Positions 1 through 64,000 of a stretch of 64,000 nucleotides of DNA are shown here, one piece after another. The stretch is from the NCBI GenBank assembly GCA_028284765.1, contig JANQRA010000002.1, positions 305,832-369,831 of the forward strand, given 5' to 3'. Source of the stretch: Acidimicrobiia bacterium. Lineage in GTDB: Bacteria; Actinomycetota; Acidimicrobiia; Spongiisociales; ZC4RG35. The position numbers and the translations under genes are program-made. The notes beneath the pieces were generated by a model. That model searched no databases and was not told the origin of the DNA. It worked only from the letters and a program-made list of their open reading frames with translations. Every line of letters begins with the position of its first letter. Within the stretch, counting starts at the first letter, position 1.

Positions 1-1128
1 GTGCTCGACCCAGAGAATCTCTGCGACGAACGGACCCTCGACGTAGGAAGCAACAACATCACCAGCACCCTCGCCACCAAAGACGGTGTCGTCGCCGCGG
101 TTCGCGTTAGCGACGCGGAACGAGCCGTCTGAGAAGAGAGTGTTCTCTGTGCCACTGTCGAAGTACGTGCCGTTGGAGACGGTCGCGGCGAACGCGCCGG
201 TCTCCCACTGGTCGACGATTACGGAGCCAGCTGAAGGCTCATTCACACCGGAAACGGTGTAGAGGACCGTGAGGGCCTCCTGGGCGCCAGCGTTGGCGAT
301 GTAAGCGTCGATGTCTTCCTGAGTGACATCTTCAGGTGCAATGTCGTTGTCCGGATCGTCGTCGGCAAGTGACGCGTCGACGATGGCCTGAGTCGCATCT
401 TCATCGGTGATCGAAGCCGTGGCTGCCTCAGAGGCGGCACGTGCTTCGTCCACGAACGGCGCCCAGTAGTGGCTGGGCACAAAGGACGCGAACCCAACAC
501 CGTTGTTCCAGACTGCCAGACCGGGTGCTGAAGCGAACTCGACCCTGACGGTGTAATCGTCGGGAGCCGTGATGCTCAGAACGTCGGGCGGGAAGTTGGC
601 GGCATGGTTCGAGCCGAGGCTGAACTCACGCACGGTGTCGAAGTAGAAGGCCAGGTCGTTGGCGGTCACCGGAGTGCCGTCGGACCATGTCATGTCCTGA
701 CGCAGGGGCTGCTCAACAACCCAGACATCGCCTTCTTGGACCGCCTCAACCGGAGCGTCGGTACCGGCGACTGCCGGGATGTAGACGAATCCAGGGAGGG
801 AGGTCGTGAAGAGCGCTGTCTTTCCGCTCGTCAGGTAAGCCTGGTTCTGCGACGAGCTCTCGGTGTCGAGAGCCGCCCACCAGTTGTCGGTGGTGATGTT
901 GGCGATCATGCCGATGCGAAGAGAGCCTTCACCCGCCGATGGGGGTGGGGTCTCGCCGCCTCCGCCGCCACCACCATCACCTTCAGTGGTGGTTGTTGCT
1001 TCGCCTCCGCCGCCACCAGTGGTCGTGGTGGTGTCTTCGGTGGTTTCACCGGAGCATGCAGCCACGATCATGGCAAATACAGCGAGGAGAGCGAGCAACC
1101 GCAGCCCAAAGGGCTTTGTTACTTTCAC
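1..1128 (-). CDS. ABC transporter substrate-binding lipoprotein, family 5 (partial, 3' end outside window)
   Basis: Exported binding protein of a probable oligopeptide or related ABC importer; 376 codons are visible and the C-terminus lies beyond base 1. I chose GTG at 1128 because GGAGGA at 1135-1140 is a well-placed ribosome site and the peptide from there is a signal sequence with lipobox IVAAC (lipid Cys about residue 25). A low-complexity Thr/Gly linker follows, then the fold, including MTWSDGTPVTANDLAFYFD, a hallmark of the SBP_bac_5 family. No permease or ATPase gene is visible. A Thr-rich linker after the lipid Cys recurs in other exported proteins here. Family is secure; the substrate cannot be read from sequence. 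Confidence 0.85.
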   Translation of the reverse strand, partial: MKVTKPFGLRLLALLAVFAMIVAACSGETTEDTTTTTGGGGGEATTTTEGDGGGGGGGETPPPSAGEGSLRIGMIANITTDNWWAALDTESSSQNQAYLTSGKTALFTTSLPGFVYIPAVAGTDAPVEAVQEGDVWVVEQPLRQDMTWSDGTPVTANDLAFYFDTVREFSLGSNHAANFPPDVLSITAPDDYTVRVEFASAPGLAVWNNGVGFASFVPSHYWAPFVDEARAASEAATASITDEDATQAIVDASLADDDPDNDIAPEDVTQEDIDAYIANAGAQEALTVLYTVSGVNEPSAGSVIVDQWETGAFAATVSNGTYFDSGTENTLFSDGSFRVANANRGDDTVFGGEGAGDVVASYVEGPFVAEILWVEH

Positions 1129-1228
1129 TTAGTTTCCTCCGAACTAGGGATAACTGCGACCCCGCTAGGGAGTCACGAGGAGACACAATAGATGTTCGAA
1201 GGCCGATATGCCTAGCGCGGAATTCCCG

Positions 1229-1250
1229 ACCTGTCAGACCTCCGACAGGT
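1229..1250. terminator. Short hairpin overlapping the 3' end of the AI-2E-type gene
   Basis: ACCTGTC at 1229-1235 pairs with GACAGGT at 1244-1250 across an 8-base loop. It spans the stop codon of the upstream minus-strand gene. There is no T-run, so Rho-independent activity is doubtful. The segment contains CTGTCAGACC, which also occurs upstream of the DUF222-HNH gene. Confidence 0.3.
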
Positions 1251-2319
1251 CCGCGGACTCCTCCCCCTCGTCGAGAATCACGTCATACGATCGCCTCGAC
1301 TCGGAGATGATGGCCTGGATGATCCCGGTCATGGGTAGGGCCAACAGGATCCCGATGGCGCCCATCAAAGTGCCTCCGATGATGATGGCTCCGACCGAAA
1401 CGGCGGGATGGATCTCCATGGTGCGGGCGGTGATCCTCGGAGAGATCAGGTAGTTCTCGAGCTGCTGATAGGCCGTGAACCACAAAACGACCCAGAGGGC
1501 AGTCGCGGGTGTTTGAAATGTCAATGCGACTAAGGCCGGGAGAATGGCAGCGATGTAGGTTCCAACGACTGGAATGAACTGGCTGATGATCCCAACGAAA
1601 ATCCCGAGCGAGATCGCAAACGGCACTTCCAGCAGATAGAGGAAGAATCCGTTCACGACTGCCGAGATGAACGCCAGGATCAGCCGCGAGTAGATGTAGC
1701 CGCCCATCTTCTCGACGGCGACATCCCAGATGTGAAGAGCTCGCCGTTGCTGCGCCTCGGGCATCATCGACAGGACTGTTCGCTGGAGTTGTGGCAACTC
1801 GGCAATCATGTAGAAGGAGAAGAGGGCCACCGTGGTCGCAAAGATCAGGAAGCCCACGATCGACGATGTGATGCCGATCACACCTCCGACAACTGTGCTG
1901 CCGACACTCTGGATCGCTCCGAGGATTTGGGTTCCGATCTCGTCGACATCGAATTCGCTCACGTCGATTCCCAGTCCCTCCAAGAAATCGAACAAGCCTT
2001 CCACTAGGTCTGGGATCGCGTTTATCAAAAACTCGACCTGTTCCACGAAGACGGGCAACAGGAGAACGAACAGAACGACGCTTATGACGGCTGTGGCGAG
2101 GAAAACCACACCCGTCGCCACACCACGACGCCATCCGCGTTTGGCGAGGTAGTGGACAGGTGGCTCGAACGCCACCGCCACGAAGAGCGAAACGAACACC
2201 ATGAAGACGACCTGGGAGATCTGACCCAGAAGCCACAGAGTCACTGCAACTCCGATGAGGACCAACGCCACCGTCAGAGTTCGCTTGATGAAGAGGTCCG
2301 TATCAGCTCGGTCGTTCAT
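1234..2319 (-). CDS. AI-2E family transporter (PerM/YdiK-like)
   Basis: Integral membrane protein of 361 residues, the usual family length. It opens with a short polar segment and a pair of hydrophobic helices (about residues 12-55), followed by further helices, a central soluble part, and a C-terminal block with IIIGGTLMGAIGILLALPMTG, typical of the family. Members have been linked to autoinducer-2 export or Na+/H+ exchange, but most are uncharacterised, so the substrate is unknown. It is divergent from the acyl-CoA-synthetase-like gene with 61 bp between starts, and lies 105 bp upstream of the binding-protein gene, which appears to have its own start region. Confidence 0.85.
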   Translation of the reverse strand: MNDRADTDLFIKRTLTVALVLIGVAVTLWLLGQISQVVFMVFVSLFVAVAFEPPVHYLAKRGWRRGVATGVVFLATAVISVVLFVLLLPVFVEQVEFLINAIPDLVEGLFDFLEGLGIDVSEFDVDEIGTQILGAIQSVGSTVVGGVIGITSSIVGFLIFATTVALFSFYMIAELPQLQRTVLSMMPEAQQRRALHIWDVAVEKMGGYIYSRLILAFISAVVNGFFLYLLEVPFAISLGIFVGIISQFIPVVGTYIAAILPALVALTFQTPATALWVVLWFTAYQQLENYLISPRITARTMEIHPAVSVGAIIIGGTLMGAIGILLALPMTGIIQAIISESRRSYDVILDEGEESADLSEV

Positions 2320-2380
2320 GCCGGAAGCAGGGTAGGAACAGCGGACTGTCGCACTTGGTCAATCCGATACGCTCGTTGCG

Positions 2381-4312
2381 ATGTTCGAGATCGCATGGGC
2401 CCCCGATCAACCAACCGCGGATGCGACCAACACGGCTCGGTTCATGCGGGACCACGGCATCGCCTCCTACGCCGATCTCGTGAAACGTTCCTCAGTTGAT
2501 CCTGAGTGGTTTTGGGACGCCGTGGTCGACTTCCTCGGGCTCCCTTTCGATACTCCATATCGAGCAGTTCGGGACACCTCCCGTGGCCACCCATGGGCCA
2601 CCTGGTTCCTGGGTGGTGGTTTCAATCTGTCTGTCGCCTGTGTCGACCGCTGGGCTGAGGAGACTCCGGACCATCCGGCCATTCGGGCCATGAAGGAGGA
2701 CGGCCAGAGCCGAACTCTCACCTACGCGGAGATGGCCGAGCGAGTCGAACTGCTGGCCGGCTCCCTCAGTGAGCTTGGTGTTGGCCGGGGAGACGCTGTT
2801 GCCGTTTATCTGCCCATGTCCCCAGAGGCAGTCATCTCGCTCCTCGCCGTCTCCAGAATCGGAGCAATCTTCATTCCAGTGTTCTCCGGATACGGAGCCG
2901 ACGCAGTTGCCGCTCGTCTGATCGACCCGAAACCCAAAGCTCTCATCTGTGCGGACGGCTTCACACGGCGAGGACGGCAGATCAGGATGAAAGAGGTTGC
3001 CGACGAAGCCATCACCAAGGCTGATGGATTGGAGAACGTGATCGTCGTCAGGTATTCGGACAGAGACGACACACCTATGACGTCAGAGCGGGACGTGTGG
3101 CTTCACGACATCTTGAAGGGCGCGACGCCGAAAGGTGCCGTCTCGACGTACACCGAAGATCCGGTCCTGATTGCCTACACATCTGGGACTACAGGCAAGC
3201 CCAAGGGTGCGGTTCACGTTCAGGCGGGACTCACGGTGAAACTGGCACAGGAAGGTGCTTTTCAACTCGACGTGAAGCCAGACGACACCCTCATGTGGGT
3301 GACGGACATGGGTTGGATCATGGGCCCATGGATGGTCATTGCCGGACTTGCCAACGGAGCCACGATCGCAACATTCGATGGCGTCCCCAACTACCCGAAT
3401 CCAGATCGCCTCTGGGAAGTCGTCGACAAGCTTGGTGTCACGACTCTCGGCCTCTCCCCCACGCTGGTGCGCGCCCTCCAACCTCATGGGTCAGCTGAGG
3501 CTCGAAAGCATGATCTCTCAGCATTGCGTCTCTTCGGGTCGACTGGCGAACCGTGGAATCCGGAGCCGTGGCGCTGGCTCTTCGAAGAAGTCGGTGAGAG
3601 CAAACGACCCATCATCAACATCTCTGGCGGAACCGAGGTCGGGGCATGCATTCTCTCGGCCAACCTCCTGCAAGGCATCAAGCCGACTTCGCTGGGTGCA
3701 CCCGCCTTGGGGATCGATGCCGATGTTTATGACGAGGAAGGCAACCCGATACGCGATGGCAACGTAGGCGAACTCGTCATCCGTGGATCGTGGCCGGGTA
3801 TGACGAGAGGATTCTGGGGTGAGCCCGATCGCTACATCTCGACTTACTGGTCGAGATTCGAAGACACCTGGGTCCATGGAGACTGGGCTTCAGTCGACGA
3901 GGACGGCTTCTGGTATCTCCACGGGAGGTCCGACGACACGTTGAACATCGCCGGCAAACGGATCGGGCCTGCAGAGATCGAGTCCGTGGCCGTGAGCTTG
4001 GAAGAGGTGACGATGGCCGCCGCCATCGGATTGCCCGACGAGGTGAAGGGAGAGGCGATTGCGCTCTATCTGGTCCCCGCTCCCGGGGTCGAACCGGACG
4101 CATCACTAACGGGGCGAGTATCAGATGCCTGTGATGATGCGCTGGGAAAGGCGTTCCGACCACGGTCCATCGATTGGGTCGGGGACCTCCCGCGCACTCG
4201 GTCGCAGAAGATCATGCGCCGAGTGGTGAAGAGTCTCGCCATGGGTGAGGACCCTGGCGACCTGACCAGCCTGGAGAACCCGGAGAGCCTGGAGGGGATC
4301 ACCGAGCTTTAA
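2381..4312 (+). CDS. Acetyl-CoA-synthetase-like AMP-forming acyl-CoA ligase
   Basis: Adenylate-forming enzyme that would activate a carboxylate with ATP and join it to CoA in the cytoplasm. The 643 residues match acetyl/propionyl-CoA synthetase length. Visible are an N-terminal cap, the P-loop-like YTSGTTGKPKGAVH near residue 265, MGWIMGPWMV, the adenylate-binding region ISGGTEVG, the hinge GRSDDTLNIAGKRIGPAEIE, and the C-terminal catalytic Lys in TRSQKIMRR near residue 609. The last motif is normally TRSGKIMRR, a common place for acetyl-lysine control; here Gly is Gln. The downstream hydrolase is on the same strand with a gap of about 120 bp. The chain length of the substrate is not predictable with confidence. 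Confidence 0.85.
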   Translation: MFEIAWAPDQPTADATNTARFMRDHGIASYADLVKRSSVDPEWFWDAVVDFLGLPFDTPYRAVRDTSRGHPWATWFLGGGFNLSVACVDRWAEETPDHPAIRAMKEDGQSRTLTYAEMAERVELLAGSLSELGVGRGDAVAVYLPMSPEAVISLLAVSRIGAIFIPVFSGYGADAVAARLIDPKPKALICADGFTRRGRQIRMKEVADEAITKADGLENVIVVRYSDRDDTPMTSERDVWLHDILKGATPKGAVSTYTEDPVLIAYTSGTTGKPKGAVHVQAGLTVKLAQEGAFQLDVKPDDTLMWVTDMGWIMGPWMVIAGLANGATIATFDGVPNYPNPDRLWEVVDKLGVTTLGLSPTLVRALQPHGSAEARKHDLSALRLFGSTGEPWNPEPWRWLFEEVGESKRPIINISGGTEVGACILSANLLQGIKPTSLGAPALGIDADVYDEEGNPIRDGNVGELVIRGSWPGMTRGFWGEPDRYISTYWSRFEDTWVHGDWASVDEDGFWYLHGRSDDTLNIAGKRIGPAEIESVAVSLEEVTMAAAIGLPDEVKGEAIALYLVPAPGVEPDASLTGRVSDACDDALGKAFRPRSIDWVGDLPRTRSQKIMRRVVKSLAMGEDPGDLTSLENPESLEGITEL

Positions 4313-4431
4313 GGCACGGACCACACCACCAGCCATGGGAGCTCACAGGTGCCGTTGTGGGTGATGGCTTCGGATACGGGCGCCGTTCTGGAAAGCTCGC
4401 GGTCGTTGGATTGCGGGAGAATGGAGTGAGG

Positions 4432-5241
4432 ATGGACCCGTTGTTCGTTGATGGTGCGGGCGGTCGCGTCGCCTATTGGGTCGATGGACAGGGCGAATGC
4501 GTGGTCCTGACTCATGGTGCAACGATGGATCACGGTCTCTTCGCTCCCCAGACACAGGAGTTGAGTACTTGGTACAAGGTGATCACCTGGGACGTTCCTG
4601 CCCATGGTCTATCAAGACCGTACGACGGCTTCACCCTGAACGGCGCTGCAGACATTCTCATCTCGATCCTCGATGCCGAAGACGTCGCAGGCGCACACCT
4701 GGTGGGACAGTCGATGGGCGGGTATATCTCGCAGATCGCCGCCATGGAACATCCGGATCGGGTCAAGTCGATCACGACGGTTGGCTCGACACCACTGAAG
4801 CCGTCCAGTTTCAGCAAGCTTGATCGAGCGCTGCTCAAACTGACACCGATGCTCTTGCGTCTGTACCCGTACGACTATCTCGTCAAGGCGATCGCCCACC
4901 AAGTGGCCGATTCCGACGGTGCGCGTAGCTACGCGCTCGACACTTTGACTGCATTCACAAAGGGCGAGATCGCGAGCATCTCGTCTCAGGTGTATTCGGA
5001 TGCGATCGCCAACTCGACCGAGTCAGCGCTACCGGTGCCTGCGTTCGTCACGTTCGGGGAGAATGACCGAACCGGGAAGGTCGCCGAATACTCTCGAAGG
5101 TGGGCCGAAATGGATGGACATCCCCTCTACGTCGTTCCGGATGCAGCTCACAACGCAAACATGGACAATCCCGCCGACTTCAACAAGGCGCTTCACACGT
5201 TTCTTCAGAGTCACACCCGAGGGCGAGCTCCAGGGGACTAA
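4432..5241 (+). CDS. Alpha/beta hydrolase
   Basis: Soluble hydrolase of 269 residues. The nucleophile elbow GQSMGG places Ser near residue 94, the acidic residue is likely in FGENDRTG, and the catalytic His is in DAAHNANMD near residue 240. The oxyanion-region motif LTHGATMDH is close to the N-terminus. The reading frame is open upstream to 4357, but I chose ATG 4432 because GGAGTGAGG precedes it and the family's first strand begins a few residues later. It may hydrolyse an ester, lactone or thioester; the neighbouring acyl-CoA ligase hints at acyl metabolism, but that is weak evidence. Confidence 0.8.
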   Translation: MDPLFVDGAGGRVAYWVDGQGECVVLTHGATMDHGLFAPQTQELSTWYKVITWDVPAHGLSRPYDGFTLNGAADILISILDAEDVAGAHLVGQSMGGYISQIAAMEHPDRVKSITTVGSTPLKPSSFSKLDRALLKLTPMLLRLYPYDYLVKAIAHQVADSDGARSYALDTLTAFTKGEIASISSQVYSDAIANSTESALPVPAFVTFGENDRTGKVAEYSRRWAEMDGHPLYVVPDAAHNANMDNPADFNKALHTFLQSHTRGRAPGD

Positions 5242-5293
5242 TCGCGCTTCCGTCCCTCGCTAGCGCTCGGGCTACCCATCGAAACAGCAAACG

Positions 5294-5320
5294 GTGGCTT
5301 GCGCGAACCACGGTTTTTTT
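5294..5320 (+). terminator. Rho-independent-type terminator for the alpha/beta hydrolase
   Basis: GTGG(C)TT at 5294-5300 pairs with AACCAC at 5306-5311 across GCGCG, and GG plus seven Ts follow. It sits about 50 bp after the hydrolase stop codon, on the correct strand. The stem is short, with one bulge, so strength is uncertain. Confidence 0.5.
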
Positions 5321-5386
5321 GGGGGCCAAGCACACCGAGACAGCCGACCCAGCCCGCGCACAACCGGCACTGTGCGATCGCCTGCT

Positions 5387-5405
5387 GGCAGGGCACGAAC
5401 CTGCC
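5387..5405. terminator. Hairpin in the convergent gap
   Basis: GGCAGG (5387-5392) and CCTGCC (5400-5405) form a perfect 6-bp stem with a 7-base loop. No T-run follows on either strand. It may help terminate transcription or be part of an unrecognised RNA. Confidence 0.35.
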
Positions 5406-5593
5406 GCGCCCACCGCCCCGCGTCTGCCTCTACTTGGGGGGGCATCCTTGATTGCCAACGGACTTCGTCCTAATGCCTCCGCCTCCCAGAACCAGTCGCG
5501 TCAAAGGGGTTCCACCCTCACGAATTCGAATCGACATGGACAAGTCGGCCGAACAGACGCCGGTCCGTTGGCCACTACCGCCGCGTCCGCTTT

Positions 5594-6364
5594 TTACTTC
5601 GGGGGCATACGCGTGGCCGCGTCGAGGCGGATGACCTCCCCGTTGATCATCTCGTTCTCGACGATTGCCTGGACCAGGTGGGCAAAGTCGGCGGGTGTGC
5701 CGAGGCGTTTGGGAAACACATGGAGCGCCGCCAGTGAGTCCTTCAACTCCTGGGGAGCCCCAGCCAGCAGCGGAGTGTCCATGATTCCGGGGGCGACAGT
5801 GTTGACCCTGATTCCGACGCTGGCGAGATCGCGGGCGATCGGGAGCGTCATCCCCACCACTCCGCCCTTCGACGCCGAGTACGCAGCCTGACCAACCTGA
5901 CCCTCGTAAGCCGCGATCGAAGCAACGTTGACGATCACACCACGTTCGCCATTCTCCCCCGGCTCGTTTTGAGCCATCACCGCCGCTGTGTTTCGGATGA
6001 CATCGAACATGCCGATCAGGTTCACCCCGATGGTGAACTTGAACAGATCGAGATCAAACATGGACCCGTCCCGAGACAGCATCCTCTGCGCCGGAGCCAC
6101 ACCGGCCGCGTTGATGAGGACGTCGATACCTCCAAAGGCCTCAGCTGCGCCCGCCACCGCCGCGGCAACATCGTCACCAGACGACACGTCGCACTGGATG
6201 AAACGGGACCGATCTCCCAGCTCCTGAGTCGCCTTCTTGCCACGATCCTCGTTGATGTCCATCATCACGACCGAACCGCCCGATGCGACCATCCTTTCGG
6301 CCACCCCAAATCCCAATCCCGAGACGCCGCCCGTGACCAGTGCTGTCGATCCTTCTACCTGCAA
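5594..6364 (-). CDS. Short-chain dehydrogenase (3-hydroxyacyl-CoA dehydrogenase type II-like)
   Basis: NAD(P)-dependent oxidoreductase of 256 residues with the classical SDR layout: TGGVSGLGFGVAE cofactor loop at about 10-22, CDV, NAAGVAP, catalytic Ser in VASIAAYEG, the YSASKGG Tyr/Lys pair, and IRVNTVAPGIMDTPLL. The insert after NAAG with DLDLFKFTIGVNLIG, and FPKRLGTPADFAHLV near the end, resemble the HSD17B10/FadB-like subgroup that oxidises 3-hydroxyacyl-CoA. That subgroup call is by resemblance. It is divergent from murI with 36 bp between starts and ends towards the alpha/beta hydrolase. Confidence 0.85.
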   Translation of the reverse strand: MQVEGSTALVTGGVSGLGFGVAERMVASGGSVVMMDINEDRGKKATQELGDRSRFIQCDVSSGDDVAAAVAGAAEAFGGIDVLINAAGVAPAQRMLSRDGSMFDLDLFKFTIGVNLIGMFDVIRNTAAVMAQNEPGENGERGVIVNVASIAAYEGQVGQAAYSASKGGVVGMTLPIARDLASVGIRVNTVAPGIMDTPLLAGAPQELKDSLAALHVFPKRLGTPADFAHLVQAIVENEMINGEVIRLDAATRMPPK

Positions 6365-6400
6365 TCAGCCCTCCAATTCATCTGAAGCCGACGGTAGCCC

Positions 6401-7159
6401 GTGATCGGGATGTTCGACTCCGGGATGGGAGGCCTCTCCGTGCTCAAAGAAGTGCGACACCTCCTTCCCCATGCCGACCTCCTCTACGTCGCCGATCAGG
6501 CACGTGCTCCCTACGGCGTGCGCGATCTCGACAGCGTCCTCGAAATCAGCCTCGAAATCGCCGACTGGCTTGTGTCTGCGGGAGCCGACACCCTTGTTGT
6601 CGCATGCAACACAGCTTCCGCCGCCGCCCTCGAAGAGATCAGGGCCAGACACAGCGCGGTGCCCGTGGTTGGTATGGAGCCCGCCGTGAAACCTGCTGCC
6701 GCCATGTCTGAAGCCAACGTGGTCGGCGTCTTCGCTACAGGAGCGACCTTCCAGGGTCGACTCTTCGACTCGGTGGTGGCACGACATGCCAAAGGGACAC
6801 GAATCGCAACGATGGCTTGTCCGGAGTGGGTAGATCTCGTGGAGAACGGACACATCTCGGGGAGAAGAGCGGCCAAGCTGGTTTCTTCGGCGGTTGATCC
6901 CGTCGTGGCCAAAGGTGCGGACGTTTTGGTCCTCGGCTGCACCCACTTCTCCTTCTTGCGAGAGCTGATCGAACAAGCTTCTGGGCTCCCGGTGATCGAC
7001 CCGGCTCGCCCTGTTGCCGAGAGGGTCCAGTCGGTGGCGGCTTCCGCCGGTGGGAGTGGTTCGATCCGTCTCCTCACTTCTGGCGATGTCGACAAATTCC
7101 GGCGCATCGTCGGAGAGCTCACACAACTATCCGCGGACTTCGGGAGATATCCCGAATGA
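6401..7159 (+). CDS. murI: Glutamate racemase
   Basis: Cofactor-independent racemase that supplies D-glutamate for peptidoglycan. The 252 residues include the N-terminal DSGMGGLSVLKE, the first catalytic Cys in VVACNTASA (near residue 69) and the second in VLGCTHFSFL (near residue 180), the pair that takes and gives the alpha proton. It starts with GTG at 6401, only two codons before the conserved FDSGMGG, so an earlier start is unlikely. Its last bases overlap the next gene by ATGA, implying translational coupling with isochorismate synthase. Confidence 0.95.
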   Translation: MIGMFDSGMGGLSVLKEVRHLLPHADLLYVADQARAPYGVRDLDSVLEISLEIADWLVSAGADTLVVACNTASAAALEEIRARHSAVPVVGMEPAVKPAAAMSEANVVGVFATGATFQGRLFDSVVARHAKGTRIATMACPEWVDLVENGHISGRRAAKLVSSAVDPVVAKGADVLVLGCTHFSFLRELIEQASGLPVIDPARPVAERVQSVAASAGGSGSIRLLTSGDVDKFRRIVGELTQLSADFGRYPE

Positions 7160-8145
7160 ACTACACATGGATTGACCGAGGCCGAGGCCTGACGCCTGCG
7201 GGCGATATCCGGCTGATCGAAATCCACGGCGACCGATATCAGGAAGCGATGGCTGCGCTCAAATCCGCCGGTGGAGAACGTGCCTTTGCATCATTCACCT
7301 TCGACCCGGTGTCGGAGGGATCGATCGTTGTAGTTGCAGATCGGTTCGAGGAGTACAAGCCGTCGACCAGCGGAGAGCCGGTGCAATACGCGATCACCGA
7401 AGATGGAGTCGAGGCTTGGACGCATGCATACGGCGCAATGACTTCGGCCATCGCCAGCGGCATGGTCGAGAAGGTCGTCCTCGCCCGCCAGGTACTGATC
7501 GATTCTCCGAATGACATCGACACCGCGGTCCTGACCGACAAGCTTGCTGCCCTCAACCCAGACAGCTTCGTCTACAACATCGACGGGCTCGTGGGAGCCA
7601 GTCCGGAACTGTTGATCAGGGTCGAGGGTGGGTCGCTGACAACTCAGGTATTGGCTGGCACCTCACTCGAGGAGTTTGGACTGACCGGACCCAAGATCAC
7701 AGAAGAGCACAACCTGGCCGCGGAATCGGCCCTCGTGTCGCTGCAGCGCCACCTGACTACTTGGAACACCAGCCCGACAACCACTCGACAGGGGCGCATG
7801 GTTCATGCGGGAACCGTGATCCGCGGCGAACTGCGGGAGGGAACTGGAATCCTCAACGTTCTGGCCGATTTGCATCCAACGGCTGCTGTTTGTGGAACAC
7901 CCCGCGCAGAGGCGATGGATCTCATACGAAGTCACGAACTACCACGTGGCCGATATGCGGGACCGGTCGGTTGGTTCGACAGCCGAGGGAATGGCGTCTT
8001 CGCGTTGGCACTTCGCTGCGCATTCGTCGAAGGCAACAAGGCGACTGTCTACGCAGGTGGAGGCCTGGTTGCCGGTTCGACATCTGAAGACGAATTGGCC
8101 GAGACGGAACTCAAGCTTCGCCCCATTCTCGACGCGTTGGATTAG
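7156..8145 (+). CDS. menF: Isochorismate synthase (menaquinone pathway)
   Basis: Converts chorismate to isochorismate, the entry step to menaquinone. The chorismate-binding fold is clear: MVEKVVLARQV, LAGTS, EEHNLAAESALVSLQRHL, HPTAAVCGTPRAEAM, GRYAGPVGWFDSRGNG and YAGGGLVAGSTSEDELAETELK. At 329 residues it is compact, with a reduced N-terminal part compared with E. coli MenF (about 430). The adjacent convergent menD and menC favour MenF over a siderophore-type enzyme. It overlaps murI by 4 bp and its stop overlaps that of menD by 4 bp on the other strand. Confidence 0.9.
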   Translation: MNYTWIDRGRGLTPAGDIRLIEIHGDRYQEAMAALKSAGGERAFASFTFDPVSEGSIVVVADRFEEYKPSTSGEPVQYAITEDGVEAWTHAYGAMTSAIASGMVEKVVLARQVLIDSPNDIDTAVLTDKLAALNPDSFVYNIDGLVGASPELLIRVEGGSLTTQVLAGTSLEEFGLTGPKITEEHNLAAESALVSLQRHLTTWNTSPTTTRQGRMVHAGTVIRGELREGTGILNVLADLHPTAAVCGTPRAEAMDLIRSHELPRGRYAGPVGWFDSRGNGVFALALRCAFVEGNKATVYAGGGLVAGSTSEDELAETELKLRPILDALD

Positions 8146-9764
8146 GCGCCTAGAGAGGTTCGGACCAGACGATCGTGCTCGCGGTCGATCGGTACTCGGA
8201 TGAGGGTCACCCCACCTTCTGTGAGCGCTCGGTTGATTGAGTCGACCAGGCCTTCGATCTCTCCGACCTCGACGTACGCCACTTCATGGAACCTTGCCAA
8301 GAGACCCAGATCGCGATCGTGAGGCGTGACGAATAGCCGCTCGTAGCTGGGTGCATGCTCTGCCTGGGGCAGGGAGTCGAAGAGCCCACCTCCGTTGTTG
8401 TCGAGCACAACCAAAACGAGATCCGGCCGATCCTGGCCCAGCAACCCGTTTGAGTCGTGAAGAAGCGCAAGGTCGCCGCTCAGCGCAACGGTTCGGTCGA
8501 TTTCCCCGGCGACTCCCATCGCTGTCGACACGAACCCATCGATACCTGAGGCACCGCGATTGGCGAAAACCGGAGCGGCTCCCACGTAGTGGGCATCAAG
8601 TTCTCTAATCGGGAGCGAGGATGCGGCCACAACGGCTCCTGCTTCGATCTCGCTCAGAGCTTTCGCCACGGATCCACCGGTGATTGCATTGCCTTCGAGC
8701 CCGAGGTTCAACCTGCTCCTCATCTCTTCGTCGACCGCGTGCCATTGCTCTCGCCATTCCTGAGGCGCTGTCGAAGCGTGCTCGAGGACGTCGATCACAT
8801 CACCTCGATATCTCAAAGTGGCTGACCGGTTCGGGTCTATCACACGCCCCCAGCTGTCAACCCTCACTTGAACCTCGATCGACGCGATATACCGCTCGAG
8901 ATTCTGACTTGGCCCCACAGCGCCGACCGCCACCACAACGTCGGGCCTCAGATCGAGAACCGGCTGTGAGAGGAGGTGTTGATAGGTGGTGATCACTCGG
9001 CTATCCCGCATTCCCGAAGCAACGGTGGCCACAACCGGCCAACCCAGCTCAGTCGCCCTCTGGAGAAGTTGCTCCCCGTCGTACTCCCCGTCGCCAGCGA
9101 CAACGATCCCCCGGGCTCCCTCCAAGGGAGGCGAAGCATCGGAAGCCACCGCAGATTCGATCGGGACTTGCTCCAGACGAGGAGTCGGATACGGATATGG
9201 AATTGCACGCGTGCGGCCGTCGTCTGCGACGGGCACAGTCGGTTCACGGAAGGCCACATTGATGTGAACCGGGCCAGGTTGGGGACGAAGACCGACCGAC
9301 AGCGCCTGATTGATGTCGGAACGCCACCGGGAATTCTGGTCACCAGAGTCCGGGGCCGGGACATCGAGGCTGGCACGGACTTTGCTGCCGTAAATCCCGG
9401 ACTGAGGGATCGTCTGGTTGGCCCCGACTCCGTGCATTTCCTCCGGGCGATCTGCGGTGAGGATCACGATTGGCACACAGGCCATATCTGCTTCGACGAC
9501 TGCTGGGAGGTAGTTGGCGACCGCCGTCCCCGATGTCGATATCACAGCCGCTCGCCGGCCCGCCTTGGTCGCACCCAGCGCCCGAAAAGCGGCAGACCTC
9601 TCGTCGATCGAGATGAAGGTTTCGACCTCTCGATGCGACTCGGCTGCCACCGCGAGGGCACCGGATCTCGATCCAGGGGAGATACCGACCAACGTCACGC
9701 CGTCCGCGACAAGCTGATCGACGACCACCGTTGCCAGCGCCGTGCTGGGATTGGGATGGCTCAA
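8142..9764 (-). CDS. menD: SEPHCHC synthase, ThDP-dependent (MenD)
   Basis: Joins isochorismate and 2-oxoglutarate using thiamine diphosphate and Mg2+, the first committed menaquinone step. Motifs are SPGSRSGALA, ISIDERSAAFRALG (the Glu that activates ThDP), STSGTAVANYLPAVVEA, LTADRPEE and the C-terminal ThDP/Mg segment SGDLALLHDSNGL with VVLDNNGGGLF. The frame is open to 9833, but I prefer TTG at 9764 because it gives a TTGA overlap with the menC stop and begins just before the conserved NPSTALA (540 residues). The start is the least certain part; no strong ribosome site is visible. It is the last gene of a minus-strand run with menC, the cytochrome and manC. Confidence 0.9.
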   Translation of the reverse strand: MSHPNPSTALATVVVDQLVADGVTLVGISPGSRSGALAVAAESHREVETFISIDERSAAFRALGATKAGRRAAVISTSGTAVANYLPAVVEADMACVPIVILTADRPEEMHGVGANQTIPQSGIYGSKVRASLDVPAPDSGDQNSRWRSDINQALSVGLRPQPGPVHINVAFREPTVPVADDGRTRAIPYPYPTPRLEQVPIESAVASDASPPLEGARGIVVAGDGEYDGEQLLQRATELGWPVVATVASGMRDSRVITTYQHLLSQPVLDLRPDVVVAVGAVGPSQNLERYIASIEVQVRVDSWGRVIDPNRSATLRYRGDVIDVLEHASTAPQEWREQWHAVDEEMRSRLNLGLEGNAITGGSVAKALSEIEAGAVVAASSLPIRELDAHYVGAAPVFANRGASGIDGFVSTAMGVAGEIDRTVALSGDLALLHDSNGLLGQDRPDLVLVVLDNNGGGLFDSLPQAEHAPSYERLFVTPHDRDLGLLARFHEVAYVEVGEIEGLVDSINRALTEGGVTLIRVPIDREHDRLVRTSLGA

Positions 9765-10723
9765 GTCAGCACTTCTGCTGCGGCCCGGACTCTTCTGAGC
9801 ATGTCGGCGCTCAAATCCCTTTCGGGCTTCCACCTCTCCAACAGTTCAGGAGTCGGTTCAGGTCTGCGGACTTCGATGTAGCCGTCGATGGCCACGAGTG
9901 GATCGAGGGTGGAATCACCTTCGAACAGCGCAACGGTGCCGAGACCATGTGCCCAGCCGGCTTCTCCTATGAGAGATGCTGCCAACAACCCTCCGTAGAT
10001 GCCCACCGAAGTCTCGAGCGCAGATGAGATGGTCACGGGTACCGGACAACGTGATGCCAGCTCGAGCACACGGGACACCCCTCCCATCGGCTGTACCTTC
10101 AAGACCAGCACGTCCGGTGCCCCCTCCTCAAGAACGGCAAGCGGATCGGGACTATTGCGAACCAGCTCGTCAGCCGCTATTGGGACACTCACCTCATCTT
10201 TGAGTCGCTTCATTTCCTCCGCAGTTGCCACCGGCTGCTCGACGTATTGAAGATCGAAACCCTCCAAGTTGCGAAGCCTCTTCACTGCAGTGTCGAGATC
10301 CCAGGAGGCGTTCACATCCAGCCGAATCTGTCCACCCTCTCCGATGGCAGCGGCCACCGCCTCGATGCGAGCGAGGTCGTCCTCCTCGGAATCCCCCGGA
10401 TCCCCCACCTTCACCTTCGCCGCTCTGGCCCCAGATTCCCTGGCTAGAGCTGTCGCCACTTCCGGCGCAACGGCAGGGATGCTCGCATTGACAGCCACCC
10501 GGTCGCGGCCGGGTTCCGGAAGGTCGGCGCACGCCAACTCCAAAGCCGCTGCAAGCCACCTGGTGGTCACTTCCGGCGGGTACTCGGGAAACGGTGAGAA
10601 CTCGCCCCATCCGCCCGGGCCTCGAATGAGAACAGCTTCGCGGGTATCGACGCGGCGAAAGCGATGCCTCATCGGGATGACAACGGGATGAAGCTCGAGA
10701 GCGTCGAGTCCGCCTTCGATCAT
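9761..10723 (-). CDS. menC: o-Succinylbenzoate synthase
   Basis: Enolase-superfamily dehydratase that turns SHCHC into o-succinylbenzoate in menaquinone synthesis. Over 320 residues one sees WGEFSPFPEYPPE near the N-terminus, the KVKVGD catalytic-Lys motif, the metal ligands in RLDVNASWDLD, YVEQPV and IAADELVR, and VLKVQPMGGVSRVLEL carrying the second Lys. The form lacking a long N-terminal capping domain is typical of actinobacteria. It overlaps the cytochrome gene upstream and menD downstream by 4 bp each, so all three are probably co-translated. Confidence 0.92.
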   Translation of the reverse strand: MIEGGLDALELHPVVIPMRHRFRRVDTREAVLIRGPGGWGEFSPFPEYPPEVTTRWLAAALELACADLPEPGRDRVAVNASIPAVAPEVATALARESGARAAKVKVGDPGDSEEDDLARIEAVAAAIGEGGQIRLDVNASWDLDTAVKRLRNLEGFDLQYVEQPVATAEEMKRLKDEVSVPIAADELVRNSPDPLAVLEEGAPDVLVLKVQPMGGVSRVLELASRCPVPVTISSALETSVGIYGGLLAASLIGEAGWAHGLGTVALFEGDSTLDPLVAIDGYIEVRRPEPTPELLERWKPERDLSADMLRRVRAAAEVLT

Positions 10724-11025
10724 TGACCCTGCACCTCGCGGATGTAATCGATCAGCCGGTCCAATTGCGCTTCATTCAAAGACGACTCAAACGACGGCAT
10801 CCTCCCCCGACCGTTCATGATCGCGAATTCGAGGAACTCGTCGCTTTCGGAGGCGCTCAACGAGCCGGGGCCAAGTGGCGGGCCCACTCCTCCACTCAGA
10901 TCTGAGGCGTGGCAGTTGGCACACAGTTGCTGATAAATCTCTTCTCCGGTGGCGTCTTCGGCAGGGCGACTCACCGAACACGATGCGAGCACCAGCATTC
11001 CCAAGACAAAAAGGAGCGGACGCAT
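10720..11025 (-). CDS. Small c-type cytochrome lipoprotein
   Basis: An exported single-haem cytochrome c of about 101 residues. A signal peptide ends in lipobox LASC, so the protein is predicted to be tethered outside the membrane. The haem site is CANCH and the distal Met is probably in GRMPSFESSLNEAQLDRLIDYI, a standard class I ending. The start is ATG 11025, overlapping the manC stop (TGATG); a TTG one codon earlier is possible. Its place between manC and menC suggests it is expressed with the quinone genes and may take electrons from a quinol-linked complex. The partner oxidase is not in the window. Confidence 0.8.
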   Translation of the reverse strand: MRPLLFVLGMLVLASCSVSRPAEDATGEEIYQQLCANCHASDLSGGVGPPLGPGSLSASESDEFLEFAIMNGRGRMPSFESSLNEAQLDRLIDYIREVQGQ

Positions 11026-12044
11026 CAATCCGATCCGGCCAGCTTCTTGACCGTTTGTGACTGCTCCAGGTCGACGACGAGAACCGCCTCCTCAGTTTCC
11101 ACAATGGCTTGTCCGTTGACGCCGGACACCGCCAGCTTCCGATCTGCGGAGATGAGGAGGGAGTCGACCACATCGAGAGCCTCCACCCTTCCGACGATGT
11201 GATTGCCCGCCGCATCCCGGGGCAGAACTTCGAGTAGGGCCCGATACGAGCCGACATCGCTCCAGCCGGCGTCGAGGGGAACGACCGCACCCGAACCTGT
11301 CTTTTCCATGATGGCATGGTCAATGGAGATGGACTCCACCTCGGAGAACGTGTCCGCAAGAACGACTACATCTCCTTCGGAGGGGGCGGGGAGTGCCCCG
11401 GCAACTCGGTCCAGAACTCGAGCAGCATGCAGTTCGAATTGCTCCCGCAGCACAGCCGCCTTTGCGATGAACATCCCGGCGTTCCAAAGGCTGCCCGACG
11501 CCAGCAACTGCTCGGCCTTCGAGAGATCTGGCTTCTCAATAAACGAGGCGATCCCAAACCCTCCGTCGAGACTCTCCCCTGTCTCGATGTAGCCGTAGCC
11601 GGTCTCCGGTCGTGTTGGTACCACGCCCAACGCCACAATCCTTCCCTCTTCGGCCAGGCCAAGAGCATTTTCGACGCTGGCCCTGAAGGTCCCCACGTCG
11701 GTTATGTAGGAGTCGGCGGGCATGATGAACAACACCTCATCCGGCTTCGCAAGCAAGGCTGCGGCCGCCGCGGCGGGAGCGGTGTTCCGACCCGTTGGCT
11801 CGAGGATCAGCCGCGCCGCAACCCGGGCATCTCCAACAAATCGGTCGACGATCGCCTTATGTCTCGCACCGGTCACGATCCACGGAGTGAGATCGGTGAC
11901 CGCGGCGGCGCGCGTGAGCGTCATCTCAAAGAGGCTGGTCCCTTCAAACAGACGCACGAACTGCTTGGGCCGATCAGGGGTGGAAAGAGGCCAGAGCCTC
12001 GCTCCCTCACCGCCGGACAGAACAATTGGTCTCAGGATGGACAC
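11025..12044 (-). CDS. manC: Mannose-1-phosphate guanylyltransferase
   Basis: Makes GDP-mannose from mannose-1-phosphate and GTP. The N-terminus carries the nucleotidyltransferase signature (SGGEGARLWPLS and PKQF), followed by EPTGRNTAPA, FIMPADSYI, GYGYIE, FIEKPD, LWNAGMF, SIDHAIMEK and DAGWSDVGSY. At 339 residues it is the single-domain form, without a mannose-6-phosphate isomerase extension. GDP-mannose feeds glycans and is also the donor for the mannosylglycerate synthase encoded at 29800-30912. It is the second gene of the minus-strand run that ends in menD. Confidence 0.92.
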   Translation of the reverse strand: MSILRPIVLSGGEGARLWPLSTPDRPKQFVRLFEGTSLFEMTLTRAAAVTDLTPWIVTGARHKAIVDRFVGDARVAARLILEPTGRNTAPAAAAAALLAKPDEVLFIMPADSYITDVGTFRASVENALGLAEEGRIVALGVVPTRPETGYGYIETGESLDGGFGIASFIEKPDLSKAEQLLASGSLWNAGMFIAKAAVLREQFELHAARVLDRVAGALPAPSEGDVVVLADTFSEVESISIDHAIMEKTGSGAVVPLDAGWSDVGSYRALLEVLPRDAAGNHIVGRVEALDVVDSLLISADRKLAVSGVNGQAIVETEEAVLVVDLEQSQTVKKLAGSD

Positions 12045-12087
12045 GCGTCGAGGCTACCGCTATCGAAGGGAATTGCCGGCGCTAGCT

Positions 12088-13335
12088 CTAGGCCGATATT
12101 GAAACGTAGCCGCAGTCCTCGCAGACGTATCGCGTGATCCCCAGTCCGCCAGGCGCTTCGAGGAAGTTGTGCTCGTGGGTCTTGCCACCGTTCCTGGCGA
12201 ACGCTGACTTGACGGCACCCATCAGCCCAGCTTTGTCTTTCTCCACCTGTGCCATCGCAGGCTCAGGAATTGCCGAGGACTCGACGGACGGCTCTTCCGC
12301 AGGCGCCTCCGACTCGATGTCATTGAGGTCGACGACCGATTCCAGTTCCTCTTCATGGACCTGATCACCCGATGCCGCCTCGACCTCAGCTGGTTCGGGC
12401 TCTTCGACGAGACCCACGGGCTCTTCAACAGGTCCTTCGAGGACAGGTTCTTCGACTGCTGTCTCTTCGCTGCCGGCTCCCTCAACAGGGAGCTCCTCAG
12501 AAACGGACTCCGATTCGCTGGCGGCCGCTCCTTCTCTTGCCTTGAGCTCAGCAGCCTTGGCCGCAACCAACTCAGCCAGTCTTCGGGCATCCTCCCGCTC
12601 GGCCTCGAGACGCTCCATCTCCAATCGATAGGCTTCGAGCCGGACAGCTTCACGCTCCTCAGCCGCCTTGGCTTCGGCCTCCAGTCGAGCCTTTTGCTCC
12701 TCGAGACGTCTTCGTTCCTCGGCCAGCTCGTCGGATTCGGATGACAGGGCAGCAGTCTCCGCCGGCTCCGGCTCCAACGCGGGCTCAGGCTCCAATGCGA
12801 GCTCAGGCTCTGGCGCAACCTCTTGGCCTCCGACGACCGGGATACCTTCCCCTCCGGAACGATTGTCCCAGTCTCCGGATGCGTCCTTCTCGGGCTCAGG
12901 GCGGCTCGGCGATGCGGTGGCCGCAGATTCGCCGGCAATCCGTCGCTGCTCCGCCTGCGCGGCGAGATTGGCTTCCATCGCTGCGCGGAGGTCTTCGACC
13001 CGGCTGGGGATGGTGTCCTTTCGCGACAGGCGAATCGCCATAGATCTTGTCGGCAGACGCTTCGCCTTGATCTGTGCCCATGTCTCGGCCATGTGCTCCA
13101 CACCCCGATATGCGAAGTCGATCGGATCGGCCGCCACATATGTGACTTCCTCGCCATCGAGGTTGAGGAGAAAGGCACTGGCGACAAGGCGGCTGGCTTC
13201 GACGTCGTACAGAGACCAACGACCGATCGTCTCGCCCTCGACGAATAGCTCGAACTGGGCGCCTTCAATCTCCGCCAGAACCGGCACCCCTGGATGATCG
13301 AGGTCGGGAAACTTGATTTCGCCTTTGAATTTCAT
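12088..13335 (-). CDS. Unknown protein: N-terminal domain, long Glu/Ala-rich coiled coil, C-terminal zinc ribbon
   Basis: I do not recognise this 415-residue protein as a named family. Residues 1 to about 125 look folded (MKFKGEIKFPDL, then FVEGETIGRWSLYDVEASRL, FAYRGVEHMAETW). From about 130 to 370 it is acidic and repetitive (PEPEL runs, then a heptad-like segment rich in EEQKARLEAEAKAAEE), predicting a coiled coil with disordered flanks. The last 30 residues hold CEDCGY with an upstream His pair (KTHEHNF), a probable small zinc-binding unit. There is no signal peptide or membrane helix. It sits 43 bp before manC and 79 bp after gcvP. A scaffold or adaptor role is plausible but unproven. 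Confidence 0.6.
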   Translation of the reverse strand: MKFKGEIKFPDLDHPGVPVLAEIEGAQFELFVEGETIGRWSLYDVEASRLVASAFLLNLDGEEVTYVAADPIDFAYRGVEHMAETWAQIKAKRLPTRSMAIRLSRKDTIPSRVEDLRAAMEANLAAQAEQRRIAGESAATASPSRPEPEKDASGDWDNRSGGEGIPVVGGQEVAPEPELALEPEPALEPEPAETAALSSESDELAEERRRLEEQKARLEAEAKAAEEREAVRLEAYRLEMERLEAEREDARRLAELVAAKAAELKAREGAAASESESVSEELPVEGAGSEETAVEEPVLEGPVEEPVGLVEEPEPAEVEAASGDQVHEEELESVVDLNDIESEAPAEEPSVESSAIPEPAMAQVEKDKAGLMGAVKSAFARNGGKTHEHNFLEAPGGLGITRYVCEDCGYVSISA

Positions 13336-13414
13336 CGAGATTCTTCGGATTTCCTGGGCATTCGGAAAGATGTCACCGATAAGGATCCCACCACTTGTGA
13401 GATCGTCAAGCCCG

Positions 13415-16234
13415 TCAGGCGTACGCGTCTATCGGAGGACAGGAGCAAACCAGGTTTCTATCGCCGCCGACGCCGTCCAGCCGACCGACCGGTGGCCAGT
13501 ATTTGTCCACTCGTAGGCTGTCGACCGGATAAGCCGCAACTTCACGCGGATACGCTCTATCCCAGTCGTCGGCCGTAACGGCAGCCGCCGTATGCGGTGC
13601 GTTGACCAGGGGATTGTCATCCCGGGGCCACTCTCCCGCACCCACCCTGTCCGCCTCACCTTTGATCGAGATCATCGCATCGCAGAATCGATCCAACTCC
13701 TCGAGGCTCTCTGACTCGGTCGGTTCGATCATCAGGGTGTTTGCCACAGGGAAGGCAAGCGTCGGAGCATGGAATCCGTAATCAGCAAGCCGTTTGGCGA
13801 CGTCCTCAGCAGTGATCCCAGTTTCCTTGGTGAGCGGCCTCAGGTCGATGATGCACTCGTGAGCCACACGTCCACCGGAGCCCGTATACAGGACCGGGAA
13901 GTGCGGATCGAGTCGCTTGGCGATGTAGTTGGCACTGAGGATGGCCACCCGAGTCGCTTCTTTCAGACCGGGAGCCCCCATCAGTCGGACATAGGCATAT
14001 GGGATGGGAAGAATCCCGGCCGAGCCAAATGGGGCACCTGAAATGGCGCCCACGCCCGTCTCCGGGCCGGCTTCGTCGAGGAGCGGGTGGTTGGGAAGAT
14101 AGGGAGCGAGATGGCTCTTGGCCCCAACGGGCCCCACGCCCGGGCCGCCGCCACCATGGGGGATGGTGAAGGTCTTGTGCAGGTTCAGATGGCCGACATC
14201 GGCCCCGAAGTGCCCCGGTTTCGCCAGCCCCACCAGAGCATTGAGATTGGCGCCGTCGATGTAGACCTGGCCACCGTGCTCATGGATGATTCCGGTGACG
14301 TCCCTTATCGACTCCTCAAACACCCCGTGAGTTGATGGATACGTGACCATCAAGGCGGCCAGCCTCTCGCTGTGCTTCGCAGCCTTGGCATCGAGGTCTT
14401 CCACATCCACATTCCCCGCATCGTCTGTGGCCACAACCACCACCTTCATCCCGGCCATCACCGCCGAAGCGGCGTTCGTGCCGTGTGCCGAGGCCGGAAT
14501 CAGGCAGATGTCGCGCTCCTCTCCGTTGGCTCTGTGATATGCGGCAATTGCCAACAAGCCAGCCAACTCACCCTGGGATCCAGCGTTCGGCTGCAAAGAA
14601 ACTGCGTCGTATCCCGTGATGGAAGCCAGGTATTCCTCCAGCTCTCCAATCATCTCGATGTAGCCAGCCGCCTGTTCGATGGGCACATACGGGTGGATCC
14701 CCGAGAATCCCTTCCAAGTGATTGGGATCATCTCCGTCGTCGCGTTCAACTTCATCGTGCACGAACCGAGTGGAATCATCGTTCGATCCAGGGCGAGGTC
14801 ACGGTCTGCAAGCCTTCGCAGATAACGCAGCATCTCGTGCTCTGACTGGTGCAGGTGGAAAACGGGGTGAGTGAGGAAGGCTGTGTTGCGGCGTGCCCAG
14901 TCCGGAACCGAAGCTTCCTCTGAGTCAGTCCGTTCGATCGCGAAAGAGGTCAGCACCGCGTCGAGGACTGTGTCATCCGATGTCTCGTCGAACGCGACTC
15001 GCACGTGATCGTCATCAACCACACCCAAGTTGACACCGTTGGCGAGGGCTGTTGCCAGAACCTCTGAGGCGCGACCCGGCACGGCGACGGTCAAAGTATC
15101 GAAGAAGTGGGGATTGACTATGTGGAGTCCAGCAGCCTCGACTGAGGCAGCCAGAACAGACGCCAGTCGATGCGTCTCAGAAGCAATGGCCTTGAGACCT
15201 TCAGGACCATGCCATACCGCGTAGAAACCCGAGATCACGGCAAGAAGAACTTGGGCAGTACACACGTTCGAAGTTGCCTTCTCCCGCCTGATGTGCTGCT
15301 CACGGGTCTGTAGGGCGAGGCGATAAGCCATGTCTCCGGCACTGTCTTTCGACACGCCGACCAGACGACCGGGCATCGAGCGAACGTGTGAGTCTCTCGT
15401 GGCGATGAAGCCGGCATGAGGGCCGCCATAACCCAGCGGAACTCCAAATCGCTGCGCCGATCCCACCGCGATGTCAGCTCCCCACTCACCCGGAGCTTCC
15501 AGCAGAGTCAATGCGAGCAGATCGGTAGCAACCACCACGATCGCTCCAGCCTCCCGAAACCGTTTTGCAGTCGCACGGTGATCGGCTATCAGCCCGGACG
15601 AACCGGGGTAAGACAACAACACGCCACATGCGTCGGACGGGTCCGAGTCCTCGTCCAAGTCGCGCAGTTCGACGCCGATCGCTTGGGCTCTAGTCGAGAC
15701 CACGGCCTTGGTCGGCGGATGGGTGTCTTTGTCGACATAGAAGACACTGCGCTCACCTCGGACCAACCTCGCCGCCATTGCCATGGCCTCCGCCGCAGCA
15801 GTCGGCTCATCTAGTAGTGAGGCGTTCGCCACATCGAGACCGGTCAGGTCGGAGACCATGGTTTGGAAATTGAGAAGCGCCTCAAGACGCCCCTGTGAGA
15901 TCTCAGGTTGATACGAGGTGTAGGCGGTGTACCACGCCGGATTCTCCAAGACGTTGCGGAGGATTACCGGCGGCGTGATGGTGTCGTGATAGCCAAGCCC
16001 GATGAGGGAGGTCAGTCGGCTGTTGGCGGCGGCAAGCTCGGTCAGCCGATCGACGGCCGCGGACTCAGACAGCGCCTCAGGCAATTCCAGGTCCGTTTCG
16101 AGAATCGAGGCTGGCACAGTCTGTTGAACGAGATCATCCAGTGACTCGGCACCGATCGTGGCAAGCATCTTCTCGATGTCAGAGGGACGGGGGCCGATAT
16201 GACGGCGGGCAAAGGTCTCAGCAGGATTGGGCAT
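13415..16234 (-). CDS. gcvP: Glycine dehydrogenase (decarboxylating), P protein
   Basis: PLP enzyme of the glycine cleavage system: it decarboxylates glycine and passes the aminomethyl group to lipoyl-GcvH. The 939 residues are the fused single-chain form. N-terminal marks are [17 protein letters not shown] and [46 protein letters not shown] (quoted in two parts of the same block). The PLP Lys is in [18 protein letters not shown]. The C-terminal [18 protein letters not shown] is canonical. No gcvT or gcvH is nearby and there is no room upstream for a glycine riboswitch (46 bp to the antiporter gene), so the other subunits must lie elsewhere. Confidence 0.95.
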
Positions 16235-16280
16235 TTCTTGAGCCGATGATAAGCCCCTCCGACCAGTCAGAAACCGACCG

Positions 16281-18506
16281 TCAGTGCACCGGCGTGCCAG
16301 GCAACTTAGATGCGGGGAGGCTCACCACGGCAACCGGCAGGTCCGATTTGGAAAGCATGTATGAAACCCGGTGGCCGTAGAACGGCCGGTTGGTGAGGGA
16401 ACGGGTTTCGGCACCGATCACCAGCAGGTCGAACGCACCTGAGTTGCCGAAGCCGACGATCTCCTCCTCTGCGTTTGGTGCGACGCGAACACCGGTCTCG
16501 ACTGACACCCCAAGCCGATCCCCAAACCGAGCGGCCTCAGCGACCAACTCCTGACCTGTCTCGACAGCTTCGTCGACCGCAGGATCCTCACGAATCACAC
16601 CCTGGCCCTCTGGACGGTTGACGACATGGAGTGCGAATGTGCGGGCATCGTTCGCCTTCGCCATGGAGTAGGCGAATTCTTCAGCCGCACGGGTAGATCG
16701 GGATGCCGTGACCGGTACGAGAATCCGGCTGGGTAGATCGTCGAACCCTGCGAAACCGTCTGGCATCCGGACCACTATCGAAGGAACCTCAACTGCACCA
16801 ACCACCCGATCAATGACCGAACTGAACGTTCCCTCCCCGGTTTCGGTGGCGCCAAGTACGACTAGGTCGTAGCCCAATCCTGATTCGCGCACGATTGCCT
16901 CTGCCGGATCACGCGCAATGGCCCTCGCGGTTCGAGGCTCGGACAACTTCTCCAGCACGTCAGATGGATCTCCGGGCTCGCCTTCGACACGGCGTAGCAC
17001 GCTCCGGAGCGGCCCCGATTTGGCAAGGTCCACAACCAGAACAGTCACCTCCGATTCCGGAAACACTGCTTCGACGAGCTGCGCTGCATAGGCGCTGTTC
17101 GCCCCACCTCTTGTTGGGATGAGGATTCTGCGTGCATTCAGAATCTGGGAGGTCTCTCTCACTTCCTCCCGCTCGAGCCGCTCCGCCTCTTCGGTCGGAA
17201 TCTCCCAACCGCGAACAACGAGCTTCAGAAGCTGCGGAGCGACAATCGAGGTCACTACGGCGGCCATCACCATCACCGTGTATCCGGTTTCAGAGACCAC
17301 CCCGAGGTTGAGACCGATGATCGCCACGACCACCCCCATCGCACCCAAGGCCGATAGGCCAGAACCAAGAGCCAGGGCCTCACGGCCGCGCACGCCGGCG
17401 AAGAAGCCACCGACCACCGTCCCGACGATCTTGGCGGCGATTGCGGAGACAATGAGAATCGCTGTCCAGAGGATCACCGTTGACGTGTCCAAGAGACCGA
17501 CATCAACACGGAGGCCCGAGAAGGCGAAGAAGATTGGAGCGAGTAGAGCAGTCGTGACCGTCTCGAGAATCGAACGCACCCGAGGCAACTGATGGCGAAG
17601 GCCCGCAACCAGGATTCCGACGATGTACGCACCCAGGATCGCCTCGATGTTCAGGGCCTGCGTGATCGCTCCCCCAACCAAAGCCGCCACGATCGTGATC
17701 GAGACAGCAGCTGTGACCGATGACCCGCGAGCCATGACGTATCGGAACAGCCTGTCCATAACCCACCGGAACAGCGTGAAGGCCGCAAGCAGGAAGAGGA
17801 GAAGCCCACCAAACGAGATTCCAAGCCGTTCTGGTTGGAAGCCGTCCAGGGCGATTCCTGAAAGCGCAGCCAGGATCAGCCAACCAACGGCATCCATCGT
17901 CATCCCGGCTGCCAAGGTCACCTGGCCGAAATTGCGACGCAGGTAGCCCATGTCCTGGAGGATCTTGGCCACTACTGGTAGAGCGGACACCGAAAGCGAC
18001 AACGCAAGGAATCCGGCAAAGACAGCCCGATCAACACCTGCCCCATCAGGGCCAGCGCCGACGAATGACTCAGGGACAAAGAACGCGAGCGTTGCGGCGG
18101 CTGCGAGCGGTATGAGGAGCGCTCCGGCAGACACCGAAAGCGCCGCATTGCGAAAGCGATTGATGATCGTGAGGTCTGTTTCGAATCCGATCACCACCAA
18201 GAGGAAGATCACGCCGAGCCAGGCGATCCCGAACACAACCGAGGTGACGGTCGGCTCGCCAAACACCCAATCGAACGTCTCCGGAGCGAAACGTCCGAAC
18301 AACGTTGGGCCCAGGACCACTCCGGCAAGAAGCTCGCCAACCACGGCCGGCTGACCCACGGATCTGAGCAGCCAACCAAAGATCCTCGCCACTCCAACCA
18401 GAAGGGCCAGTTGGACGAGGAAGACGAGCACTTCATGCTCGCTTAGTGGTGCGGCGACGGATCCGCCTTCGGTAGCGAATAGAGCCACGTGGAGGACGCT
18501 AGCCAA
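16281..18506 (-). CDS. Cation:proton antiporter (CPA2 type) with two C-terminal universal stress protein domains
   Basis: A 741-residue fusion. Residues about 25-420 form a Kef/NapA-like antiporter with roughly 12 helices; [22 protein letters not shown] and [13 protein letters not shown] are family signatures. Residues about 460-600 and 600-735 are two Usp-like domains ([59 protein letters not shown]). Usp domains bind ATP or sense stress, so exchange of Na+ or K+ for H+ may be regulated by nucleotide. The start is TTG 18506, 3 bp after the ychF stop; a GTG inside the first ten codons is an alternative. Confidence 0.85.
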
Positions 18507-18509
18507 CGC

Positions 18510-19586
18510 TCATACGTTGAACCGGAACTCAACCACGTCTTCGGGCCTCATCACGTATGACTTCCCTTCCGTCCGGACCAGCCCAGCGGTCCGAGCAGCA
18601 TTCCACGAGCCAGCTTCCATGAGCTTGTCGAAGGCGATGACTTCGGCAGCGATGAACCCACGTTGGAAGTCGGTGTGGATCTCGCCTGCCGCCTCCGGCG
18701 CCGTCGCACCCGTCTTGACGGTCCAAGCGCGAGATTCTTTCTCACCGGCGGTGAGGAAGCTTTGCAACCCGAGAGTTGAGTAGGCGGCACGAATCACCGA
18801 GTTGAGGCCAGGCTCGGGTTGACCGAGCTCAGCCAGCATCTCGGTTCGTTCCCCGGGTGAAAGCTCAACCAACTCAGCCTCGATCTGAGCATCCAAGAAC
18901 AGTGCTTGGGCAGGCTTGACGAGTTCCGTCAGGTCATCACGCTGGTCCTCGTCCACCGACTCGTCGACGTTGAATACGTAAATGACTGGTTTGGCTGTGA
19001 GGAGATGTAGGTCTGCGAAGTGCTCGGAACGTGCCATGAGCCCGGGATGACGACTGACCATTTCACCGGCGGCAACGACATCCCGCACGTTACGAAGGGT
19101 TTCGACACGAGGAGCGAGCTTCGGATCGATGGTCATCTCCTTTTCCATTCGAGGGAGCCGTCGATCAATTGTGTCGAGGTCGGCTATGGCCAGCTCGGTT
19201 TCGATGACAGCAATATCGCGAGCCGGCTCCAGCGTGTCGTCGACATGCACGACGTTCGTGGACTTAAAAGAGCGCACAACATGACAGATGGCCGATACCT
19301 CTCGGATGTTGTGGAGAAATTGATTGCCAAGCCCCTCACCCTGGCTGGCACCTTTCACCAAGCCTGCGATGTCGACGAAAGTGACGGTGGCCTCGGTTCT
19401 CTTGGCTGATCCGAACATGTCGCCCAGCTGCTGCACCCGAGGGTCAGGGATGGGTACGACGCCAGTGTTCGGCTCGATCGTTGCGAAGGGGTAATTGGCA
19501 GCGAGGATCCCGGCTTCCGTCAAAGCGTTGAACAGTGTCGACTTGCCGACGTTGGGGAGACCCACGATGCCTATGGAGAGTGGCAT
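18510..19586 (-). CDS. ychF: Ribosome-associated ATPase/GTPase YchF
   Basis: Obg-family P-loop NTPase of 358 residues, unusual in preferring ATP. G1 is GLPNVGKSTLFNAL, G3 is DIAGLVKGASQGEGLGNQFL, and the G4 position reads NVDES rather than NKxD, the known YchF difference. A helical coiled insert lies about residues 130-200 and a TGS domain ends the protein (TGATAPEAAGEIHTDFQRGFIAAEVIAFD). It is divergent from gpsA with 46 bp between starts, and probably co-transcribed with the downstream antiporter gene. Confidence 0.95.
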   Translation of the reverse strand: MPLSIGIVGLPNVGKSTLFNALTEAGILAANYPFATIEPNTGVVPIPDPRVQQLGDMFGSAKRTEATVTFVDIAGLVKGASQGEGLGNQFLHNIREVSAICHVVRSFKSTNVVHVDDTLEPARDIAVIETELAIADLDTIDRRLPRMEKEMTIDPKLAPRVETLRNVRDVVAAGEMVSRHPGLMARSEHFADLHLLTAKPVIYVFNVDESVDEDQRDDLTELVKPAQALFLDAQIEAELVELSPGERTEMLAELGQPEPGLNSVIRAAYSTLGLQSFLTAGEKESRAWTVKTGATAPEAAGEIHTDFQRGFIAAEVIAFDKLMEAGSWNAARTAGLVRTEGKSYVMRPEDVVEFRFNV

Positions 19587-19632
19587 GGGAGGTGGGCAGA
19601 TTAGGAGCCGACCAGCGGTTAGCGTCTTTCAC

Positions 19633-20628
19633 ATGGACAGGATCGCCGTTATCGGTGCAGGTTCTTGGGGCACAACCGTCGCTGCTTTGGCCGCTTCTTC
19701 GGTCGAGACGAGGTTGTGGGCACGCCGAGCCGAACTGGCTGACGCCATCAATACGACAGGGATCAACCACGACTACATACCGGATCTCGAGATACCGCAG
19801 CGCCTCGAGGCCACCTCCGACCTGTCCTATGCCATCGACGGAGCCGACACGGTGATCATGGCTGTGCCCTCCCACGGCTTTCGTCAGGTCTTCGACGAGA
19901 TTGCACCCGGTGTCGGCGACCAACTCCCGGTCATCTCGCTTACTAAAGGAATTGAGGTCGACAGCCTCTCTCGGATGACCCAGGTCATCAGTGATGTTGC
20001 TCCGGGCCATGACGGCGACGTGATCGGGGTGCTGACCGGACCCAACCTCGCATCGGAGATTGCCTCAGGCCAGCCGACTGCATCGGTCATAGGCTTGAAG
20101 GATCCAGACGTCGCGGTGAACCTTCAGCAGATCCTGATCAGCCCGACGTTTCGCGTCTATACCAATGACGACGTCATCGGCTGCGAACTGGGCGGAGCCC
20201 TCAAGAACGTGATGGCAATCGCATCTGGGATTTCGGACGGACTCGGGTTCGGCGACAACACACGTGCAACCCTTTTGACCAGGGCCCTTGCCGAGCTGAC
20301 GCGGCTCGGGGTAGCCCTTGGCGGCCAGCCCGAGACCTTTGCCGGCCTGGCCGGAATGGGCGATCTGATAGCGACCTGCTCGTCCAACAAGAGCCGCAAC
20401 TACAGGGTGGGCCACGGCCTCGCTCAGGGGGCCACCCTGGAAGAGATCATCTCAGATATGAAGATGGTCGCCGAAGGCGTGAAGACCACCAAGAGCGTGG
20501 TCGCCTTGGCCCGGCAGTCGAATGTCGAGATGCCAATCGCTGAACATGTCCAACTCGTGCTGGATGACCAGATGGGACCGAGAGAGGCGATGCTCGCCCT
20601 CATGACACGTCAGGCCAAAGCCGAATGA
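19633..20628 (+). CDS. gpsA: NAD(P)-dependent glycerol-3-phosphate dehydrogenase
   Basis: Reduces dihydroxyacetone phosphate to sn-glycerol-3-phosphate for phospholipid synthesis. The 331 residues begin with the Rossmann motif VIGAGSWGTTVAALAA, then MAVPSHGFRQV, SLTKGIE, TGPNLASEIA, the catalytic Lys in GCELGGALKNVMAIASGISDG, and AGMGDLIATCSSNKSRNYRVG. The frame is open upstream to 19495, but ATG 19633 puts the Rossmann motif at residue 6 as usual. The stop overlaps the PPOX-family gene by ATGA. Confidence 0.95.
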   Translation: MDRIAVIGAGSWGTTVAALAASSVETRLWARRAELADAINTTGINHDYIPDLEIPQRLEATSDLSYAIDGADTVIMAVPSHGFRQVFDEIAPGVGDQLPVISLTKGIEVDSLSRMTQVISDVAPGHDGDVIGVLTGPNLASEIASGQPTASVIGLKDPDVAVNLQQILISPTFRVYTNDDVIGCELGGALKNVMAIASGISDGLGFGDNTRATLLTRALAELTRLGVALGGQPETFAGLAGMGDLIATCSSNKSRNYRVGHGLAQGATLEEIISDMKMVAEGVKTTKSVVALARQSNVEMPIAEHVQLVLDDQMGPREAMLALMTRQAKAE

Positions 20629-21257
20629 GCGACAAGACACAAATCCGACGACTCCCCGAACGTGGGATCGACGATCGAGACCAGATCGACGCCATACTCG
20701 ACGAGGGTTTTGTCTGTCATGCGGCGTACGTCACGGAGGGGCGACCTGTTGTCCTTCCGACGCTGTACGCCAGGGACAACGACAGATTGCTTCTTCACGG
20801 CTCGAACTCGATGGGTCTCGCCCGCGCGGTGCGCAACGACTCCCCGCTGAGCGTCGCGGTCACACATGTCGACGGGCTCGTCGTGGCGAGAAGCGGATTC
20901 CACTCATCTGCCAACTATCGAAGTGTCGTGGCCCATGGCTTCGGGCGTCTTCTCACGGGTGAGGAGCATGTCGCCGCACTCGACCTGATAATCGACAAGC
21001 TGATCCCGGGTCGTCTCGATGATCTTCGAGATTCGACTCCTGCAGAGATCGGCCAAACCGCTGTGGTGGAACTGATGCTCGATGAGGTCTCCGCCAAAGT
21101 GCGGACCGGTGGGCCTCACGACGACGACTCGGATCTCGATCTCGACGTTTGGGCTGGAGTCGTACCGCTCTCACTGATCGCAGGAGAGCCGGTCTCGTCG
21201 AACGATCTCAAGCCTGGCATCGAGCCGCCGGACTACTTGAACCCCTACAGACGTTGA
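20625..21257 (+). CDS. Pyridoxamine 5'-phosphate oxidase family protein (FMN-binding split barrel)
   Basis: A 210-residue cytoplasmic protein. The opening (IDAILDEGFVCHAAYVTEGRPVVLPTLYAR, a strand-turn-strand block) and LLLHGSNSMGLARAV with SVVAHGFGRLL match the split-barrel flavin family that includes NimA-like reductases. The C-terminal half (TVVELMLDEVSAKVRTGGP-like segment, then DVWAGVVPL) matches the Pyridox_ox_2 subgroup. It is translationally coupled to gpsA by a 4-bp overlap, though no functional link is obvious. Substrate unknown; a flavin- or F420-dependent reductase or a binding protein are both possible. Confidence 0.75.
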   Translation: MSDKTQIRRLPERGIDDRDQIDAILDEGFVCHAAYVTEGRPVVLPTLYARDNDRLLLHGSNSMGLARAVRNDSPLSVAVTHVDGLVVARSGFHSSANYRSVVAHGFGRLLTGEEHVAALDLIIDKLIPGRLDDLRDSTPAEIGQTAVVELMLDEVSAKVRTGGPHDDDSDLDLDVWAGVVPLSLIAGEPVSSNDLKPGIEPPDYLNPYRR

Positions 21258-21305
21258 CCTGAGACAGCCTGCAACCGCGGGTCACCCGATGGGGTTCTGT
21301 AACTG

Positions 21306-22229
21306 ATGACCAGCAAGCTCGTGAAAACATCACACGGGACCAACCGTGAGGCCTTCAGCGCTCGCGACTGGGCTCTCTTCATCTCCCTCGCCCTCATCTG
21401 GGGAGCCTCATTCCTTTTCATGGCAATAGGGCTCGATTCGTTTCACCCAGGACTGGTGACACTCATTCGAGTCACATTGGGGGCTGGATTTCTGTTCCTG
21501 GCATCTCGTGGCAAGAGCCTGCGTCTCGAGCCAGGCGACGGCCCTCGTGTCGTCCTGGTCGCAGCCATTTGGGTGGCCATCCCATTCACCCTGTTTCCCA
21601 TTGCCCAGCAGTGGATTGATTCTGCGGTTGCGGGGATGCTCAATGGGGCTACTCCGATCTTCACAGCCCTGCTCGCAACCCTGCTCCTCAAGGCACTCCC
21701 CGGTCGACTGCAGATGATCGGCACCGTTGTGGGTTTCGTCGGCATCCTGGCCATCGCCCTCCCATCGGCAGGAACAGGCTCAACCGAGGCGATAGGCGTG
21801 ATCCTCATAGTCCTCTCGACCATCGGGTACGCCGTGAGCCTGAATATGGTCCCGCCGCTCCAGCAGAAGTACGGCTCACTTGCCCTGATGACTCGGATCG
21901 AATTGGTCGCGCTACCGCTGGTGATCCCCTACGGAATAGTCGGACTCACTCAGTCGTCTTTCGCCTGGGACTCGTTGCTCGCCTCAGCGGCGGTTGGAAT
22001 CCTGGGAACCGGCCTGGCGTTCGTTCTTCTCGGCAACCTCGCCGGCAGTGTGGGGGCCACTCGGGCATCGATGTTGACTTACTTGATCCCTGTCGTAGCC
22101 CTGGCACTCGGGGTCATCTTCAGAAACGAGGTCATATCGGTGTGGGCAGTGATCGGGACGGCTCTAGTCGTCGCAGGTGCGATGCTCGCCTCCCGAAGAG
22201 AGATCCCCTCAGGCAGAGAGTCGACTTAG
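21306..22229 (+). CDS. EamA/DMT-superfamily transporter
   Basis: Integral membrane protein of 307 residues with about ten helices in two EamA repeats. Typical signatures are LIWGASFLFMAIGLDSFHP and LVTLIRVTLGAGFLFL in the first half, and LGTGLAFVLLGNLAGSVGATRASMLTYLIPVVALALGVI (one continuous membrane block) in the second. Members export metabolites such as amino acids; the substrate is unknown. Its last 21 bp overlap the 3' end of the convergent nurA gene. Confidence 0.88.
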   Translation: MTSKLVKTSHGTNREAFSARDWALFISLALIWGASFLFMAIGLDSFHPGLVTLIRVTLGAGFLFLASRGKSLRLEPGDGPRVVLVAAIWVAIPFTLFPIAQQWIDSAVAGMLNGATPIFTALLATLLLKALPGRLQMIGTVVGFVGILAIALPSAGTGSTEAIGVILIVLSTIGYAVSLNMVPPLQQKYGSLALMTRIELVALPLVIPYGIVGLTQSSFAWDSLLASAAVGILGTGLAFVLLGNLAGSVGATRASMLTYLIPVVALALGVIFRNEVISVWAVIGTALVVAGAMLASRREIPSGREST

Positions 22230-23132
22230 CTCAGCGGAGGCCCGACGGAGAGCTCTCATCGACAGGTCTTTGTCTCCAAGGCGGCGCCTCAACTCGCGCT
22301 CCAGGCCCCCAATTGGATAGAGATTCTGGGGCGCCCTGGGGTCTTTGTGCCTCGCCGACGCATACCGCGGGAGCGACGCTGTCACCCGATTGGCGACCTG
22401 AATGGCCTCACGACGTTCGATGTTGGCGTCGATCTCGCAACGCACGAGACCTCCAGCGGGTCCCGCATGATTGGCCAGACGGAGGTACCACGAGTACCGA
22501 CTCCACGATGAGGTGGTCAGGAACAGCGGTGTTCGATAACCGGCCGGTAGTGAGGTGAGGACCTGCCGCAACTCCAGAGGCAGGTACTGCACCTTCTGGG
22601 TCTTGATGTATCCGACGGCGTTGTCGAGATCCCGCGCGTGTGAGAGCGGACCGTCCACAACGAGGAGCTCGGCTCCTCCGGCTCTACGGGCAACCGCGGC
22701 CTCGAGGTCGCCCATGCGCTGCTGGATGCCAAGCCATAGCTCTTCGGGGGTAGTGCCTTTCGTGGCCTTGACTTCGTAGTCGCCCACTCTGGTCTTGACG
22801 TCAACAGCATTGGCGGAGGTGAACAACCCCCTCTCGACCGCAGTCGTTTGCACATGGGCCTCGCCATTGCACCTGACCACACCCGCGGCATAGGTCGCTG
22901 CCAACGCAAACCCTGGAAAGTCGGGTGGTTGGTCGATCCAGAGCGTGGCGTCGACCCTTCTCACACCATCGACAAACATGAGGTCGTGGACCGGCTCTCC
23001 TTCGGGCGGTAGCGGCCGCCAATCCTCCGGACGACACTCGACTGTCACATCGACGTTCTCGGAGGCATCTTCCAGCTCCGGACCTACCGGCGCTCCGTAG
23101 TCTGAATCCCAGGTCTCGACCGTGAACTTCAT
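22209..23132 (-). CDS. nurA: NurA-like 5'-3' nuclease of the HerA-NurA resection system
   Basis: A 307-residue protein I assign to NurA from motifs and context. NurA nucleases use Asp residues in two VDG-type strands; here they are LMFVDGVRRVDA (Asp55) and ELLVVDGPLSHARDL (Asp160). A later LVRCEIDAN fits the third acidic motif. It is last in the run herA, reductase, sbcD, sbcC, nurA and overlaps sbcC by 4 bp, so it is made with the Rad50 homologue. NurA works with the HerA translocase to chew DNA ends. Sequence alone gives moderate confidence; the operon position raises it. Its 3' end overlaps the convergent EamA gene by 21 bp. Confidence 0.72.
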   Translation of the reverse strand: MKFTVETWDSDYGAPVGPELEDASENVDVTVECRPEDWRPLPPEGEPVHDLMFVDGVRRVDATLWIDQPPDFPGFALAATYAAGVVRCNGEAHVQTTAVERGLFTSANAVDVKTRVGDYEVKATKGTTPEELWLGIQQRMGDLEAAVARRAGGAELLVVDGPLSHARDLDNAVGYIKTQKVQYLPLELRQVLTSLPAGYRTPLFLTTSSWSRYSWYLRLANHAGPAGGLVRCEIDANIERREAIQVANRVTASLPRYASARHKDPRAPQNLYPIGGLERELRRRLGDKDLSMRALRRASAELSRLSA

Positions 23133-25483
23133 TGCAGCACCCTGACCCTCGCCCCTCGCGGGTCACGACTGACCTCAAACCTCGTCGGTGCTCTAGCGGC
23201 GAGCTCCTTGACGTGGGTGATCACACCAACCATCAAGCCCTCACCTGCCAACTCTTCGAGCACTGATGCAACTGTGTCGAGCGACTCGTCGTCCAGGGTC
23301 CCGAAGCCTTCGTCGAGGACGATCGCCTCCAGGCCAGCGCCGCCTTTCGCGGAAAGCGTCTCCGCCAGCGAAAGCGCCAGCGCCAGGGACACGAGGAAGG
23401 TCTCGCCACCGGACAGCGTTTCGACCCGCCGCATCTCGTCAGCATTGCGGTGGTCGATGATCGAGAAACTGCCGGAATCGTCGGAATGTAGGGAGTATCC
23501 ACCCTCTGACAGCTGACCGATGAGTGCGTTTGCCCCGGTCACCAGGTCGGAAAGTGCTCCCGACATCAGCCACTGCTCGAAGCCGTTGGCCTTCAGGTGT
23601 GCAGCGAGAGCCGATGCGGTCGCAGCCGTGAGTTTGGAGCCTTCGATTGCAGTGCTGAGTTCCTTTGACTGCTCCAAAGCGTTCTCGTATCGCTCGACCA
23701 GCGTTCGAGTCCGCTCCAAGGCAGTTGCGACGGCACCGGCTGCCGATCCTTCGTACGCCACACCCACTGTCTCCAACCGGTCGATGAGCGCCTTTTGAGC
23801 CTTCGCCACATCCCTAGCTGCCGAATCTCGGGCTCCCTCCACCGACTTCCTTTGCTCATTGACCTCCTCGAGTCGAGTATCACGCCAGGTCAGTAGTTCC
23901 TTCCACTGGACTGCGACATCGTCCGCCTCCGGAACCGGCGGACCAAGCCCCGCAACCGAGAGCTGGGCTTCGGTGAGGGACCGACCCACCTTTCTCGATG
24001 CTTCAACAAGGTCCTCGAGCGCTCGTTGCACCCGACGCTTCTGCTCGTCGAGCTTCGCCCGCTCCTCCTTAGACCGTCTCAGCTCGTCGCTGAGCTCCGA
24101 CTGTCTGGCGATCACTTCTTCTAGACCTCCTGGTGCGTTTGCGAGGTCTGTGTCAAGGGATGCCTTTTGCTCCAGCAACTGATCTCTCTTGGCTTCGACG
24201 GCTGCAAATGCCGTCTTGGCTGATTCAGCCGCGGTGCGCGCTTCGTCCAGTGCGGAGGCCTGCCTTTCTTCGGTTTCTCGAGCCTTCTCGAGCTCGTCGT
24301 TGCCTCCTAACTCCGGCAGATCACTCACCGTTTGGCGACAAACAGGACATTGCTCGCCCGTTGTCAGTGTCCCAGCCAGGACATGGGCCGAATGGACGGA
24401 GCGTGCATCGTTGAGGTCGGACCGTGCTTGTGCGTGGTTGGTGGTCGCCGATGCCAGTGAGTGCTCGGCTTCACTGACACTCTTCTCGAACTGCTCTATC
24501 CCAAGCTCATCGAGCTCTCTCTGAACCTGATCTCTTCGAAGCTCGGCAGTTGACCACGTCTTCAGTTCCGCGGCGCCAGGCATCTCGCCGAGGGCGGCCT
24601 CAATTCCGGAGATGGCCGCATCCGCATTTGCTAGCAACTCCTCGGAGTCGACCACATCGGAACGCGCCCCTGAAAGTGCCTCTTCCATCTCCTCGAGTCG
24701 GACTGGAGCGCTGATGGCTTCGAGACGACTTTGTGCATCGCTGAGCTCCGAAAGCTGACGGCCGACCTCGTCGTGACTCTGTTGAGCAAGTACCAGCTTT
24801 TTCTCCAATTGCGGGAGTTCCATCGCAACCTTCTCCAGAGCCTCCAACCGCTTCACCGTCTCGGCCATGGCGTGTTCGTCAGGGACATCGAGAGCTTGCA
24901 ACGTGCGTTCGGCAGAAGCCACCTGTTCTTGAGCGACGACTGCCCTCGTTCGCGCCAACTCCCGGACCCGGGTGTACACGTCGAGACCCAAGAGATTTCG
25001 AAGAAGTCCTTGACGCTCAGACTTGGTGGCCTCCAAGAACCTCGCAAAGTCGCCCTGGGGCAAGACAACGGTCCTCGTGAAGTCCTCGAACCCTAGCCGG
25101 AGGACCTGTTCAACCTGCGACGTGACTTCTCCGGGGCCGTCAGCGATGACCGACCCGTCTCGTTGTAGCCGGGCCTCCTTGACACTTGCCCCTCCGGAGG
25201 AGGTCCGCTGAGCCATACGAGTGGCGTCGTATTCGACTCCGTCGACCTCGAAGTGGAACCGCACCCGCGCCACATCGGCGCCAGCGGTGATCACCGGCGC
25301 TACGGCGTTCCCGCCGAGCCTCGGCACCCGGCCATACAGGGCGAAGATCATGGCGTCCACGAGACTTGACTTCCCGGACCCGGTGGAGCCCGCAATGCTG
25401 AAGAACTCCACGTCTCGGAAATCGACCTCCACCTTCTCCCGGTAGGCGGAAAACCCTTCGAGGGTGATTTGCAGGGGTCTCAC
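23129..25483 (-). CDS. sbcC: SbcC/Rad50-family SMC-like ATPase
   Basis: Large subunit of the Mre11-Rad50-type DNA end-processing complex, 784 residues, shorter than E. coli SbcC (about 1050). It starts with MRPLQITLEGFSAYRE and the Walker A IAGSTGSGKSSLVDAM. A long coiled coil is broken by the zinc hook CPVC (Cys379 and Cys382), where two molecules pair through Zn2+. The C-terminal lobe has the signature LSGGETFLVSLALALSLAE and Walker B AIVLDEGFGTLDDESLD. It overlaps sbcD upstream and nurA downstream by 4 bp each. Confidence 0.95.
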   Translation of the reverse strand: MRPLQITLEGFSAYREKVEVDFRDVEFFSIAGSTGSGKSSLVDAMIFALYGRVPRLGGNAVAPVITAGADVARVRFHFEVDGVEYDATRMAQRTSSGGASVKEARLQRDGSVIADGPGEVTSQVEQVLRLGFEDFTRTVVLPQGDFARFLEATKSERQGLLRNLLGLDVYTRVRELARTRAVVAQEQVASAERTLQALDVPDEHAMAETVKRLEALEKVAMELPQLEKKLVLAQQSHDEVGRQLSELSDAQSRLEAISAPVRLEEMEEALSGARSDVVDSEELLANADAAISGIEAALGEMPGAAELKTWSTAELRRDQVQRELDELGIEQFEKSVSEAEHSLASATTNHAQARSDLNDARSVHSAHVLAGTLTTGEQCPVCRQTVSDLPELGGNDELEKARETEERQASALDEARTAAESAKTAFAAVEAKRDQLLEQKASLDTDLANAPGGLEEVIARQSELSDELRRSKEERAKLDEQKRRVQRALEDLVEASRKVGRSLTEAQLSVAGLGPPVPEADDVAVQWKELLTWRDTRLEEVNEQRKSVEGARDSAARDVAKAQKALIDRLETVGVAYEGSAAGAVATALERTRTLVERYENALEQSKELSTAIEGSKLTAATASALAAHLKANGFEQWLMSGALSDLVTGANALIGQLSEGGYSLHSDDSGSFSIIDHRNADEMRRVETLSGGETFLVSLALALSLAETLSAKGGAGLEAIVLDEGFGTLDDESLDTVASVLEELAGEGLMVGVITHVKELAARAPTRFEVSRDPRGARVRVLQ

Positions 25484-26616
25484 TGTCCCGACTCCGAAAG
25501 CGCCTCGTCGAGGAGCTCGGCAAACAGCGCCTCAACTCCGGGATCCGCATTTCCCGAGTCCGTGAGATACCGGGCGAAGGCTTGCGTGGGCTCGAGACCC
25601 TGTCGCTGCTCGGTGGGTGCAACAGCCCTGCCTGGACTGTCGAGAATCACCTCGACAGCATCGGGGATGGCAGTTCGAACCTCATCAGCCAAACCGACCC
25701 GAGCGTCCTCCTGGAGGATCACCTTCACGTAGGCATCCTCCGTGCCTTCCGCATTGGCCAGGACCTGACCGAGCGTTCCTCGAATCTCGATCAATCGTCG
25801 ACCCGATCTGAGCGGAAGCTCTTCTACCGAGGCCGGGCTTCCGGGCTCGGCTTTGACGAGCAGTGCCCCTTTCTGGTCTGCAACCTCCCCGAAGTCGAGT
25901 TGGATCGGAGAGCCGGAATACCAAACCGCAGAGGCATGAGGCATCTTCTGCTGGCGGTGTAGGTGGCCGAGCGCCACGTATGACAGATGACCCGGAAAGA
26001 GACTCGCCGGGATGGCATATCCAAAGATGTGAGCAGTGCGCTCCCCTCCTCCCGCAAGTCCGCCGTACACGGTGAGGTGGCTCGTGAACACGTTCACGGT
26101 GTCAGCGGTCATGTCTTTGGTCAATGCATCGATCAGCCGCCGCATCCGCTCCTCGTACTGACCGGCGTGTTTGTCCGGGTCAGAGTTCATGATGTCTTCG
26201 GCTTTCACGATCGAGCGCTGAGAGACAAACGGCAGCATCCCCACCTTGACTCCCAGATCGTCGAGGGCAACGACCCCACCGTCGGTGGGCGATCGTGGCG
26301 TCCCGACCACCGTGACCCCAGCCCGTTCGAGTAGGGGCGCGACTGCGTCGAGTCTCGCCGGATTGTCATGATTCCCAGCAACCACTAGCACCGGTCCAAC
26401 CTCGGCAAGGTCGAGGAAGGTCCGCCAGACGATCTCCTCAGCTGCCGGACCTGGTGAGGCCGAGTCGAAGATGTCACCCGCTACCAGCGTCAGATCGACG
26501 GCGTTGTCCTCGGCCAACGACACCAGCTCCGAGAGCACCTCACGATGCTCCTCGGAGCGATCGCGCCCACGGATCCGCCGACCCACGTGCCAGTCGGACG
26601 TATGCAGAATCTTCAC
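25480..26616 (-). CDS. sbcD: SbcD/Mre11-family DNA repair exonuclease
   Basis: Mn2+-dependent phosphoesterase partner of the Rad50-like protein; it trims DNA ends and opens hairpins. The 378 residues show all phosphoesterase motifs in order: HTSDWHVGRR (residues 6-15), LVAGDIFD, VVAGNHDNPARLDA, FTSHLTVYGG and VALGHLHRQQ. A C-terminal Rad50-binding tail follows. The 3' end overlaps sbcC by ATGA. It begins 49 bp after the stop of the flavoprotein reductase gene. Confidence 0.95.
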   Translation of the reverse strand: MKILHTSDWHVGRRIRGRDRSEEHREVLSELVSLAEDNAVDLTLVAGDIFDSASPGPAAEEIVWRTFLDLAEVGPVLVVAGNHDNPARLDAVAPLLERAGVTVVGTPRSPTDGGVVALDDLGVKVGMLPFVSQRSIVKAEDIMNSDPDKHAGQYEERMRRLIDALTKDMTADTVNVFTSHLTVYGGLAGGGERTAHIFGYAIPASLFPGHLSYVALGHLHRQQKMPHASAVWYSGSPIQLDFGEVADQKGALLVKAEPGSPASVEELPLRSGRRLIEIRGTLGQVLANAEGTEDAYVKVILQEDARVGLADEVRTAIPDAVEVILDSPGRAVAPTEQRQGLEPTQAFARYLTDSGNADPGVEALFAELLDEALSESGQ

Positions 26617-26665
26617 TGGTGGGGATCGTAGGAACCGTCAGGGACAGATTTTGGTAGCGGCGTTG

Positions 26666-28087
26666 TCACTCAGTGGGCGACGGGTCACCAATCATTGGCT
26701 CGGTCTCGGGATCGAGCACTCTGACAACTCCCCGCCCATAGGCACCCAACGCTTCGCCGATCGCGCCATAGAAGCTGGGAAAGGCATAGATCATTTCTGC
26801 CAGCTCGGGGATTGGGGTCCGGCTCTTGATGGCGAGCGACAGAAACCCCAGAAGATCGGATGCTGTAGGGGCCACAACCGAAGCACCGACCAGGACACTC
26901 TCTCGATCGTCTGCCACCAGCTTGATGACACCCTCGTTTCCGGAGCGGTGTAACCAGCCCCGGAACGTCGCCTGCAGATTCTTGACCACAATTCTCGTGT
27001 CGAGGCCTTCTTCCTTCGCCGCGGCTTCCGTCAACCCGACCGCCCCGACCTCGGGATCGGTGAAGACCGCACGAGGCATCACCGTGTAGTCGGCCGGTGT
27101 GGGATCACCCCCGAGGATCGTCTCCACGGCGATGGATCCTTGATACAGGCCGACCTGAGTCAGCATGCCTTTGCCGGTCACATCTCCGATCGCCCACAGG
27201 CCGTCTGCGGCCTCCATCCGATTGTCGGTCTTGACGAATCCGTTTTCGATCTGCGCTCCCACGACCGCCACACCCAGCGACTCTGCATCTGATCGACGGC
27301 CAGTGGCCACCAGGATCTCGTCGGCCCGCACGCTGCCCCCACCGCTGAGACGGACAAGCTTCGAACCGGCTGATTCAGCAACTTCGTTGACGGTGTTTCC
27401 AAGGCGTAGCTCAACACCCTCGGCCTCGAGTGCCGCTGCGACGACTGCGGACACTTCAGGCTCCTCACTGCCCAACAGCCGGTCTTGGCCTTCGATGATC
27501 GAAACCTTTACTCCGAACCTGGCGAAGACCTGACCCAGCTCGACTCCGACAGGCCCACCTCCGAGAATTGCCAGACTCGAGGGAAGGGCCTCCGCAGCCA
27601 CGGCCTCCCGGTTGGTCCAGAATCCAACCTCGGAAAGCCCGGGTATCGGAGGAACGAAAGGCGCCGAGCCAGTAGCGAGCACGATCCCCTTCCTCGCCTC
27701 GTAGAAGGTCTCACCGACCTGGACCGTCCGTGGTGCAACGATGTGGCCCCAACCCCTGACCAGTCGGCCTCCGCTCGCGGCAAAACGATGCTCACCGTAT
27801 GAGTCGTCCCACCCACCGGTGATCTCGTCTCTCAACCGCTGGGCAACTACCGACCAATCGGCTTCGACTTCGACACTCCCGACCAACCCATTGGCCCGCC
27901 TTGCTTCGGTGACGAGATTCGCTGATCGAACCAGCGACTTCGTAGGGAGACAGGCCCAATAAGGGCACTCACCGCCAATCAGGTTTGACTCGATGCCCAC
28001 TACATCGTGGCCAGCACGCAGCAGGCGGAGCGCTGCGTCTTCACCGCAGGTGCCGACGCCGAGGACGATCACATCGCAGCGTTCCAT
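26666..28087 (-). CDS. Pyridine nucleotide-disulfide oxidoreductase lacking the His-Glu dyad
   Basis: FAD-dependent reductase of 473 residues, related to dihydrolipoamide dehydrogenase and mercuric reductase. The FAD loop is VLGVGTCGEDAAL, the redox disulfide is Cys41-x4-Cys46 in GGECPYWACLPTK, the NAD(P)H loop is LGGGPVGVELGQVFARFG, and the second FAD contact is LWAIGDVTG. At the C-terminus the usual HPTxxE catalytic base is missing: the segment reads YAFPSFYGAIGEAL, with Phe where His belongs. Electrons may therefore go to something other than a small dithiol. It lies 3 bp after herA and 49 bp before sbcD, inside the resection operon. Confidence 0.85.
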   Translation of the reverse strand: MERCDVIVLGVGTCGEDAALRLLRAGHDVVGIESNLIGGECPYWACLPTKSLVRSANLVTEARRANGLVGSVEVEADWSVVAQRLRDEITGGWDDSYGEHRFAASGGRLVRGWGHIVAPRTVQVGETFYEARKGIVLATGSAPFVPPIPGLSEVGFWTNREAVAAEALPSSLAILGGGPVGVELGQVFARFGVKVSIIEGQDRLLGSEEPEVSAVVAAALEAEGVELRLGNTVNEVAESAGSKLVRLSGGGSVRADEILVATGRRSDAESLGVAVVGAQIENGFVKTDNRMEAADGLWAIGDVTGKGMLTQVGLYQGSIAVETILGGDPTPADYTVMPRAVFTDPEVGAVGLTEAAAKEEGLDTRIVVKNLQATFRGWLHRSGNEGVIKLVADDRESVLVGASVVAPTASDLLGFLSLAIKSRTPIPELAEMIYAFPSFYGAIGEALGAYGRGVVRVLDPETEPMIGDPSPTE

Positions 28088-28090
28088 TGG

Positions 28091-29752
28091 CTACAGCTCT
28101 TCGAAGGGGTCTGCAGGTCCGTCGTAGTCCACCGGCACAACCGCTTCAGACGCCCGGGTTGCCCATGCTGGGAAAGGGAACTCGAGCACGATGGGAACCG
28201 GTAGCTCTGGCTGGCTGAGGATCATCGTCCCCGGCTTGACGATGGTTGCCCGCTGCCGATGAGGCCCGGGCAGGAATCCGTACTCCTCACGTGCCGCCTC
28301 TGCGGAGTCGAGACGTCCAACCACCCTGATCGATGAGTTGGCGATGATCCGGCGCTCGACCTCCGATGCAGTCTGCTGGGCGCCGACCAACACCACACCC
28401 AGGGAGCGGCCTCGCTCAGCGATGTCGAGCAGGATCTCCTTGATTGGCGACGAGCCTTCGCGCGGGGCGTATTTGTTCAGCTCGTCGAGAACGACCATCA
28501 GCAATTCCTCGGATTGGCCGGCACGCTCTTTGTCTTCGAAGGCACGCTTCAACGTCACGCCCACGACGAAACGCTTGGCACGATCGTTGAGATTGTGGAT
28601 GTCGACCACGGTTACCTGGTCTTCCAGTGAGATCCGATGGCGTTGCGGATCTGCGACGTCGGCCCGGATGAGCCGTCCGAGGTGACGTACCGAAGCCTGG
28701 AGTCTTCTGACGAAGGCGTTGATCGTCCCGGTGCCGATAGCCGGCCCTGCCCAGGTGTGGCGATGGTCGTCACTCTGGACCCGTTCGGTGATCAGATCGG
28801 CCAGTTCACGGAAGGTCCTCACCTTCACCCCATCGACAACCGCAGCTCCGGTGTCGGACCCGGTGGCGTGCCTGAGTTGGGCCATCACGTTGTAAACGAC
28901 GGTGGTGTACTGCGCCCGGTCGTCCTCGGCATCCGCAAACAAGAACGGAAGTAGGTCATCCACGCAGAACTCGTGGAGGCTCCAGAAGAAAGAGGTGACA
29001 TCTGACCGGGATGCGACGTCCGCAGTCCCTTTCGGGTCGTCGAGCCGGGGAGGCGCAAACAAACCAACCGATTCGAAAGGTGTGCTCGGCAGCCTCATGT
29101 CGGAGTACTTGGATCGCTGCTCATCGTCCAACCTGGCATTGACGCGGTCGAGATGGAGCAGGTCCTCACCTTTGACGTTGAAGATGAGCGCTTTGGTGTT
29201 GGTCGCAGCTTTGCCCAACACTCCCGAGGTGAACAGTGAATGAAGCAGGAAGGTTGCGTAGCTGGTTTTGGTTGCCACGCCAGAGATGCCAGAGATATTG
29301 ACGTGGGCGCCACGGTCGCCGTTGATGAATTCGAAATTGACCCAGAGTGGCTCGCCGTTGCGCGCAAGGCCGACGGGAACCTTGCGTTCCATTCGGTCGA
29401 AAAACAACGCCCGATCTCTCTCCTCGCCTTCCGCCACCCGGACCTCTTGGCCGGGACGGGGCGGAACGAAGACTTCGGGTTCAAAGCGGGTCGCCGTCAC
29501 CTGTGCAGCTTCGGTGACTTCAGCAGGCAAGATGCCGTCTTCGATGAGAAACACGTCGGAATCGAATCGGGCACCCTCATGTCGGGCCACTATCTGGCCG
29601 ACCGTGCCATACATCCGGACCAGCTCGCCCGTGGGCAAGACCCGTTCCAGCGCAACGACATCGTCGAGCTGCAGGTATTCGCCCTCGGCGACTCCCACCC
29701 AGAACTCGAGGGGTGTCGCGTCTCTGGTGCCGAGCACTCTTCCAACTGTCAT
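28091..29752 (-). CDS. herA: HerA-like DNA translocase ATPase
   Basis: FtsK-HerA superfamily ATPase of 553 residues that would form a hexameric ring and push DNA into NurA. An N-terminal HAS-barrel is suggested by MTVGRVLGTRDATPLEFWV and VRMYGTVGQIV. Walker A is the HerA-style GISGVATKTS (about 155-164), Walker B is MVVLDELNKYAP, and SLGVVLVGAQQTASEVERRI with IRVVGRLDSAEAA supplies the sensor and arginine-finger region. It is the first gene of the five-gene minus-strand run and is divergent from mannosylglycerate synthase, with 47 bp between starts holding both promoters. Confidence 0.85.
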   Translation of the reverse strand: MTVGRVLGTRDATPLEFWVGVAEGEYLQLDDVVALERVLPTGELVRMYGTVGQIVARHEGARFDSDVFLIEDGILPAEVTEAAQVTATRFEPEVFVPPRPGQEVRVAEGEERDRALFFDRMERKVPVGLARNGEPLWVNFEFINGDRGAHVNISGISGVATKTSYATFLLHSLFTSGVLGKAATNTKALIFNVKGEDLLHLDRVNARLDDEQRSKYSDMRLPSTPFESVGLFAPPRLDDPKGTADVASRSDVTSFFWSLHEFCVDDLLPFLFADAEDDRAQYTTVVYNVMAQLRHATGSDTGAAVVDGVKVRTFRELADLITERVQSDDHRHTWAGPAIGTGTINAFVRRLQASVRHLGRLIRADVADPQRHRISLEDQVTVVDIHNLNDRAKRFVVGVTLKRAFEDKERAGQSEELLMVVLDELNKYAPREGSSPIKEILLDIAERGRSLGVVLVGAQQTASEVERRIIANSSIRVVGRLDSAEAAREEYGFLPGPHRQRATIVKPGTMILSQPELPVPIVLEFPFPAWATRASEAVVPVDYDGPADPFEEL

Positions 29753-29799
29753 CGCCGTCGACCCTATACCTGTCTCGTGACAGATCTTCGGTGCGCACG

Positions 29800-30912
29800 A
29801 TGAGTCTGATTGTTTTTCCTTTCAAGGAAGAAACCCTTGAAGTTGTGGCGGCAAACTTGACCACAGCGGCCACACACGACCGCGTGCACGAAGTCTGGGC
29901 CGTTGGTGCGGCGGACAACATCACCACGGATCGGGTTGCTGACCTTGGCCGCGACATCTCGGTCGCCCACTCGAAGCCGGTTGAGGTATTCGCGCAGGAA
30001 CGTTTGGGGACTTTCCGCTCCGGCAAGGGAGATGGCATGAACACCGCCATCCGTCGGGCCGCCGAGCGGGGTTTCGATCGGATCCACTTCTACGACGCAG
30101 ACATCACCAACTTCGACCACGGCTGGATCGACGGGGCGGAGGAGGCTGCCGACCGGGGTTTCGGCGTGGTGAGACATCGCTTCCCCCGAGCTGCAACCGA
30201 CGCAATGATCACCTGGATGGTGACCAGACCTGGACTGGCGACCCTGTTTCCGGGAACGATTCTTCCGCGACTCGGCCAACCCCTCGGCGGCGAGCTCTTG
30301 CTCACCGAATCTGCTGTGGCTGCTCTGGCCTCTGATGACGCCGTGGTTGCCCGATCAGATTGGGGTATCGACACGATGATCACCCATCGGACGGCAGCAC
30401 TCGGTCTGGATATCTACGAGCACAACGCCCCTGACGGCAAACGCCATGCGTTGTACGGGTCACTGACCGATATCCGCGACATGACCTTGGAGTGTCTCGA
30501 TGCGGTCTCGTCGCTTGCCGATGCTGCCCGACCGACATCGACGTTCGAACCCGATCCACCCGCACCCGTACCCGACGACCTGAAGGAGGTCGTCGGATAT
30601 GACACTGCTTCCACGCGAGAGTCCATCGCGACCCAGCCTTCGGGCGAGGAGACAGCAGTCCTCGATGAGTTGGGGGCAGATGGCTCGACTGACCTCGGGG
30701 GCGAGGAATGGCTCGACGTCTTTCCCCGCCTCATGCGTGGGTTCGATCTGGACTCGCCTGGGTGGCGCGCGGCGGCGTTTCGTCTCTGGGTCAGGAGGGT
30801 CTTGCACTACACCGAGAACGTCGTGCCTTCCGGCTATGACCCGGCGACGAACTATCTGGAGGGGACGATCCTCAGTTTCGAGGCGCAAGCCGACAAACAT
30901 GGCCGACCATGA
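29800..30912 (+). CDS. mgs: Mannosylglycerate synthase (GT78 family)
   Basis: Glycosyltransferase of about 370 residues that transfers mannose from GDP-mannose to D-glycerate, giving the compatible solute mannosylglycerate in one step. I recognise it by close resemblance to the Rhodothermus marinus enzyme: MSLIVFPFKEE start, RVHEVWAVG, ERLGTFRSGKGDGMNTAIRR, the metal-binding DAD in IHFYDADITNFD (Asp99, Asp101), FPRAATDAMITWMVTRPG, QPLGGELLL and RSDWGIDTMITH. ATG 29800 gives the same N-terminus as that enzyme, although the frame is open to 29713. The next gene overlaps by ATGA. manC at 11025-12044 could supply the donor. Confidence 0.88.
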   Translation: MSLIVFPFKEETLEVVAANLTTAATHDRVHEVWAVGAADNITTDRVADLGRDISVAHSKPVEVFAQERLGTFRSGKGDGMNTAIRRAAERGFDRIHFYDADITNFDHGWIDGAEEAADRGFGVVRHRFPRAATDAMITWMVTRPGLATLFPGTILPRLGQPLGGELLLTESAVAALASDDAVVARSDWGIDTMITHRTAALGLDIYEHNAPDGKRHALYGSLTDIRDMTLECLDAVSSLADAARPTSTFEPDPPAPVPDDLKEVVGYDTASTRESIATQPSGEETAVLDELGADGSTDLGGEEWLDVFPRLMRGFDLDSPGWRAAAFRLWVRRVLHYTENVVPSGYDPATNYLEGTILSFEAQADKHGRP

Positions 30913-31346
30913 ATGCGTTTGTCATCGTCCTGATCGGTGTTCTCGGAGGAATCGCCGGTGCGATTCAGTCGGGTGCTCTTGGGGTGATGGAAGAACGCGT
31001 CGGCACTCTTCCCAGCGTGTTTGTCACCTACGGCCTCGGCGGGCTGGTGATCGGAATCGCGATGGCTGTCTTTGGCAGTTCGAAGTTCGGCGAGCTTGGG
31101 GAACTGCCACTGTGGACCTTCAGCGCCGGACTGATGGGGCTCATCGTCGTTGGCACATTGGGGCTCACTATCGCCGAGATGGGTGTGGGCCCCGGATTGA
31201 CGCTCTTCACTGCGGCGTCACTGATAGCCGCTGCTCTGATCGACCATTTCGGTTGGGCCGGTGTGACCAGAGAGCTGAACATCCAGGCGTTGGCCGGGTT
31301 CGGCCTGGTGATAGCCGGGACCTGGTTGGTGGTCGCCCAGAGCTGA
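30909..31346 (+). CDS. DMT-family membrane protein (YdcZ/DUF606-like)
   Basis: A 145-residue hydrophobic protein with about five transmembrane helices (VIVLIGVLGGIAGAIQSGA, VFVTYGLGGLVIGIAMAVFG, LWTFSAGLMGLIVVGTLGL, then two more). QSGALGVMEERVGTLPSVFVTYGLGG and LFTAASLIAAALIDHFGW match the DUF606/YdcZ branch, half the size of EamA proteins. It is coupled to the mannosylglycerate synthase gene by ATGA, so it could act in solute or precursor movement, but that rests only on position. Confidence 0.75.
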   Translation: MNAFVIVLIGVLGGIAGAIQSGALGVMEERVGTLPSVFVTYGLGGLVIGIAMAVFGSSKFGELGELPLWTFSAGLMGLIVVGTLGLTIAEMGVGPGLTLFTAASLIAAALIDHFGWAGVTRELNIQALAGFGLVIAGTWLVVAQS

Positions 31347-31769
31347 TCAGTCGGCGACGCCCGGTGCGTTCATCGCCTTGAGGACGTAGCGGAGGGATGC
31401 CGCCTCCTCTTCGAGGGCTCCTCGTTCAACGGACACTGCTGCGTTCGCAAAGTCGAGATCGCGGACACCGTCGATCGGGACCAGGTGGATGTGCATGTGC
31501 GGGACCTCGAGCCCGGCGATCATCATCCCCACTTTCTCCGGGCTGTGGACCTTCGAGATGGCTTGGCCGATAGTCTGCGACACGTCCATCAGATGGTCAC
31601 GCAGGTCGGTCGGGCAGTCGAGCCAATGGTCGATCTCCTCGATAGGGACAACAAGTGTGTGACCAGGTCGCAGCGGATTGATCGACATGAACGCAACACA
31701 TCGATCGTCACGCCAAACGAAGGTGCCTGGGATGTCTCCCTCGATGATCTTGGTGAAGATGGTGGCCAT
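31347..31769 (-). CDS. HIT family hydrolase
   Basis: Small nucleotide phosphoramidase/hydrolase of 140 residues. The histidine triad is VPHMHIHLVPI, and the N-terminal TIFTKIIEGDIPGTFVWRDDRCVAFMSINPLRPGHTLVVP is typical of the Hint/HinT branch (one continuous block). It would act on AMP-lysine or adenosine phosphoramidate-type substrates in the cytoplasm. It lies 13 bp downstream of the sugar-dehydrogenase-like gene, so they may share a transcript, and ends towards the YdcZ-like gene with no spacing. Confidence 0.9.
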   Translation of the reverse strand: MATIFTKIIEGDIPGTFVWRDDRCVAFMSINPLRPGHTLVVPIEEIDHWLDCPTDLRDHLMDVSQTIGQAISKVHSPEKVGMMIAGLEVPHMHIHLVPIDGVRDLDFANAAVSVERGALEEEAASLRYVLKAMNAPGVAD

Positions 31770-31782
31770 AGGGCCAGCCTAT

Positions 31783-32952
31783 CTATCGGTTTGCCACCAC
31801 TTTGAAGACGGCGTCGATGGTGAGGACATACATCTCGCCCTCGTGGTCTGTGCCGAAGCTGGGCGTTAGGCCGTTGACACCCACTTGATCGGTCCAGTCG
31901 ATCTCTTCCAGGGATCCGCCCGTCTGCGTGAAGCTTCGGAGGTATCCGCCGCAATAGTCGGAGTAGAAGTAGTGGCCTTGGACCTCGGGGATGGCACTGC
32001 CTCGATAGACGACGCCACCTGTGATCGAGCAAGTGTTTGAGTCGCTGTGTGAGACCTCGATGACCGGGAGGGTGATCCCCGTCGTGTCGCAGCCCGACGA
32101 TGGGCTGAAGCAGTGGAGTCCCTCGGTGATCGGCCAACCATGGTTCACGTCAGGAACGAGCGGAGCGACCGTGACTTCTTCGTATTGGTTCTGACCGACG
32201 TCTGCGACGTGGATGGTCTCGCCGTCGATCCAGAAACGCCACGGGTTGCGCAGTCCGTAGTGAAAGAGCTCGGGGTCAGGGTCGTCTACGTCGATGCGGA
32301 CGATTCCACCGAAGAGCGAGTTGGTGTTCTGGCCGTGCCCGAACCGATCATTAGACCCTCCCCCGTCGCCGAGGCCCAGGTAGAGGGCACCGTCGGGACC
32401 GAATTGGATCATGCCGCCGTTGTGATTGCTTGCAGGCTGATCGAGACGCAGAAGCTGTTGGGTGGCGTCGGACTCTCCAAAGGCGTACTCCTCGACAACC
32501 GTGTCGCCGTCGTTTGCGGAGTAGTGGACGAAGAGTCGACTGTCGTCATCCGGATGAACTGCGATACCAAGAAGTCCGCGTTCACCGGAGTCTCTGACTC
32601 GGGCGCTGAGATCGAGGAAGGGGGCATCGCCAACCTGACCGTCGGAATACATGAAGAGCTGCCCGGCTTTGGTGGCGAGGACCGACTCGTTGCCGTTGCG
32701 GGGAACGAGATGGATCGGAAAGTCGATCCGGGTCACTTCTTCATAGGCCAGCGACTGGAGCGGCGGAAGGGTGGTCGTGGTAGTTGTTGGTCCGGCGGTG
32801 GTCGTCGGCGTGTCTCCGTCTGTAGTAGGCGGTGCGGTTGACGGGGTTGCAGTCGTCGGCGGAGCGGTCGAGGGCGCGGTTGTTGGTGCGAGCTCCTGTC
32901 CGGAGGAGCAGGCGGCGACGACTAGAGCCAAGAGAATGAGGTACCTACGCAT
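31783..32952 (-). CDS. PQQ-dependent sugar (glucose/sorbosone) dehydrogenase-like lipoprotein
   Basis: Exported beta-propeller protein of 389 residues. The signal peptide ends in a lipobox (VVAAC), then a Pro/Thr-rich linker spans about residues 22-66. The propeller has GLLGIAVHPDDD, NHNGGMIQFGPDGALYLGLGDGGG, LRNPWRFWID, VADVGQNQYEEV, ITGGVVYRG and HYFYSDYCGGYLRSF, all characteristic of the GSDH/HIP-like family. Many members bind PQQ, but whether this one oxidises a sugar is not certain. It is divergent from the amber-interrupted surface protein gene, with 94 bp between starts. Confidence 0.88.
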   Translation of the reverse strand: MRRYLILLALVVAACSSGQELAPTTAPSTAPPTTATPSTAPPTTDGDTPTTTAGPTTTTTTLPPLQSLAYEEVTRIDFPIHLVPRNGNESVLATKAGQLFMYSDGQVGDAPFLDLSARVRDSGERGLLGIAVHPDDDSRLFVHYSANDGDTVVEEYAFGESDATQQLLRLDQPASNHNGGMIQFGPDGALYLGLGDGGGSNDRFGHGQNTNSLFGGIVRIDVDDPDPELFHYGLRNPWRFWIDGETIHVADVGQNQYEEVTVAPLVPDVNHGWPITEGLHCFSPSSGCDTTGITLPVIEVSHSDSNTCSITGGVVYRGSAIPEVQGHYFYSDYCGGYLRSFTQTGGSLEEIDWTDQVGVNGLTPSFGTDHEGEMYVLTIDAVFKVVANR

Positions 32953-33045
32953 TGGCCGTCAGGTTATGGCAGGTCGTCAGTTGTGCTGGCCACCGCAAGA
33001 GAATGAGCTTCACAACCCCGGCTCAGCGTTAGCCTGCCTGCGTTC

Positions 33046-34635
33046 ATGGCCCGTCGCCTCGCATTGATTCTCTTGATCGCCTTTGGCCTGGCCGCGTGCA
33101 CAGGCGACGACCCAGATTCCTCAGACACCGAAGGCGACGCTCCTATTGGCACCGTTGAGTCGGCGGAAGCGAGCACGGTTCCAGAGACAACAGGTGCCGA
33201 AGCGGGGGACGAACCCGACAACAGAATTGCTCCCGCAGCGGCTTCGCTGGCTTCGGTGAGCGCTTCGGACTACGTCGTATTCGCCCAGGCCCAAAGCGAC
33301 GACAGCGACTTCGAAGCGGCGTTCTCAGGCAGCAGCAACGACTACTTCGGTCGCGTCCACTCGAACAACAACACCGAGAGCAACGGCTCCGACGAATGCT
33401 TCTACTACCCGGGTGGACCGTCCCCAGCCCCGGCCTTTACGTACGGTGGGTCGCACTAGGACAGCGGGAACAACGACTACGGCCCCGCCATGGGATCCGG
33501 ATGTGGCGAGGCTGCCGAAGGCACGGGCGAGCCGGCACAAAGCAGCAACCCTCCGGGGGTCTCCGGTGGGTGGCCAGGGAACCTCTCCAGCCTGGTCAAC
33601 GGTGACAACACGATGAGGGTGGAAGATCTGAAGGATCTCTGCACCGAGGGTGACCTCGAATCGGGAGGCGACATAACCGTGACCGGGGATGGCGTTTGGT
33701 GTGTCGGCCCGGGAGCGAAGATCAGCCTCGGCGATTCAGGATTGACGGCGACAGTGACTTTGCTCGCAAATGACGGGTTGATCGATGTGGGAGGTCAGAA
33801 CGCCAATCTGACACCTGCTGTCCTCAATCTGCTCGTCTTCACCGACTCTGACGACGACCAGTTCCCAATCAAGATGTCGGGCTCCGACTGGACCAGCCCT
33901 TCTGGCGTGCTGTTCTCGTCTCGATCCGGCATCGACGTCTCGGGCTCTGATGACTTCGTGTGCGTTCACCTCGTAGGCCAGGAAGTCAAAGTGCAAGGCT
34001 CGAACAACACGATCGGTCCGTTTGCATGCGGAGCTCCCCCGCCCACAACGACCACGACGACAACGACGCTGCCCCCGACAACAACCACAACGTTGCCACC
34101 GCCGACCACTACGACCGTGCCGCAGACCACGACGACGACACCACCTCCGACAACTACAACCTTGCCGCCGACAACAACCACCACAACACTTCCGCCGACC
34201 ACCACAACCACCACCACCCTGCCCCCAACAACCACAACACTTCCGCCGACCACCACAACCACGCTGCCGCCGACGACGACTACGACGGTGCCGCCGTCCA
34301 CAACAACCACATTGCCGCCCCCAACAACCACCACAACGACGGCGCCCGGCTCGACGACGACGACACCACCGACCTCAACGACAACGTCGTTACCCGCTAC
34401 GACCACGACGACGATGCCGACCACCACCACGTCCGAGGTCGCGGGATCCAGTTCAACGTCGTCGACTACTTCGACTCAGCCAACCACGACCACCACGAGT
34501 GATATCTCTGGTTCCACCCTTCCCAACACCGGACCAACAGGAACTCTCGGCTGGGGCACCACGCTCTGGCTGGCCTTGATGATCACGGCGATCGGTGGGC
34601 TCGTCGTCAGGTCAGCCCGAGATTCACGCGACTAG
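33046..34635 (+). pseudogene. Surface protein with LPXTG anchor, split by an in-frame amber codon
   Basis: One reading frame runs from ATG 33046 to 34635 except for TAG at 33457-33459 (codon 138). The first part has a signal peptide with lipobox LAAC and a Ser/Asn/Gly-rich domain (VFAQAQSDDSDFEAAFSGS). After the amber the same style continues (DSGNNDYGPAMGSG), then a beta-rich domain, a Thr/Pro linker of over 100 residues, and a sortase signal LPNTG with a hydrophobic helix and a basic tail. The downstream part has no signal peptide of its own, so it makes sense only as part of the whole. A base error, a real pseudogene, or read-through are possible. No sortase gene is visible. Carrying both a lipobox and LPXTG is also unusual. 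Confidence 0.75.
34036..34432 (+). repeat. Thr/Pro low-complexity repeat (TTTTLPP-type units)
   Basis: About 130 codons encode runs of four to eight Thr split by Pro, Leu-Pro-Pro or Val-Pro-Pro. Thr codons are mixed (ACA, ACC, ACG, ACT), so the repeat is kept at the protein level more than at the DNA level. It is an extended wall-spanning linker before the LPNTG motif. Long ORFs on the other strand here (Val/Gly runs) are artefacts of this composition. Confidence 0.85.
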
Positions 34636-34689
34636 GCGCGGGCCTTGGGTAAAGACCTTCGGGCTTGTTGGTTGATTGCCGGCAACTCC

Positions 34690-34713
34690 GGGGTGGTGGG
34701 AAGAGGCCACCCC
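34690..34713. terminator. Hairpin shared by two convergent genes
   Basis: GGGGTGG (34690-34696) pairs with CCACCCC (34707-34713) across a 10-base loop. It lies between the LPXTG protein stop and the DUF222-HNH stop, touching the latter. No T-run is present. Confidence 0.4.
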
Positions 34714-35828
34714 TAGGTTCGCCTTCGTCGTCGTGCACGGTCCTGGCTGTGCTCGGTGGTGTGGCACGGTCGACATAGGAGGATTCCACTTTCAACTGTG
34801 GTCACTCCGCCGTCCGCCCAATGATCGAGGTGATGGATATCGCAGTGTTGTGGCTTGGTGCGGCATCCCTCGCCCTGGCAGTGCCTGTCTCTGGCAACGA
34901 TTGCTTTGCGTTGGGCAGTATTCCAAACCCTGGTCTTGCGTCCGACGTCGAGGACTTCGTTCTGCGGTCCGAAGACGATGCGTGTGATCGAAGCGTCGCA
35001 GGCGACCCGGCGGAGGGTGTCGACATCGACGATCTGCTCACTTTGAGTCTCGTGGAGTCCACCAGCCAGACCCTGTAGGGCGGGGATGTCGGCGTGGAGA
35101 ACGATGTGTGGTTTCTCACCACCGACCGTTGCTGTAGTCCCATTGTCGAGCAGTTGACGACAGGCGTTTTCGAGGGCGTCATGTCGACGTTGTCTGGGAG
35201 TACGGGAGTCACTTTCGGTAGGTGGTGGCGAGTTGGCGTCGAGTGTCGCAAGGAAGGCTTCCCCTGCGTGTTTGGTCATCCAGCCATCGATGCGGAGCAT
35301 CCCGTGCAGCCAGGAGGCTGAGACACCACGTCTGAGTTGTTGCTTGTCGGCTTCGAACTCTCCAGGCCCGTCAACGGCGTCGCGCCAGTAGGTCAGGGCC
35401 TTCCTGGTGTCGGTGGCGCTGAGAGGTTCCACCACCTCGACGAGCCAGGGCTCGGCTTCCCGATACTCGTCGGGAACGGCTTCGGCGACGTCGGCGAGGT
35501 TGATGGCTTGAAGAGTGGAAATGCGCCCGTCGGTCCATGCGGAGTAGGCATGGGGCGCCTTGTCTTGCATGTCGGTTCTGGAGACGATGTTGCGGGCGCG
35601 GCCGTGTGTGGTTCGAGTGCGGTCGGCCAGGTAGTTGGTTGCTGAGGAGTAGCCGAGGGCGGCGAATGCGGAACGCTCGGACAGCTCCTTGACACGTTCG
35701 ACGAGCAGCACCTCCAGCCGCTGACTGGCCCTCGTGATCTCTTCGATCTCTGCGTCGATCTCGGCTTCGGACATGCTGGCCATCGACGTCGTGGCCATGT
35801 CATCGAGCACCGATCGGAGCTGACTCAT
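34713..35828 (-). CDS. DUF222 / HNH endonuclease domain protein (13E12-repeat family)
   Basis: A 371-residue protein with an N-terminal DUF222 domain (VLLVERVKELSERSAFAALGYSSATNYLADRT) and a C-terminal HNH nuclease motif: RDRHCQGEGCRTKPQHCDIHHLDHWADGGVTTVESGILLCRPCHTTEH (two zinc-type Cys pairs around the His-His, one continuous block). This family is present in many copies in actinobacteria, including the REP13E12 elements of mycobacteria, and behaves like a selfish or mobile gene, though its biology is unclear. The frame is intact. No inverted repeats or target duplications are evident around it. Confidence 0.9.
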   Translation of the reverse strand: MSQLRSVLDDMATTSMASMSEAEIDAEIEEITRASQRLEVLLVERVKELSERSAFAALGYSSATNYLADRTRTTHGRARNIVSRTDMQDKAPHAYSAWTDGRISTLQAINLADVAEAVPDEYREAEPWLVEVVEPLSATDTRKALTYWRDAVDGPGEFEADKQQLRRGVSASWLHGMLRIDGWMTKHAGEAFLATLDANSPPPTESDSRTPRQRRHDALENACRQLLDNGTTATVGGEKPHIVLHADIPALQGLAGGLHETQSEQIVDVDTLRRVACDASITRIVFGPQNEVLDVGRKTRVWNTAQRKAIVARDRHCQGEGCRTKPQHCDIHHLDHWADGGVTTVESGILLCRPCHTTEHSQDRARRRRRT

Positions 35829-35946
35829 CCCATTCCCCTCATGTCAACGACCCTACGAGCAGCCCCTGACAGATTTCTTCCTCTTCTCAACCCCGCCTTT
35901 CCATCAACGTACAAGGAGGGTCTGACAGAAATGGTGGGCGAGAGAT
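35829..35946. other. Upstream region of the DUF222-HNH gene with repeated CTGTCAG
   Basis: On the minus strand this gap carries two copies of TCTGTCAG about 40 bp apart: TTTCTGTCAGACCC near 35918-35931 and AATCTGTCAGGGG near 35864-35876. A purine-rich tract lies between them. The first copy shares CTGTCAGACC with position 1231-1240. It may be a regulatory or nuclease target element. Confidence 0.3.
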
Positions 35947-36426
35947 TCAGCGCCTGAACCAGAATTCGACACCGTTCGCAGTCCACTTCATCGAGTCTTC
36001 GTCAACGCTTAGGAGAATCTCAGGTGACCAGACGGCTTCCCGAAAGATGTCCTCAACCTGCATCAGCTCATCGGACCCGCAGCCCATGTCGGTGACCGCA
36101 ACCTGGCCGGGGACCAGTCGCTCCTGGGTCACTTCGTATCCGACCCCATCCCCATCGAACTGATTGCAACCGAGATTCCCGAAGAACCCGGTTTCCGTAA
36201 TCACGACCCGAGGAACTTCACGGGTGTTGACCCCTACTTCCACCGCGACGGTCGAACCGCCCTCCGAGTACTCCACGAGGTCCCAAGGTCCGGTCAGGGA
36301 TACCGGAGGCGGGTCGGTAGTCGAGGAGGCGATCGTCGATGAGGAGGTGGTCGTAGAAGAAACGTCGACTGCGGTCGTACAGCCCAGAAGGAGAACAATC
36401 CCGAGCACAATGACTCTCAACGACAC
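35947..36426 (-). CDS. META-domain lipoprotein
   Basis: Exported protein of 159 residues starting with GTG at 36426. The signal peptide ends in LLLGC, followed by a short Ser/Thr linker and one META domain (LTGPWDLVEYSEGGSTVAV, FGNLGCNQFDGDGVGYEV, AVTDMGCGSDELMQVEDIFREAV). HslJ-like META proteins are often linked to stress or antibiotic tolerance, but mechanism is unknown. It is divergent from the UMF1-type transporter gene with 89 bp between starts. Confidence 0.82.
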   Translation of the reverse strand: MSLRVIVLGIVLLLGCTTAVDVSSTTTSSSTIASSTTDPPPVSLTGPWDLVEYSEGGSTVAVEVGVNTREVPRVVITETGFFGNLGCNQFDGDGVGYEVTQERLVPGQVAVTDMGCGSDELMQVEDIFREAVWSPEILLSVDEDSMKWTANGVEFWFRR

Positions 36427-36515
36427 AGACCGAAGCTACCCACACCGCCTCGCTATCAGTTGATATAAGGACGCAAAGTGCATCGCGCACTCCCCACATG
36501 CCATGATCCCCTCCG

Positions 36516-37865
36516 ATGTCTGACCCCGTAGTCAAGAACGACCCCCGCACCATCTGGGGCTGGGCGATGTACGACTGGGCCAACTCGGCCTATATCACGA
36601 CCTTCGGTGCGATCATCGCCGCCTTCTTCACAGGAACGATCGTTCCGGACGAAGGGTGGAACGGATACTCAGGGCAGACCCTGTGGTCGGGCGTCATATC
36701 CATCGGCGCCCTCGTTCTCTTCCTGATCATGCCGATGCTTGGCGCCATTGCCGACTACGCATCGGCCAAGAAGCGCTTCCTCAGAGTCTTCGCCACCCTC
36801 GGCGCAGCGACAACGATCCTCGCCCCGCTGGTTCCGGACGGCGCGGTCCTCCTCTTCCTGTTTGTCGTCCTCGTCACCCAGATCGGATTCGTGGCCTCAA
36901 ACGTCTTCTACGACGGATTCCTCCCAACCATCACCACAGACGACACGATCGACAAGGTCTCGTCCAAAGGCTTCGCCTACGGATATATCGGTGGCGGGCT
37001 CTACGTGCTCATCGCCTTCGTGTTCATCCTGCTCAGCGGGGATGACAGCCTCACGGGCCTCTCAGAAGCGACAGCGGCCCGATTCGCCATCGCCGGCTCA
37101 GGCATCTGGTGGTTCATCTTCACTGGCGTGTCATTACGCAGACTCCCCGACGAGACAGAGGTCTACGACCTCCCCGAGGAATACCAAGGACGTAACCGTT
37201 GGCTCGCCCTCGCCCAACTCGGCTTCTCGCGCACAGCAGCTACTGCGCGCAAACTCTTCGGCTTCAAGCACCTGCTGCTCTTCGTCGTTGCCTACCTCTT
37301 CTACAACGACGCTGTCCAGACCGTCATTGGTGTGACCGGTGCCTACGCCGAGGAAACCCTCGAATTGGGCACCCAGGAGATCGTGATCGTCTTTCTCATC
37401 GTCCAGTTCGTGGCCTTCTTCGGAGCCCTGCTCTTCGGGAGCATCGCCGGCACCCGGGGCACCAAACCCGCCATCCTCATCTCGCTCGTCGTATGGGTGC
37501 TTGCGGCCATCAGTGCGTTCTTCCTTCCTGAGGGCGACCCGCTCCCCCTCTACGGGCTAGGCGCTGTCGTGGGGATGGTTCTCGGCGGCACTCAGGCCCT
37601 CTCCCGATCGCTCTACGGGTCGATGATTCCCGAAGAAGCCTCCGCGGAGTTCTACGGCTTCTACTCCGTCTTCTCTAAGTTCTCCGCAATCTGGGGGCCG
37701 CTGGTCTTCGCCATCGTCAGCAACCAAACGGGTTCGGGTCGACCGGCGATCCTCTCGGTGATCGCCTTCTTCGGTATCGGCTTCGTCCTGCTCACTCTCG
37801 TCGACGTGGACAAAGCACGTGCCTCGCGTGAAGATTGGTCGTTCCAGAACGCCGCAGATCTATGA
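36516..37865 (+). CDS. MFS transporter, UMF1 (Atg22-like) family
   Basis: Membrane protein of 449 residues with about 12 helices. WGWAMYDWANSAYITTFGAIIAAFF at the start and LGGTQALSRSLYGSMIPEEASAEFYGFYSVFSKFSAIWGPLVFA near the end are family signatures (each one block). The yeast relative effluxes amino acids from the vacuole; bacterial substrates are unknown. Its stop overlaps the LapA-like start by ATGA. Confidence 0.9.
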   Translation: MSDPVVKNDPRTIWGWAMYDWANSAYITTFGAIIAAFFTGTIVPDEGWNGYSGQTLWSGVISIGALVLFLIMPMLGAIADYASAKKRFLRVFATLGAATTILAPLVPDGAVLLFLFVVLVTQIGFVASNVFYDGFLPTITTDDTIDKVSSKGFAYGYIGGGLYVLIAFVFILLSGDDSLTGLSEATAARFAIAGSGIWWFIFTGVSLRRLPDETEVYDLPEEYQGRNRWLALAQLGFSRTAATARKLFGFKHLLLFVVAYLFYNDAVQTVIGVTGAYAEETLELGTQEIVIVFLIVQFVAFFGALLFGSIAGTRGTKPAILISLVVWVLAAISAFFLPEGDPLPLYGLGAVVGMVLGGTQALSRSLYGSMIPEEASAEFYGFYSVFSKFSAIWGPLVFAIVSNQTGSGRPAILSVIAFFGIGFVLLTLVDVDKARASREDWSFQNAADL

Positions 37866-38146
37866 CCGACGAAATCCATGAGATAGAGGAATACCTCGAA
37901 CCAGAGCCGGAGCAATCGTTCCCGTGGCGTCTGCTCATCTTTGGACTGTTGGCGATCGTCCTTTTGATCTTCATCCTCCAGAACTTCGAGGACGTCACGC
38001 TCGACTTCCTCGGCTGGGAGTTCACGATGCCTGAAGCCTTCGTGATCCTGCTCACTGCGGTCATCTCATCGATTCTCACCTGGATGGGAATCGCCATTTC
38101 GCGACGAAGGAAGAAGCAGCGAAACGCTTCCTCACGCTCTGCATAG
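37862..38146 (+). CDS. LapA-domain small membrane protein
   Basis: A 94-residue protein with an acidic N-terminus, two transmembrane helices (LLIFGLLAIVLLIFILQNF and AFVILLTAVISSILTWMGI) and a basic tail. VLLIFILQNFEDVTLDFLGWEF is the LapA/YciM-partner signature. The E. coli LapA role is in lipopolysaccharide control; in Gram-positives its role is unknown. ATG 37862 overlaps the MFS stop. Its last codons overlap the region that encodes the signal peptide of the next gene in another frame. Confidence 0.8.
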   Translation: MTDEIHEIEEYLEPEPEQSFPWRLLIFGLLAIVLLIFILQNFEDVTLDFLGWEFTMPEAFVILLTAVISSILTWMGIAISRRRKKQRNASSRSA

Positions 38147-38163
38147 CCATCGCCTCTGTCATC

Positions 38164-38922
38164 GTGGCTTGCACCTCACCCACCACTGATCCGGTCGAAC
38201 CTTCAGACCTTCCAGGCGGGGAAGTCACGTGGATCGCCGACGGCGACACTCTCGAGGTCGAAACAGGTGAAACGGTCATCACCGTCCGCCTCGCCGGCAT
38301 CAACGCACCGGAGAATGACGAGTGCTACGCCGACGAATCCCTCGACTACCTGATCGACAACGTCAAGGGCCAGCAGGTGACGCTCGAAGAGCTCGAGATC
38401 GACCAATTCGGACGAACCCTCGCCCATGTTTTCACCGACAGCGACCATATCAACCTCGACCTCGTGGCAATGGGCCTGGTAATCGCCAACGGCATAGCCG
38501 ACGATCCGTACGGAGCGCTTTTGGTCACTGCCGAGTCGAACGCCTTCGAGCGTCGATCCGGGCTCTGGGCCCCAACCGCGTGTGGGTCGTCTGACGAACT
38601 CCCCGAGGTGCGAATTCGAGACACATCAATGATCGACCCGGGCGGACCGGATGACGAGGCCCTGGACGACGAGGAGATCGTGATCGTCAACGACGGCAAC
38701 AGCCCCGTCGACCTCTCCGGGTGGATCCTGAGGGACGAGTCGAGCCGCCATCGCTTCACATTCCCCGAAGGCTCCGTCCTATCGAGCGGTGAGGAGCTGC
38801 GGGTATCCAGCTCGGACCCCGGTTGGGACCCCGGTGGCAGTCCTGTCTGGACGAACTCCGGCGACATGGCGTTGCTCCAACTCTCAGACGGCACCGTGGT
38901 CGATCGTTGGAGGTATCGCTAG
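38164..38922 (+). CDS. Secreted nuclease (SNase-like) with lamin-tail domain; true 5' end unresolved
   Basis: Residues about 20-140 are a staphylococcal-nuclease fold: WIADGDTLEVE, VRLAGINAPE (Arg/Asp/Glu catalytic area), IDQFGRTLAHVF, then LVAMGLVIANGI. A lamin-tail domain follows (EEIVIVNDGNSPVDLSGWILRDE). The only canonical start in range is GTG 38164, yet codons immediately upstream in the same frame (38122-38163) encode KRFLTLCIAIASVI, and with VAC they form a clear lipoprotein signal peptide. No ATG, GTG or TTG occurs in that frame back to at least 38071. So the gene either uses a rare start, is fused by frameshifting, or lost a base. Confidence 0.75.
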   Translation: MACTSPTTDPVEPSDLPGGEVTWIADGDTLEVETGETVITVRLAGINAPENDECYADESLDYLIDNVKGQQVTLEELEIDQFGRTLAHVFTDSDHINLDLVAMGLVIANGIADDPYGALLVTAESNAFERRSGLWAPTACGSSDELPEVRIRDTSMIDPGGPDDEALDDEEIVIVNDGNSPVDLSGWILRDESSRHRFTFPEGSVLSSGEELRVSSSDPGWDPGGSPVWTNSGDMALLQLSDGTVVDRWRYR

Positions 38923-38939
38923 CGGTTACGATCGACGGG

Positions 38940-40121
38940 GTGAAGCGAGTTTCTCAACGACTGGAGAAGCTGCCCGGCTCGGCCACGATGGCAATAAGCA
39001 ACCGGGCACGCGAGTTGCGGGCCGAAGGCCAGGACGTCGTGTCATTCGGGGCGGGTGAGCCTGACTTCCCAACCCCGGCGCACATCATCGAGGCCGCCAC
39101 CATCGCCGCCAAAGACCCGGCGACCCACAAATACAGCCAGAACGTGGGACTGCCACCACTCAGGGACGCAATCGTCGACTACACGAGAGAATTCTCTGGG
39201 GTTGATATCGAGAGTGACCAAATAGTGGTTACGAACGGCGCCAAACAGGCCATCTTTCAAAGCTTTGCCGCCCTGATCGACCCCGGCGACGAGGTCCTCC
39301 TACCCACGCCCCACTGGGTGACCTATCCGGCCGGAGTGCAATTGGCCGGCGGAGTCCCAGTCGCAGTGGAGACAACGATCGACGAAGGCTTCAAGGTGAG
39401 CGTCGAACAACTGGAGGCTGCGAGAACCGAGCGCACCAAGCTGCTCGTCTTCGTGTCACCGTCCAATCCGACGGGATCTGTCTACAGCGCAGGAGAGGCT
39501 CGAGCCATCGGGCAATGGTGTCTGGACAGTGACGTCTGGCTGGTGGCCGATGAGATCTACCAGCGTCTGGTCTACGACGGTTCGGCGGCCGCAGCCTCGA
39601 TAGCAGCGGTCACGGATGGGCTGGAAAACGTTCTACTGATCAACGGTGTTGCAAAGAGCTTCGCGATGACCGGATGGCGTGTCGGCTGGATGATCGGACC
39701 GACTGATGTCATCAACGCTGCGGCGCGACATCAATCTCATGCGACCTCGAACGTGAACAACATCGCCCAGATGGCGGCGATGGAGGCCCTTCGCGGTCCG
39801 CAAGAGACGGTCGATGAGATGCGGAGGATCTTCGACACACGCCGCAATCGCATGATCGGCCTGCTCAAAGAGGAGCCTCGGATCCGGTTGTTCGAGCCTG
39901 ACGGTGCGTTCTACGTCTTTCCCAACGTGCAGGATCTCCTCGGCGATCGATACCCGACATCGGCAGACCTGGGTGACGGTTTGATCAACGAGGCAGGAGT
40001 TGCGGTCGTCCCGGGCGAGTCGTTCGGCGCTCCGGGACACCTGAGACTGTCGTACGCTTTGGCCGATGACGACCTCGAGCGAGGGGTCGAGAAGATGCTC
40101 ACCATGTTTGGGAGTATCTGA
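38940..40121 (+). CDS. Class I aspartate aminotransferase
   Basis: PLP-dependent transaminase of 393 residues, fold type I, Igamma/Ibeta-like length. Motifs are SFGAGEPDFPTPAHI, YSQNVGLPPLRDAI, VTNGAKQAIFQSFAAL, FVSPSNPTGSVYS, VADEIYQRLVYDG, the PLP Lys in NGVAKSFAMTGWRVGWMIGP, and an Arg in HLRLSYAL. I chose GTG 38940, which gives the usual RVSQRLEKLPGSAT opening; the frame is open further upstream but that part overlaps the nuclease gene. It probably makes aspartate from oxaloacetate with glutamate. It starts 17 bp after the nuclease stop. Confidence 0.92.
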   Translation: MKRVSQRLEKLPGSATMAISNRARELRAEGQDVVSFGAGEPDFPTPAHIIEAATIAAKDPATHKYSQNVGLPPLRDAIVDYTREFSGVDIESDQIVVTNGAKQAIFQSFAALIDPGDEVLLPTPHWVTYPAGVQLAGGVPVAVETTIDEGFKVSVEQLEAARTERTKLLVFVSPSNPTGSVYSAGEARAIGQWCLDSDVWLVADEIYQRLVYDGSAAAASIAAVTDGLENVLLINGVAKSFAMTGWRVGWMIGPTDVINAAARHQSHATSNVNNIAQMAAMEALRGPQETVDEMRRIFDTRRNRMIGLLKEEPRIRLFEPDGAFYVFPNVQDLLGDRYPTSADLGDGLINEAGVAVVPGESFGAPGHLRLSYALADDDLERGVEKMLTMFGSI

Positions 40122-40144
40122 GCCAGGTTTACACTCAAAAACCG

Positions 40145-41221
40145 ATGCTGGCAGCTGACAAGGCTCGGGCGATGATGCTCGTCGAGCCGAAACATTTCTC
40201 TCTCACAGAGGTACCCACCAGGGGTGGTGAAGACGGTGGCTGGCTCGCGGTCGAAGCGACTGGAGTGTCGGGATCCGATGTCCAGATTTGGAAGGGTGAG
40301 GCACGCGACGTCGTGTATCCCCTCGTCCCAGGAAACGAGGTCGTCGGTCGGGTTGCTGTGCAGGGACCGCACGTTCCCTATCCGGTCGGCACGCGTGTGG
40401 TGGTCGAGCCTCGTATCAGGTGCGGACGCTGTCATCGCTGTCATCAAAACCTCGCCACGTGCGTGAGCCGCAAACCCAGCAACTCCTACGGGATGATCGC
40501 CTCCGTGGAGCCTCCCGGGCTCTGGGGCGGTCTTGCCGAGCTCATGTATCTCGACCCGAACGCCAACCTGCACCCCGTCACCGACGACGTCCCGTCAGAG
40601 GTGGCGACATTTGTCCACCCACTTGCCTCCGGTCACACCTGGGCGGTTGAGCTTCCGATGCTCCAGCCCGGCGAAGACGTGCTGATCCTCGGCCCCGGCC
40701 CGCGCGGGCTGGCATGTCTCATCGCTGCGAAGGCTGCCGGTGCAGGGTGGGTCGGCGTGACCGGCCTCGACCACGATTCGGATCGGCTCAATCTCGCGAA
40801 GATCCTGGGTGCCGACGCGACAATCAACATCGAGAACACGGACGTGGCTGCTGAGCTCGCCAACGCAATCGGCAGACGTCCGGACGTAGTGATCGACGTC
40901 ACCTCAGACGACCCGGAGGCCGTGTTCACGGCCCTCGACCTGGTCAGGAGTGGCGGACGGGTGGTCCTTGCCTCGACCAAGGGCAACCGTGCCTTCCATT
41001 TCCTGTCGGATGTGATCGTTGCCAAGCAGCTCACGGTTCGGGGCGCAATGGGTGCTTCTTCGATCGGGTACCAATGGGCAACCAACCAACTCGACACCGA
41101 CCCACGGATCGACGATCTGGTTTCACATCAGTTTCCACTCTCGGAAACGCCCCGCGCACTGCAAGCGGCAGCCGGTCTCCTCGGCCGTGAGGAACTCATG
41201 TCGGTCGCCGTCACCTTCTGA
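40145..41221 (+). CDS. MDR-superfamily dehydrogenase lacking catalytic zinc ligands
   Basis: Medium-chain dehydrogenase of 358 residues. The Rossmann loop is ILGPGPRGLACLIAAKAAGA, and the structural-zinc lobe CGRCHRCHQNLATC is present. The catalytic zinc site is not: the usual CGSD is SGSD (Ser42) and the usual GHE is GNE (Asn64). Related proteins are threonine or sorbitol dehydrogenases. Without the zinc ligands it may be a reductase of quinone type or use another mechanism. It lies 23 bp after the aminotransferase gene, on the same strand. Confidence 0.85.
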   Translation: MLAADKARAMMLVEPKHFSLTEVPTRGGEDGGWLAVEATGVSGSDVQIWKGEARDVVYPLVPGNEVVGRVAVQGPHVPYPVGTRVVVEPRIRCGRCHRCHQNLATCVSRKPSNSYGMIASVEPPGLWGGLAELMYLDPNANLHPVTDDVPSEVATFVHPLASGHTWAVELPMLQPGEDVLILGPGPRGLACLIAAKAAGAGWVGVTGLDHDSDRLNLAKILGADATINIENTDVAAELANAIGRRPDVVIDVTSDDPEAVFTALDLVRSGGRVVLASTKGNRAFHFLSDVIVAKQLTVRGAMGASSIGYQWATNQLDTDPRIDDLVSHQFPLSETPRALQAAAGLLGREELMSVAVTF

Positions 41222-41224
41222 CGG

Positions 41225-42211
41225 TCAGAGAAACCCGGGCACACTCCCGGACATCAGATGGTGTTCCACGGCGTATGGAATGGGAAGGTCTCTCACCTCG
41301 TCGGGCCCTCTCACCAGTCGACGACCTATCTCCGCAAACCAGGTGTCGTTGGCAAAGGCCCACGGCCAAGCACGGATTCCGACACGGGCGCCGACTATCG
41401 CGCCTACGACGGCTCCCAGTCTTGAGCCACCCAGTCGCGCAGCCTGTTCGATCGCGGCATGATGACGGGGCGCTACCGGAGCGGCGAGAAGCAACGCCGC
41501 CAACACAAGCGATAGAGGATCGTCGGGATCTCCACCGGCCAACTCGAGCGCCTTCGCACCGTCGGTGGCCCCCACCGATGGCAACAACTCCAGGATGCGG
41601 TCACCGAGGCCTGCCACAGCTTCTGAACCACTGAGACCTTCGGTGATTCGCTCCTCGTGAGGACCAACCGACTCAGCGACTCCAGCAATGAGATCAAGCC
41701 CGGATTGGGCGTAACACGAGGCAGCGACAGCGGAGGCAACGATCGTTCCGGCCGCGACGGTTCGAGCGTCGGTATGGAACATCGCACCGAGCCGCCTGGA
41801 CTGGCGTATCACCTGCTCCGGATCGCTCCGATAGGCAACCCCCACCACGGACGCCCTAACCGAAGCGTCGAGCGATTCACCGTCGACCGGTATGGCTCCC
41901 CCGGCACGAGCCCGGTCCAACCAGACTCTGAACTCCGGGCTCTCTGCGCGATATACCGGCTCCTCACCTTCAGATCCGTCGAGTTCGAGGAGTGAGGCGA
42001 AGAGTCGCTCCTCGGAGATCTCGCGATGAGTGATCAGCTCATAGGCAATGAGGGTTGCCTGTTCCGTGGCTGCGGAATACCCCAGCTCCCAAGCTCCACC
42101 TGCACTGTCTCCGGCGGCCAGACCCAACATGAAGCCATCGCCCTCTCCGGCTACGACCGTATAGAGAGCTTCAGAGGACTGTTCCCTCGGCTCGTCGACG
42201 AGTTCTGGCAT
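41225..42211 (-). CDS. ADP-ribosylglycohydrolase-fold protein with degenerate metal site
   Basis: A 328-residue protein with the DraG/ARH layout: FMLGLAAGDSAGGAWE near residue 28, LGAMFHTDARTVAAGTIVASAVAASC in the middle, and LGAVVGAIVGARVGI near the end. Active members have TDDT after the first block and DTD before the last; here the equivalents read ATEQ and GSR, so the two-metal site seems lost. ATG 42211 gives the usual short lead-in; the frame is open to 42310 but that would overlap the divergent lipid kinase gene. Probably a binding protein or inactive homologue. Confidence 0.65.
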   Translation of the reverse strand: MPELVDEPREQSSEALYTVVAGEGDGFMLGLAAGDSAGGAWELGYSAATEQATLIAYELITHREISEERLFASLLELDGSEGEEPVYRAESPEFRVWLDRARAGGAIPVDGESLDASVRASVVGVAYRSDPEQVIRQSRRLGAMFHTDARTVAAGTIVASAVAASCYAQSGLDLIAGVAESVGPHEERITEGLSGSEAVAGLGDRILELLPSVGATDGAKALELAGGDPDDPLSLVLAALLLAAPVAPRHHAAIEQAARLGGSRLGAVVGAIVGARVGIRAWPWAFANDTWFAEIGRRLVRGPDEVRDLPIPYAVEHHLMSGSVPGFL

Positions 42212-42239
42212 CAGCGGAGCAGGGTACTCTCGCCGCCTC

Positions 42240-43172
42240 GTGGACAAGGTCGCAGTAATCGCTAACCCCGTAGCCAGCCAGTTCACCGGCGGAGACCACA
42301 GAACTGTCATGGCTGAGCTTTCGAGGGTCTACGACGTGGAGGCGATGTGGCCGGGGTCGGCAACCGAGGCCACTCAAGATGCCAGATCGGCGGCAGAGTC
42401 GGGGGCGGACATCGTGGTTGCGACCGGTGGCGATGGCATGGTTCACCACGTTGCTCAGGGACTGATTGGCACTGACGCTGCGATGGCGATCATCCCGGCA
42501 GGTACGACCAACGTCGTGGCTCGGCTACTGGGCATACCAGCACGCCAGACCAGAGCGGCGCGATTCATCGCACGGTCGCCGAACATCGAAAAGGTCTCCA
42601 CGGTGGAGTTGGAGCTCCACAGGGGAACCACAACGACGAGCCACCACGTGATCTTTGCCTGTGGATTCGGGATCGATGCTGAGGTCGTTCAGGTGGCCGA
42701 CGCCGACCCCTACCGCAAATACAGATTCGGATCACTGCACTATGCACGTTCAGCCATCGGCGTCGGCTTGCGAACCTTCCCGTCGCGGGAACCACACATC
42801 ACCTTCAAGACAGAGTCACGCACCGTCGATGTCACTGCAGCGTTGATCCAGTTCAGAACCATCTACACCTACTTCGGGAAGATTGGGCTTCGCTTCCGCG
42901 ACGATGGCCCGAACCCAATGTCTGCATTGATCCTCGACAGGTTGAAGCGCCGCCGAATCCCGAGCGTATTTGCATCTGCACTGCTTCATCGCGACCTGGC
43001 GAAGATCCCTGGCTTCGACGTGATCGATCAGATATCGGAGTTCGAACTGACTGCTGACCCGGCTGTCGCCGTTCAGGCCGACGGTGAGAATCTTGGTCTC
43101 GTCGACGGTGCCAGGGGTCGTTGGATCCCGGACAGCCTCAAAGTCCTGCGGGCGCCTAGCTCTTCTGGTTGA
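42240..43172 (+). CDS. Diacylglycerol/lipid kinase family protein
   Basis: Cytoplasmic lipid kinase of 310 residues with GTG start at 42240. VIANPVASQ opens the fold, ATGGDGMVHHVAQGL is the nucleotide-binding GGDG motif, and PAGTTNVVARLLGIP corresponds to the family's PLGTGN segment. VQADGENLG near the end matches the usual DGE motif. Members phosphorylate diacylglycerol, sphingosine or similar lipids; the substrate is not predictable. Its last 17 bp overlap the 3' end of the MscS gene on the other strand. Confidence 0.85.
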   Translation: MDKVAVIANPVASQFTGGDHRTVMAELSRVYDVEAMWPGSATEATQDARSAAESGADIVVATGGDGMVHHVAQGLIGTDAAMAIIPAGTTNVVARLLGIPARQTRAARFIARSPNIEKVSTVELELHRGTTTTSHHVIFACGFGIDAEVVQVADADPYRKYRFGSLHYARSAIGVGLRTFPSREPHITFKTESRTVDVTAALIQFRTIYTYFGKIGLRFRDDGPNPMSALILDRLKRRRIPSVFASALLHRDLAKIPGFDVIDQISEFELTADPAVAVQADGENLGLVDGARGRWIPDSLKVLRAPSSSG

Positions 43173-43998
43173 GAGTGACCTGGGGGAAGGGGATGTTGAT
43201 CCCCTCGGCATCGAAGCGCTTCTTTACCCGCCTCAGAGCTTCCCTCTTCACCATCCAGCGCTGATCCGCCGTGGTGGTTATTCGGCCGCGCAAGACGACG
43301 GCCGAGTCGTCCAACCGATTGACGCCCAGAACTTCGGGGTCACCGATCACCCACTGCCCGAACTCATCGTCGGTCGCCATGCCTTTGAGCTCGTCGAGGA
43401 ACACTTGGATCGCTCGGTCGACGTCAGCCTCGTAGGCGATTCCAACATCGATGACCGGCTGAGCGAATTTCGAGGTGAAGTTCGAAGTCACGGTGATCTG
43501 CCCATTGGGAACGAAGTGGACGTTGCCTTCCAGATCCCTGAGGACGGTGACCCTCAGTTGGATGTCCTCGACCGTGCCGGTCGTTCCAGCAATGGTCACA
43601 GTGTCCCCGAGATGGAACTGGTCTTCAGCCAGAATGAAGAATCCGGCCAGGAAGTCCCGAACAACGTCTTGGGCGCCAAAGCCGATCGCTGCGGCAAGGA
43701 CCGTTCCCATCGCCAGGAACGGGGTGATCGGTACCTCCCAGACGATGAAGATGAAGAGAATTGCCAGGAACACGGTGACAAAGGCCAGGAGCTTTCTGAT
43801 CACCGCCCAGAGTGTCTCGTAGCGCTGCGCAGCTTCATGGTCGTGCTCGCCGAGACGATTGACGAGTCGTCGACCGATTCTACGACTCAGCCCATAGAGA
43901 ACGATGGCCCCAACGATGATGGCGCCGGTAACGATCAGACGGCCCTGTGTGCCGAGGTTCTCCCAGGAAGACTGCGCTAGAAGAGCGGGGAAGGGCAT
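43156..43998 (-). CDS. Small-conductance mechanosensitive channel (MscS family)
   Basis: Membrane protein of 280 residues: about three helices (residues 20-110), the pore helix and beta domain signature VLAAAIGFGAQDVVRDFLAGFFILAEDQFHLGDTV (one block), then FVPNGQITVTSNFT. The C-terminal alpha/beta part ends in INIPFPQVTL, as in E. coli MscS. It would open on membrane tension during hypo-osmotic shock, which fits a cell that stores compatible solutes such as mannosylglycerate. Confidence 0.93.
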   Translation of the reverse strand: MPFPALLAQSSWENLGTQGRLIVTGAIIVGAIVLYGLSRRIGRRLVNRLGEHDHEAAQRYETLWAVIRKLLAFVTVFLAILFIFIVWEVPITPFLAMGTVLAAAIGFGAQDVVRDFLAGFFILAEDQFHLGDTVTIAGTTGTVEDIQLRVTVLRDLEGNVHFVPNGQITVTSNFTSKFAQPVIDVGIAYEADVDRAIQVFLDELKGMATDDEFGQWVIGDPEVLGVNRLDDSAVVLRGRITTTADQRWMVKREALRRVKKRFDAEGINIPFPQVTLNQKS

Positions 43999-44007
43999 GA
44001 TCGGACG

Positions 44008-45189
44008 TTAGCCCTTGGTGCCGTCGACGGTTTGCAGTTCGACCACGAACTCGGCCAGTGCCGCTACGGCGACGGCACGCTTCGCGAGGAGGGCGCGTGC
44101 CGGTCTGATCACATCAGACTTAAGGGCCGTGACCACTGCGTCCCGATCTGCCCCAGAAGATTCAATGGTCCGCCCGAAGCGCGACTTCTCAGGCTCAGGA
44201 GTGGCTTCCTCCGCGATACGTGCGACGTGGCGAGGTACGTCAGCTGCAAGTCTGCGCAAAGACTCAGCCATCGGCCCTCCCGAGGCTGTGGCCATCTCTT
44301 CTAGGAACCGGATCAGACGGCTTGAACCCTGTGCAGCCTCCGCACGAACCATGTCATCGGCTGTTCGCTCGACGACCTCTGCGGCACGGCGATCGAAGTC
44401 GAGTCCGGAGCCCAAGCGATCCGCAAGGTCGGATGCGATCTCCTGGATGTCGGTGCCGAGCTTCCTCATGCCGGCGTCGCCCATCTTCGACAGGGTGGCC
44501 GTGAGCTCCTCGACACCAACCGGAGGGCCCGCTGGAGGTCGCGCTGAAACGGTCACGATCGGAACCGAGCCCAAACCATCCTCGTCGAGCGCCTCTCGGA
44601 GGTCGGCCACCACGGAGTTCACGTTGGGTCCGCCCAGTCTGTCGACCTGATTGAGCGCCACAACGAACTGGTCGCTGTATGCAGCGCTGGGCTGCAAGTA
44701 TTCGTTGTGGAGACGTGCGTCGCGATACTTCTCCGGGTCGACGACCCAAACGACGACGTCCACTAGCGGAAGCAGCTCATCGACTCGCTTCCGATGCGAC
44801 TCCTCCACGCTGTCGTAATCGGGCATGTCGATCAGACAGAACTCCCCCGGATGGATATTGCTCGGCTCGATGCCGAGGTGTTGGATGAGCCCGGTTACGG
44901 CTTCCGCCGCGTCGACCGGTATCGACGCCATGGGCTCGGTGGTCGTCGGTCGGACACCACCTACATCAGCGACTTCTTCTCCAACGAGCACATTGAACAG
45001 CGACGACTTGCCTGAACCAGTCCCGCCGGCCAGCACAGCCACGATCGTGCCCTCCGGGAACCCAAGTCGGGTTCGCAGGTTGCGAACGCTCTCGCGAAGC
45101 GGGTCAATCGCGGCCGGGTCGAGAACGCCATTCGCCGATGCGAGGGCCATCTCCGCTGATTCGGCAAGCTTCAGGAGCGAGTCACGCAT
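44008..45189 (-). CDS. Dynamin/Era-like GTPase, second of a pair
   Basis: P-loop GTPase of 393 residues. G1 is LAGGTGSGKSSLFN, the switch I Thr run is RPTTTEP, G3 is CLIDMPDYDS, and G4 is ALNQVDRLG. The C-terminal half is helical with Ala/Arg-rich segments, dynamin-like. The frame is open to 45420, but ATG 45189 overlaps the end of the upstream GTPase gene by 8 bp and precedes RDSLLKLAESAEMALA. Pairs of adjacent dynamin-like GTPases occur in actinobacteria (IniA/IniC, DynA/DynB); these two are shorter, so orthology is not claimed. Confidence 0.78.
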   Translation of the reverse strand: MRDSLLKLAESAEMALASANGVLDPAAIDPLRESVRNLRTRLGFPEGTIVAVLAGGTGSGKSSLFNVLVGEEVADVGGVRPTTTEPMASIPVDAAEAVTGLIQHLGIEPSNIHPGEFCLIDMPDYDSVEESHRKRVDELLPLVDVVVWVVDPEKYRDARLHNEYLQPSAAYSDQFVVALNQVDRLGGPNVNSVVADLREALDEDGLGSVPIVTVSARPPAGPPVGVEELTATLSKMGDAGMRKLGTDIQEIASDLADRLGSGLDFDRRAAEVVERTADDMVRAEAAQGSSRLIRFLEEMATASGGPMAESLRRLAADVPRHVARIAEEATPEPEKSRFGRTIESSGADRDAVVTALKSDVIRPARALLAKRAVAVAALAEFVVELQTVDGTKG

Positions 45190-46528
45190 CGACAAGCGGT
45201 CGAAGGGTCTGTCGGATCGGGTCTGAGCCGAGGGCTCTCCAGTTGAATCGAGCTCTTTCGATAACTGACTGAGAGACTTGCTGATAGACGACTTCCACCC
45301 GAGCCATAAGAGATCGGCGAGCAGCCTCCCGCCACTGGTCTGCAGGCTCGAGAAGGACAACATCACCGAGACTGTCTCGCCAGCCGTAGACAGCCGATTC
45401 GATGAGGGAAGCTGCAGCATCGACGGCGACGGTGGCGTCGTCGACCGACACCTGAGTGGGTCGATGGTTGACCGCCCAGCTCATCAGATCGGACTGGACT
45501 GCGGATATGAGCAGGTGGGCGTGGGTATCGGCGAGCTTCTCGTGACCCGGGCGCTTCACCCATCGGCGTCCTGCCCAACGACGGGCCCTCCTCGGAAAGG
45601 TGACAGCCACGTTGGCTGGCCATTCCAACCGTTGTGGCCGGGAGTTGAGTGATAGGTCGATCTCTGCCTCCAAAGACTCGAGAGCCTCGCCAGACTCGTC
45701 CACGGCGTCCGCCAACAGGCGGGCCTTGGAGACAACCGTTGCCAGGACCCTGCTCGAGATCTCGTCGCGGTGCTGTTCGCTATCGCGGGCAATCTCGGCG
45801 AGTACTCGGGCCAATGAGCGAACAGCCAGCGACGGAACACGTTCCCGTTCTGATTCGATGTGGTGCTCAGAGATGACCACCAGACCGTCGCCGTCGAGAC
45901 CCTCGCGCTCCAGGCGCCCCCGGAAGTCGATAGCTGCTCCGGCGCTCTCAGGGGTCAATCGATTCAGCACGTTCACCACCGTCGCTCCGCGTGATTGCGC
46001 ACGTCTCAAGACCTGCCAGGGAGCCTCGTCCGCATAACGGAGAGCAGAAGTCACAAACACAACGACATCGGCGTGATCAATCATCGCCTCGGCCATAGCG
46101 CGGTGCTTGACGGCCGTGGAGTCGATATCAGGCGTGTCGATGAGGGTCATCGCATCGAGAATCTGGGCTTTGCCCCTGACCTGAGCAACCTCCACCCCTC
46201 CGATCACCAACTCGTCCTGCTCTTCCCGGATCAGCGCGATCGGACCCCGGGTCGTAGGTCGCAAGGGACCGGTCGCCGACAACGCTCTCCGGGCGAGGGA
46301 GTTCACGAGAGTCGACTTGCCAGACCCGGTGGGGCCAGCGAAGACAACGGTCAGACGTGGCGCCTGCCCGGCACGCCGTGGAATCAGATACTGACGGACA
46401 GTCTCGAGCAGGGCGTCGCGTTGCTCGCTGAGGTCGCCCACCGATGCACCAAACTCCATCGACTCGAGAGCGCGAGCCAGTTCGGCGAGATCGTCAATGC
46501 TCTCGGGCGATTTCTCTAGGGCAACCAC
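45182..46528 (-). CDS. Dynamin/Era-like GTPase, first of a pair
   Basis: P-loop GTPase of 448 residues with GTG start at 46528. G1 is FAGPTGSGKSTLVNSL, the effector Thr run is RPTTRGP, G3 is LIDTPDIDS and the G4 position reads NVLNRL, not NKxD, so base specificity may be relaxed. The C-terminal 200 residues are helical. Its partner gene follows with an 8-bp overlap, so the two proteins are probably made in step and could form a heteromer. Likely roles are membrane remodelling or stress response; this is inference. Confidence 0.78.
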   Translation of the reverse strand: MVALEKSPESIDDLAELARALESMEFGASVGDLSEQRDALLETVRQYLIPRRAGQAPRLTVVFAGPTGSGKSTLVNSLARRALSATGPLRPTTRGPIALIREEQDELVIGGVEVAQVRGKAQILDAMTLIDTPDIDSTAVKHRAMAEAMIDHADVVVFVTSALRYADEAPWQVLRRAQSRGATVVNVLNRLTPESAGAAIDFRGRLEREGLDGDGLVVISEHHIESERERVPSLAVRSLARVLAEIARDSEQHRDEISSRVLATVVSKARLLADAVDESGEALESLEAEIDLSLNSRPQRLEWPANVAVTFPRRARRWAGRRWVKRPGHEKLADTHAHLLISAVQSDLMSWAVNHRPTQVSVDDATVAVDAAASLIESAVYGWRDSLGDVVLLEPADQWREAARRSLMARVEVVYQQVSQSVIERARFNWRALGSDPIRQTLRPLVDA

Positions 46529-46564
46529 GCCCCGATTTTGGCAGTTCCGGCGGGGTTTTCTGGG

Positions 46565-47440
46565 TTATGCCGTCCAACCTGCTTCTGGCTTGCTGAACCA
46601 CACATGAACCTGACCCGTGCCGGTGGCGTTCTCGTAGTCGCTGTAGAGCTCACCAGGTGCTGTGCAGTCGGCACCCCCCACAGCGCCAATCATCATCAGG
46701 TAGTGACCAAAGTCACCTTCCGGATTGTGCTGCATGTAGTCCGGCATGGCGTCGACGATCTTCTTGTGATCGCCAGCCTTCATCCACTCCAGTCGCTCTT
46801 CGTCGGCTGCCCGGGCTTCAGGCGTGAAGATGTGAACCGGGTCTGAAGCCTCGTGCTTGGAGATCTGCTTCAGAGGCCAGAAAGTGTGGCTCATCCCTCC
46901 TGAGGCCAACACGACAACACGTCGATCGAGACGCTTGACCGCTTCACCAATGGCTTCGCCCATGGTCAAGAAGTCATCGGGTTCGCCTGTCTGCACCACC
47001 GAGACGGAAACGACGGCCTCGTCCTTTTGGAGATAGTGCACGAGATTGATCGTTGCGTAATAGACGGGGAGATACTCATCCTCGGACGCATGAGTAGGAG
47101 TGCCAAGGTCGTCACCGAGCGTGGCTGCCAACTTGGCCAGCTCCGGATCGCCCGGGTAGTCGTAAGGGATTCCGGACATCCCGCGGGGGAGTTCAGAAGA
47201 GGTCATGCGACCACTTCGACGCTCATGAGCAGACAGGATGTGCTCAACGGTCGAGAACCAATGTGAATCGATGATCACCATGGTGTCTGCGTCCACTTTG
47301 TCGAGCACCTCACTGCGAAGGCGCTTCAGACCCGGGACGAGGCTGATCTCTTTTCCTTCGTTGAGCTCCTTGCGTGTGGGCTCATCGAACATGATTGTTG
47401 GTGCGTGGCTGATCAAGCCAACGCCAACGATTTCACCCAT
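46565..47440 (-). CDS. hpaD: Class III (LigB-type) extradiol dioxygenase, homoprotocatechuate 2,3-dioxygenase-like
   Basis: Fe(II) ring-cleaving enzyme of 291 residues. Compared from memory with E. coli HpaD it shares the His-containing start LISHAPT, IDSHWFSTVEHI, SELPRGM, YDYPGDPELAKL, VVVLASGGMSHTF and the end TGTGQVHVWF. The expected reaction is cleavage of 3,4-dihydroxyphenylacetate or a similar catechol next to the ring hydroxyls. A good ribosome site (TAGGAGT) precedes ATG 47440, and a perfect palindrome lies 17 bp upstream. Its divergent and flanking genes include MarR and an aldehyde dehydrogenase. The exact catechol is uncertain. Confidence 0.82.
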   Translation of the reverse strand: MGEIVGVGLISHAPTIMFDEPTRKELNEGKEISLVPGLKRLRSEVLDKVDADTMVIIDSHWFSTVEHILSAHERRSGRMTSSELPRGMSGIPYDYPGDPELAKLAATLGDDLGTPTHASEDEYLPVYYATINLVHYLQKDEAVVSVSVVQTGEPDDFLTMGEAIGEAVKRLDRRVVVLASGGMSHTFWPLKQISKHEASDPVHIFTPEARAADEERLEWMKAGDHKKIVDAMPDYMQHNPEGDFGHYLMMIGAVGGADCTAPGELYSDYENATGTGQVHVWFSKPEAGWTA

Positions 47441-47449
47441 TTCGATACT

Positions 47450-47472
47450 CCTAACTCGTTAGGTACCTAACG
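47450..47472. promoter_or_regulatory. MarR-type operator array upstream of the dioxygenase gene
   Basis: CGTTAGGTACCTAACG at 47457-47472 is a perfect 16-bp palindrome. A further CCTAAC at 47450-47455 gives the run CCTAAC-tc-GTTAGG-ta-CCTAAC, three half-sites each 2 bp apart. It lies between the marR stop and the dioxygenase ribosome site. The same half-sites recur at 48030-48043 and 55522-55535. Confidence 0.75.
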
Positions 47473-47476
47473 GTAC

Positions 47477-48010
47477 TCAATTGGTACTGACCAGATCCAC
47501 TCCGTCGGCAGTGGCGGTCACAACTCGCAGCAATCTCGCCAGTTCGCGCCGTTCCCCGGAGTCGAGCCGTGACGTGAATTCAGCCTCTGCCCCATTGAAA
47601 GCCGGAAACAGACCTTCAATCAGCTGGAGGCCGCTCGGTCGCAAGGCCACCAATACCTTTCGCCCGTCATCTGGGTGAGGCGCCCGTTCGACAAGCTCGG
47701 ACCGTTCCAGCGTCTTCAGCATTCCCGTCAGTGTTCCCTTGGCCAACCCACTGTCCTCTGCCAGATCGGCGGTCTCCCTCTCGCCCCACACCCAGAGCAC
47801 GAAGAGAATTGTGAACCCGCCCCAGGTGAGACCGGCGGGCGAGAGAATCTCTTTCTCCATCCGATTGCGAACTGCAGTCGCGGCCCGGTAGATGTTCGAG
47901 ACAGCGAGCAATGCCTCGAAGTCGAAGTCCTCTTCACCGAGTTTGGCCCGGATGTCCCGCTCCGCTTCGAGAACAACTTCGGGATCGTGGTCACTGAGAG
48001 GTCTCGGCAT
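47477..48010 (-). CDS. MarR-family transcriptional regulator
   Basis: Winged-helix regulator of 177 residues. The DNA-binding part is LTWGGFTILFVLWVWGERETADLAEDSGLAKGTLTGMLKTLE (recognition helix in the SGLAKGTLTGML segment), followed by the wing SELVERAPHPDDGRKVLVALRPSG. Helical dimerisation ends flank it. HpaR-type MarR proteins repress aromatic-acid catabolism and release DNA on binding the substrate. Its start (48010) faces the aldehyde dehydrogenase gene across a gap carrying one palindrome, and its stop is 5 bp from another, so it probably controls both and itself. Confidence 0.88.
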   Translation of the reverse strand: MPRPLSDHDPEVVLEAERDIRAKLGEEDFDFEALLAVSNIYRAATAVRNRMEKEILSPAGLTWGGFTILFVLWVWGERETADLAEDSGLAKGTLTGMLKTLERSELVERAPHPDDGRKVLVALRPSGLQLIEGLFPAFNGAEAEFTSRLDSGERRELARLLRVVTATADGVDLVSTN

Positions 48011-48029
48011 GAGGTCGGCCAGTTTATCC

Positions 48030-48043
48030 TTAGGTGCCTAACG
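48030..48043. promoter_or_regulatory. MarR-type operator between marR and the aldehyde dehydrogenase gene
   Basis: CTTAGGTGCCTAAC is the same GTTAGG-N2-CCTAAC palindrome with one mismatch. It lies about 20 bp before the marR start and 13 bp before the aldehyde dehydrogenase ATG, so binding here could repress both divergent genes. Confidence 0.7.
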
Positions 48044-48055
48044 ACCTCTCCACCA

Positions 48056-49519
48056 ATGCCATCCACTCGCGCCGAAGTATCCGACATCGCCATCTCGCCA
48101 GACCACTACATCGGCGGGAAACGCGTCAGCTCCACGACCACGTTCGAAGTTCGCTCCCCGCTCGATTGGGACTGGAAGCTCGCCGACGTGGCGCGAGGTG
48201 ACGCCCTCACTGCTGATCAAGCAGTGACGGCGGCAGTCGATGCCTTCCCTGGTTGGTCGGCAAAGACACCCGATGAGAGAGCCACGTACCTGCACCGCCT
48301 GGCCGACCTGATCGACGAGAACACGGACGACATCGCGATCGTCGAATGCGCCGATATGGCCATGCTCCTGGAGAGCTTGCAAGCCAGGGTCGTCCACCGA
48401 GGCGCCGAGAACTTCAGGAACTACGCCGACCTCTCCACCCAATACGAGCCGAGAACCTGGTCGTCAAAAGGCACCCGCAACACGGTCCACCGCATGCCGG
48501 CCGGGCCAGCCGTAATCATCACGCCTTGGAACGCCCCGTGGATCCTCAACAGCTGGAAGATGGCACCGGCACTCGCTGCAGGGAATCCGGTGATTCTGAA
48601 GCCGGCTGAGTGGTCGCCCCTTTCGGCATCGCTCCTGGCTGACTTGGCAGAGGAAGCAGGATTTCCTCCTGGTGTGCTCAATGTCGTTCAGGGAATCGGG
48701 GAGGAAGTCGGCGCCGCACTGGTCAGCGACCGACGAGTGCGCAGGATCTCCTTCACCGGCTCTCCCGAAGCCGCGCGACACATCGGCGTGGCGGCGGCGA
48801 GAAACATCGTGCCTTTCACTGCTGAGTTGGGTGGCAAGGGACCTCTCATCGTGTTCGCCGATTCCGATCTCGATGCTGCAGCAAAGAAGGCTGCTCTGCA
48901 GTTCGACGATGCGGGTCAGGTGTGTTTGGCCGGAACCAGGCTGCTCGTCGAGGACTCGATCTCAGCTGAGTTTCTCGATCTCTTCAACACCTACACCGAC
49001 AAGCACGTCCTCGGAGACTCGCGGAACCCGTCGACAACGATTTCCCCCTTGATTCATCCCGATCACTTGAAGCGAGTTCATGGCTTCGTCGAGCGCGCAC
49101 GTGAGAACGGGGATGAGGTCCTCAGGGGTGGCGACGTACACAAGGAGGGAGCCCTCTGGTACGAGCCCACCCTGATCGCCCCAAAAGACAACTACTCAGA
49201 AGTGGTGCAACGAGAAGTGTTCGGACCCGTCCTCACCTTTCAGACCTTTAAAGACGAACAAGAAGCCATCGCACTCGCTAACTCGACGGAATATGGCCTA
49301 TCGGGCATCGTCTACACAGGGTCGGAAGATCGTGCGAACCGGGTGGGGCAAGCAATCCGTGCAGGAACGGTCTGGGTCAATACTTGGCTGGTCCGCGATC
49401 TCACCGCGCCATTCGGCGGATGTCGGATCTCGGGCATCGGACGCGAAGGGGGCGACTATGCGCTCGACTTCCATTCCGACCTGCAAACCCTGCAAATCTC
49501 AGAAGGAACTACGGACTGA
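48056..49519 (+). CDS. Aldehyde dehydrogenase (HpaE-like)
   Basis: NAD(P)-dependent aldehyde dehydrogenase of 487 residues. Motifs are ITPWNAPWILNSWKMAPALAAGNPVILKPAEWSP (one block), FTGSPEAARHIG, the Glu base in ELGGKGPLIV, the nucleophile Cys in DDAGQVCLAGTRLL, and EVFGPVLTF. In homoprotocatechuate catabolism the HpaE enzyme oxidises the semialdehyde from ring cleavage; the adjacent dioxygenase and MarR gene support that role. Oxidation of an amine-derived aldehyde is an alternative. No clear ribosome site precedes ATG 48056; the operator lies just upstream. Confidence 0.88.
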   Translation: MPSTRAEVSDIAISPDHYIGGKRVSSTTTFEVRSPLDWDWKLADVARGDALTADQAVTAAVDAFPGWSAKTPDERATYLHRLADLIDENTDDIAIVECADMAMLLESLQARVVHRGAENFRNYADLSTQYEPRTWSSKGTRNTVHRMPAGPAVIITPWNAPWILNSWKMAPALAAGNPVILKPAEWSPLSASLLADLAEEAGFPPGVLNVVQGIGEEVGAALVSDRRVRRISFTGSPEAARHIGVAAARNIVPFTAELGGKGPLIVFADSDLDAAAKKAALQFDDAGQVCLAGTRLLVEDSISAEFLDLFNTYTDKHVLGDSRNPSTTISPLIHPDHLKRVHGFVERARENGDEVLRGGDVHKEGALWYEPTLIAPKDNYSEVVQREVFGPVLTFQTFKDEQEAIALANSTEYGLSGIVYTGSEDRANRVGQAIRAGTVWVNTWLVRDLTAPFGGCRISGIGREGGDYALDFHSDLQTLQISEGTTD

Positions 49520-50771
49520 CGCCGCCCTTCATTTGGTGCGGGTAGGCCTCACCCATCTCCGGCATCTCTTCCTCCATCGATTCGGTGGCGGACCCCAGCC
49601 AGCGGGACATTGGAACGGCCGACAGTCCATGGGCGAGGATCGAAAATGCCACTACGACCGCGACCGTCGTCACGATGAGATCGGGAATCTCCGAGAGTTC
49701 CTCGATCGCCAGAAGGACAAACACAACCGTCGCCAAACCCCGAGGGCCAAACCAGCCGAGGAAGAAGACGGTGCGCCAGTTCAGTCGCTGCCCCAGCAAG
49801 GACACCGCAATCGAAATCGGGCGGAGGACGGCCAACGACAGGCCTGCGACCACAAATACCTCCCAAGAAGGAAGACCTTCCCGGAACAGCATCGCGATCG
49901 GACCGGCACCGACAAACAGGAACGCCAGGGTCACCAAAGAGTGGCCTTCCGTCTCGGCGAACTCGTACAAGTACTCGCACTTCGGTCGGACGAGATGGCT
50001 GAGGAAAGCACCCGCGATGAAGACGGCCACGAATCCTGAACCGCCGAGCAGCTGCACGAGTGCGTATCCACCGAGCGCCAGAGCAGCTGCTGCGATCTTC
50101 TGGTGCAGATGACTCATCCACCCGGCTTCGGTACCCGAGTCGATCAACTTGGCGCCCAGCCAGCCGAGTGCGACGCCACCGAGAACCCCGATGCCGAGCT
50201 GGCTGATGAAGAGAAGAGTTGTCTCACCAGCAGTCGCACCTCCCTCCGACTCGACCAGGGCCAGCGCCAACAAGAGGGCCGGCACGGCGAGTCCGTCGTT
50301 GAGCCCCGACTCGACGTTGATGGTCTGCCTCACCCGGTCGGGCACCGACTCCGACTCGAGGACCGGGCCGGCGAGCGCCGCGTCCGTTGGGGCTAGGACG
50401 ACAGCCAACAGCAGCGCGAAACCCATGGAGAAACCGAGGAGGGCACCGGAAACAACCATCCCCAGGACGATCACAACCGGCATGCCGATGACAAGCATCC
50501 GAAGCGGCCAGCTGTATCCGTCGCGCAGTCGGGTCAGGTTGATGCGGGAAGCGTCTGTGAACAGAACCAACGCCAACGTCAACTCCAGGAAGGTCAGCAC
50601 AAGGGGCGTCTCGAGGTCTAGAGCCCCGTCGAGGAATAACAGACTGAGAAGAACTCCGAGGGCCGCCGCAACCAAGGGCTCGGTCAGGTACAAGCGGTCC
50701 AAACGGCCAGACACTGAGGCGATGAACAGCATGGCCCCAGCACCTGCCAGGACCATCCCTTCGATACTCAA
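49509..50771 (-). CDS. Cation:proton antiporter (CPA1/NhaP-like)
   Basis: Membrane protein of about 420 residues with roughly 12 helices. Signatures are FLELTLALVLFTDASRINL, VVLAPTDAALAGPVLES and VESGLNDGLAVPALLLALAL, the Asp-containing transport core of Na+/H+ antiporters. I chose TTG 50771, which gives a TTGA overlap with the upstream stop and has GGAGG at the right distance; ATG 50756 is an alternative. Third gene of a tight minus-strand run after the glutamine-synthetase-like and acetoacetate-decarboxylase-like genes. Its 3' end overlaps the aldehyde dehydrogenase by 11 bp. Confidence 0.85.
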   Translation of the reverse strand: MSIEGMVLAGAGAMLFIASVSGRLDRLYLTEPLVAAALGVLLSLLFLDGALDLETPLVLTFLELTLALVLFTDASRINLTRLRDGYSWPLRMLVIGMPVVIVLGMVVSGALLGFSMGFALLLAVVLAPTDAALAGPVLESESVPDRVRQTINVESGLNDGLAVPALLLALALVESEGGATAGETTLLFISQLGIGVLGGVALGWLGAKLIDSGTEAGWMSHLHQKIAAAALALGGYALVQLLGGSGFVAVFIAGAFLSHLVRPKCEYLYEFAETEGHSLVTLAFLFVGAGPIAMLFREGLPSWEVFVVAGLSLAVLRPISIAVSLLGQRLNWRTVFFLGWFGPRGLATVVFVLLAIEELSEIPDLIVTTVAVVVAFSILAHGLSAVPMSRWLGSATESMEEEMPEMGEAYPHQMKGGVSP

Positions 50772-51553
50772 CGGGCCTCCAGCGTGGTGCCACCCCTCCA
50801 CGAGACACCAACCCGGTGGTAGTACCCGCCAATGATCTCCAGAGGCTCGAGGAGGGCCAACTCCTCAGTGGGGGTCGAATGCAGCGCCAAGGTGGCATCA
50901 GCAGCCCACACGTCAGCTACTTCGCCGTCGTATCCCCGCATCGTCACGAGCTCATCCATTGAATTGGACCCGTCGGACTCGATTGACGGCCATCGCCGGT
51001 TGTGAAGCATGGGATGACCGTTGACGAACCCGGGCGAGTCGGTGGGTTCCGTCAGCTGAATCGTTGCCTCCGCCACCAGTCGCCCGTTTGCGCTGACGGT
51101 TGCCCCGAAGCGACCACCTGACTCGAGACGGGGACCGGCTCTGCCCACGGTGATCGGACGAGTCATCCAGATCTCACCGAGCTTCTTCGGGTATCCCTGG
51201 TGGTATCCCCTCACCATGGCGAAGTCTTTGTCCACCCATATGTATGGACAACGGCTCCAGGTCTCGTCGTTCCACCGGCCGCGGATGACTGCGAAAACCT
51301 CCTTGTATTGGCTTCGCCCAGGGTCGAGGATCTCCTCGAAGTCGTCTCCCGAGCTTTGCCAGTCGGCCCAAATCAACGCCACGGCCCCAGGGTCGTCGTC
51401 GACAAGGGTTGCCCCTTCAGGAAGAAGCTCAGCCACCCGATCGGGGTGGGTCCGGAACTCGACCGTGATCATCTCCCCCGAGTAGTGCCACGGCGGCGGA
51501 GGTATCAGGGAGGAACGACCCGACGGTGTCTCAGGAAAGAGAAAAGCACCCAT
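50768..51553 (-). CDS. Acetoacetate decarboxylase superfamily protein
   Basis: A 261-residue protein of the ADC fold. The catalytic-Lys region of the family is visible as GYHQGYPKKLGEIWMTRP. Other features are PPPPWHYSGEMITVEFRT, WADWQSSGDDF and VGVSWRGGTTLEAR at the end. ADC homologues are not all decarboxylases; several act as aldolase-dehydratases on acetoacetyl-like or aromatic precursors via a Schiff base. ATG 51553 overlaps the stop of the glutamine-synthetase-like gene (TGATG), so the two are made together. Confidence 0.78.
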   Translation of the reverse strand: MGAFLFPETPSGRSSLIPPPPWHYSGEMITVEFRTHPDRVAELLPEGATLVDDDPGAVALIWADWQSSGDDFEEILDPGRSQYKEVFAVIRGRWNDETWSRCPYIWVDKDFAMVRGYHQGYPKKLGEIWMTRPITVGRAGPRLESGGRFGATVSANGRLVAEATIQLTEPTDSPGFVNGHPMLHNRRWPSIESDGSNSMDELVTMRGYDGEVADVWAADATLALHSTPTEELALLEPLEIIGGYYHRVGVSWRGGTTLEAR

Positions 51554-52833
51554 CAGAAGAACGAGATGTACTCGTCCAGCTCCCAGTCAGTTGTGTGGAC
51601 CTTGTACCGATCCCATTCCGCTCTCTTGACCGTGACGAAGTTGTCGACAAAGCCGGGATTGAAAGCCTCAACGAGCGTCTGGTCGGCCTCCAACGCGTCG
51701 AGGGCATCCGCAAGCGATGCCGGCACAACCACGTCGGTGGAAGCCTCCGCCAGGCAATCCATCACTTCAGCGGGAGCCAGTTGATAGTTGTGCTCCACTC
51801 CGAGCCAAGCCGCCGTCAGGACCGCGGCCGCAGCCTGGTGAGGGTTCGTCGTCCCATCGCCCATCCGGTGCTCGAGCCTCGTCCCGGCTCCCCTTGCTGG
51901 CGGGACACGCACCGTGACTCCGCGATGGTCATACCCCCAGTTAGCCCAATATCCGCAGAGGGACCCTGGCTGGAGCCTCTTGTATGCATTGACCGTTGGT
52001 GCGAGCAAGGCGCTCATGCCAACGTGATGCTCGAGCATGCCCGCTATCGCCTGCTTGCAGAGCTGGCTCAGACCGTCGTCGGCGGAATTTTCGTGGAACG
52101 CGTTGTTGCCGTCGCTGTCGCTGAGCGACAGATTGACGTGGATCCCAGAGCCTCCCCGATCGCTGATGGGCTTGCCCATAAACGTGAGAAGGATGCCTCG
52201 TTCGGCCGCGATTTCCTTGGCCAACACCTTGAATAGAAAAGCGTCATCGGCGGCCTTCAGCACGTCGTCGTAGGCCAGTGTCAACTCGAACTGTCCGTTG
52301 TCATATTCACTGTTGACCGATTCGAGGGCGATTCCCGACTCACGAGCGGCAGCCATCACGGCGTCGATGGTTCCCGATGGATCGACCGATGCTCCTGTCC
52401 CGTACACGTAGTGCCCAGGTGTCGCGATCGGCTCCCAGCTCTCGTCGCCCGCCGGTTGGAAGAGATAGGCCTCAAGCTCGAAGCCGACCTTCGGCTGGAA
52501 ACCCAGATCGTTCCATCTTTCAACGGCGGACTTCAGCACATTTCTCGGGGCGAAGTCGACCGGTCCGTCTGCTTGCACGATGTCGGGGACGACAATGGCG
52601 GTCCCGTCCTGCCAGCCCGCTCGGATTGACTCCGTGTCGAACCGGGCGTCGCAGTCGGGCAGGCCGTCGATCGGATCCGGGGTCATCACGCGGTCAAAGC
52701 CGAGGGTGAAAAGTGATACGCAGTGGGCAGTGCCAGCTGCGGCCTTCTCGGGTGTCAGGTATTTGCCACGGGCAAGACCCAGATGGTCGGGCCACAACAA
52801 TCGGAGTCGGTCGAAGTCAAAGCTCACGATCAC
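51553..52833 (-). CDS. Glutamine-synthetase-family ligase (gamma-glutamyl-amine synthetase-like)
   Basis: ATP-dependent ligase of 426 residues. The GS catalytic fold is recognisable by VGFELEAYLF (metal-binding Glu pair), NSEYDNGQFELTLAY, GGSGIHVNLSLSD, ANWGYDHRGVTVRVP and RLEHRMGDGTTNPHQAAAAVLTA. It is not a housekeeping GlnA: there is no adenylation loop of the usual type and the N-terminus differs. PuuA, IpuC and aniline-pathway relatives attach glutamate to amines. The nearby PuuD-like hydrolase (58191-58898) and PLP decarboxylase fit a gamma-glutamylated amine route, though this is inferred. Confidence 0.82.
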   Translation of the reverse strand: MIVSFDFDRLRLLWPDHLGLARGKYLTPEKAAAGTAHCVSLFTLGFDRVMTPDPIDGLPDCDARFDTESIRAGWQDGTAIVVPDIVQADGPVDFAPRNVLKSAVERWNDLGFQPKVGFELEAYLFQPAGDESWEPIATPGHYVYGTGASVDPSGTIDAVMAAARESGIALESVNSEYDNGQFELTLAYDDVLKAADDAFLFKVLAKEIAAERGILLTFMGKPISDRGGSGIHVNLSLSDSDGNNAFHENSADDGLSQLCKQAIAGMLEHHVGMSALLAPTVNAYKRLQPGSLCGYWANWGYDHRGVTVRVPPARGAGTRLEHRMGDGTTNPHQAAAAVLTAAWLGVEHNYQLAPAEVMDCLAEASTDVVVPASLADALDALEADQTLVEAFNPGFVDNFVTVKRAEWDRYKVHTTDWELDEYISFF

Positions 52834-52872
52834 AGATCGTAGAGCACCAGAAACGCGATTACCTTGTGTGCA

Positions 52873-54252
52873 ATGACCAACCCGCTGGAGCCTGACCGCG
52901 CCACCAGGGACCTCTACGCCGAAGAGGTCCTAGCGTTGATGCATGAGTGGTACGAAGGCGTCGAAACACTGGACGCAACGGGGGTCGATCTCGACGAAGA
53001 GACACTGAAGTCGTTCCGAGCGCCCCCCACCGAGAAAGGACGCTCCCTCGAAGAAGTGCTGAGCGTCGTGCGCGAAGCAGGAATTCCCGGCACATATCAC
53101 CCATCGGGCGGGCACATGTCTTACATACCCAACGCTGGCCTTTACACGGGAGCGGTCGCCGAGTTCCTTTCGGCCGGGCTCAACCGTTACACCGGCGTGG
53201 CCACCGCTGCCCCGGGCTTCTCAGCGATCGAGCACGGAGTGGTCGGCTGGCTGTGCTCGCTGTTCGAATTGGGCGAAGACTCCGGTGGCCTCCTTCTGTC
53301 TGGTGGATCGATGGCCAACTTCACAGGAATCGTCACCGCGCGACACGCGAAGCTGGGCAACGACTTCTCAGAGGGTGTGGTCTACGTCACCCGCCATACT
53401 CACCACTCCGCAACCAAGGCGACTCGTCTCGCCGGGATCCGGTCCGATCAGGTTGAAATCGTCGCCGTCGACCAGAACCTGCGAATGGATGTTGACCAGC
53501 TCGAGAAGCACATCGAACTCGATCGGGCAGCCGGGCGGGTTCCCTTCCTGGTCATAGCTTCAGGGGGCACAACCGATACAGGGACAGTCGACCCACTTCG
53601 CGGGATCCGAGAGGTCGCCGACCGGCACGACATGTGGATGCATGTGGATGCCGCATACGGCGGGTTCTTTCAGCTGACTGACCGTGGACGGGCCACACTC
53701 GACGGGATCAGCACCGCAGACTCGGTTGCCCTCGACCCTCACAAAGGCCTGTCAGTTCCCTTCGGGGTCGGTGCTCTAGTGGTCAAAGACGAGGCCGCAC
53801 TGGTCGATGCCCATCTGGGTCGTGGCGCCTACTTGAGGGACGAAGACTCCTACTTGGGTGTTCGTGATATCGCGTCACTGGGACCTGAGCTCAGCCGTCC
53901 ATTCCGAGGTCTCACGGTGTGGTTGCCCCTTCAGCTCCACGGCATCGCTCCTTTCCGCGACGCATTGGACTCCAGTCTCGACCTGGCACGCCATGGCTTT
54001 GATCGTTTGCGTGGAATCGACGGTCTGGAGACGCCTTGGGAACCGGACCTCTCGATCGTGGCGTTTCGCTTCGAAGACGACGACATGGGAGTTGCTGCCC
54101 TCCAGGCGGTGAACGAAGACCGGAGAGTCCATCTGAGCCCGACGGTGATCGACGATCGGTTTGTTCTCCGGTTCGCCATCCTCAATCGGAGGACGACGAG
54201 CGACCATGTCGACCATGCAATCGACATCATCGAGAAGACGCTGATTGGTTGA
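52873..54252 (+). CDS. PLP-dependent group II amino acid decarboxylase (aromatic type)
   Basis: Decarboxylase of about 459 residues in the aromatic-L-amino-acid/glutamate decarboxylase family. Visible are HPSGGHMSYIPNAGLYTGAVAEFLSAGLNRYTG (substrate-binding loop region), GLLLSGGSMANFTGI, TRHTHHSATKATRLAG, HVDAAYGGF (Asp to the PLP nitrogen) and the Lys of ALDPHKGLSVPFG. ATG 52873 is preferred over a TTG three codons earlier. Dopa, tyrosine or tryptophan decarboxylation is the usual activity. It diverges from the glutamine-synthetase-like gene (39 bp) and ends against the P450 gene. Confidence 0.85.
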   Translation: MTNPLEPDRATRDLYAEEVLALMHEWYEGVETLDATGVDLDEETLKSFRAPPTEKGRSLEEVLSVVREAGIPGTYHPSGGHMSYIPNAGLYTGAVAEFLSAGLNRYTGVATAAPGFSAIEHGVVGWLCSLFELGEDSGGLLLSGGSMANFTGIVTARHAKLGNDFSEGVVYVTRHTHHSATKATRLAGIRSDQVEIVAVDQNLRMDVDQLEKHIELDRAAGRVPFLVIASGGTTDTGTVDPLRGIREVADRHDMWMHVDAAYGGFFQLTDRGRATLDGISTADSVALDPHKGLSVPFGVGALVVKDEAALVDAHLGRGAYLRDEDSYLGVRDIASLGPELSRPFRGLTVWLPLQLHGIAPFRDALDSSLDLARHGFDRLRGIDGLETPWEPDLSIVAFRFEDDDMGVAALQAVNEDRRVHLSPTVIDDRFVLRFAILNRRTTSDHVDHAIDIIEKTLIG

Positions 54253-54261
54253 CGAAGCTGC

Positions 54262-55518
54262 CTAGGCGTTGACCTTCACCGGCAAATGCTTGATGCCGGA
54301 TATGAAGTTCGAGCGGAGTCGATCGGGCTCACCCACCTCAAACGCCTGAACGCGGTTCAAGAACTCCTCGAAGAAGACCCGCACTTCGAGCCTGGCGAGT
54401 GATGCCCCAAGACAGACATGGCGGCCCGTGCCAAAGGTCACGTGTGGATTGGGTTTGCGGGTCAGGTCGAACACGAACGGCTCATCGAACACGTCATCGT
54501 CGTAGTTGGCCGAGGTGTACCACATGACAACCTTGTCGCCGGCGGCCATCGGAACACCGCGAATCTCAGTGTCTTCGACCACCGTCCTCCGAAAATGCAT
54601 AGTGACCCCCGAGGCCCTCAGGATCTCTTCAGTGGCGTCTTCGGAGCCGCCGGTGAGATCGGCACGCCATGCCTCGAGCTGGTCAGGGTGATCGTGGAGG
54701 TATGTGAGACCGTGGCTGATGGTGTGCCGGGTCGTTTCGTTGCCGGCGACCATCATCAGTGTGAAGAAGTTCTTGAACTCCAGATCGGTCAGTGGTTCAC
54801 CGTCAGGCTCGGCGGTCAGCAACGTCGTGACGATGTCGTCCTGAGGATTCCGTCGCCGCTCCAATGCGATCTCCTCGGCATACCGAAACACGTCGAGTGC
54901 TGCAGGCGCCCGGAACGGCAGCAGTCGGTATTCCTCGGTGTCGACTTTGTCGATGATGACCGGTGTGTACTCGGGGTCGGCGTTGGAGATCATCTGATCA
55001 CCCCACGCCACCATCTGGTCGGCGTCCGACTCCGGAATCCCCAACAAGCGGCACAGCATCCGGATGGGAAGGTCGCGAGCGATCTCGGTGACGAAGTCGA
55101 ACTCGCCTTCTACCAGGACCTGATCGAGGACTACTCGAGTCAGCTGTCGAAAGGCGTTCTCATAGGTCGCCACCACCTTGGGAGTGAACCCTGGCTGGAC
55201 CAGACGTCGCAACCTCGTGTGCTCGGGCGGATCCAACTCCATCAACGTCCTGCGAGCGACGAGTTCGTCCTCTTCCATCTCTTCGATTCGGATACCGCGA
55301 GAAGCAGTGAACCGGTTGTAATCCCGGCTCACCTCGATGACATCTGCGTGTTTTGTGATCGCCCAGAATCCGCCCTCCGGATCATCCACCCAAGAGACCG
55401 GTGCCTCCTGACGAAGACGCATGAAGGCGGCGTGCGGGAATCCCGACAAGTAGGTGTCGTGAGACGTGATGTCTGCGTAGGGGTCGCCGAGGCTCTCGTG
55501 CAATACGTTCTTGGTCAT
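54262..55518 (-). CDS. Cytochrome P450
   Basis: Class I soluble P450 of 418 residues. I-helix motif is [11 protein letters not shown], the ExxR is EEILR, and the haem-ligand loop is [34 protein letters not shown]-like lead segments and [18 protein letters not shown] are typical of the CYP124/CYP125/CYP142 neighbourhood, enzymes acting on sterol side chains or methyl-branched lipids. It needs a ferredoxin and reductase, neither of which is visible nearby. ATG 55518 lies 3 bp from a MarR-type palindrome, tying it to the same regulon as the dioxygenase. Confidence 0.9.
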
Positions 55519-55521
55519 TTC

Positions 55522-55535
55522 GTTAGGTACCGAAC
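55522..55535. promoter_or_regulatory. MarR-type operator upstream of the P450 gene
   Basis: GTTAGGTACCGAAC matches the 47457-47472 palindrome at 13 of 14 positions. It starts 3 bp upstream of the P450 ATG, overlapping where its ribosome site would be, and about 50 bp before the likely start of the divergent membrane-anchored protein gene. So it could control either or both. Confidence 0.7.
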
Positions 55536-55585
55536 TTAATCAAGCTGAACGGAACCGGCCTCGCCAGCAGTACGTTTGTCCGAAG

Positions 55586-57286
55586 ATGGTCATGCCCGAA
55601 GGTGCTGAACGGCAGCCCGAGCCGAAGAAGAAGCCGAACCGGACAGTCATCGTCGCCCTTGTTGCAGTCCTCGCAGTAGGTGGCTTGTTGGCATTCAGCG
55701 CCCTCACCCAACCCGAACCCGAGGCGGTCGAGGACACGAGCACAACCAGCACCATCCAGGGAGAGATCGAACGGCCCATCGACTTGGACAACTTCGATGT
55801 CGGCCAGATCGCAACCGGGGATCAGCTCGATTGGTCCCGAACCGGCACGGTGGGAGGCAACGACTATGGCCTGCTCTTGGCCCACGGCTCTGAGGTCCTC
55901 CTTTTCACCCAGGAAGAGTTCTTCACACCCTTTGGCCACAACGCGGCTGAGACCCGAATCCACAGATTGGGAGGCGCCGGTTGGGAGGAGCTGGGCACCC
56001 TGCCCGAAGGCACCGATATCACGACCATCACTTCCACCGAAATCGGATTGATGGCAGTAGCTGCTGGCGAGCCAGGGCAGCCATCGACTCTGCTCAAGTC
56101 TGATGACGGAACGACCTGGCAGGGTGAACCGCTGCCGCAGGTGACCGAATCGAAGTTCGCAGTGACCAACGCAACGGCTTTGAGTGCCAATTCGGCTGCG
56201 ACAGTGTTAGCGCTTACGGCCCGGGTGGACGTTCGACCAGCTGCCAACGATCGTCTCGTGGAGGAGTTCGGGTCTGACCTCGACCTCAGTCGATATCCAG
56301 TCGGCACAGTCCCCATTGGCGGGGAACTGATGGTGAGGCTCTTCGGACCTTTCAATATTCCCCTGTGGGAGTTCCCCGCGGCGGAAATCGGTTTGGAAGA
56401 GGCCGATTCGATTCTCCTCAACAATCCACCACCGGTGCAGGTGACCAGTCGAGCATTCGGAGAAGACTGGTCCTCAGTTGAGATCGACGCATTCTTCATG
56501 AACTCGATCGTCGCCACCGACGACGGAAGCATCCTCATGTTCGGTTGGCCACGTACCGGCGGAGACTCGTACTGGCTCAGCTACGACGGTTTTGCCTGGG
56601 AGAACATCTCCAGCGGCGGGACGACGCCCATGTCAGCAGTGTCGACGCCGTCAGGTCTGGTAGGCCTTCCCCAGTCCAGCGGCCAATTGGTCACGAGTGA
56701 GCGCGGGTTCGAGTGGACGAGGGTGTTTGACGGCGAGTTTCCGGTCCGTTTCGGCTGGTGGACACGAATCTTGGTTGGTGGCGACAGTGGAGCAGCTGCA
56801 GTCTTTGAAGGCCAAGAAAACAATTCCGGTCCCATCGGTGGCCCCGAGCCAGTCACGATCACCGAAGGGGACTCCACCCTGACCCTGGACTTCTCCAGCG
56901 GCCAGGCAATCGTCCGCTCACCAACAGATGAGCTGTCCTTCGTGCTCTTCAGCGATCAGGTCGGCAGCTTTGTGGAAGCCGACCTAGCAAACGGGACCGT
57001 GAGCTTCGTTCAGCCTGACACCGAGGATGTGCTGATGACCATCCCGATTGACAAGCTCCAGGATGCCCAGGAGACGGTCAGATTCAGAGGCGGAACCTCC
57101 ACTGACAGTTTCAAAGCGCTCGTATACAGCACAGACAATCTGAGCTGGGCAATCGTCGACATCGAATCGGTCATCGGGCCTGGGGTAGCAATCGACAGCA
57201 TCGCAATCACCGACAGTCAGATTGTGCTCGCAGCACGCCAGCCCGACCACGACCAACTCGATATCTGGACAGCACCACTTCCCTAG
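55586..57286 (+). CDS. Membrane-anchored extracytoplasmic protein of unknown function
   Basis: I do not recognise a named family. From ATG 55586 the protein is about 566 residues: a basic Pro-rich lead (PEPKKKPNRT), one transmembrane helix (VIVALVAVLAVGGLLAFSAL), then a large outside part. The exported part has repeating WD/beta-propeller-like segments with Trp and DDG patterns (LLKSDDGTTWQ, FGEDWSSVEI, SERGFEWTRV), resembling sialidase-type Asp-box repeats. ATG 55592 is also possible. It begins 50 bp past the MarR-type palindrome shared with the P450 gene and ends 15 bp before the FAH-family gene. Confidence 0.65.
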   Translation: MVMPEGAERQPEPKKKPNRTVIVALVAVLAVGGLLAFSALTQPEPEAVEDTSTTSTIQGEIERPIDLDNFDVGQIATGDQLDWSRTGTVGGNDYGLLLAHGSEVLLFTQEEFFTPFGHNAAETRIHRLGGAGWEELGTLPEGTDITTITSTEIGLMAVAAGEPGQPSTLLKSDDGTTWQGEPLPQVTESKFAVTNATALSANSAATVLALTARVDVRPAANDRLVEEFGSDLDLSRYPVGTVPIGGELMVRLFGPFNIPLWEFPAAEIGLEEADSILLNNPPPVQVTSRAFGEDWSSVEIDAFFMNSIVATDDGSILMFGWPRTGGDSYWLSYDGFAWENISSGGTTPMSAVSTPSGLVGLPQSSGQLVTSERGFEWTRVFDGEFPVRFGWWTRILVGGDSGAAAVFEGQENNSGPIGGPEPVTITEGDSTLTLDFSSGQAIVRSPTDELSFVLFSDQVGSFVEADLANGTVSFVQPDTEDVLMTIPIDKLQDAQETVRFRGGTSTDSFKALVYSTDNLSWAIVDIESVIGPGVAIDSIAITDSQIVLAARQPDHDQLDIWTAPLP

Positions 57287-57301
57287 CTACCGTCCCGGTC
57301 G

Positions 57302-58183
57302 ATGACCGAATACCGCAGAATCATGCTTCGCGACCGGCCGACCCTGGTGCACGTGGAAGGCGCCGACCTGGTGACTCAGGAAGGCGAGCGAATCCCAATC
57401 GACGAGGCCGAGCATCTTCCACCTGTCGAACCCACGAAGATCATCGCTACGCATCTCACCTATCGCAGCCGGGTCGACGAGTTCATGACCAAGCTGCCGC
57501 CGGCTCCCACCTATTTCCACAAACCGACGACTTCTCTCAATGCTCATGGCGGTGACGTCGTCCGTCCTGAACGGTGCAGGTTCCTCAACTTCGAAGGGGA
57601 GATTGCAATCGTGATCGGAAAGGAGACCTACAACGTCTCCCAGGAAGATGCCCAAGAGCACATCGCGGGCTACACGATCGCCAACGACTACGGGCTGCAT
57701 GACTTTCGGGACACCGACGCCGGATCAATGCTGAGAGTCAAGGGCTCAGACACACTTTGCCCCTTGGGTCCGGGCTTGGTCACCGACTGGGACTTCCGGG
57801 ACAAGACGATCAGGACGTTGGTCAATGGCGACGTCAAACAAGAAGCCAGCACATCAGAGATGGAATGGGACATGCACTACCTCGTGGCAGACCTCGCCAG
57901 GACAATCACATTGCTGCCCGGTGACGTGATCCTCAGCGGAACGCCGGCTGGGTCCAGGCCCGTGGAACCAGGTGATGTGGTGACGGTGGAAGTTGAAGGT
58001 CTGGGCGAGCTGACAAATCAGATCGTTCAGGGCGACGTTGCGGTCAGACCCGAGGTAGGCGCTCAGCCGAGCGACTCCGAGGAGGTGCTCTCAACTGCGC
58101 TTGGAGGCGATTGGGAATTCCGCGGTGTCCGAGCACCGAAGGGCCCTGGGGCCAAGCACTACGAGTCTGACGTGGAAGAATGA
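57302..58183 (+). CDS. Fumarylacetoacetate hydrolase family enzyme (HpaG-like)
   Basis: Divalent-metal enzyme of 293 residues. The FAH core is visible in RFLNFEGEIAIVIGK (metal Glu pair), YTIANDYGLHDFRDTDAGSMLRVKGSDTLCPLGP and GDVILSGTPAGSRPVEPGDVV. HpaG isomerases and decarboxylases of the homoprotocatechuate route belong here, as do acylpyruvases, so a role after ring cleavage by the 46565-47440 dioxygenase is plausible. It is 7 bp upstream of the PuuD-like gene. Confidence 0.85.
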   Translation: MTEYRRIMLRDRPTLVHVEGADLVTQEGERIPIDEAEHLPPVEPTKIIATHLTYRSRVDEFMTKLPPAPTYFHKPTTSLNAHGGDVVRPERCRFLNFEGEIAIVIGKETYNVSQEDAQEHIAGYTIANDYGLHDFRDTDAGSMLRVKGSDTLCPLGPGLVTDWDFRDKTIRTLVNGDVKQEASTSEMEWDMHYLVADLARTITLLPGDVILSGTPAGSRPVEPGDVVTVEVEGLGELTNQIVQGDVAVRPEVGAQPSDSEEVLSTALGGDWEFRGVRAPKGPGAKHYESDVEE

Positions 58184-58190
58184 GAACCTC

Positions 58191-58898
58191 ATGAACCCAA
58201 TCGTCGGAGTGACAACCTGGCGCCGTGAACTCAATACGTTCTACGGCCCCGAAGACCTCACGACTCTGTCGACGTTCTATACGGACGCCGCCATCGATGC
58301 CGGCATGGTTCCGATGCTGTTCACGCCAGCGTTGGATCCATCTGAAGCAGCAAGAGTCGTTTCATTGGTGGACGGTGTGATCTTGTCAGGAGGTGATGAC
58401 GTCGATCCGGCGTCGTATGGAGCTGAGCCAACTCACTCCAAGCACTTCTACAAAGACGTAGACGACTTCGAACTCGCCGTCGTTGAAGCTGCCCGGAATC
58501 AGAACAAACCCCTGCTCGCCATCTGCAGGGGTCTTCAGCTGTTGAATGTCGCGCTCGGCGGCACCCTGTCACAGGAGGTGACTGAGGCTGGTGGGACGCA
58601 TGAGCTGATCAGCACCGACCACATCGAAATGAACGCTCGGCGACACGTGGTGCACTTCGAGGAGGATTCGATAGTCGGTTCCATCTACGGCTCGTCTGAA
58701 GCCAAAGTCAACACCTTGCATCACCAGGGGGTGGACCGCCTAGCTGACGGGCTGATCGTCGAAGGCAGGACCGACGACGGTCTAGTCGAGGCGGCTAGAT
58801 GCGAAGGAAGCTGGTGGGCGGTCGGGGTCCAGTGGCATCCAGAGCGGATGGATGGTGACCACCGCAAGCTCTTCGAGGCGTTTCGGGACCAGCTCTAG
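58191..58898 (+). CDS. Gamma-glutamyl-gamma-aminobutyrate hydrolase-like (PuuD family, class I amidotransferase fold)
   Basis: Peptidase C26 family enzyme of 235 residues. Key parts are VDGVILSGGDDVDPASYG, the nucleophile Cys in LLAICRGLQLLNVALGG, NTLHHQGVDRLA and the catalytic His in GVQWHPERM. It hydrolyses gamma-glutamyl amides, releasing glutamate. ATG 58191 is chosen since the family's PIVGVT start follows at once. With the glutamine-synthetase-like ligase it could complete a tag-and-release cycle for amines. Its stop overlaps the arsR stop by 4 bp on the other strand. Confidence 0.87.
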   Translation: MNPIVGVTTWRRELNTFYGPEDLTTLSTFYTDAAIDAGMVPMLFTPALDPSEAARVVSLVDGVILSGGDDVDPASYGAEPTHSKHFYKDVDDFELAVVEAARNQNKPLLAICRGLQLLNVALGGTLSQEVTEAGGTHELISTDHIEMNARRHVVHFEEDSIVGSIYGSSEAKVNTLHHQGVDRLADGLIVEGRTDDGLVEAARCEGSWWAVGVQWHPERMDGDHRKLFEAFRDQL

Positions 58899-59221
58899 GC
58901 GGTGACCTTCGGACGCAGCGCGTCCGACAGTTCGGCAAGGCGATCTTCCACTACCCGATAGTGCACCCAGCGACCCTCACGTCTCCCTGACACGAGACCA
59001 GCCTCGCGCAACACCTTGAGGTGATGAGAGATCGTTGGCTGAGAGAGCGCGAGTGGATCCTCGAGGTCGCAGCCACAGCAGGAACCATCTGGGCTGGCCA
59101 TCAGGATTGAGAGGATTCGTAGTCGCACTGGATCGGCCAGGGCCGCAATCACCGGAGCCATCTCGGCAGCGGCTGCCTCGTCGATTGCCCCTTCGTGTAG
59201 CGCTGTGCAACAGGTTTCCAT
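58895..59221 (-). CDS. arsR: ArsR-family metalloregulator
   Basis: Winged-helix repressor of 108 residues. IAALADPVRLRILSILMASPDG and LALSQPTISHHLKVLREAGLVSGRREGRWVHYRV form the DNA-binding region. Cys are at 4, 5, 48, 49 and 51; CCGCDLEDP before the recognition helix matches the As(III)-sensing type (VCVCDL in close relatives). It is divergent from the 17-residue Cys-rich peptide gene across 71 bp holding an inverted repeat and its own promoter. No arsenite pump or reductase gene is visible beside it. Confidence 0.88.
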   Translation of the reverse strand: METCCTALHEGAIDEAAAAEMAPVIAALADPVRLRILSILMASPDGSCCGCDLEDPLALSQPTISHHLKVLREAGLVSGRREGRWVHYRVVEDRLAELSDALRPKVTA

Positions 59222-59257
59222 GGGTAGTTGACTTTAGACGACCTATCGACGATGATC

Positions 59258-59286
59258 AATATATCGAAGCTCATCGATATATCCAA
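59258..59286 (-). promoter_or_regulatory. arsR promoter with overlapping ArsR operator
   Basis: On the minus strand TTGGAT (-35, 59281-59286) and TATATT (-10, 59258-59263) are separated by exactly 17 bp. The spacer carries ATATCGA and its inverse copy TCGATAT (59261-59267 and 59274-59280 on the plus strand) around a 6-base centre. Repressor bound here would cover the arsR promoter and stand just before the peptide ribosome site. Confidence 0.7.
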
Positions 59287-59292
59287 GGAGGG

Positions 59293-59346
59293 ATGATGAA
59301 ACTTCGAACCGACGGCGGTTGTTGCGGCGGAGGCTGCAGCTGCTAG
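59293..59346 (+). CDS. 17-residue Cys-rich peptide under ArsR control
   Basis: MMKLRTDGGCCGGGCSC is encoded from ATG 59293 (or ATG 59296). A near-perfect ribosome site AAGGAGG (59285-59291) lies just before it, and the ArsR operator is immediately upstream. A long hairpin (59356-59389) lies shortly after the stop. Four Cys in the last eight residues (CC, C, C) with Gly between them suggest a metal or arsenite chelating tail. I know no named family for it. It is too short for most gene callers, but the signals before and after make it likely to be a real gene. It could also be a leader or a metal-storage peptide. Confidence 0.65.
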   Translation: MMKLRTDGGCCGGGCSC

Positions 59347-59355
59347 CTGAATAGG

Positions 59356-59389
59356 ACTGAGGCGCTGCTCAACCGAGTAGCGCCTCAGT
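59356..59389. terminator. Strong bidirectional hairpin after the Cys-rich peptide gene
   Basis: ACTGAGGCGCT (59356-59366) pairs perfectly with AGCGCCTCAGT (59379-59389); CTC and GAG in the 12-base loop can pair too. It overlaps the last codons of the convergent nuclease gene. There is no T-run, but the stem is long and GC-rich. Confidence 0.55.
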
Positions 59390-60139
59390 TGCTTGTCCCT
59401 CCTCACAACTATCGAGGATGGGGCAGTACTGACACCAAGGCCCTCCCCGCTTCGGCAGCTCCTCCGAGGTCGCCCAGGAGTGCCGCATGTCTCGAGCCAA
59501 CTCACTGACGTCCTCGGCGATCTGTTGCACATCGCCAGATGACGGCACCGTCGAGTAGCGCTCACCTGTCTTGACCGAGACAGCCTCAACCAAGCTGGGC
59601 AGCTCCTCTCGATCCAGTGCCCAAAGAAACGCATAGAAGTCGAGCTGCTCCTCGGCGTCGCCAAGCCCACCGGTCTTCCAATCCACCAGCCGATGACCCT
59701 CGCCGTCCTTGTAGATCGCGTCGACCACACCAACCAGTTTCAGACCGGCAGTCGTCTCGTGGTCGATGGTTACCTCCGAGCCGTCGAAGCCCTCACCGGG
59801 GAGCTTCGAGAATCGCTGATAGAGCTGCCTGACTTCCTCGATGACACCGGCCAGTTCAGACGGCTTGAGGAGTGAACCGACCTTGTGGTTCAGATTGGAG
59901 TTGCCGATCTCTTCGCGACACGCCTGGACGAAATCGTCGTCTGCGATAGGGCCCTTGCTGAGATGTCTGGCGAAAATCCGGTGGGCAAGAGAGCCCATGA
60001 AAGCTGGCCTCGAGTCAGGTGAGTAGTGACCCTGTAGACGTGCATTTGCACTCTCCGGGCACCTTTTCCAAGCCACATACGTTGTTGCCGAGACACGAAC
60101 CTGATCGCCCGGCGGAACATGCGGAATCGAAACTTCCAT
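59369..60139 (-). CDS. RecB-family PD-(D/E)XK nuclease with Fe-S cluster motif
   Basis: Nuclease of about 256 residues, similar in build to Cas4 or the AddB C-terminal domain. One Cys near the N-terminus (AWKRCPESAN) and three at the C-terminus in WCQYCPILDSC (C-x2-C-x5-C) are the four ligands of a 4Fe-4S cluster. GSLAHRIFARHL and the core VDAIYKDGEGHRLVDWKTG (Asp...Asp-x-Lys) give the active site, with a QLDFYAF motif after it. ATG 60139 is chosen; TTG 60169 is an alternative. It stands alone, without cas1/cas2 or recB-like helicase genes nearby. Confidence 0.85.
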   Translation of the reverse strand: MEVSIPHVPPGDQVRVSATTYVAWKRCPESANARLQGHYSPDSRPAFMGSLAHRIFARHLSKGPIADDDFVQACREEIGNSNLNHKVGSLLKPSELAGVIEEVRQLYQRFSKLPGEGFDGSEVTIDHETTAGLKLVGVVDAIYKDGEGHRLVDWKTGGLGDAEEQLDFYAFLWALDREELPSLVEAVSVKTGERYSTVPSSGDVQQIAEDVSELARDMRHSWATSEELPKRGGPWCQYCPILDSCEEGQATEALLG

Positions 60140-60246
60140 CACAATCGAGCGTATACCGAAAAAGATCAATCAAGGATTCATGAAAAGGTCGACCCGTCAT
60201 TACCATTCGTCCCTCACGGACCGGGTCAATTGGGGTGGCCCTCCCT

Positions 60247-62175
60247 ATGAAATCGCAGCCTTCCTTTCGAATCCATCCCATGCTCGCCGCTGTCATTGCC
60301 GTCGGCGTCGTCTTCGCCGTGCTCTTCACTCTCTACGGAACAACCCGCTGGGTGTCGAGTGGCGAGGTCATGGGTCGTGTCCAGATCGCGGAGCAAGAAC
60401 TCGGTGGCAAGACTCAAGACGAGGCCCTCAACACCGTGTCCGCAATCGAAATCGGACGGCTCGGGCGCCTCGCGAGTTTCGAGGTCGACGGCCAGACCGT
60501 TCAGCTCGAGCCGGGAGCGACCGGCCTCCAGATCGACGAGGACGCCATCGTTGCGGAGGCAATGTCCATCGGGCGTGAAGGAAACTTCGCCAATCAGTTC
60601 TTGTTTTGGCTGACCAACATCTTCACTGACCACGAGATCAAACTCGATGGGACAATCGACCCGGAGGCGGTTGACGAGATCTTCACCGCGTGGGAGTCCG
60701 AAGTCATCGCCAAGCCCATCGTCTCCGGTGGTGTCGAGCTGAACGACGATGGTGAGCCCACTGCCGTCTACCCCCAGACCGGTGTGGGAATCGACAGAGT
60801 CGCTTCTGAGCCAATCGTCCTCGAAACCCTCCTCGCAACCGAAGCTGAGACGATGGCTATTCCAACATCAGTGGTCAACCCGGCCCTGACCAACGCCGAC
60901 GTGGACGCAGCGGTTGCCGAGGCACGGCAGCTCCTCGACGCTCCGATCACGATGATCGCCTCCGGCCAATCAGCAGTCCTCACAGTCGAGATGCTCACCG
61001 AGGCCTTCGTGTCAGAGACAATCACGAACTCACCCGCAACCATCATCAACTCGTTCGATCCAGAAGTGATTGACGGCTATCTCCGTCCTGTGCGCAGCCA
61101 GTTCGAGGCCGAGCCCGTGGACGCCGAGTTTGTCATCGAAGGCAACAACGTTCGTGTCGAGCCCGGAGCCAAAGGAACGCGGATCGACGAAACCGAGACC
61201 GCCGAACGTCTGTATCGAGCCGGGCTGACCGATGCACGAACCGGCACGCTGCCCATCGTCGAGGCTGCGGACCCGGACATCACAACCGAGTACCTAGAGA
61301 GTCTCAACGTGAGACATCTGGTCTCAGAGTTCACCACCTACCACGACTGCTGTGAGCCGCGGGTCACCAACATCCAGCTGATGGCAGACGCCATCGATGG
61401 CGTCCTGGTCGTTCCAGGTGAGACCTTCAGCATCAACGGCCACGTCGGGGAGAGAACCGAAGCCAAGGGCTACCTGCCAGCGGGTTCGATTGTCGCCGGT
61501 GAGATCACTGACACCATCGGAGGTGGGGTCAGCCAGTTCGCGACGACTTTCTACAACGCGGTGTTCTGGGGTGGCTATCAGGACATCACCCACCAGCCGC
61601 ACTCGTATTACTTCTCACGCTATCCAGAAGGTGTTGAGGCCACCCTCTTCTGGCGGTCGATTGATCTCGCATTCCGGAACAACCGGGAACACGCGATCCT
61701 CATCGACACCCGCTACACCGACAATTCGATCACTGTTCGATTCTTCGGGTTCAACCACGGTCGGACCCTCTCCGGAGAGCAGCGAGGCGGCTCGACCTCC
61801 ATCCAGGTTGTATCTGAAGGAGGCCCCGAGGCCCTGCATGTGAAGGGCGAGACCTCAGACCGGCACAGCCCAACTTCCCCTGGTGAGCCCAGGTACAAGG
61901 CCAATCCCGAGCTGGACGTCGATGAGCAGATTCAGACGCAGTCAGCGCGCGATGGTTGGTCGGTGACGATCAATCGCCGCATCCTCAAAGGTGGGACCGA
62001 ACCACTGGAGGAGCAGGAGTGGGTGGTTCGGTATCGGGCGCAGTTCGAGGTGTTCGAGGTTCACCCGTGCATGGTGCCGGGAACGTCCACTTCCTGCCCC
62101 ACGACGACCACCACAACTATTCCCCCAACAACCACGACGGTCCCCCCGACGAGCTCGACTACCGACGGCGGCTAG
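60247..62175 (+). CDS. VanW family exported protein
   Basis: A 642-residue protein with one N-terminal membrane helix (LAAVIAVGVVFAVLFTLYG) and a large outside part. About residues 45-340 hold repeated peptidoglycan-binding-like domains (GTIDPEAVDEIF; RVEPGAKGTRIDETETAE). The VanW domain follows: FTTYHDCCEPRVTNIQLMADAIDG, FSINGHVGERTEAKGYLPAGSIVAGEITDTIGGGVSQFATTFYNAVFWGG (one block). The end is a Thr/Pro tail (TTTTTTIPPTTTTVPP). VanW proteins occur beside some vancomycin-resistance genes but their function is unknown; no vanA/B-type genes are here. GTG 60235 is an alternative start. Confidence 0.87.
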   Translation: MKSQPSFRIHPMLAAVIAVGVVFAVLFTLYGTTRWVSSGEVMGRVQIAEQELGGKTQDEALNTVSAIEIGRLGRLASFEVDGQTVQLEPGATGLQIDEDAIVAEAMSIGREGNFANQFLFWLTNIFTDHEIKLDGTIDPEAVDEIFTAWESEVIAKPIVSGGVELNDDGEPTAVYPQTGVGIDRVASEPIVLETLLATEAETMAIPTSVVNPALTNADVDAAVAEARQLLDAPITMIASGQSAVLTVEMLTEAFVSETITNSPATIINSFDPEVIDGYLRPVRSQFEAEPVDAEFVIEGNNVRVEPGAKGTRIDETETAERLYRAGLTDARTGTLPIVEAADPDITTEYLESLNVRHLVSEFTTYHDCCEPRVTNIQLMADAIDGVLVVPGETFSINGHVGERTEAKGYLPAGSIVAGEITDTIGGGVSQFATTFYNAVFWGGYQDITHQPHSYYFSRYPEGVEATLFWRSIDLAFRNNREHAILIDTRYTDNSITVRFFGFNHGRTLSGEQRGGSTSIQVVSEGGPEALHVKGETSDRHSPTSPGEPRYKANPELDVDEQIQTQSARDGWSVTINRRILKGGTEPLEEQEWVVRYRAQFEVFEVHPCMVPGTSTSCPTTTTTTIPPTTTTVPPTSSTTDGG

Positions 62176-62180
62176 AGGGC

Positions 62181-62477
62181 CTACTCCTCTTCGTCGTAGT
62201 AACGCAAGAAGGTGTGAGTCACCTCGGTGACCGCACCCGCAGAGCCCTCATCCCATCCGCCCGGCCGACGGACGGTCACGGTGTTCTGGAGGACATGAAC
62301 GTGGTCGATCCCCAGATCGAGCGCGAATAGACGATCGGCGAGATCTCCGGGAACACCCGAGGACTCGCCACCAGGCGTCATGGTATGACCGTCCTGTCCC
62401 GTGAAGCTTCGATCGGTGTCGACGACCAGCACATCGCCAAGAGCGACGGTGTCTTTGATTTCTACGTTCTGACCCAT
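62181..62477 (-). CDS. Small protein of unknown function
   Basis: About 98 residues from ATG 62477, which lies 17 bp after the pyk stop, so it is probably co-transcribed. It is acidic, has no membrane helix or signal peptide, and contains FTGQDGHTM and DLADRLFALDLGIDHVHVL. I could not place it in a family. The frame is open to 62531 but that part overlaps pyk. Codon use looks like that of its neighbours. Confidence 0.55.
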   Translation of the reverse strand: MGQNVEIKDTVALGDVLVVDTDRSFTGQDGHTMTPGGESSGVPGDLADRLFALDLGIDHVHVLQNTVTVRRPGGWDEGSAGAVTEVTHTFLRYYDEEE

Positions 62478-62493
62478 ATCTGTGAGAGCGTAA

Positions 62494-63918
62494 CTAGCCG
62501 CCAAGCCCACCGGAAAGCTCACCGATGACATGGACCTTGACCAAGTTGGTCGAAGCCTGGAAATTCGGGGGCACTCCGGCGACCATCACCACGGCTTCGC
62601 CATGGGCGGCGACACCTTCTTTCGCCAGGATCCCACCGGCGGCCGCGATCTCATCGTCTGTGTATTCGCGCCGCTCGAACTCATGAGGTCTGATACCCCA
62701 ATACAGCGCCATCTTCCGTTGTGAAACCGGGTTGGGAGTGAATGCGACCACACGCTGGTGAGGGCGGTACTTCGATAGCAGCCGCGCCGTAGACCCGGTC
62801 TCGGTGAAGGCGACGATGGTCTTAGCCCCAACATTCTTGGCGATTTCGGTGGCGGCCTGCGCGACAGCAGAGGCCACATCGTTTTCACCGCCGACAAACG
62901 GGACAGGCGTGTCCTCACGCAAGGTCCCTTCTTCCACCGTCTGACAGATCTTGGCCATCGTGGCCACCGTCTGCGCCGGATAGTCGCCGATCGCCGTTTC
63001 TCCCGAGAGCATGACGGCGTCGGTCCCGCCCATCACCGCGTTGGCGACGTCGGTCACTTCGGCGCGGGTTGGTCGCGGGTTGTAGGTCATCGACTCGAGC
63101 ATCTCCGTCGCGGTGACCGAGAGCCGGCCGGCGGCGTTGGCACGCTTGAGAACGTCAGCTTGCACCAAGGGAATCCGCTCAAGCGGAAGCTGAACCCCAA
63201 GGTCTCCCCGGGCAACCATGACTCCGGCAGCTGTGCCCAGAATCTGGTCGAGATTGTCCAACGCTTGCGCCAATTCGATCTTGGCGATGACCGGAGCATC
63301 GGCAATCGCCTCAACCGCTTCGACGTCAGCGGCCGACCTTACGAAGGAGGCAGCCACGTATTCAACGCCGAGTTCGCGACCCAGAGCCAGATCTGCGAGG
63401 TCTTTCTCGGTGACGTTGTCGACGCTGAGCCGGCTGTCGGGAAAGGCGACACCTTTGTTGTCGGTGAGAACCCCTCCGTTGACCACGCGAGCCAGGAGAC
63501 ACTCCCCTGTTGAATCGATGACCTCACAGGAGACGAGGCCATCGGCAAGGATCACCCGGTCTCCCGGGCTGACGTCGGACAGGAGTTTCGAGTAGCCGAT
63601 CGGAATTCTCTCGCTGTCACCCCGACCATCCTCGGGGAGCAGCTGAACTTCTGAGCCAGTGCCAAGGGTTATCCCACCGTTGGGAAACTCTCCAACCCGG
63701 AGCTTGGGGCCCTGAATGTCTTGCATGATCGCAACCGACTTGCCAGCGTCTTGCGAGGCTTGACGGATCCAGGCAAAAGCCTGGCGATGATCGTCATGGT
63801 CGCCATGAGAGAAGTTGAGCCTTGCGACATCCATACCGGCATCGATGAGGGACCTGATGCCATCCAGACTCGCCACCGAGGGGCCGATCGTGGCGATGAT
63901 CTTGGTCTGTCTATACAT
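62494..63918 (-). CDS. pyk: Pyruvate kinase
   Basis: Makes pyruvate and ATP from phosphoenolpyruvate and ADP. The 474 residues include TKIIATIGPSVASLDGI, MDVARLNFSHGDHDDHRQ (active-site Arg/Asn/Ser), IMQDIQGPKLRVGEF, the metal/catalytic stretch VIAKIELAQALDNLDQIL, MVARGDLGVQLP and SVTATEMLESM. A C-terminal regulatory domain is present (VAFTETGSTARLLSKYRPHQRVVAFTPN). ATG 63918 has no clear ribosome site. Confidence 0.95.
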   Translation of the reverse strand: MYRQTKIIATIGPSVASLDGIRSLIDAGMDVARLNFSHGDHDDHRQAFAWIRQASQDAGKSVAIMQDIQGPKLRVGEFPNGGITLGTGSEVQLLPEDGRGDSERIPIGYSKLLSDVSPGDRVILADGLVSCEVIDSTGECLLARVVNGGVLTDNKGVAFPDSRLSVDNVTEKDLADLALGRELGVEYVAASFVRSAADVEAVEAIADAPVIAKIELAQALDNLDQILGTAAGVMVARGDLGVQLPLERIPLVQADVLKRANAAGRLSVTATEMLESMTYNPRPTRAEVTDVANAVMGGTDAVMLSGETAIGDYPAQTVATMAKICQTVEEGTLREDTPVPFVGGENDVASAVAQAATEIAKNVGAKTIVAFTETGSTARLLSKYRPHQRVVAFTPNPVSQRKMALYWGIRPHEFERREYTDDEIAAAGGILAKEGVAAHGEAVVMVAGVPPNFQASTNLVKVHVIGELSGGLGG

Positions 63919-63957
63919 TGACGCCCAACTCTAAGACCCGACTCGGGGATCTTCGCG

Positions 63958-64000
63958 CTACGCCGAGAGTGCGGTACGCAACAGCTCGTTGACCATCTTG
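63958..64000 (-). CDS. C-terminal end of an upstream gene (partial)
   Basis: Thirteen codons before TAG at 63958-63960 read KMVNELLRTALSA on the minus strand. The rest lies beyond the window, so the product cannot be named. The 39-bp gap to pyk holds CCCGACTCGGG, a small palindrome. Confidence 0.4.
   Translation of the reverse strand, partial: KMVNELLRTALSA

Follow-up and report, generated by a model that had tools for sequence, protein, structure and literature searches.

A very small cysteine-rich peptide gene divergent from arsR in an Acidimicrobiia genome, with relatives at other actinobacterial arsR loci: a candidate ArsR-controlled mini-metallothionein

What does an ArsR-type repressor control when no other arsenic resistance gene stands beside it? 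The question is raised by an arsR gene of the window (the whole stretch of 64,000 nucleotides from an Acidimicrobiia bacterium analysed here), which lies on the minus strand at positions 58895 to 59221 and encodes a 108 amino acid repressor. Its membership in the ArsR/SmtB family is clear from matches above cut-off to the winged helix-turn-helix models Pfam HTH_5 (2.7e-16) and NF033788 (1.7e-28); the narrower NCBIfam model for Rv2640c-type ArsR (NF041413) gives 96 bits, below the required 155. Its neighbouring genes in the window (FAA hydrolase, peptidase C26, PDDEXK nuclease, VanW and pyruvate kinase) are not ars genes. An initial reading made from the sequence alone (below, the sequence-only reading) had remarked on the absence of the usual ars genes, and this is true of the surroundings of the peptide gene described below, but one ArsC-like gene is present on another contig of the genome. 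No match to Acr3/SBF or to ArsB was found genome-wide (genome G000 is 98% complete, so their absence is likely rather than certain).

Across a gap of 71 nt, arsR faces a tiny plus-strand ORF, MMKLRTDGGCCGGGCSC (59293–59346, ending with a TAG codon at 59344–59346). The sequence-only reading had drawn attention to this ORF and to its AAGGAGG ribosome site, and both are confirmed, the latter at 59285–59291. It had also given the product as 17 residues, which is indeed the length of MMKLRTDGGCCGGGCSC, but AAGGAGG is separated from the first ATG by a single nucleotide and from the second (59296) by four. The second is therefore the likelier start, which makes the 16-residue MKLRTDGGCCGGGCSC the more likely product. 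The inverted repeat ATATCGA-N6-TCGATAT that had been placed over the arsR promoter is perfect (ATATCGAAGCTCATCGATAT, 59261–59280); it covers the predicted arsR promoter (TGGATA-16-TATATT by consensus scan, minus strand, read from 59285 to 59258) and occurs in exact form nowhere else in the 2.9-Mb genome. A second ArsR-type operator, CTATCGACGATGATCAATAT (59243–59262), has two mismatches to this sequence and lies over the −10 element of the predicted peptide gene promoter, which appears to be sigma-70-like (TTGACT-17-GATGAT, plus strand, 59228–59256, with its elements at 59228–59233 and 59251–59256; 9 of 12 consensus positions match), so both predicted promoters are overlapped by operator boxes. 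When up to two mismatches are allowed, the window as a whole has three matches to the motif, where 0.04 would be expected. Following the peptide stop codon is a terminator-like stem-loop (59355–59390, plus strand; centroid −31 kcal/mol, z −4.6, no U-tract), whose stem has 16 bp and not the 11 bp first reported. It also spans the stop codon of the convergent, weakly Cas4-like PDDEXK nuclease gene (59369–60169). Because the hairpin follows the peptide stop codon and the next gene is convergent, the plus-strand transcript should encode little besides the peptide. A search of the genome for other operator-like sites gave one plausible candidate, ATATTGATGTGTGTCAATAT (G000:C9:16595–16614, locus L365), upstream of a gene resembling LLM-class flavin monooxygenases; this ArsR, or another one, may have a second target there.

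In its N-terminal cysteines the repressor resembles a known As(III) sensor. Its best match among solved structures is Corynebacterium glutamicum ArsR (6j0e, 3.5e-16), in which a type-3 As(III) site is built from Cys15 and Cys16 together with Cys55 of the other subunit (PMC11868830). Residues C4 and C5 of the window ArsR align with C15 and C16, and D45 aligns with C55, which means supposing a third ligand in a shifted position; C48, C49 and C51 are nearby, and our guess is that one of them serves. Residues C4, C5, C49 and C51 are invariant among the ArsR relatives. As(III) and Sb(III) are the likeliest inducers, with Cd and Zn as further candidates.

Are there similar genes at other arsR loci? 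The check suggested by the sequence-only reading, a survey of related loci for a conserved peptide frame, supports the proposal. A tiny cysteine-rich peptide gene of 11–28 residues, nearly always ending in CC, is present at 31 of about 256 distinct arsR loci, and many of the 31 are in genuine ars operons. The loci form a convenience sample in which relatives of the query are over-represented; beyond the window's order, peptide genes came from a scan of named genomes and then of 150 Microbacteriaceae and 198 Nocardioidaceae genomes. Twenty-five of the 31 genes lie within 250 nt upstream of arsR, four are just after arsC, and two more are in Nocardioidaceae; the hosts belong to the window's own order (Acidimicrobiia), the Microbacteriaceae and the Nocardioidaceae. 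The latter two names derive from genome G854, whose arsR is 100% identical to that of a Diaminobutyricibacter record, and from genome G900, which is that of Nocardioides sp. Root240. In the window's own family, the ORFs opposite the arsR orthologues (61–72% identical) have the tail of the window peptide (MRIHRQGSGCCDGGSGCCCC, MALHKEDSDCCGGGCCCC, MNEFDTGCCGGGSCC and MILLDDSNCCGGGDGIRCC) and the synteny with the PDDEXK gene is kept. From a second family of the order come MAPIKITGDAGGDDSDCCSGCGPGCC, MIGDPRALGGDGCCDSDCCGGGAGCC and MAPIEITGAAGETDSGCCSGCCGGSGCC, and examples from beyond the order are MNECCDPTVCPPGSEEYCGPGCC, MPDCCDPEEGCCELGCC, MTECCDTSCCTENCADGCICC, MAENECCDCCGCC, MDDCCTGTGCC and MDTCGCGCCGC. 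The peptides are made up mostly of Gly, Asp, Ser and Cys, with almost no His, and have 4–10 cysteines at variable spacing. One further candidate, at locus L146, proved to be the tail of an ArsD-like frame and was excluded from the counts. Six plasmid ars loci examined have no such peptide. A peptide HMM run over 395 genomes of the class found only arsR-linked cases and is insensitive, since it missed several known ones including that of the window, and a DNA pattern (operator, GGAG and Cys codons) run over 396 genomes of the phylum returned mostly chance matches. In genus g42 (L054 and L060) a different short ORF lies about 85 nt upstream of arsR (VKRFMVPRVAHCSDGCIPGSWA and VKRFMVPRTAHCSDGCQAMSWA); it has only two cysteines, is strongly conserved between the two genomes and is followed by a hairpin.

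Several features of these ORFs indicate, with high probability, that they are genes and not chance occurrences. A qualifying ORF is present within 250 nt upstream of arsR at 25 of 211 distinct loci, compared with 74 of 19818 positions drawn at random from the same loci (0.4%) and 10 of 6330 dinucleotide shuffles. Among 29 peptides, 174 cysteines fall in the peptide frame against 15 and 2 in the other two frames. The ratio pN/pS is below 1 in all 10 pairs compared (0.22–0.69; the pairs are not independent), and is 0.45 between the window gene and its relative in G012. Strong ribosome sites precede the related ORFs as well, most of the intergenic gaps, in fact nearly all, contain two operator boxes (the consensus was built from 63 sites), and hairpins whose sequences are unrelated to each other directly follow nearly all of the peptide genes. 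Several relatives have an in-frame stop codon 1–4 codons before the start, and their ORF is thus a unit of its own. As 26 of the 29 stop codons are TGA we also considered readthrough as selenocysteine, but three relatives, that of the window included, stop at TAG, and the sequences beyond the stop codons are unrelated between loci.

The gene is not a fixed companion of its repressor. The closest homologues of the window arsR (L002, L003 and L004 in genomes G013, G029 and G031; 71–73% identical) have lost the peptide, their gap has shrunk and they have no divergent target, so the peptide must be dispensable; these solitary arsR genes are apparently self-regulated. On a tree of 255 ArsR sequences the peptide trait needs at least 14 changes, and thus it has been gained and lost repeatedly.

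The surroundings of the relatives supply the arsenic context that is missing in the window's own lineage, where no other ars gene adjoins the peptide. In Actinomycetes the peptide gene in most cases lies within a real ars locus with arsC and often aqpS; it may be directly before arsC, directly after it (four loci), or divergent from an arsR-aqpS-arsC operon. In most Microbacteriaceae cases the promoter comes first, then the peptide and then arsC; the Nocardioidaceae have their ars genes on the arsR side and not behind the peptide. Genes for ArsI/CadI, Acr3 and ArsO were found at none of the 31 peptide loci (among the 256 distinct arsR loci, L146 excluded). Fisher tests, which ignore shared ancestry, give 5.7e-6 for ArsI/CadI, 3.7e-4 for ArsO and 1.6e-3 for Acr3, the last with L146 included; the lone Acr3 case in the tally is this same L146, the ArsD false positive. 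ArsI/CadI is the usual divergent gene at the site that the peptide occupies, and its protein has a tail bearing a Cys pair in 77 of 78 cases, with a CC end in 41. The peptide thus looks like a free-standing version of the ArsI/CadI tail, and it is possible that it descends from a lost ArsI.

Taking from the sequences the gene, its frame-specific conservation, its operators and the ars context of its relatives, we infer that the peptide is translated, that the repressor answers to a metal or metalloid inducer, and that the peptide binds metal and gives some benefit against arsenic. The explanation we favour, and consider probable though well short of secure, is that this is a mini-metallothionein induced by As(III) or another soft metal under ArsR control, a functional analogue of smtB-smtA. 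ArsR without ligand would sit on the two operators in the 71-nt gap and repress both itself and the tiny gene. Once its cysteines bind a metalloid or soft metal, with As(III) and Sb(III) the likeliest ligands, it would leave both boxes, and a short transcript would then be made that carries one 16-residue peptide behind a strong ribosome site and ends at the hairpin. The peptide would remain unmodified, its Cys pairs holding the metalloid through thiolates as an expendable sink. In the related ars operons it would be made together with ArsC, which reduces As(V) to As(III), and often with AqpS, taking the place of Acr3 or ArsI/CadI; it would buffer the As(III) made by ArsC at loci that have ArsC and no Acr3, and the hairpin between the peptide gene and arsC could hold peptide mRNA above arsC mRNA. 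The central idea of the sequence-only reading, a gene-encoded Cys-rich binder of metal or metalloid under ArsR control, is thereby supported, in that the frame, Cys pairs, ribosome site and operators recur at 31 arsR loci.

How does this arrangement compare with known systems? In the smtB-smtA divergon about 100 bp with one or two inverted-repeat operators separate the two genes (PMC8790569, PMC7387436), and the present locus likewise pairs an ArsR/SmtB-family repressor with a small Cys-rich gene in divergent orientation, the short gap between them holding inverted-repeat operators. However, SmtA is a folded zinc protein with His ligands, whereas the present peptides have 11–28 amino acids and almost no His, and the peptide-linked repressor has N-terminal Cys pairs like those of As(III) sensors and not the SmtB sites. 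The system would therefore resemble smtB-smtA in operation and lie outside any known metallothionein sequence family so far as matches could be found: 10 relatives scanned to an E value of 1 have no Pfam or NCBIfam match (the window peptide is below the 20-residue limit), and a PDB search with one relative gave nothing meaningful. In composition the peptides do resemble metallothioneins, being short and rich in Cys (174 of 609 residues, or 28.6%, in the 29 peptides) with Cys motifs and few aromatic residues (3 of 609). Phytochelatins and the fungal mini-metallothioneins are likewise short thiol-rich binders of metals or metalloids without aromatic residues, the former made non-ribosomally and the latter CxC-type copper proteins of about 25 amino acids. 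The ArsI/CadI VOC proteins (NF041414) share the divergent site, the operators and a C-terminal tail that often ends in CC, but they have a complete VOC enzyme domain where the peptide is a tail-like stretch only. ArsD also has vicinal Cys pairs near its C-terminus; it is, however, a protein domain that works with ArsA, and the peptide loci yielded neither ArsD nor ArsA.

Among other functions, the peptide could be an arsenite metallochaperone or thiol partner that passes As(III) on to an exporter in the manner of ArsD, or gives electrons or thiols to ArsC, instead of storing the metalloid. Its co-occurrence with arsC and aqpS and a Cys-pair spacing resembling that in the tails of ArsD (L146) and ArsI/CadI are in keeping with such a role, but the gene has neither exporter nor reductase beside it in the window's order, an Acr3 or ArsA partner is present at 0 of the 31 loci, and the variable number (4–10) and spacing of the cysteines fit a sink better than a docking partner, and so we think this unlikely. 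More doubtful still is a Cys-responsive leader peptide, in which ribosomes stalling at Cys codons would sense depletion of thiols or cysteine and set readthrough of the hairpin into arsC. The usual Microbacteriaceae gene order and the strong hairpin after the stop codon would suit an attenuator, and polycysteine leader ORFs, also tiny and rich in Cys codons, are known from mycobacteria, likewise Actinomycetota (Canestrari et al. 2020, as cited in PMC9031893). Those, however, are leaderless attenuators before downstream genes, whereas an untranslated leader and a ribosome site precede the present ORFs; moreover, a convergent gene comes next in the window and its relatives, no regulated gene stands behind the window's peptide, arsC is downstream in only part of the relatives, the peptide follows arsC in four loci, and the Nocardioidaceae ars genes lie with arsR and not behind the peptide. 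It is very improbable that the gene encodes a RiPP precursor, modified by enzymes to a metal-binding or antimicrobial product: the sequence-only reading had entertained a substrate for modification, for which a short Cys-rich gene would be suitable and an enzyme could act in trans, but products of 11–17 residues leave no room for a leader and no maturase was found among the neighbours of the loci examined. Least probable of all is that there is no gene, only an open frame that arose by chance in a GC-rich gap, or else a small RNA under ArsR control; for although the ORF is very short, has neither annotation nor peptide data behind it and in the window continues a frame open by chance for 92 codons upstream, the roughly 30-fold enrichment over the control, the confinement of Cys to one frame, the low pN/pS and the upstream stops of the relatives all speak against it.

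Few bacterial metallothioneins are known, and ars operons are usually seen in terms of reduction, efflux, methylation or oxidation. If the mini-metallothionein explanation is correct, a gene-encoded thiol sink of 11–28 residues under ArsR would add sequestration to these functions, and the peptides would probably rank with the smallest metalloid binders that bacterial genes encode, their genes with the smallest functional ones in bacteria. Sensors and clean-up could then draw on short As(III)-binding sequences that exist already, and the case would illustrate how short genes are overlooked in well-studied operons. We see about an even chance that they form an undescribed class of ribosomally made arsenic-binding micropeptides, free-standing counterparts of the ArsI/CadI Cys tails, that belong to the regular equipment of ars loci in several lineages of actinobacteria, replace Acr3 efflux or ArsI/CadI as the output of ArsR, and have been missed because gene callers skip such short ORFs. 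A literature search, mostly within papers open without subscription, found no description of ArsR-linked peptides of this kind.

Homologues of this arsR can also have another divergent neighbour. In two genomes of the window's order an arsR of this family is divergent from selD (L013:344–1396, minus strand; L009:1907–2947, plus strand), which encodes a selenoprotein SelD (TIGR00476, E about 1e-118) with an in-frame UGA in its active-site motif SHGSG-U-ACK; this arrangement possibly links arsenic sensing with selenium supply.
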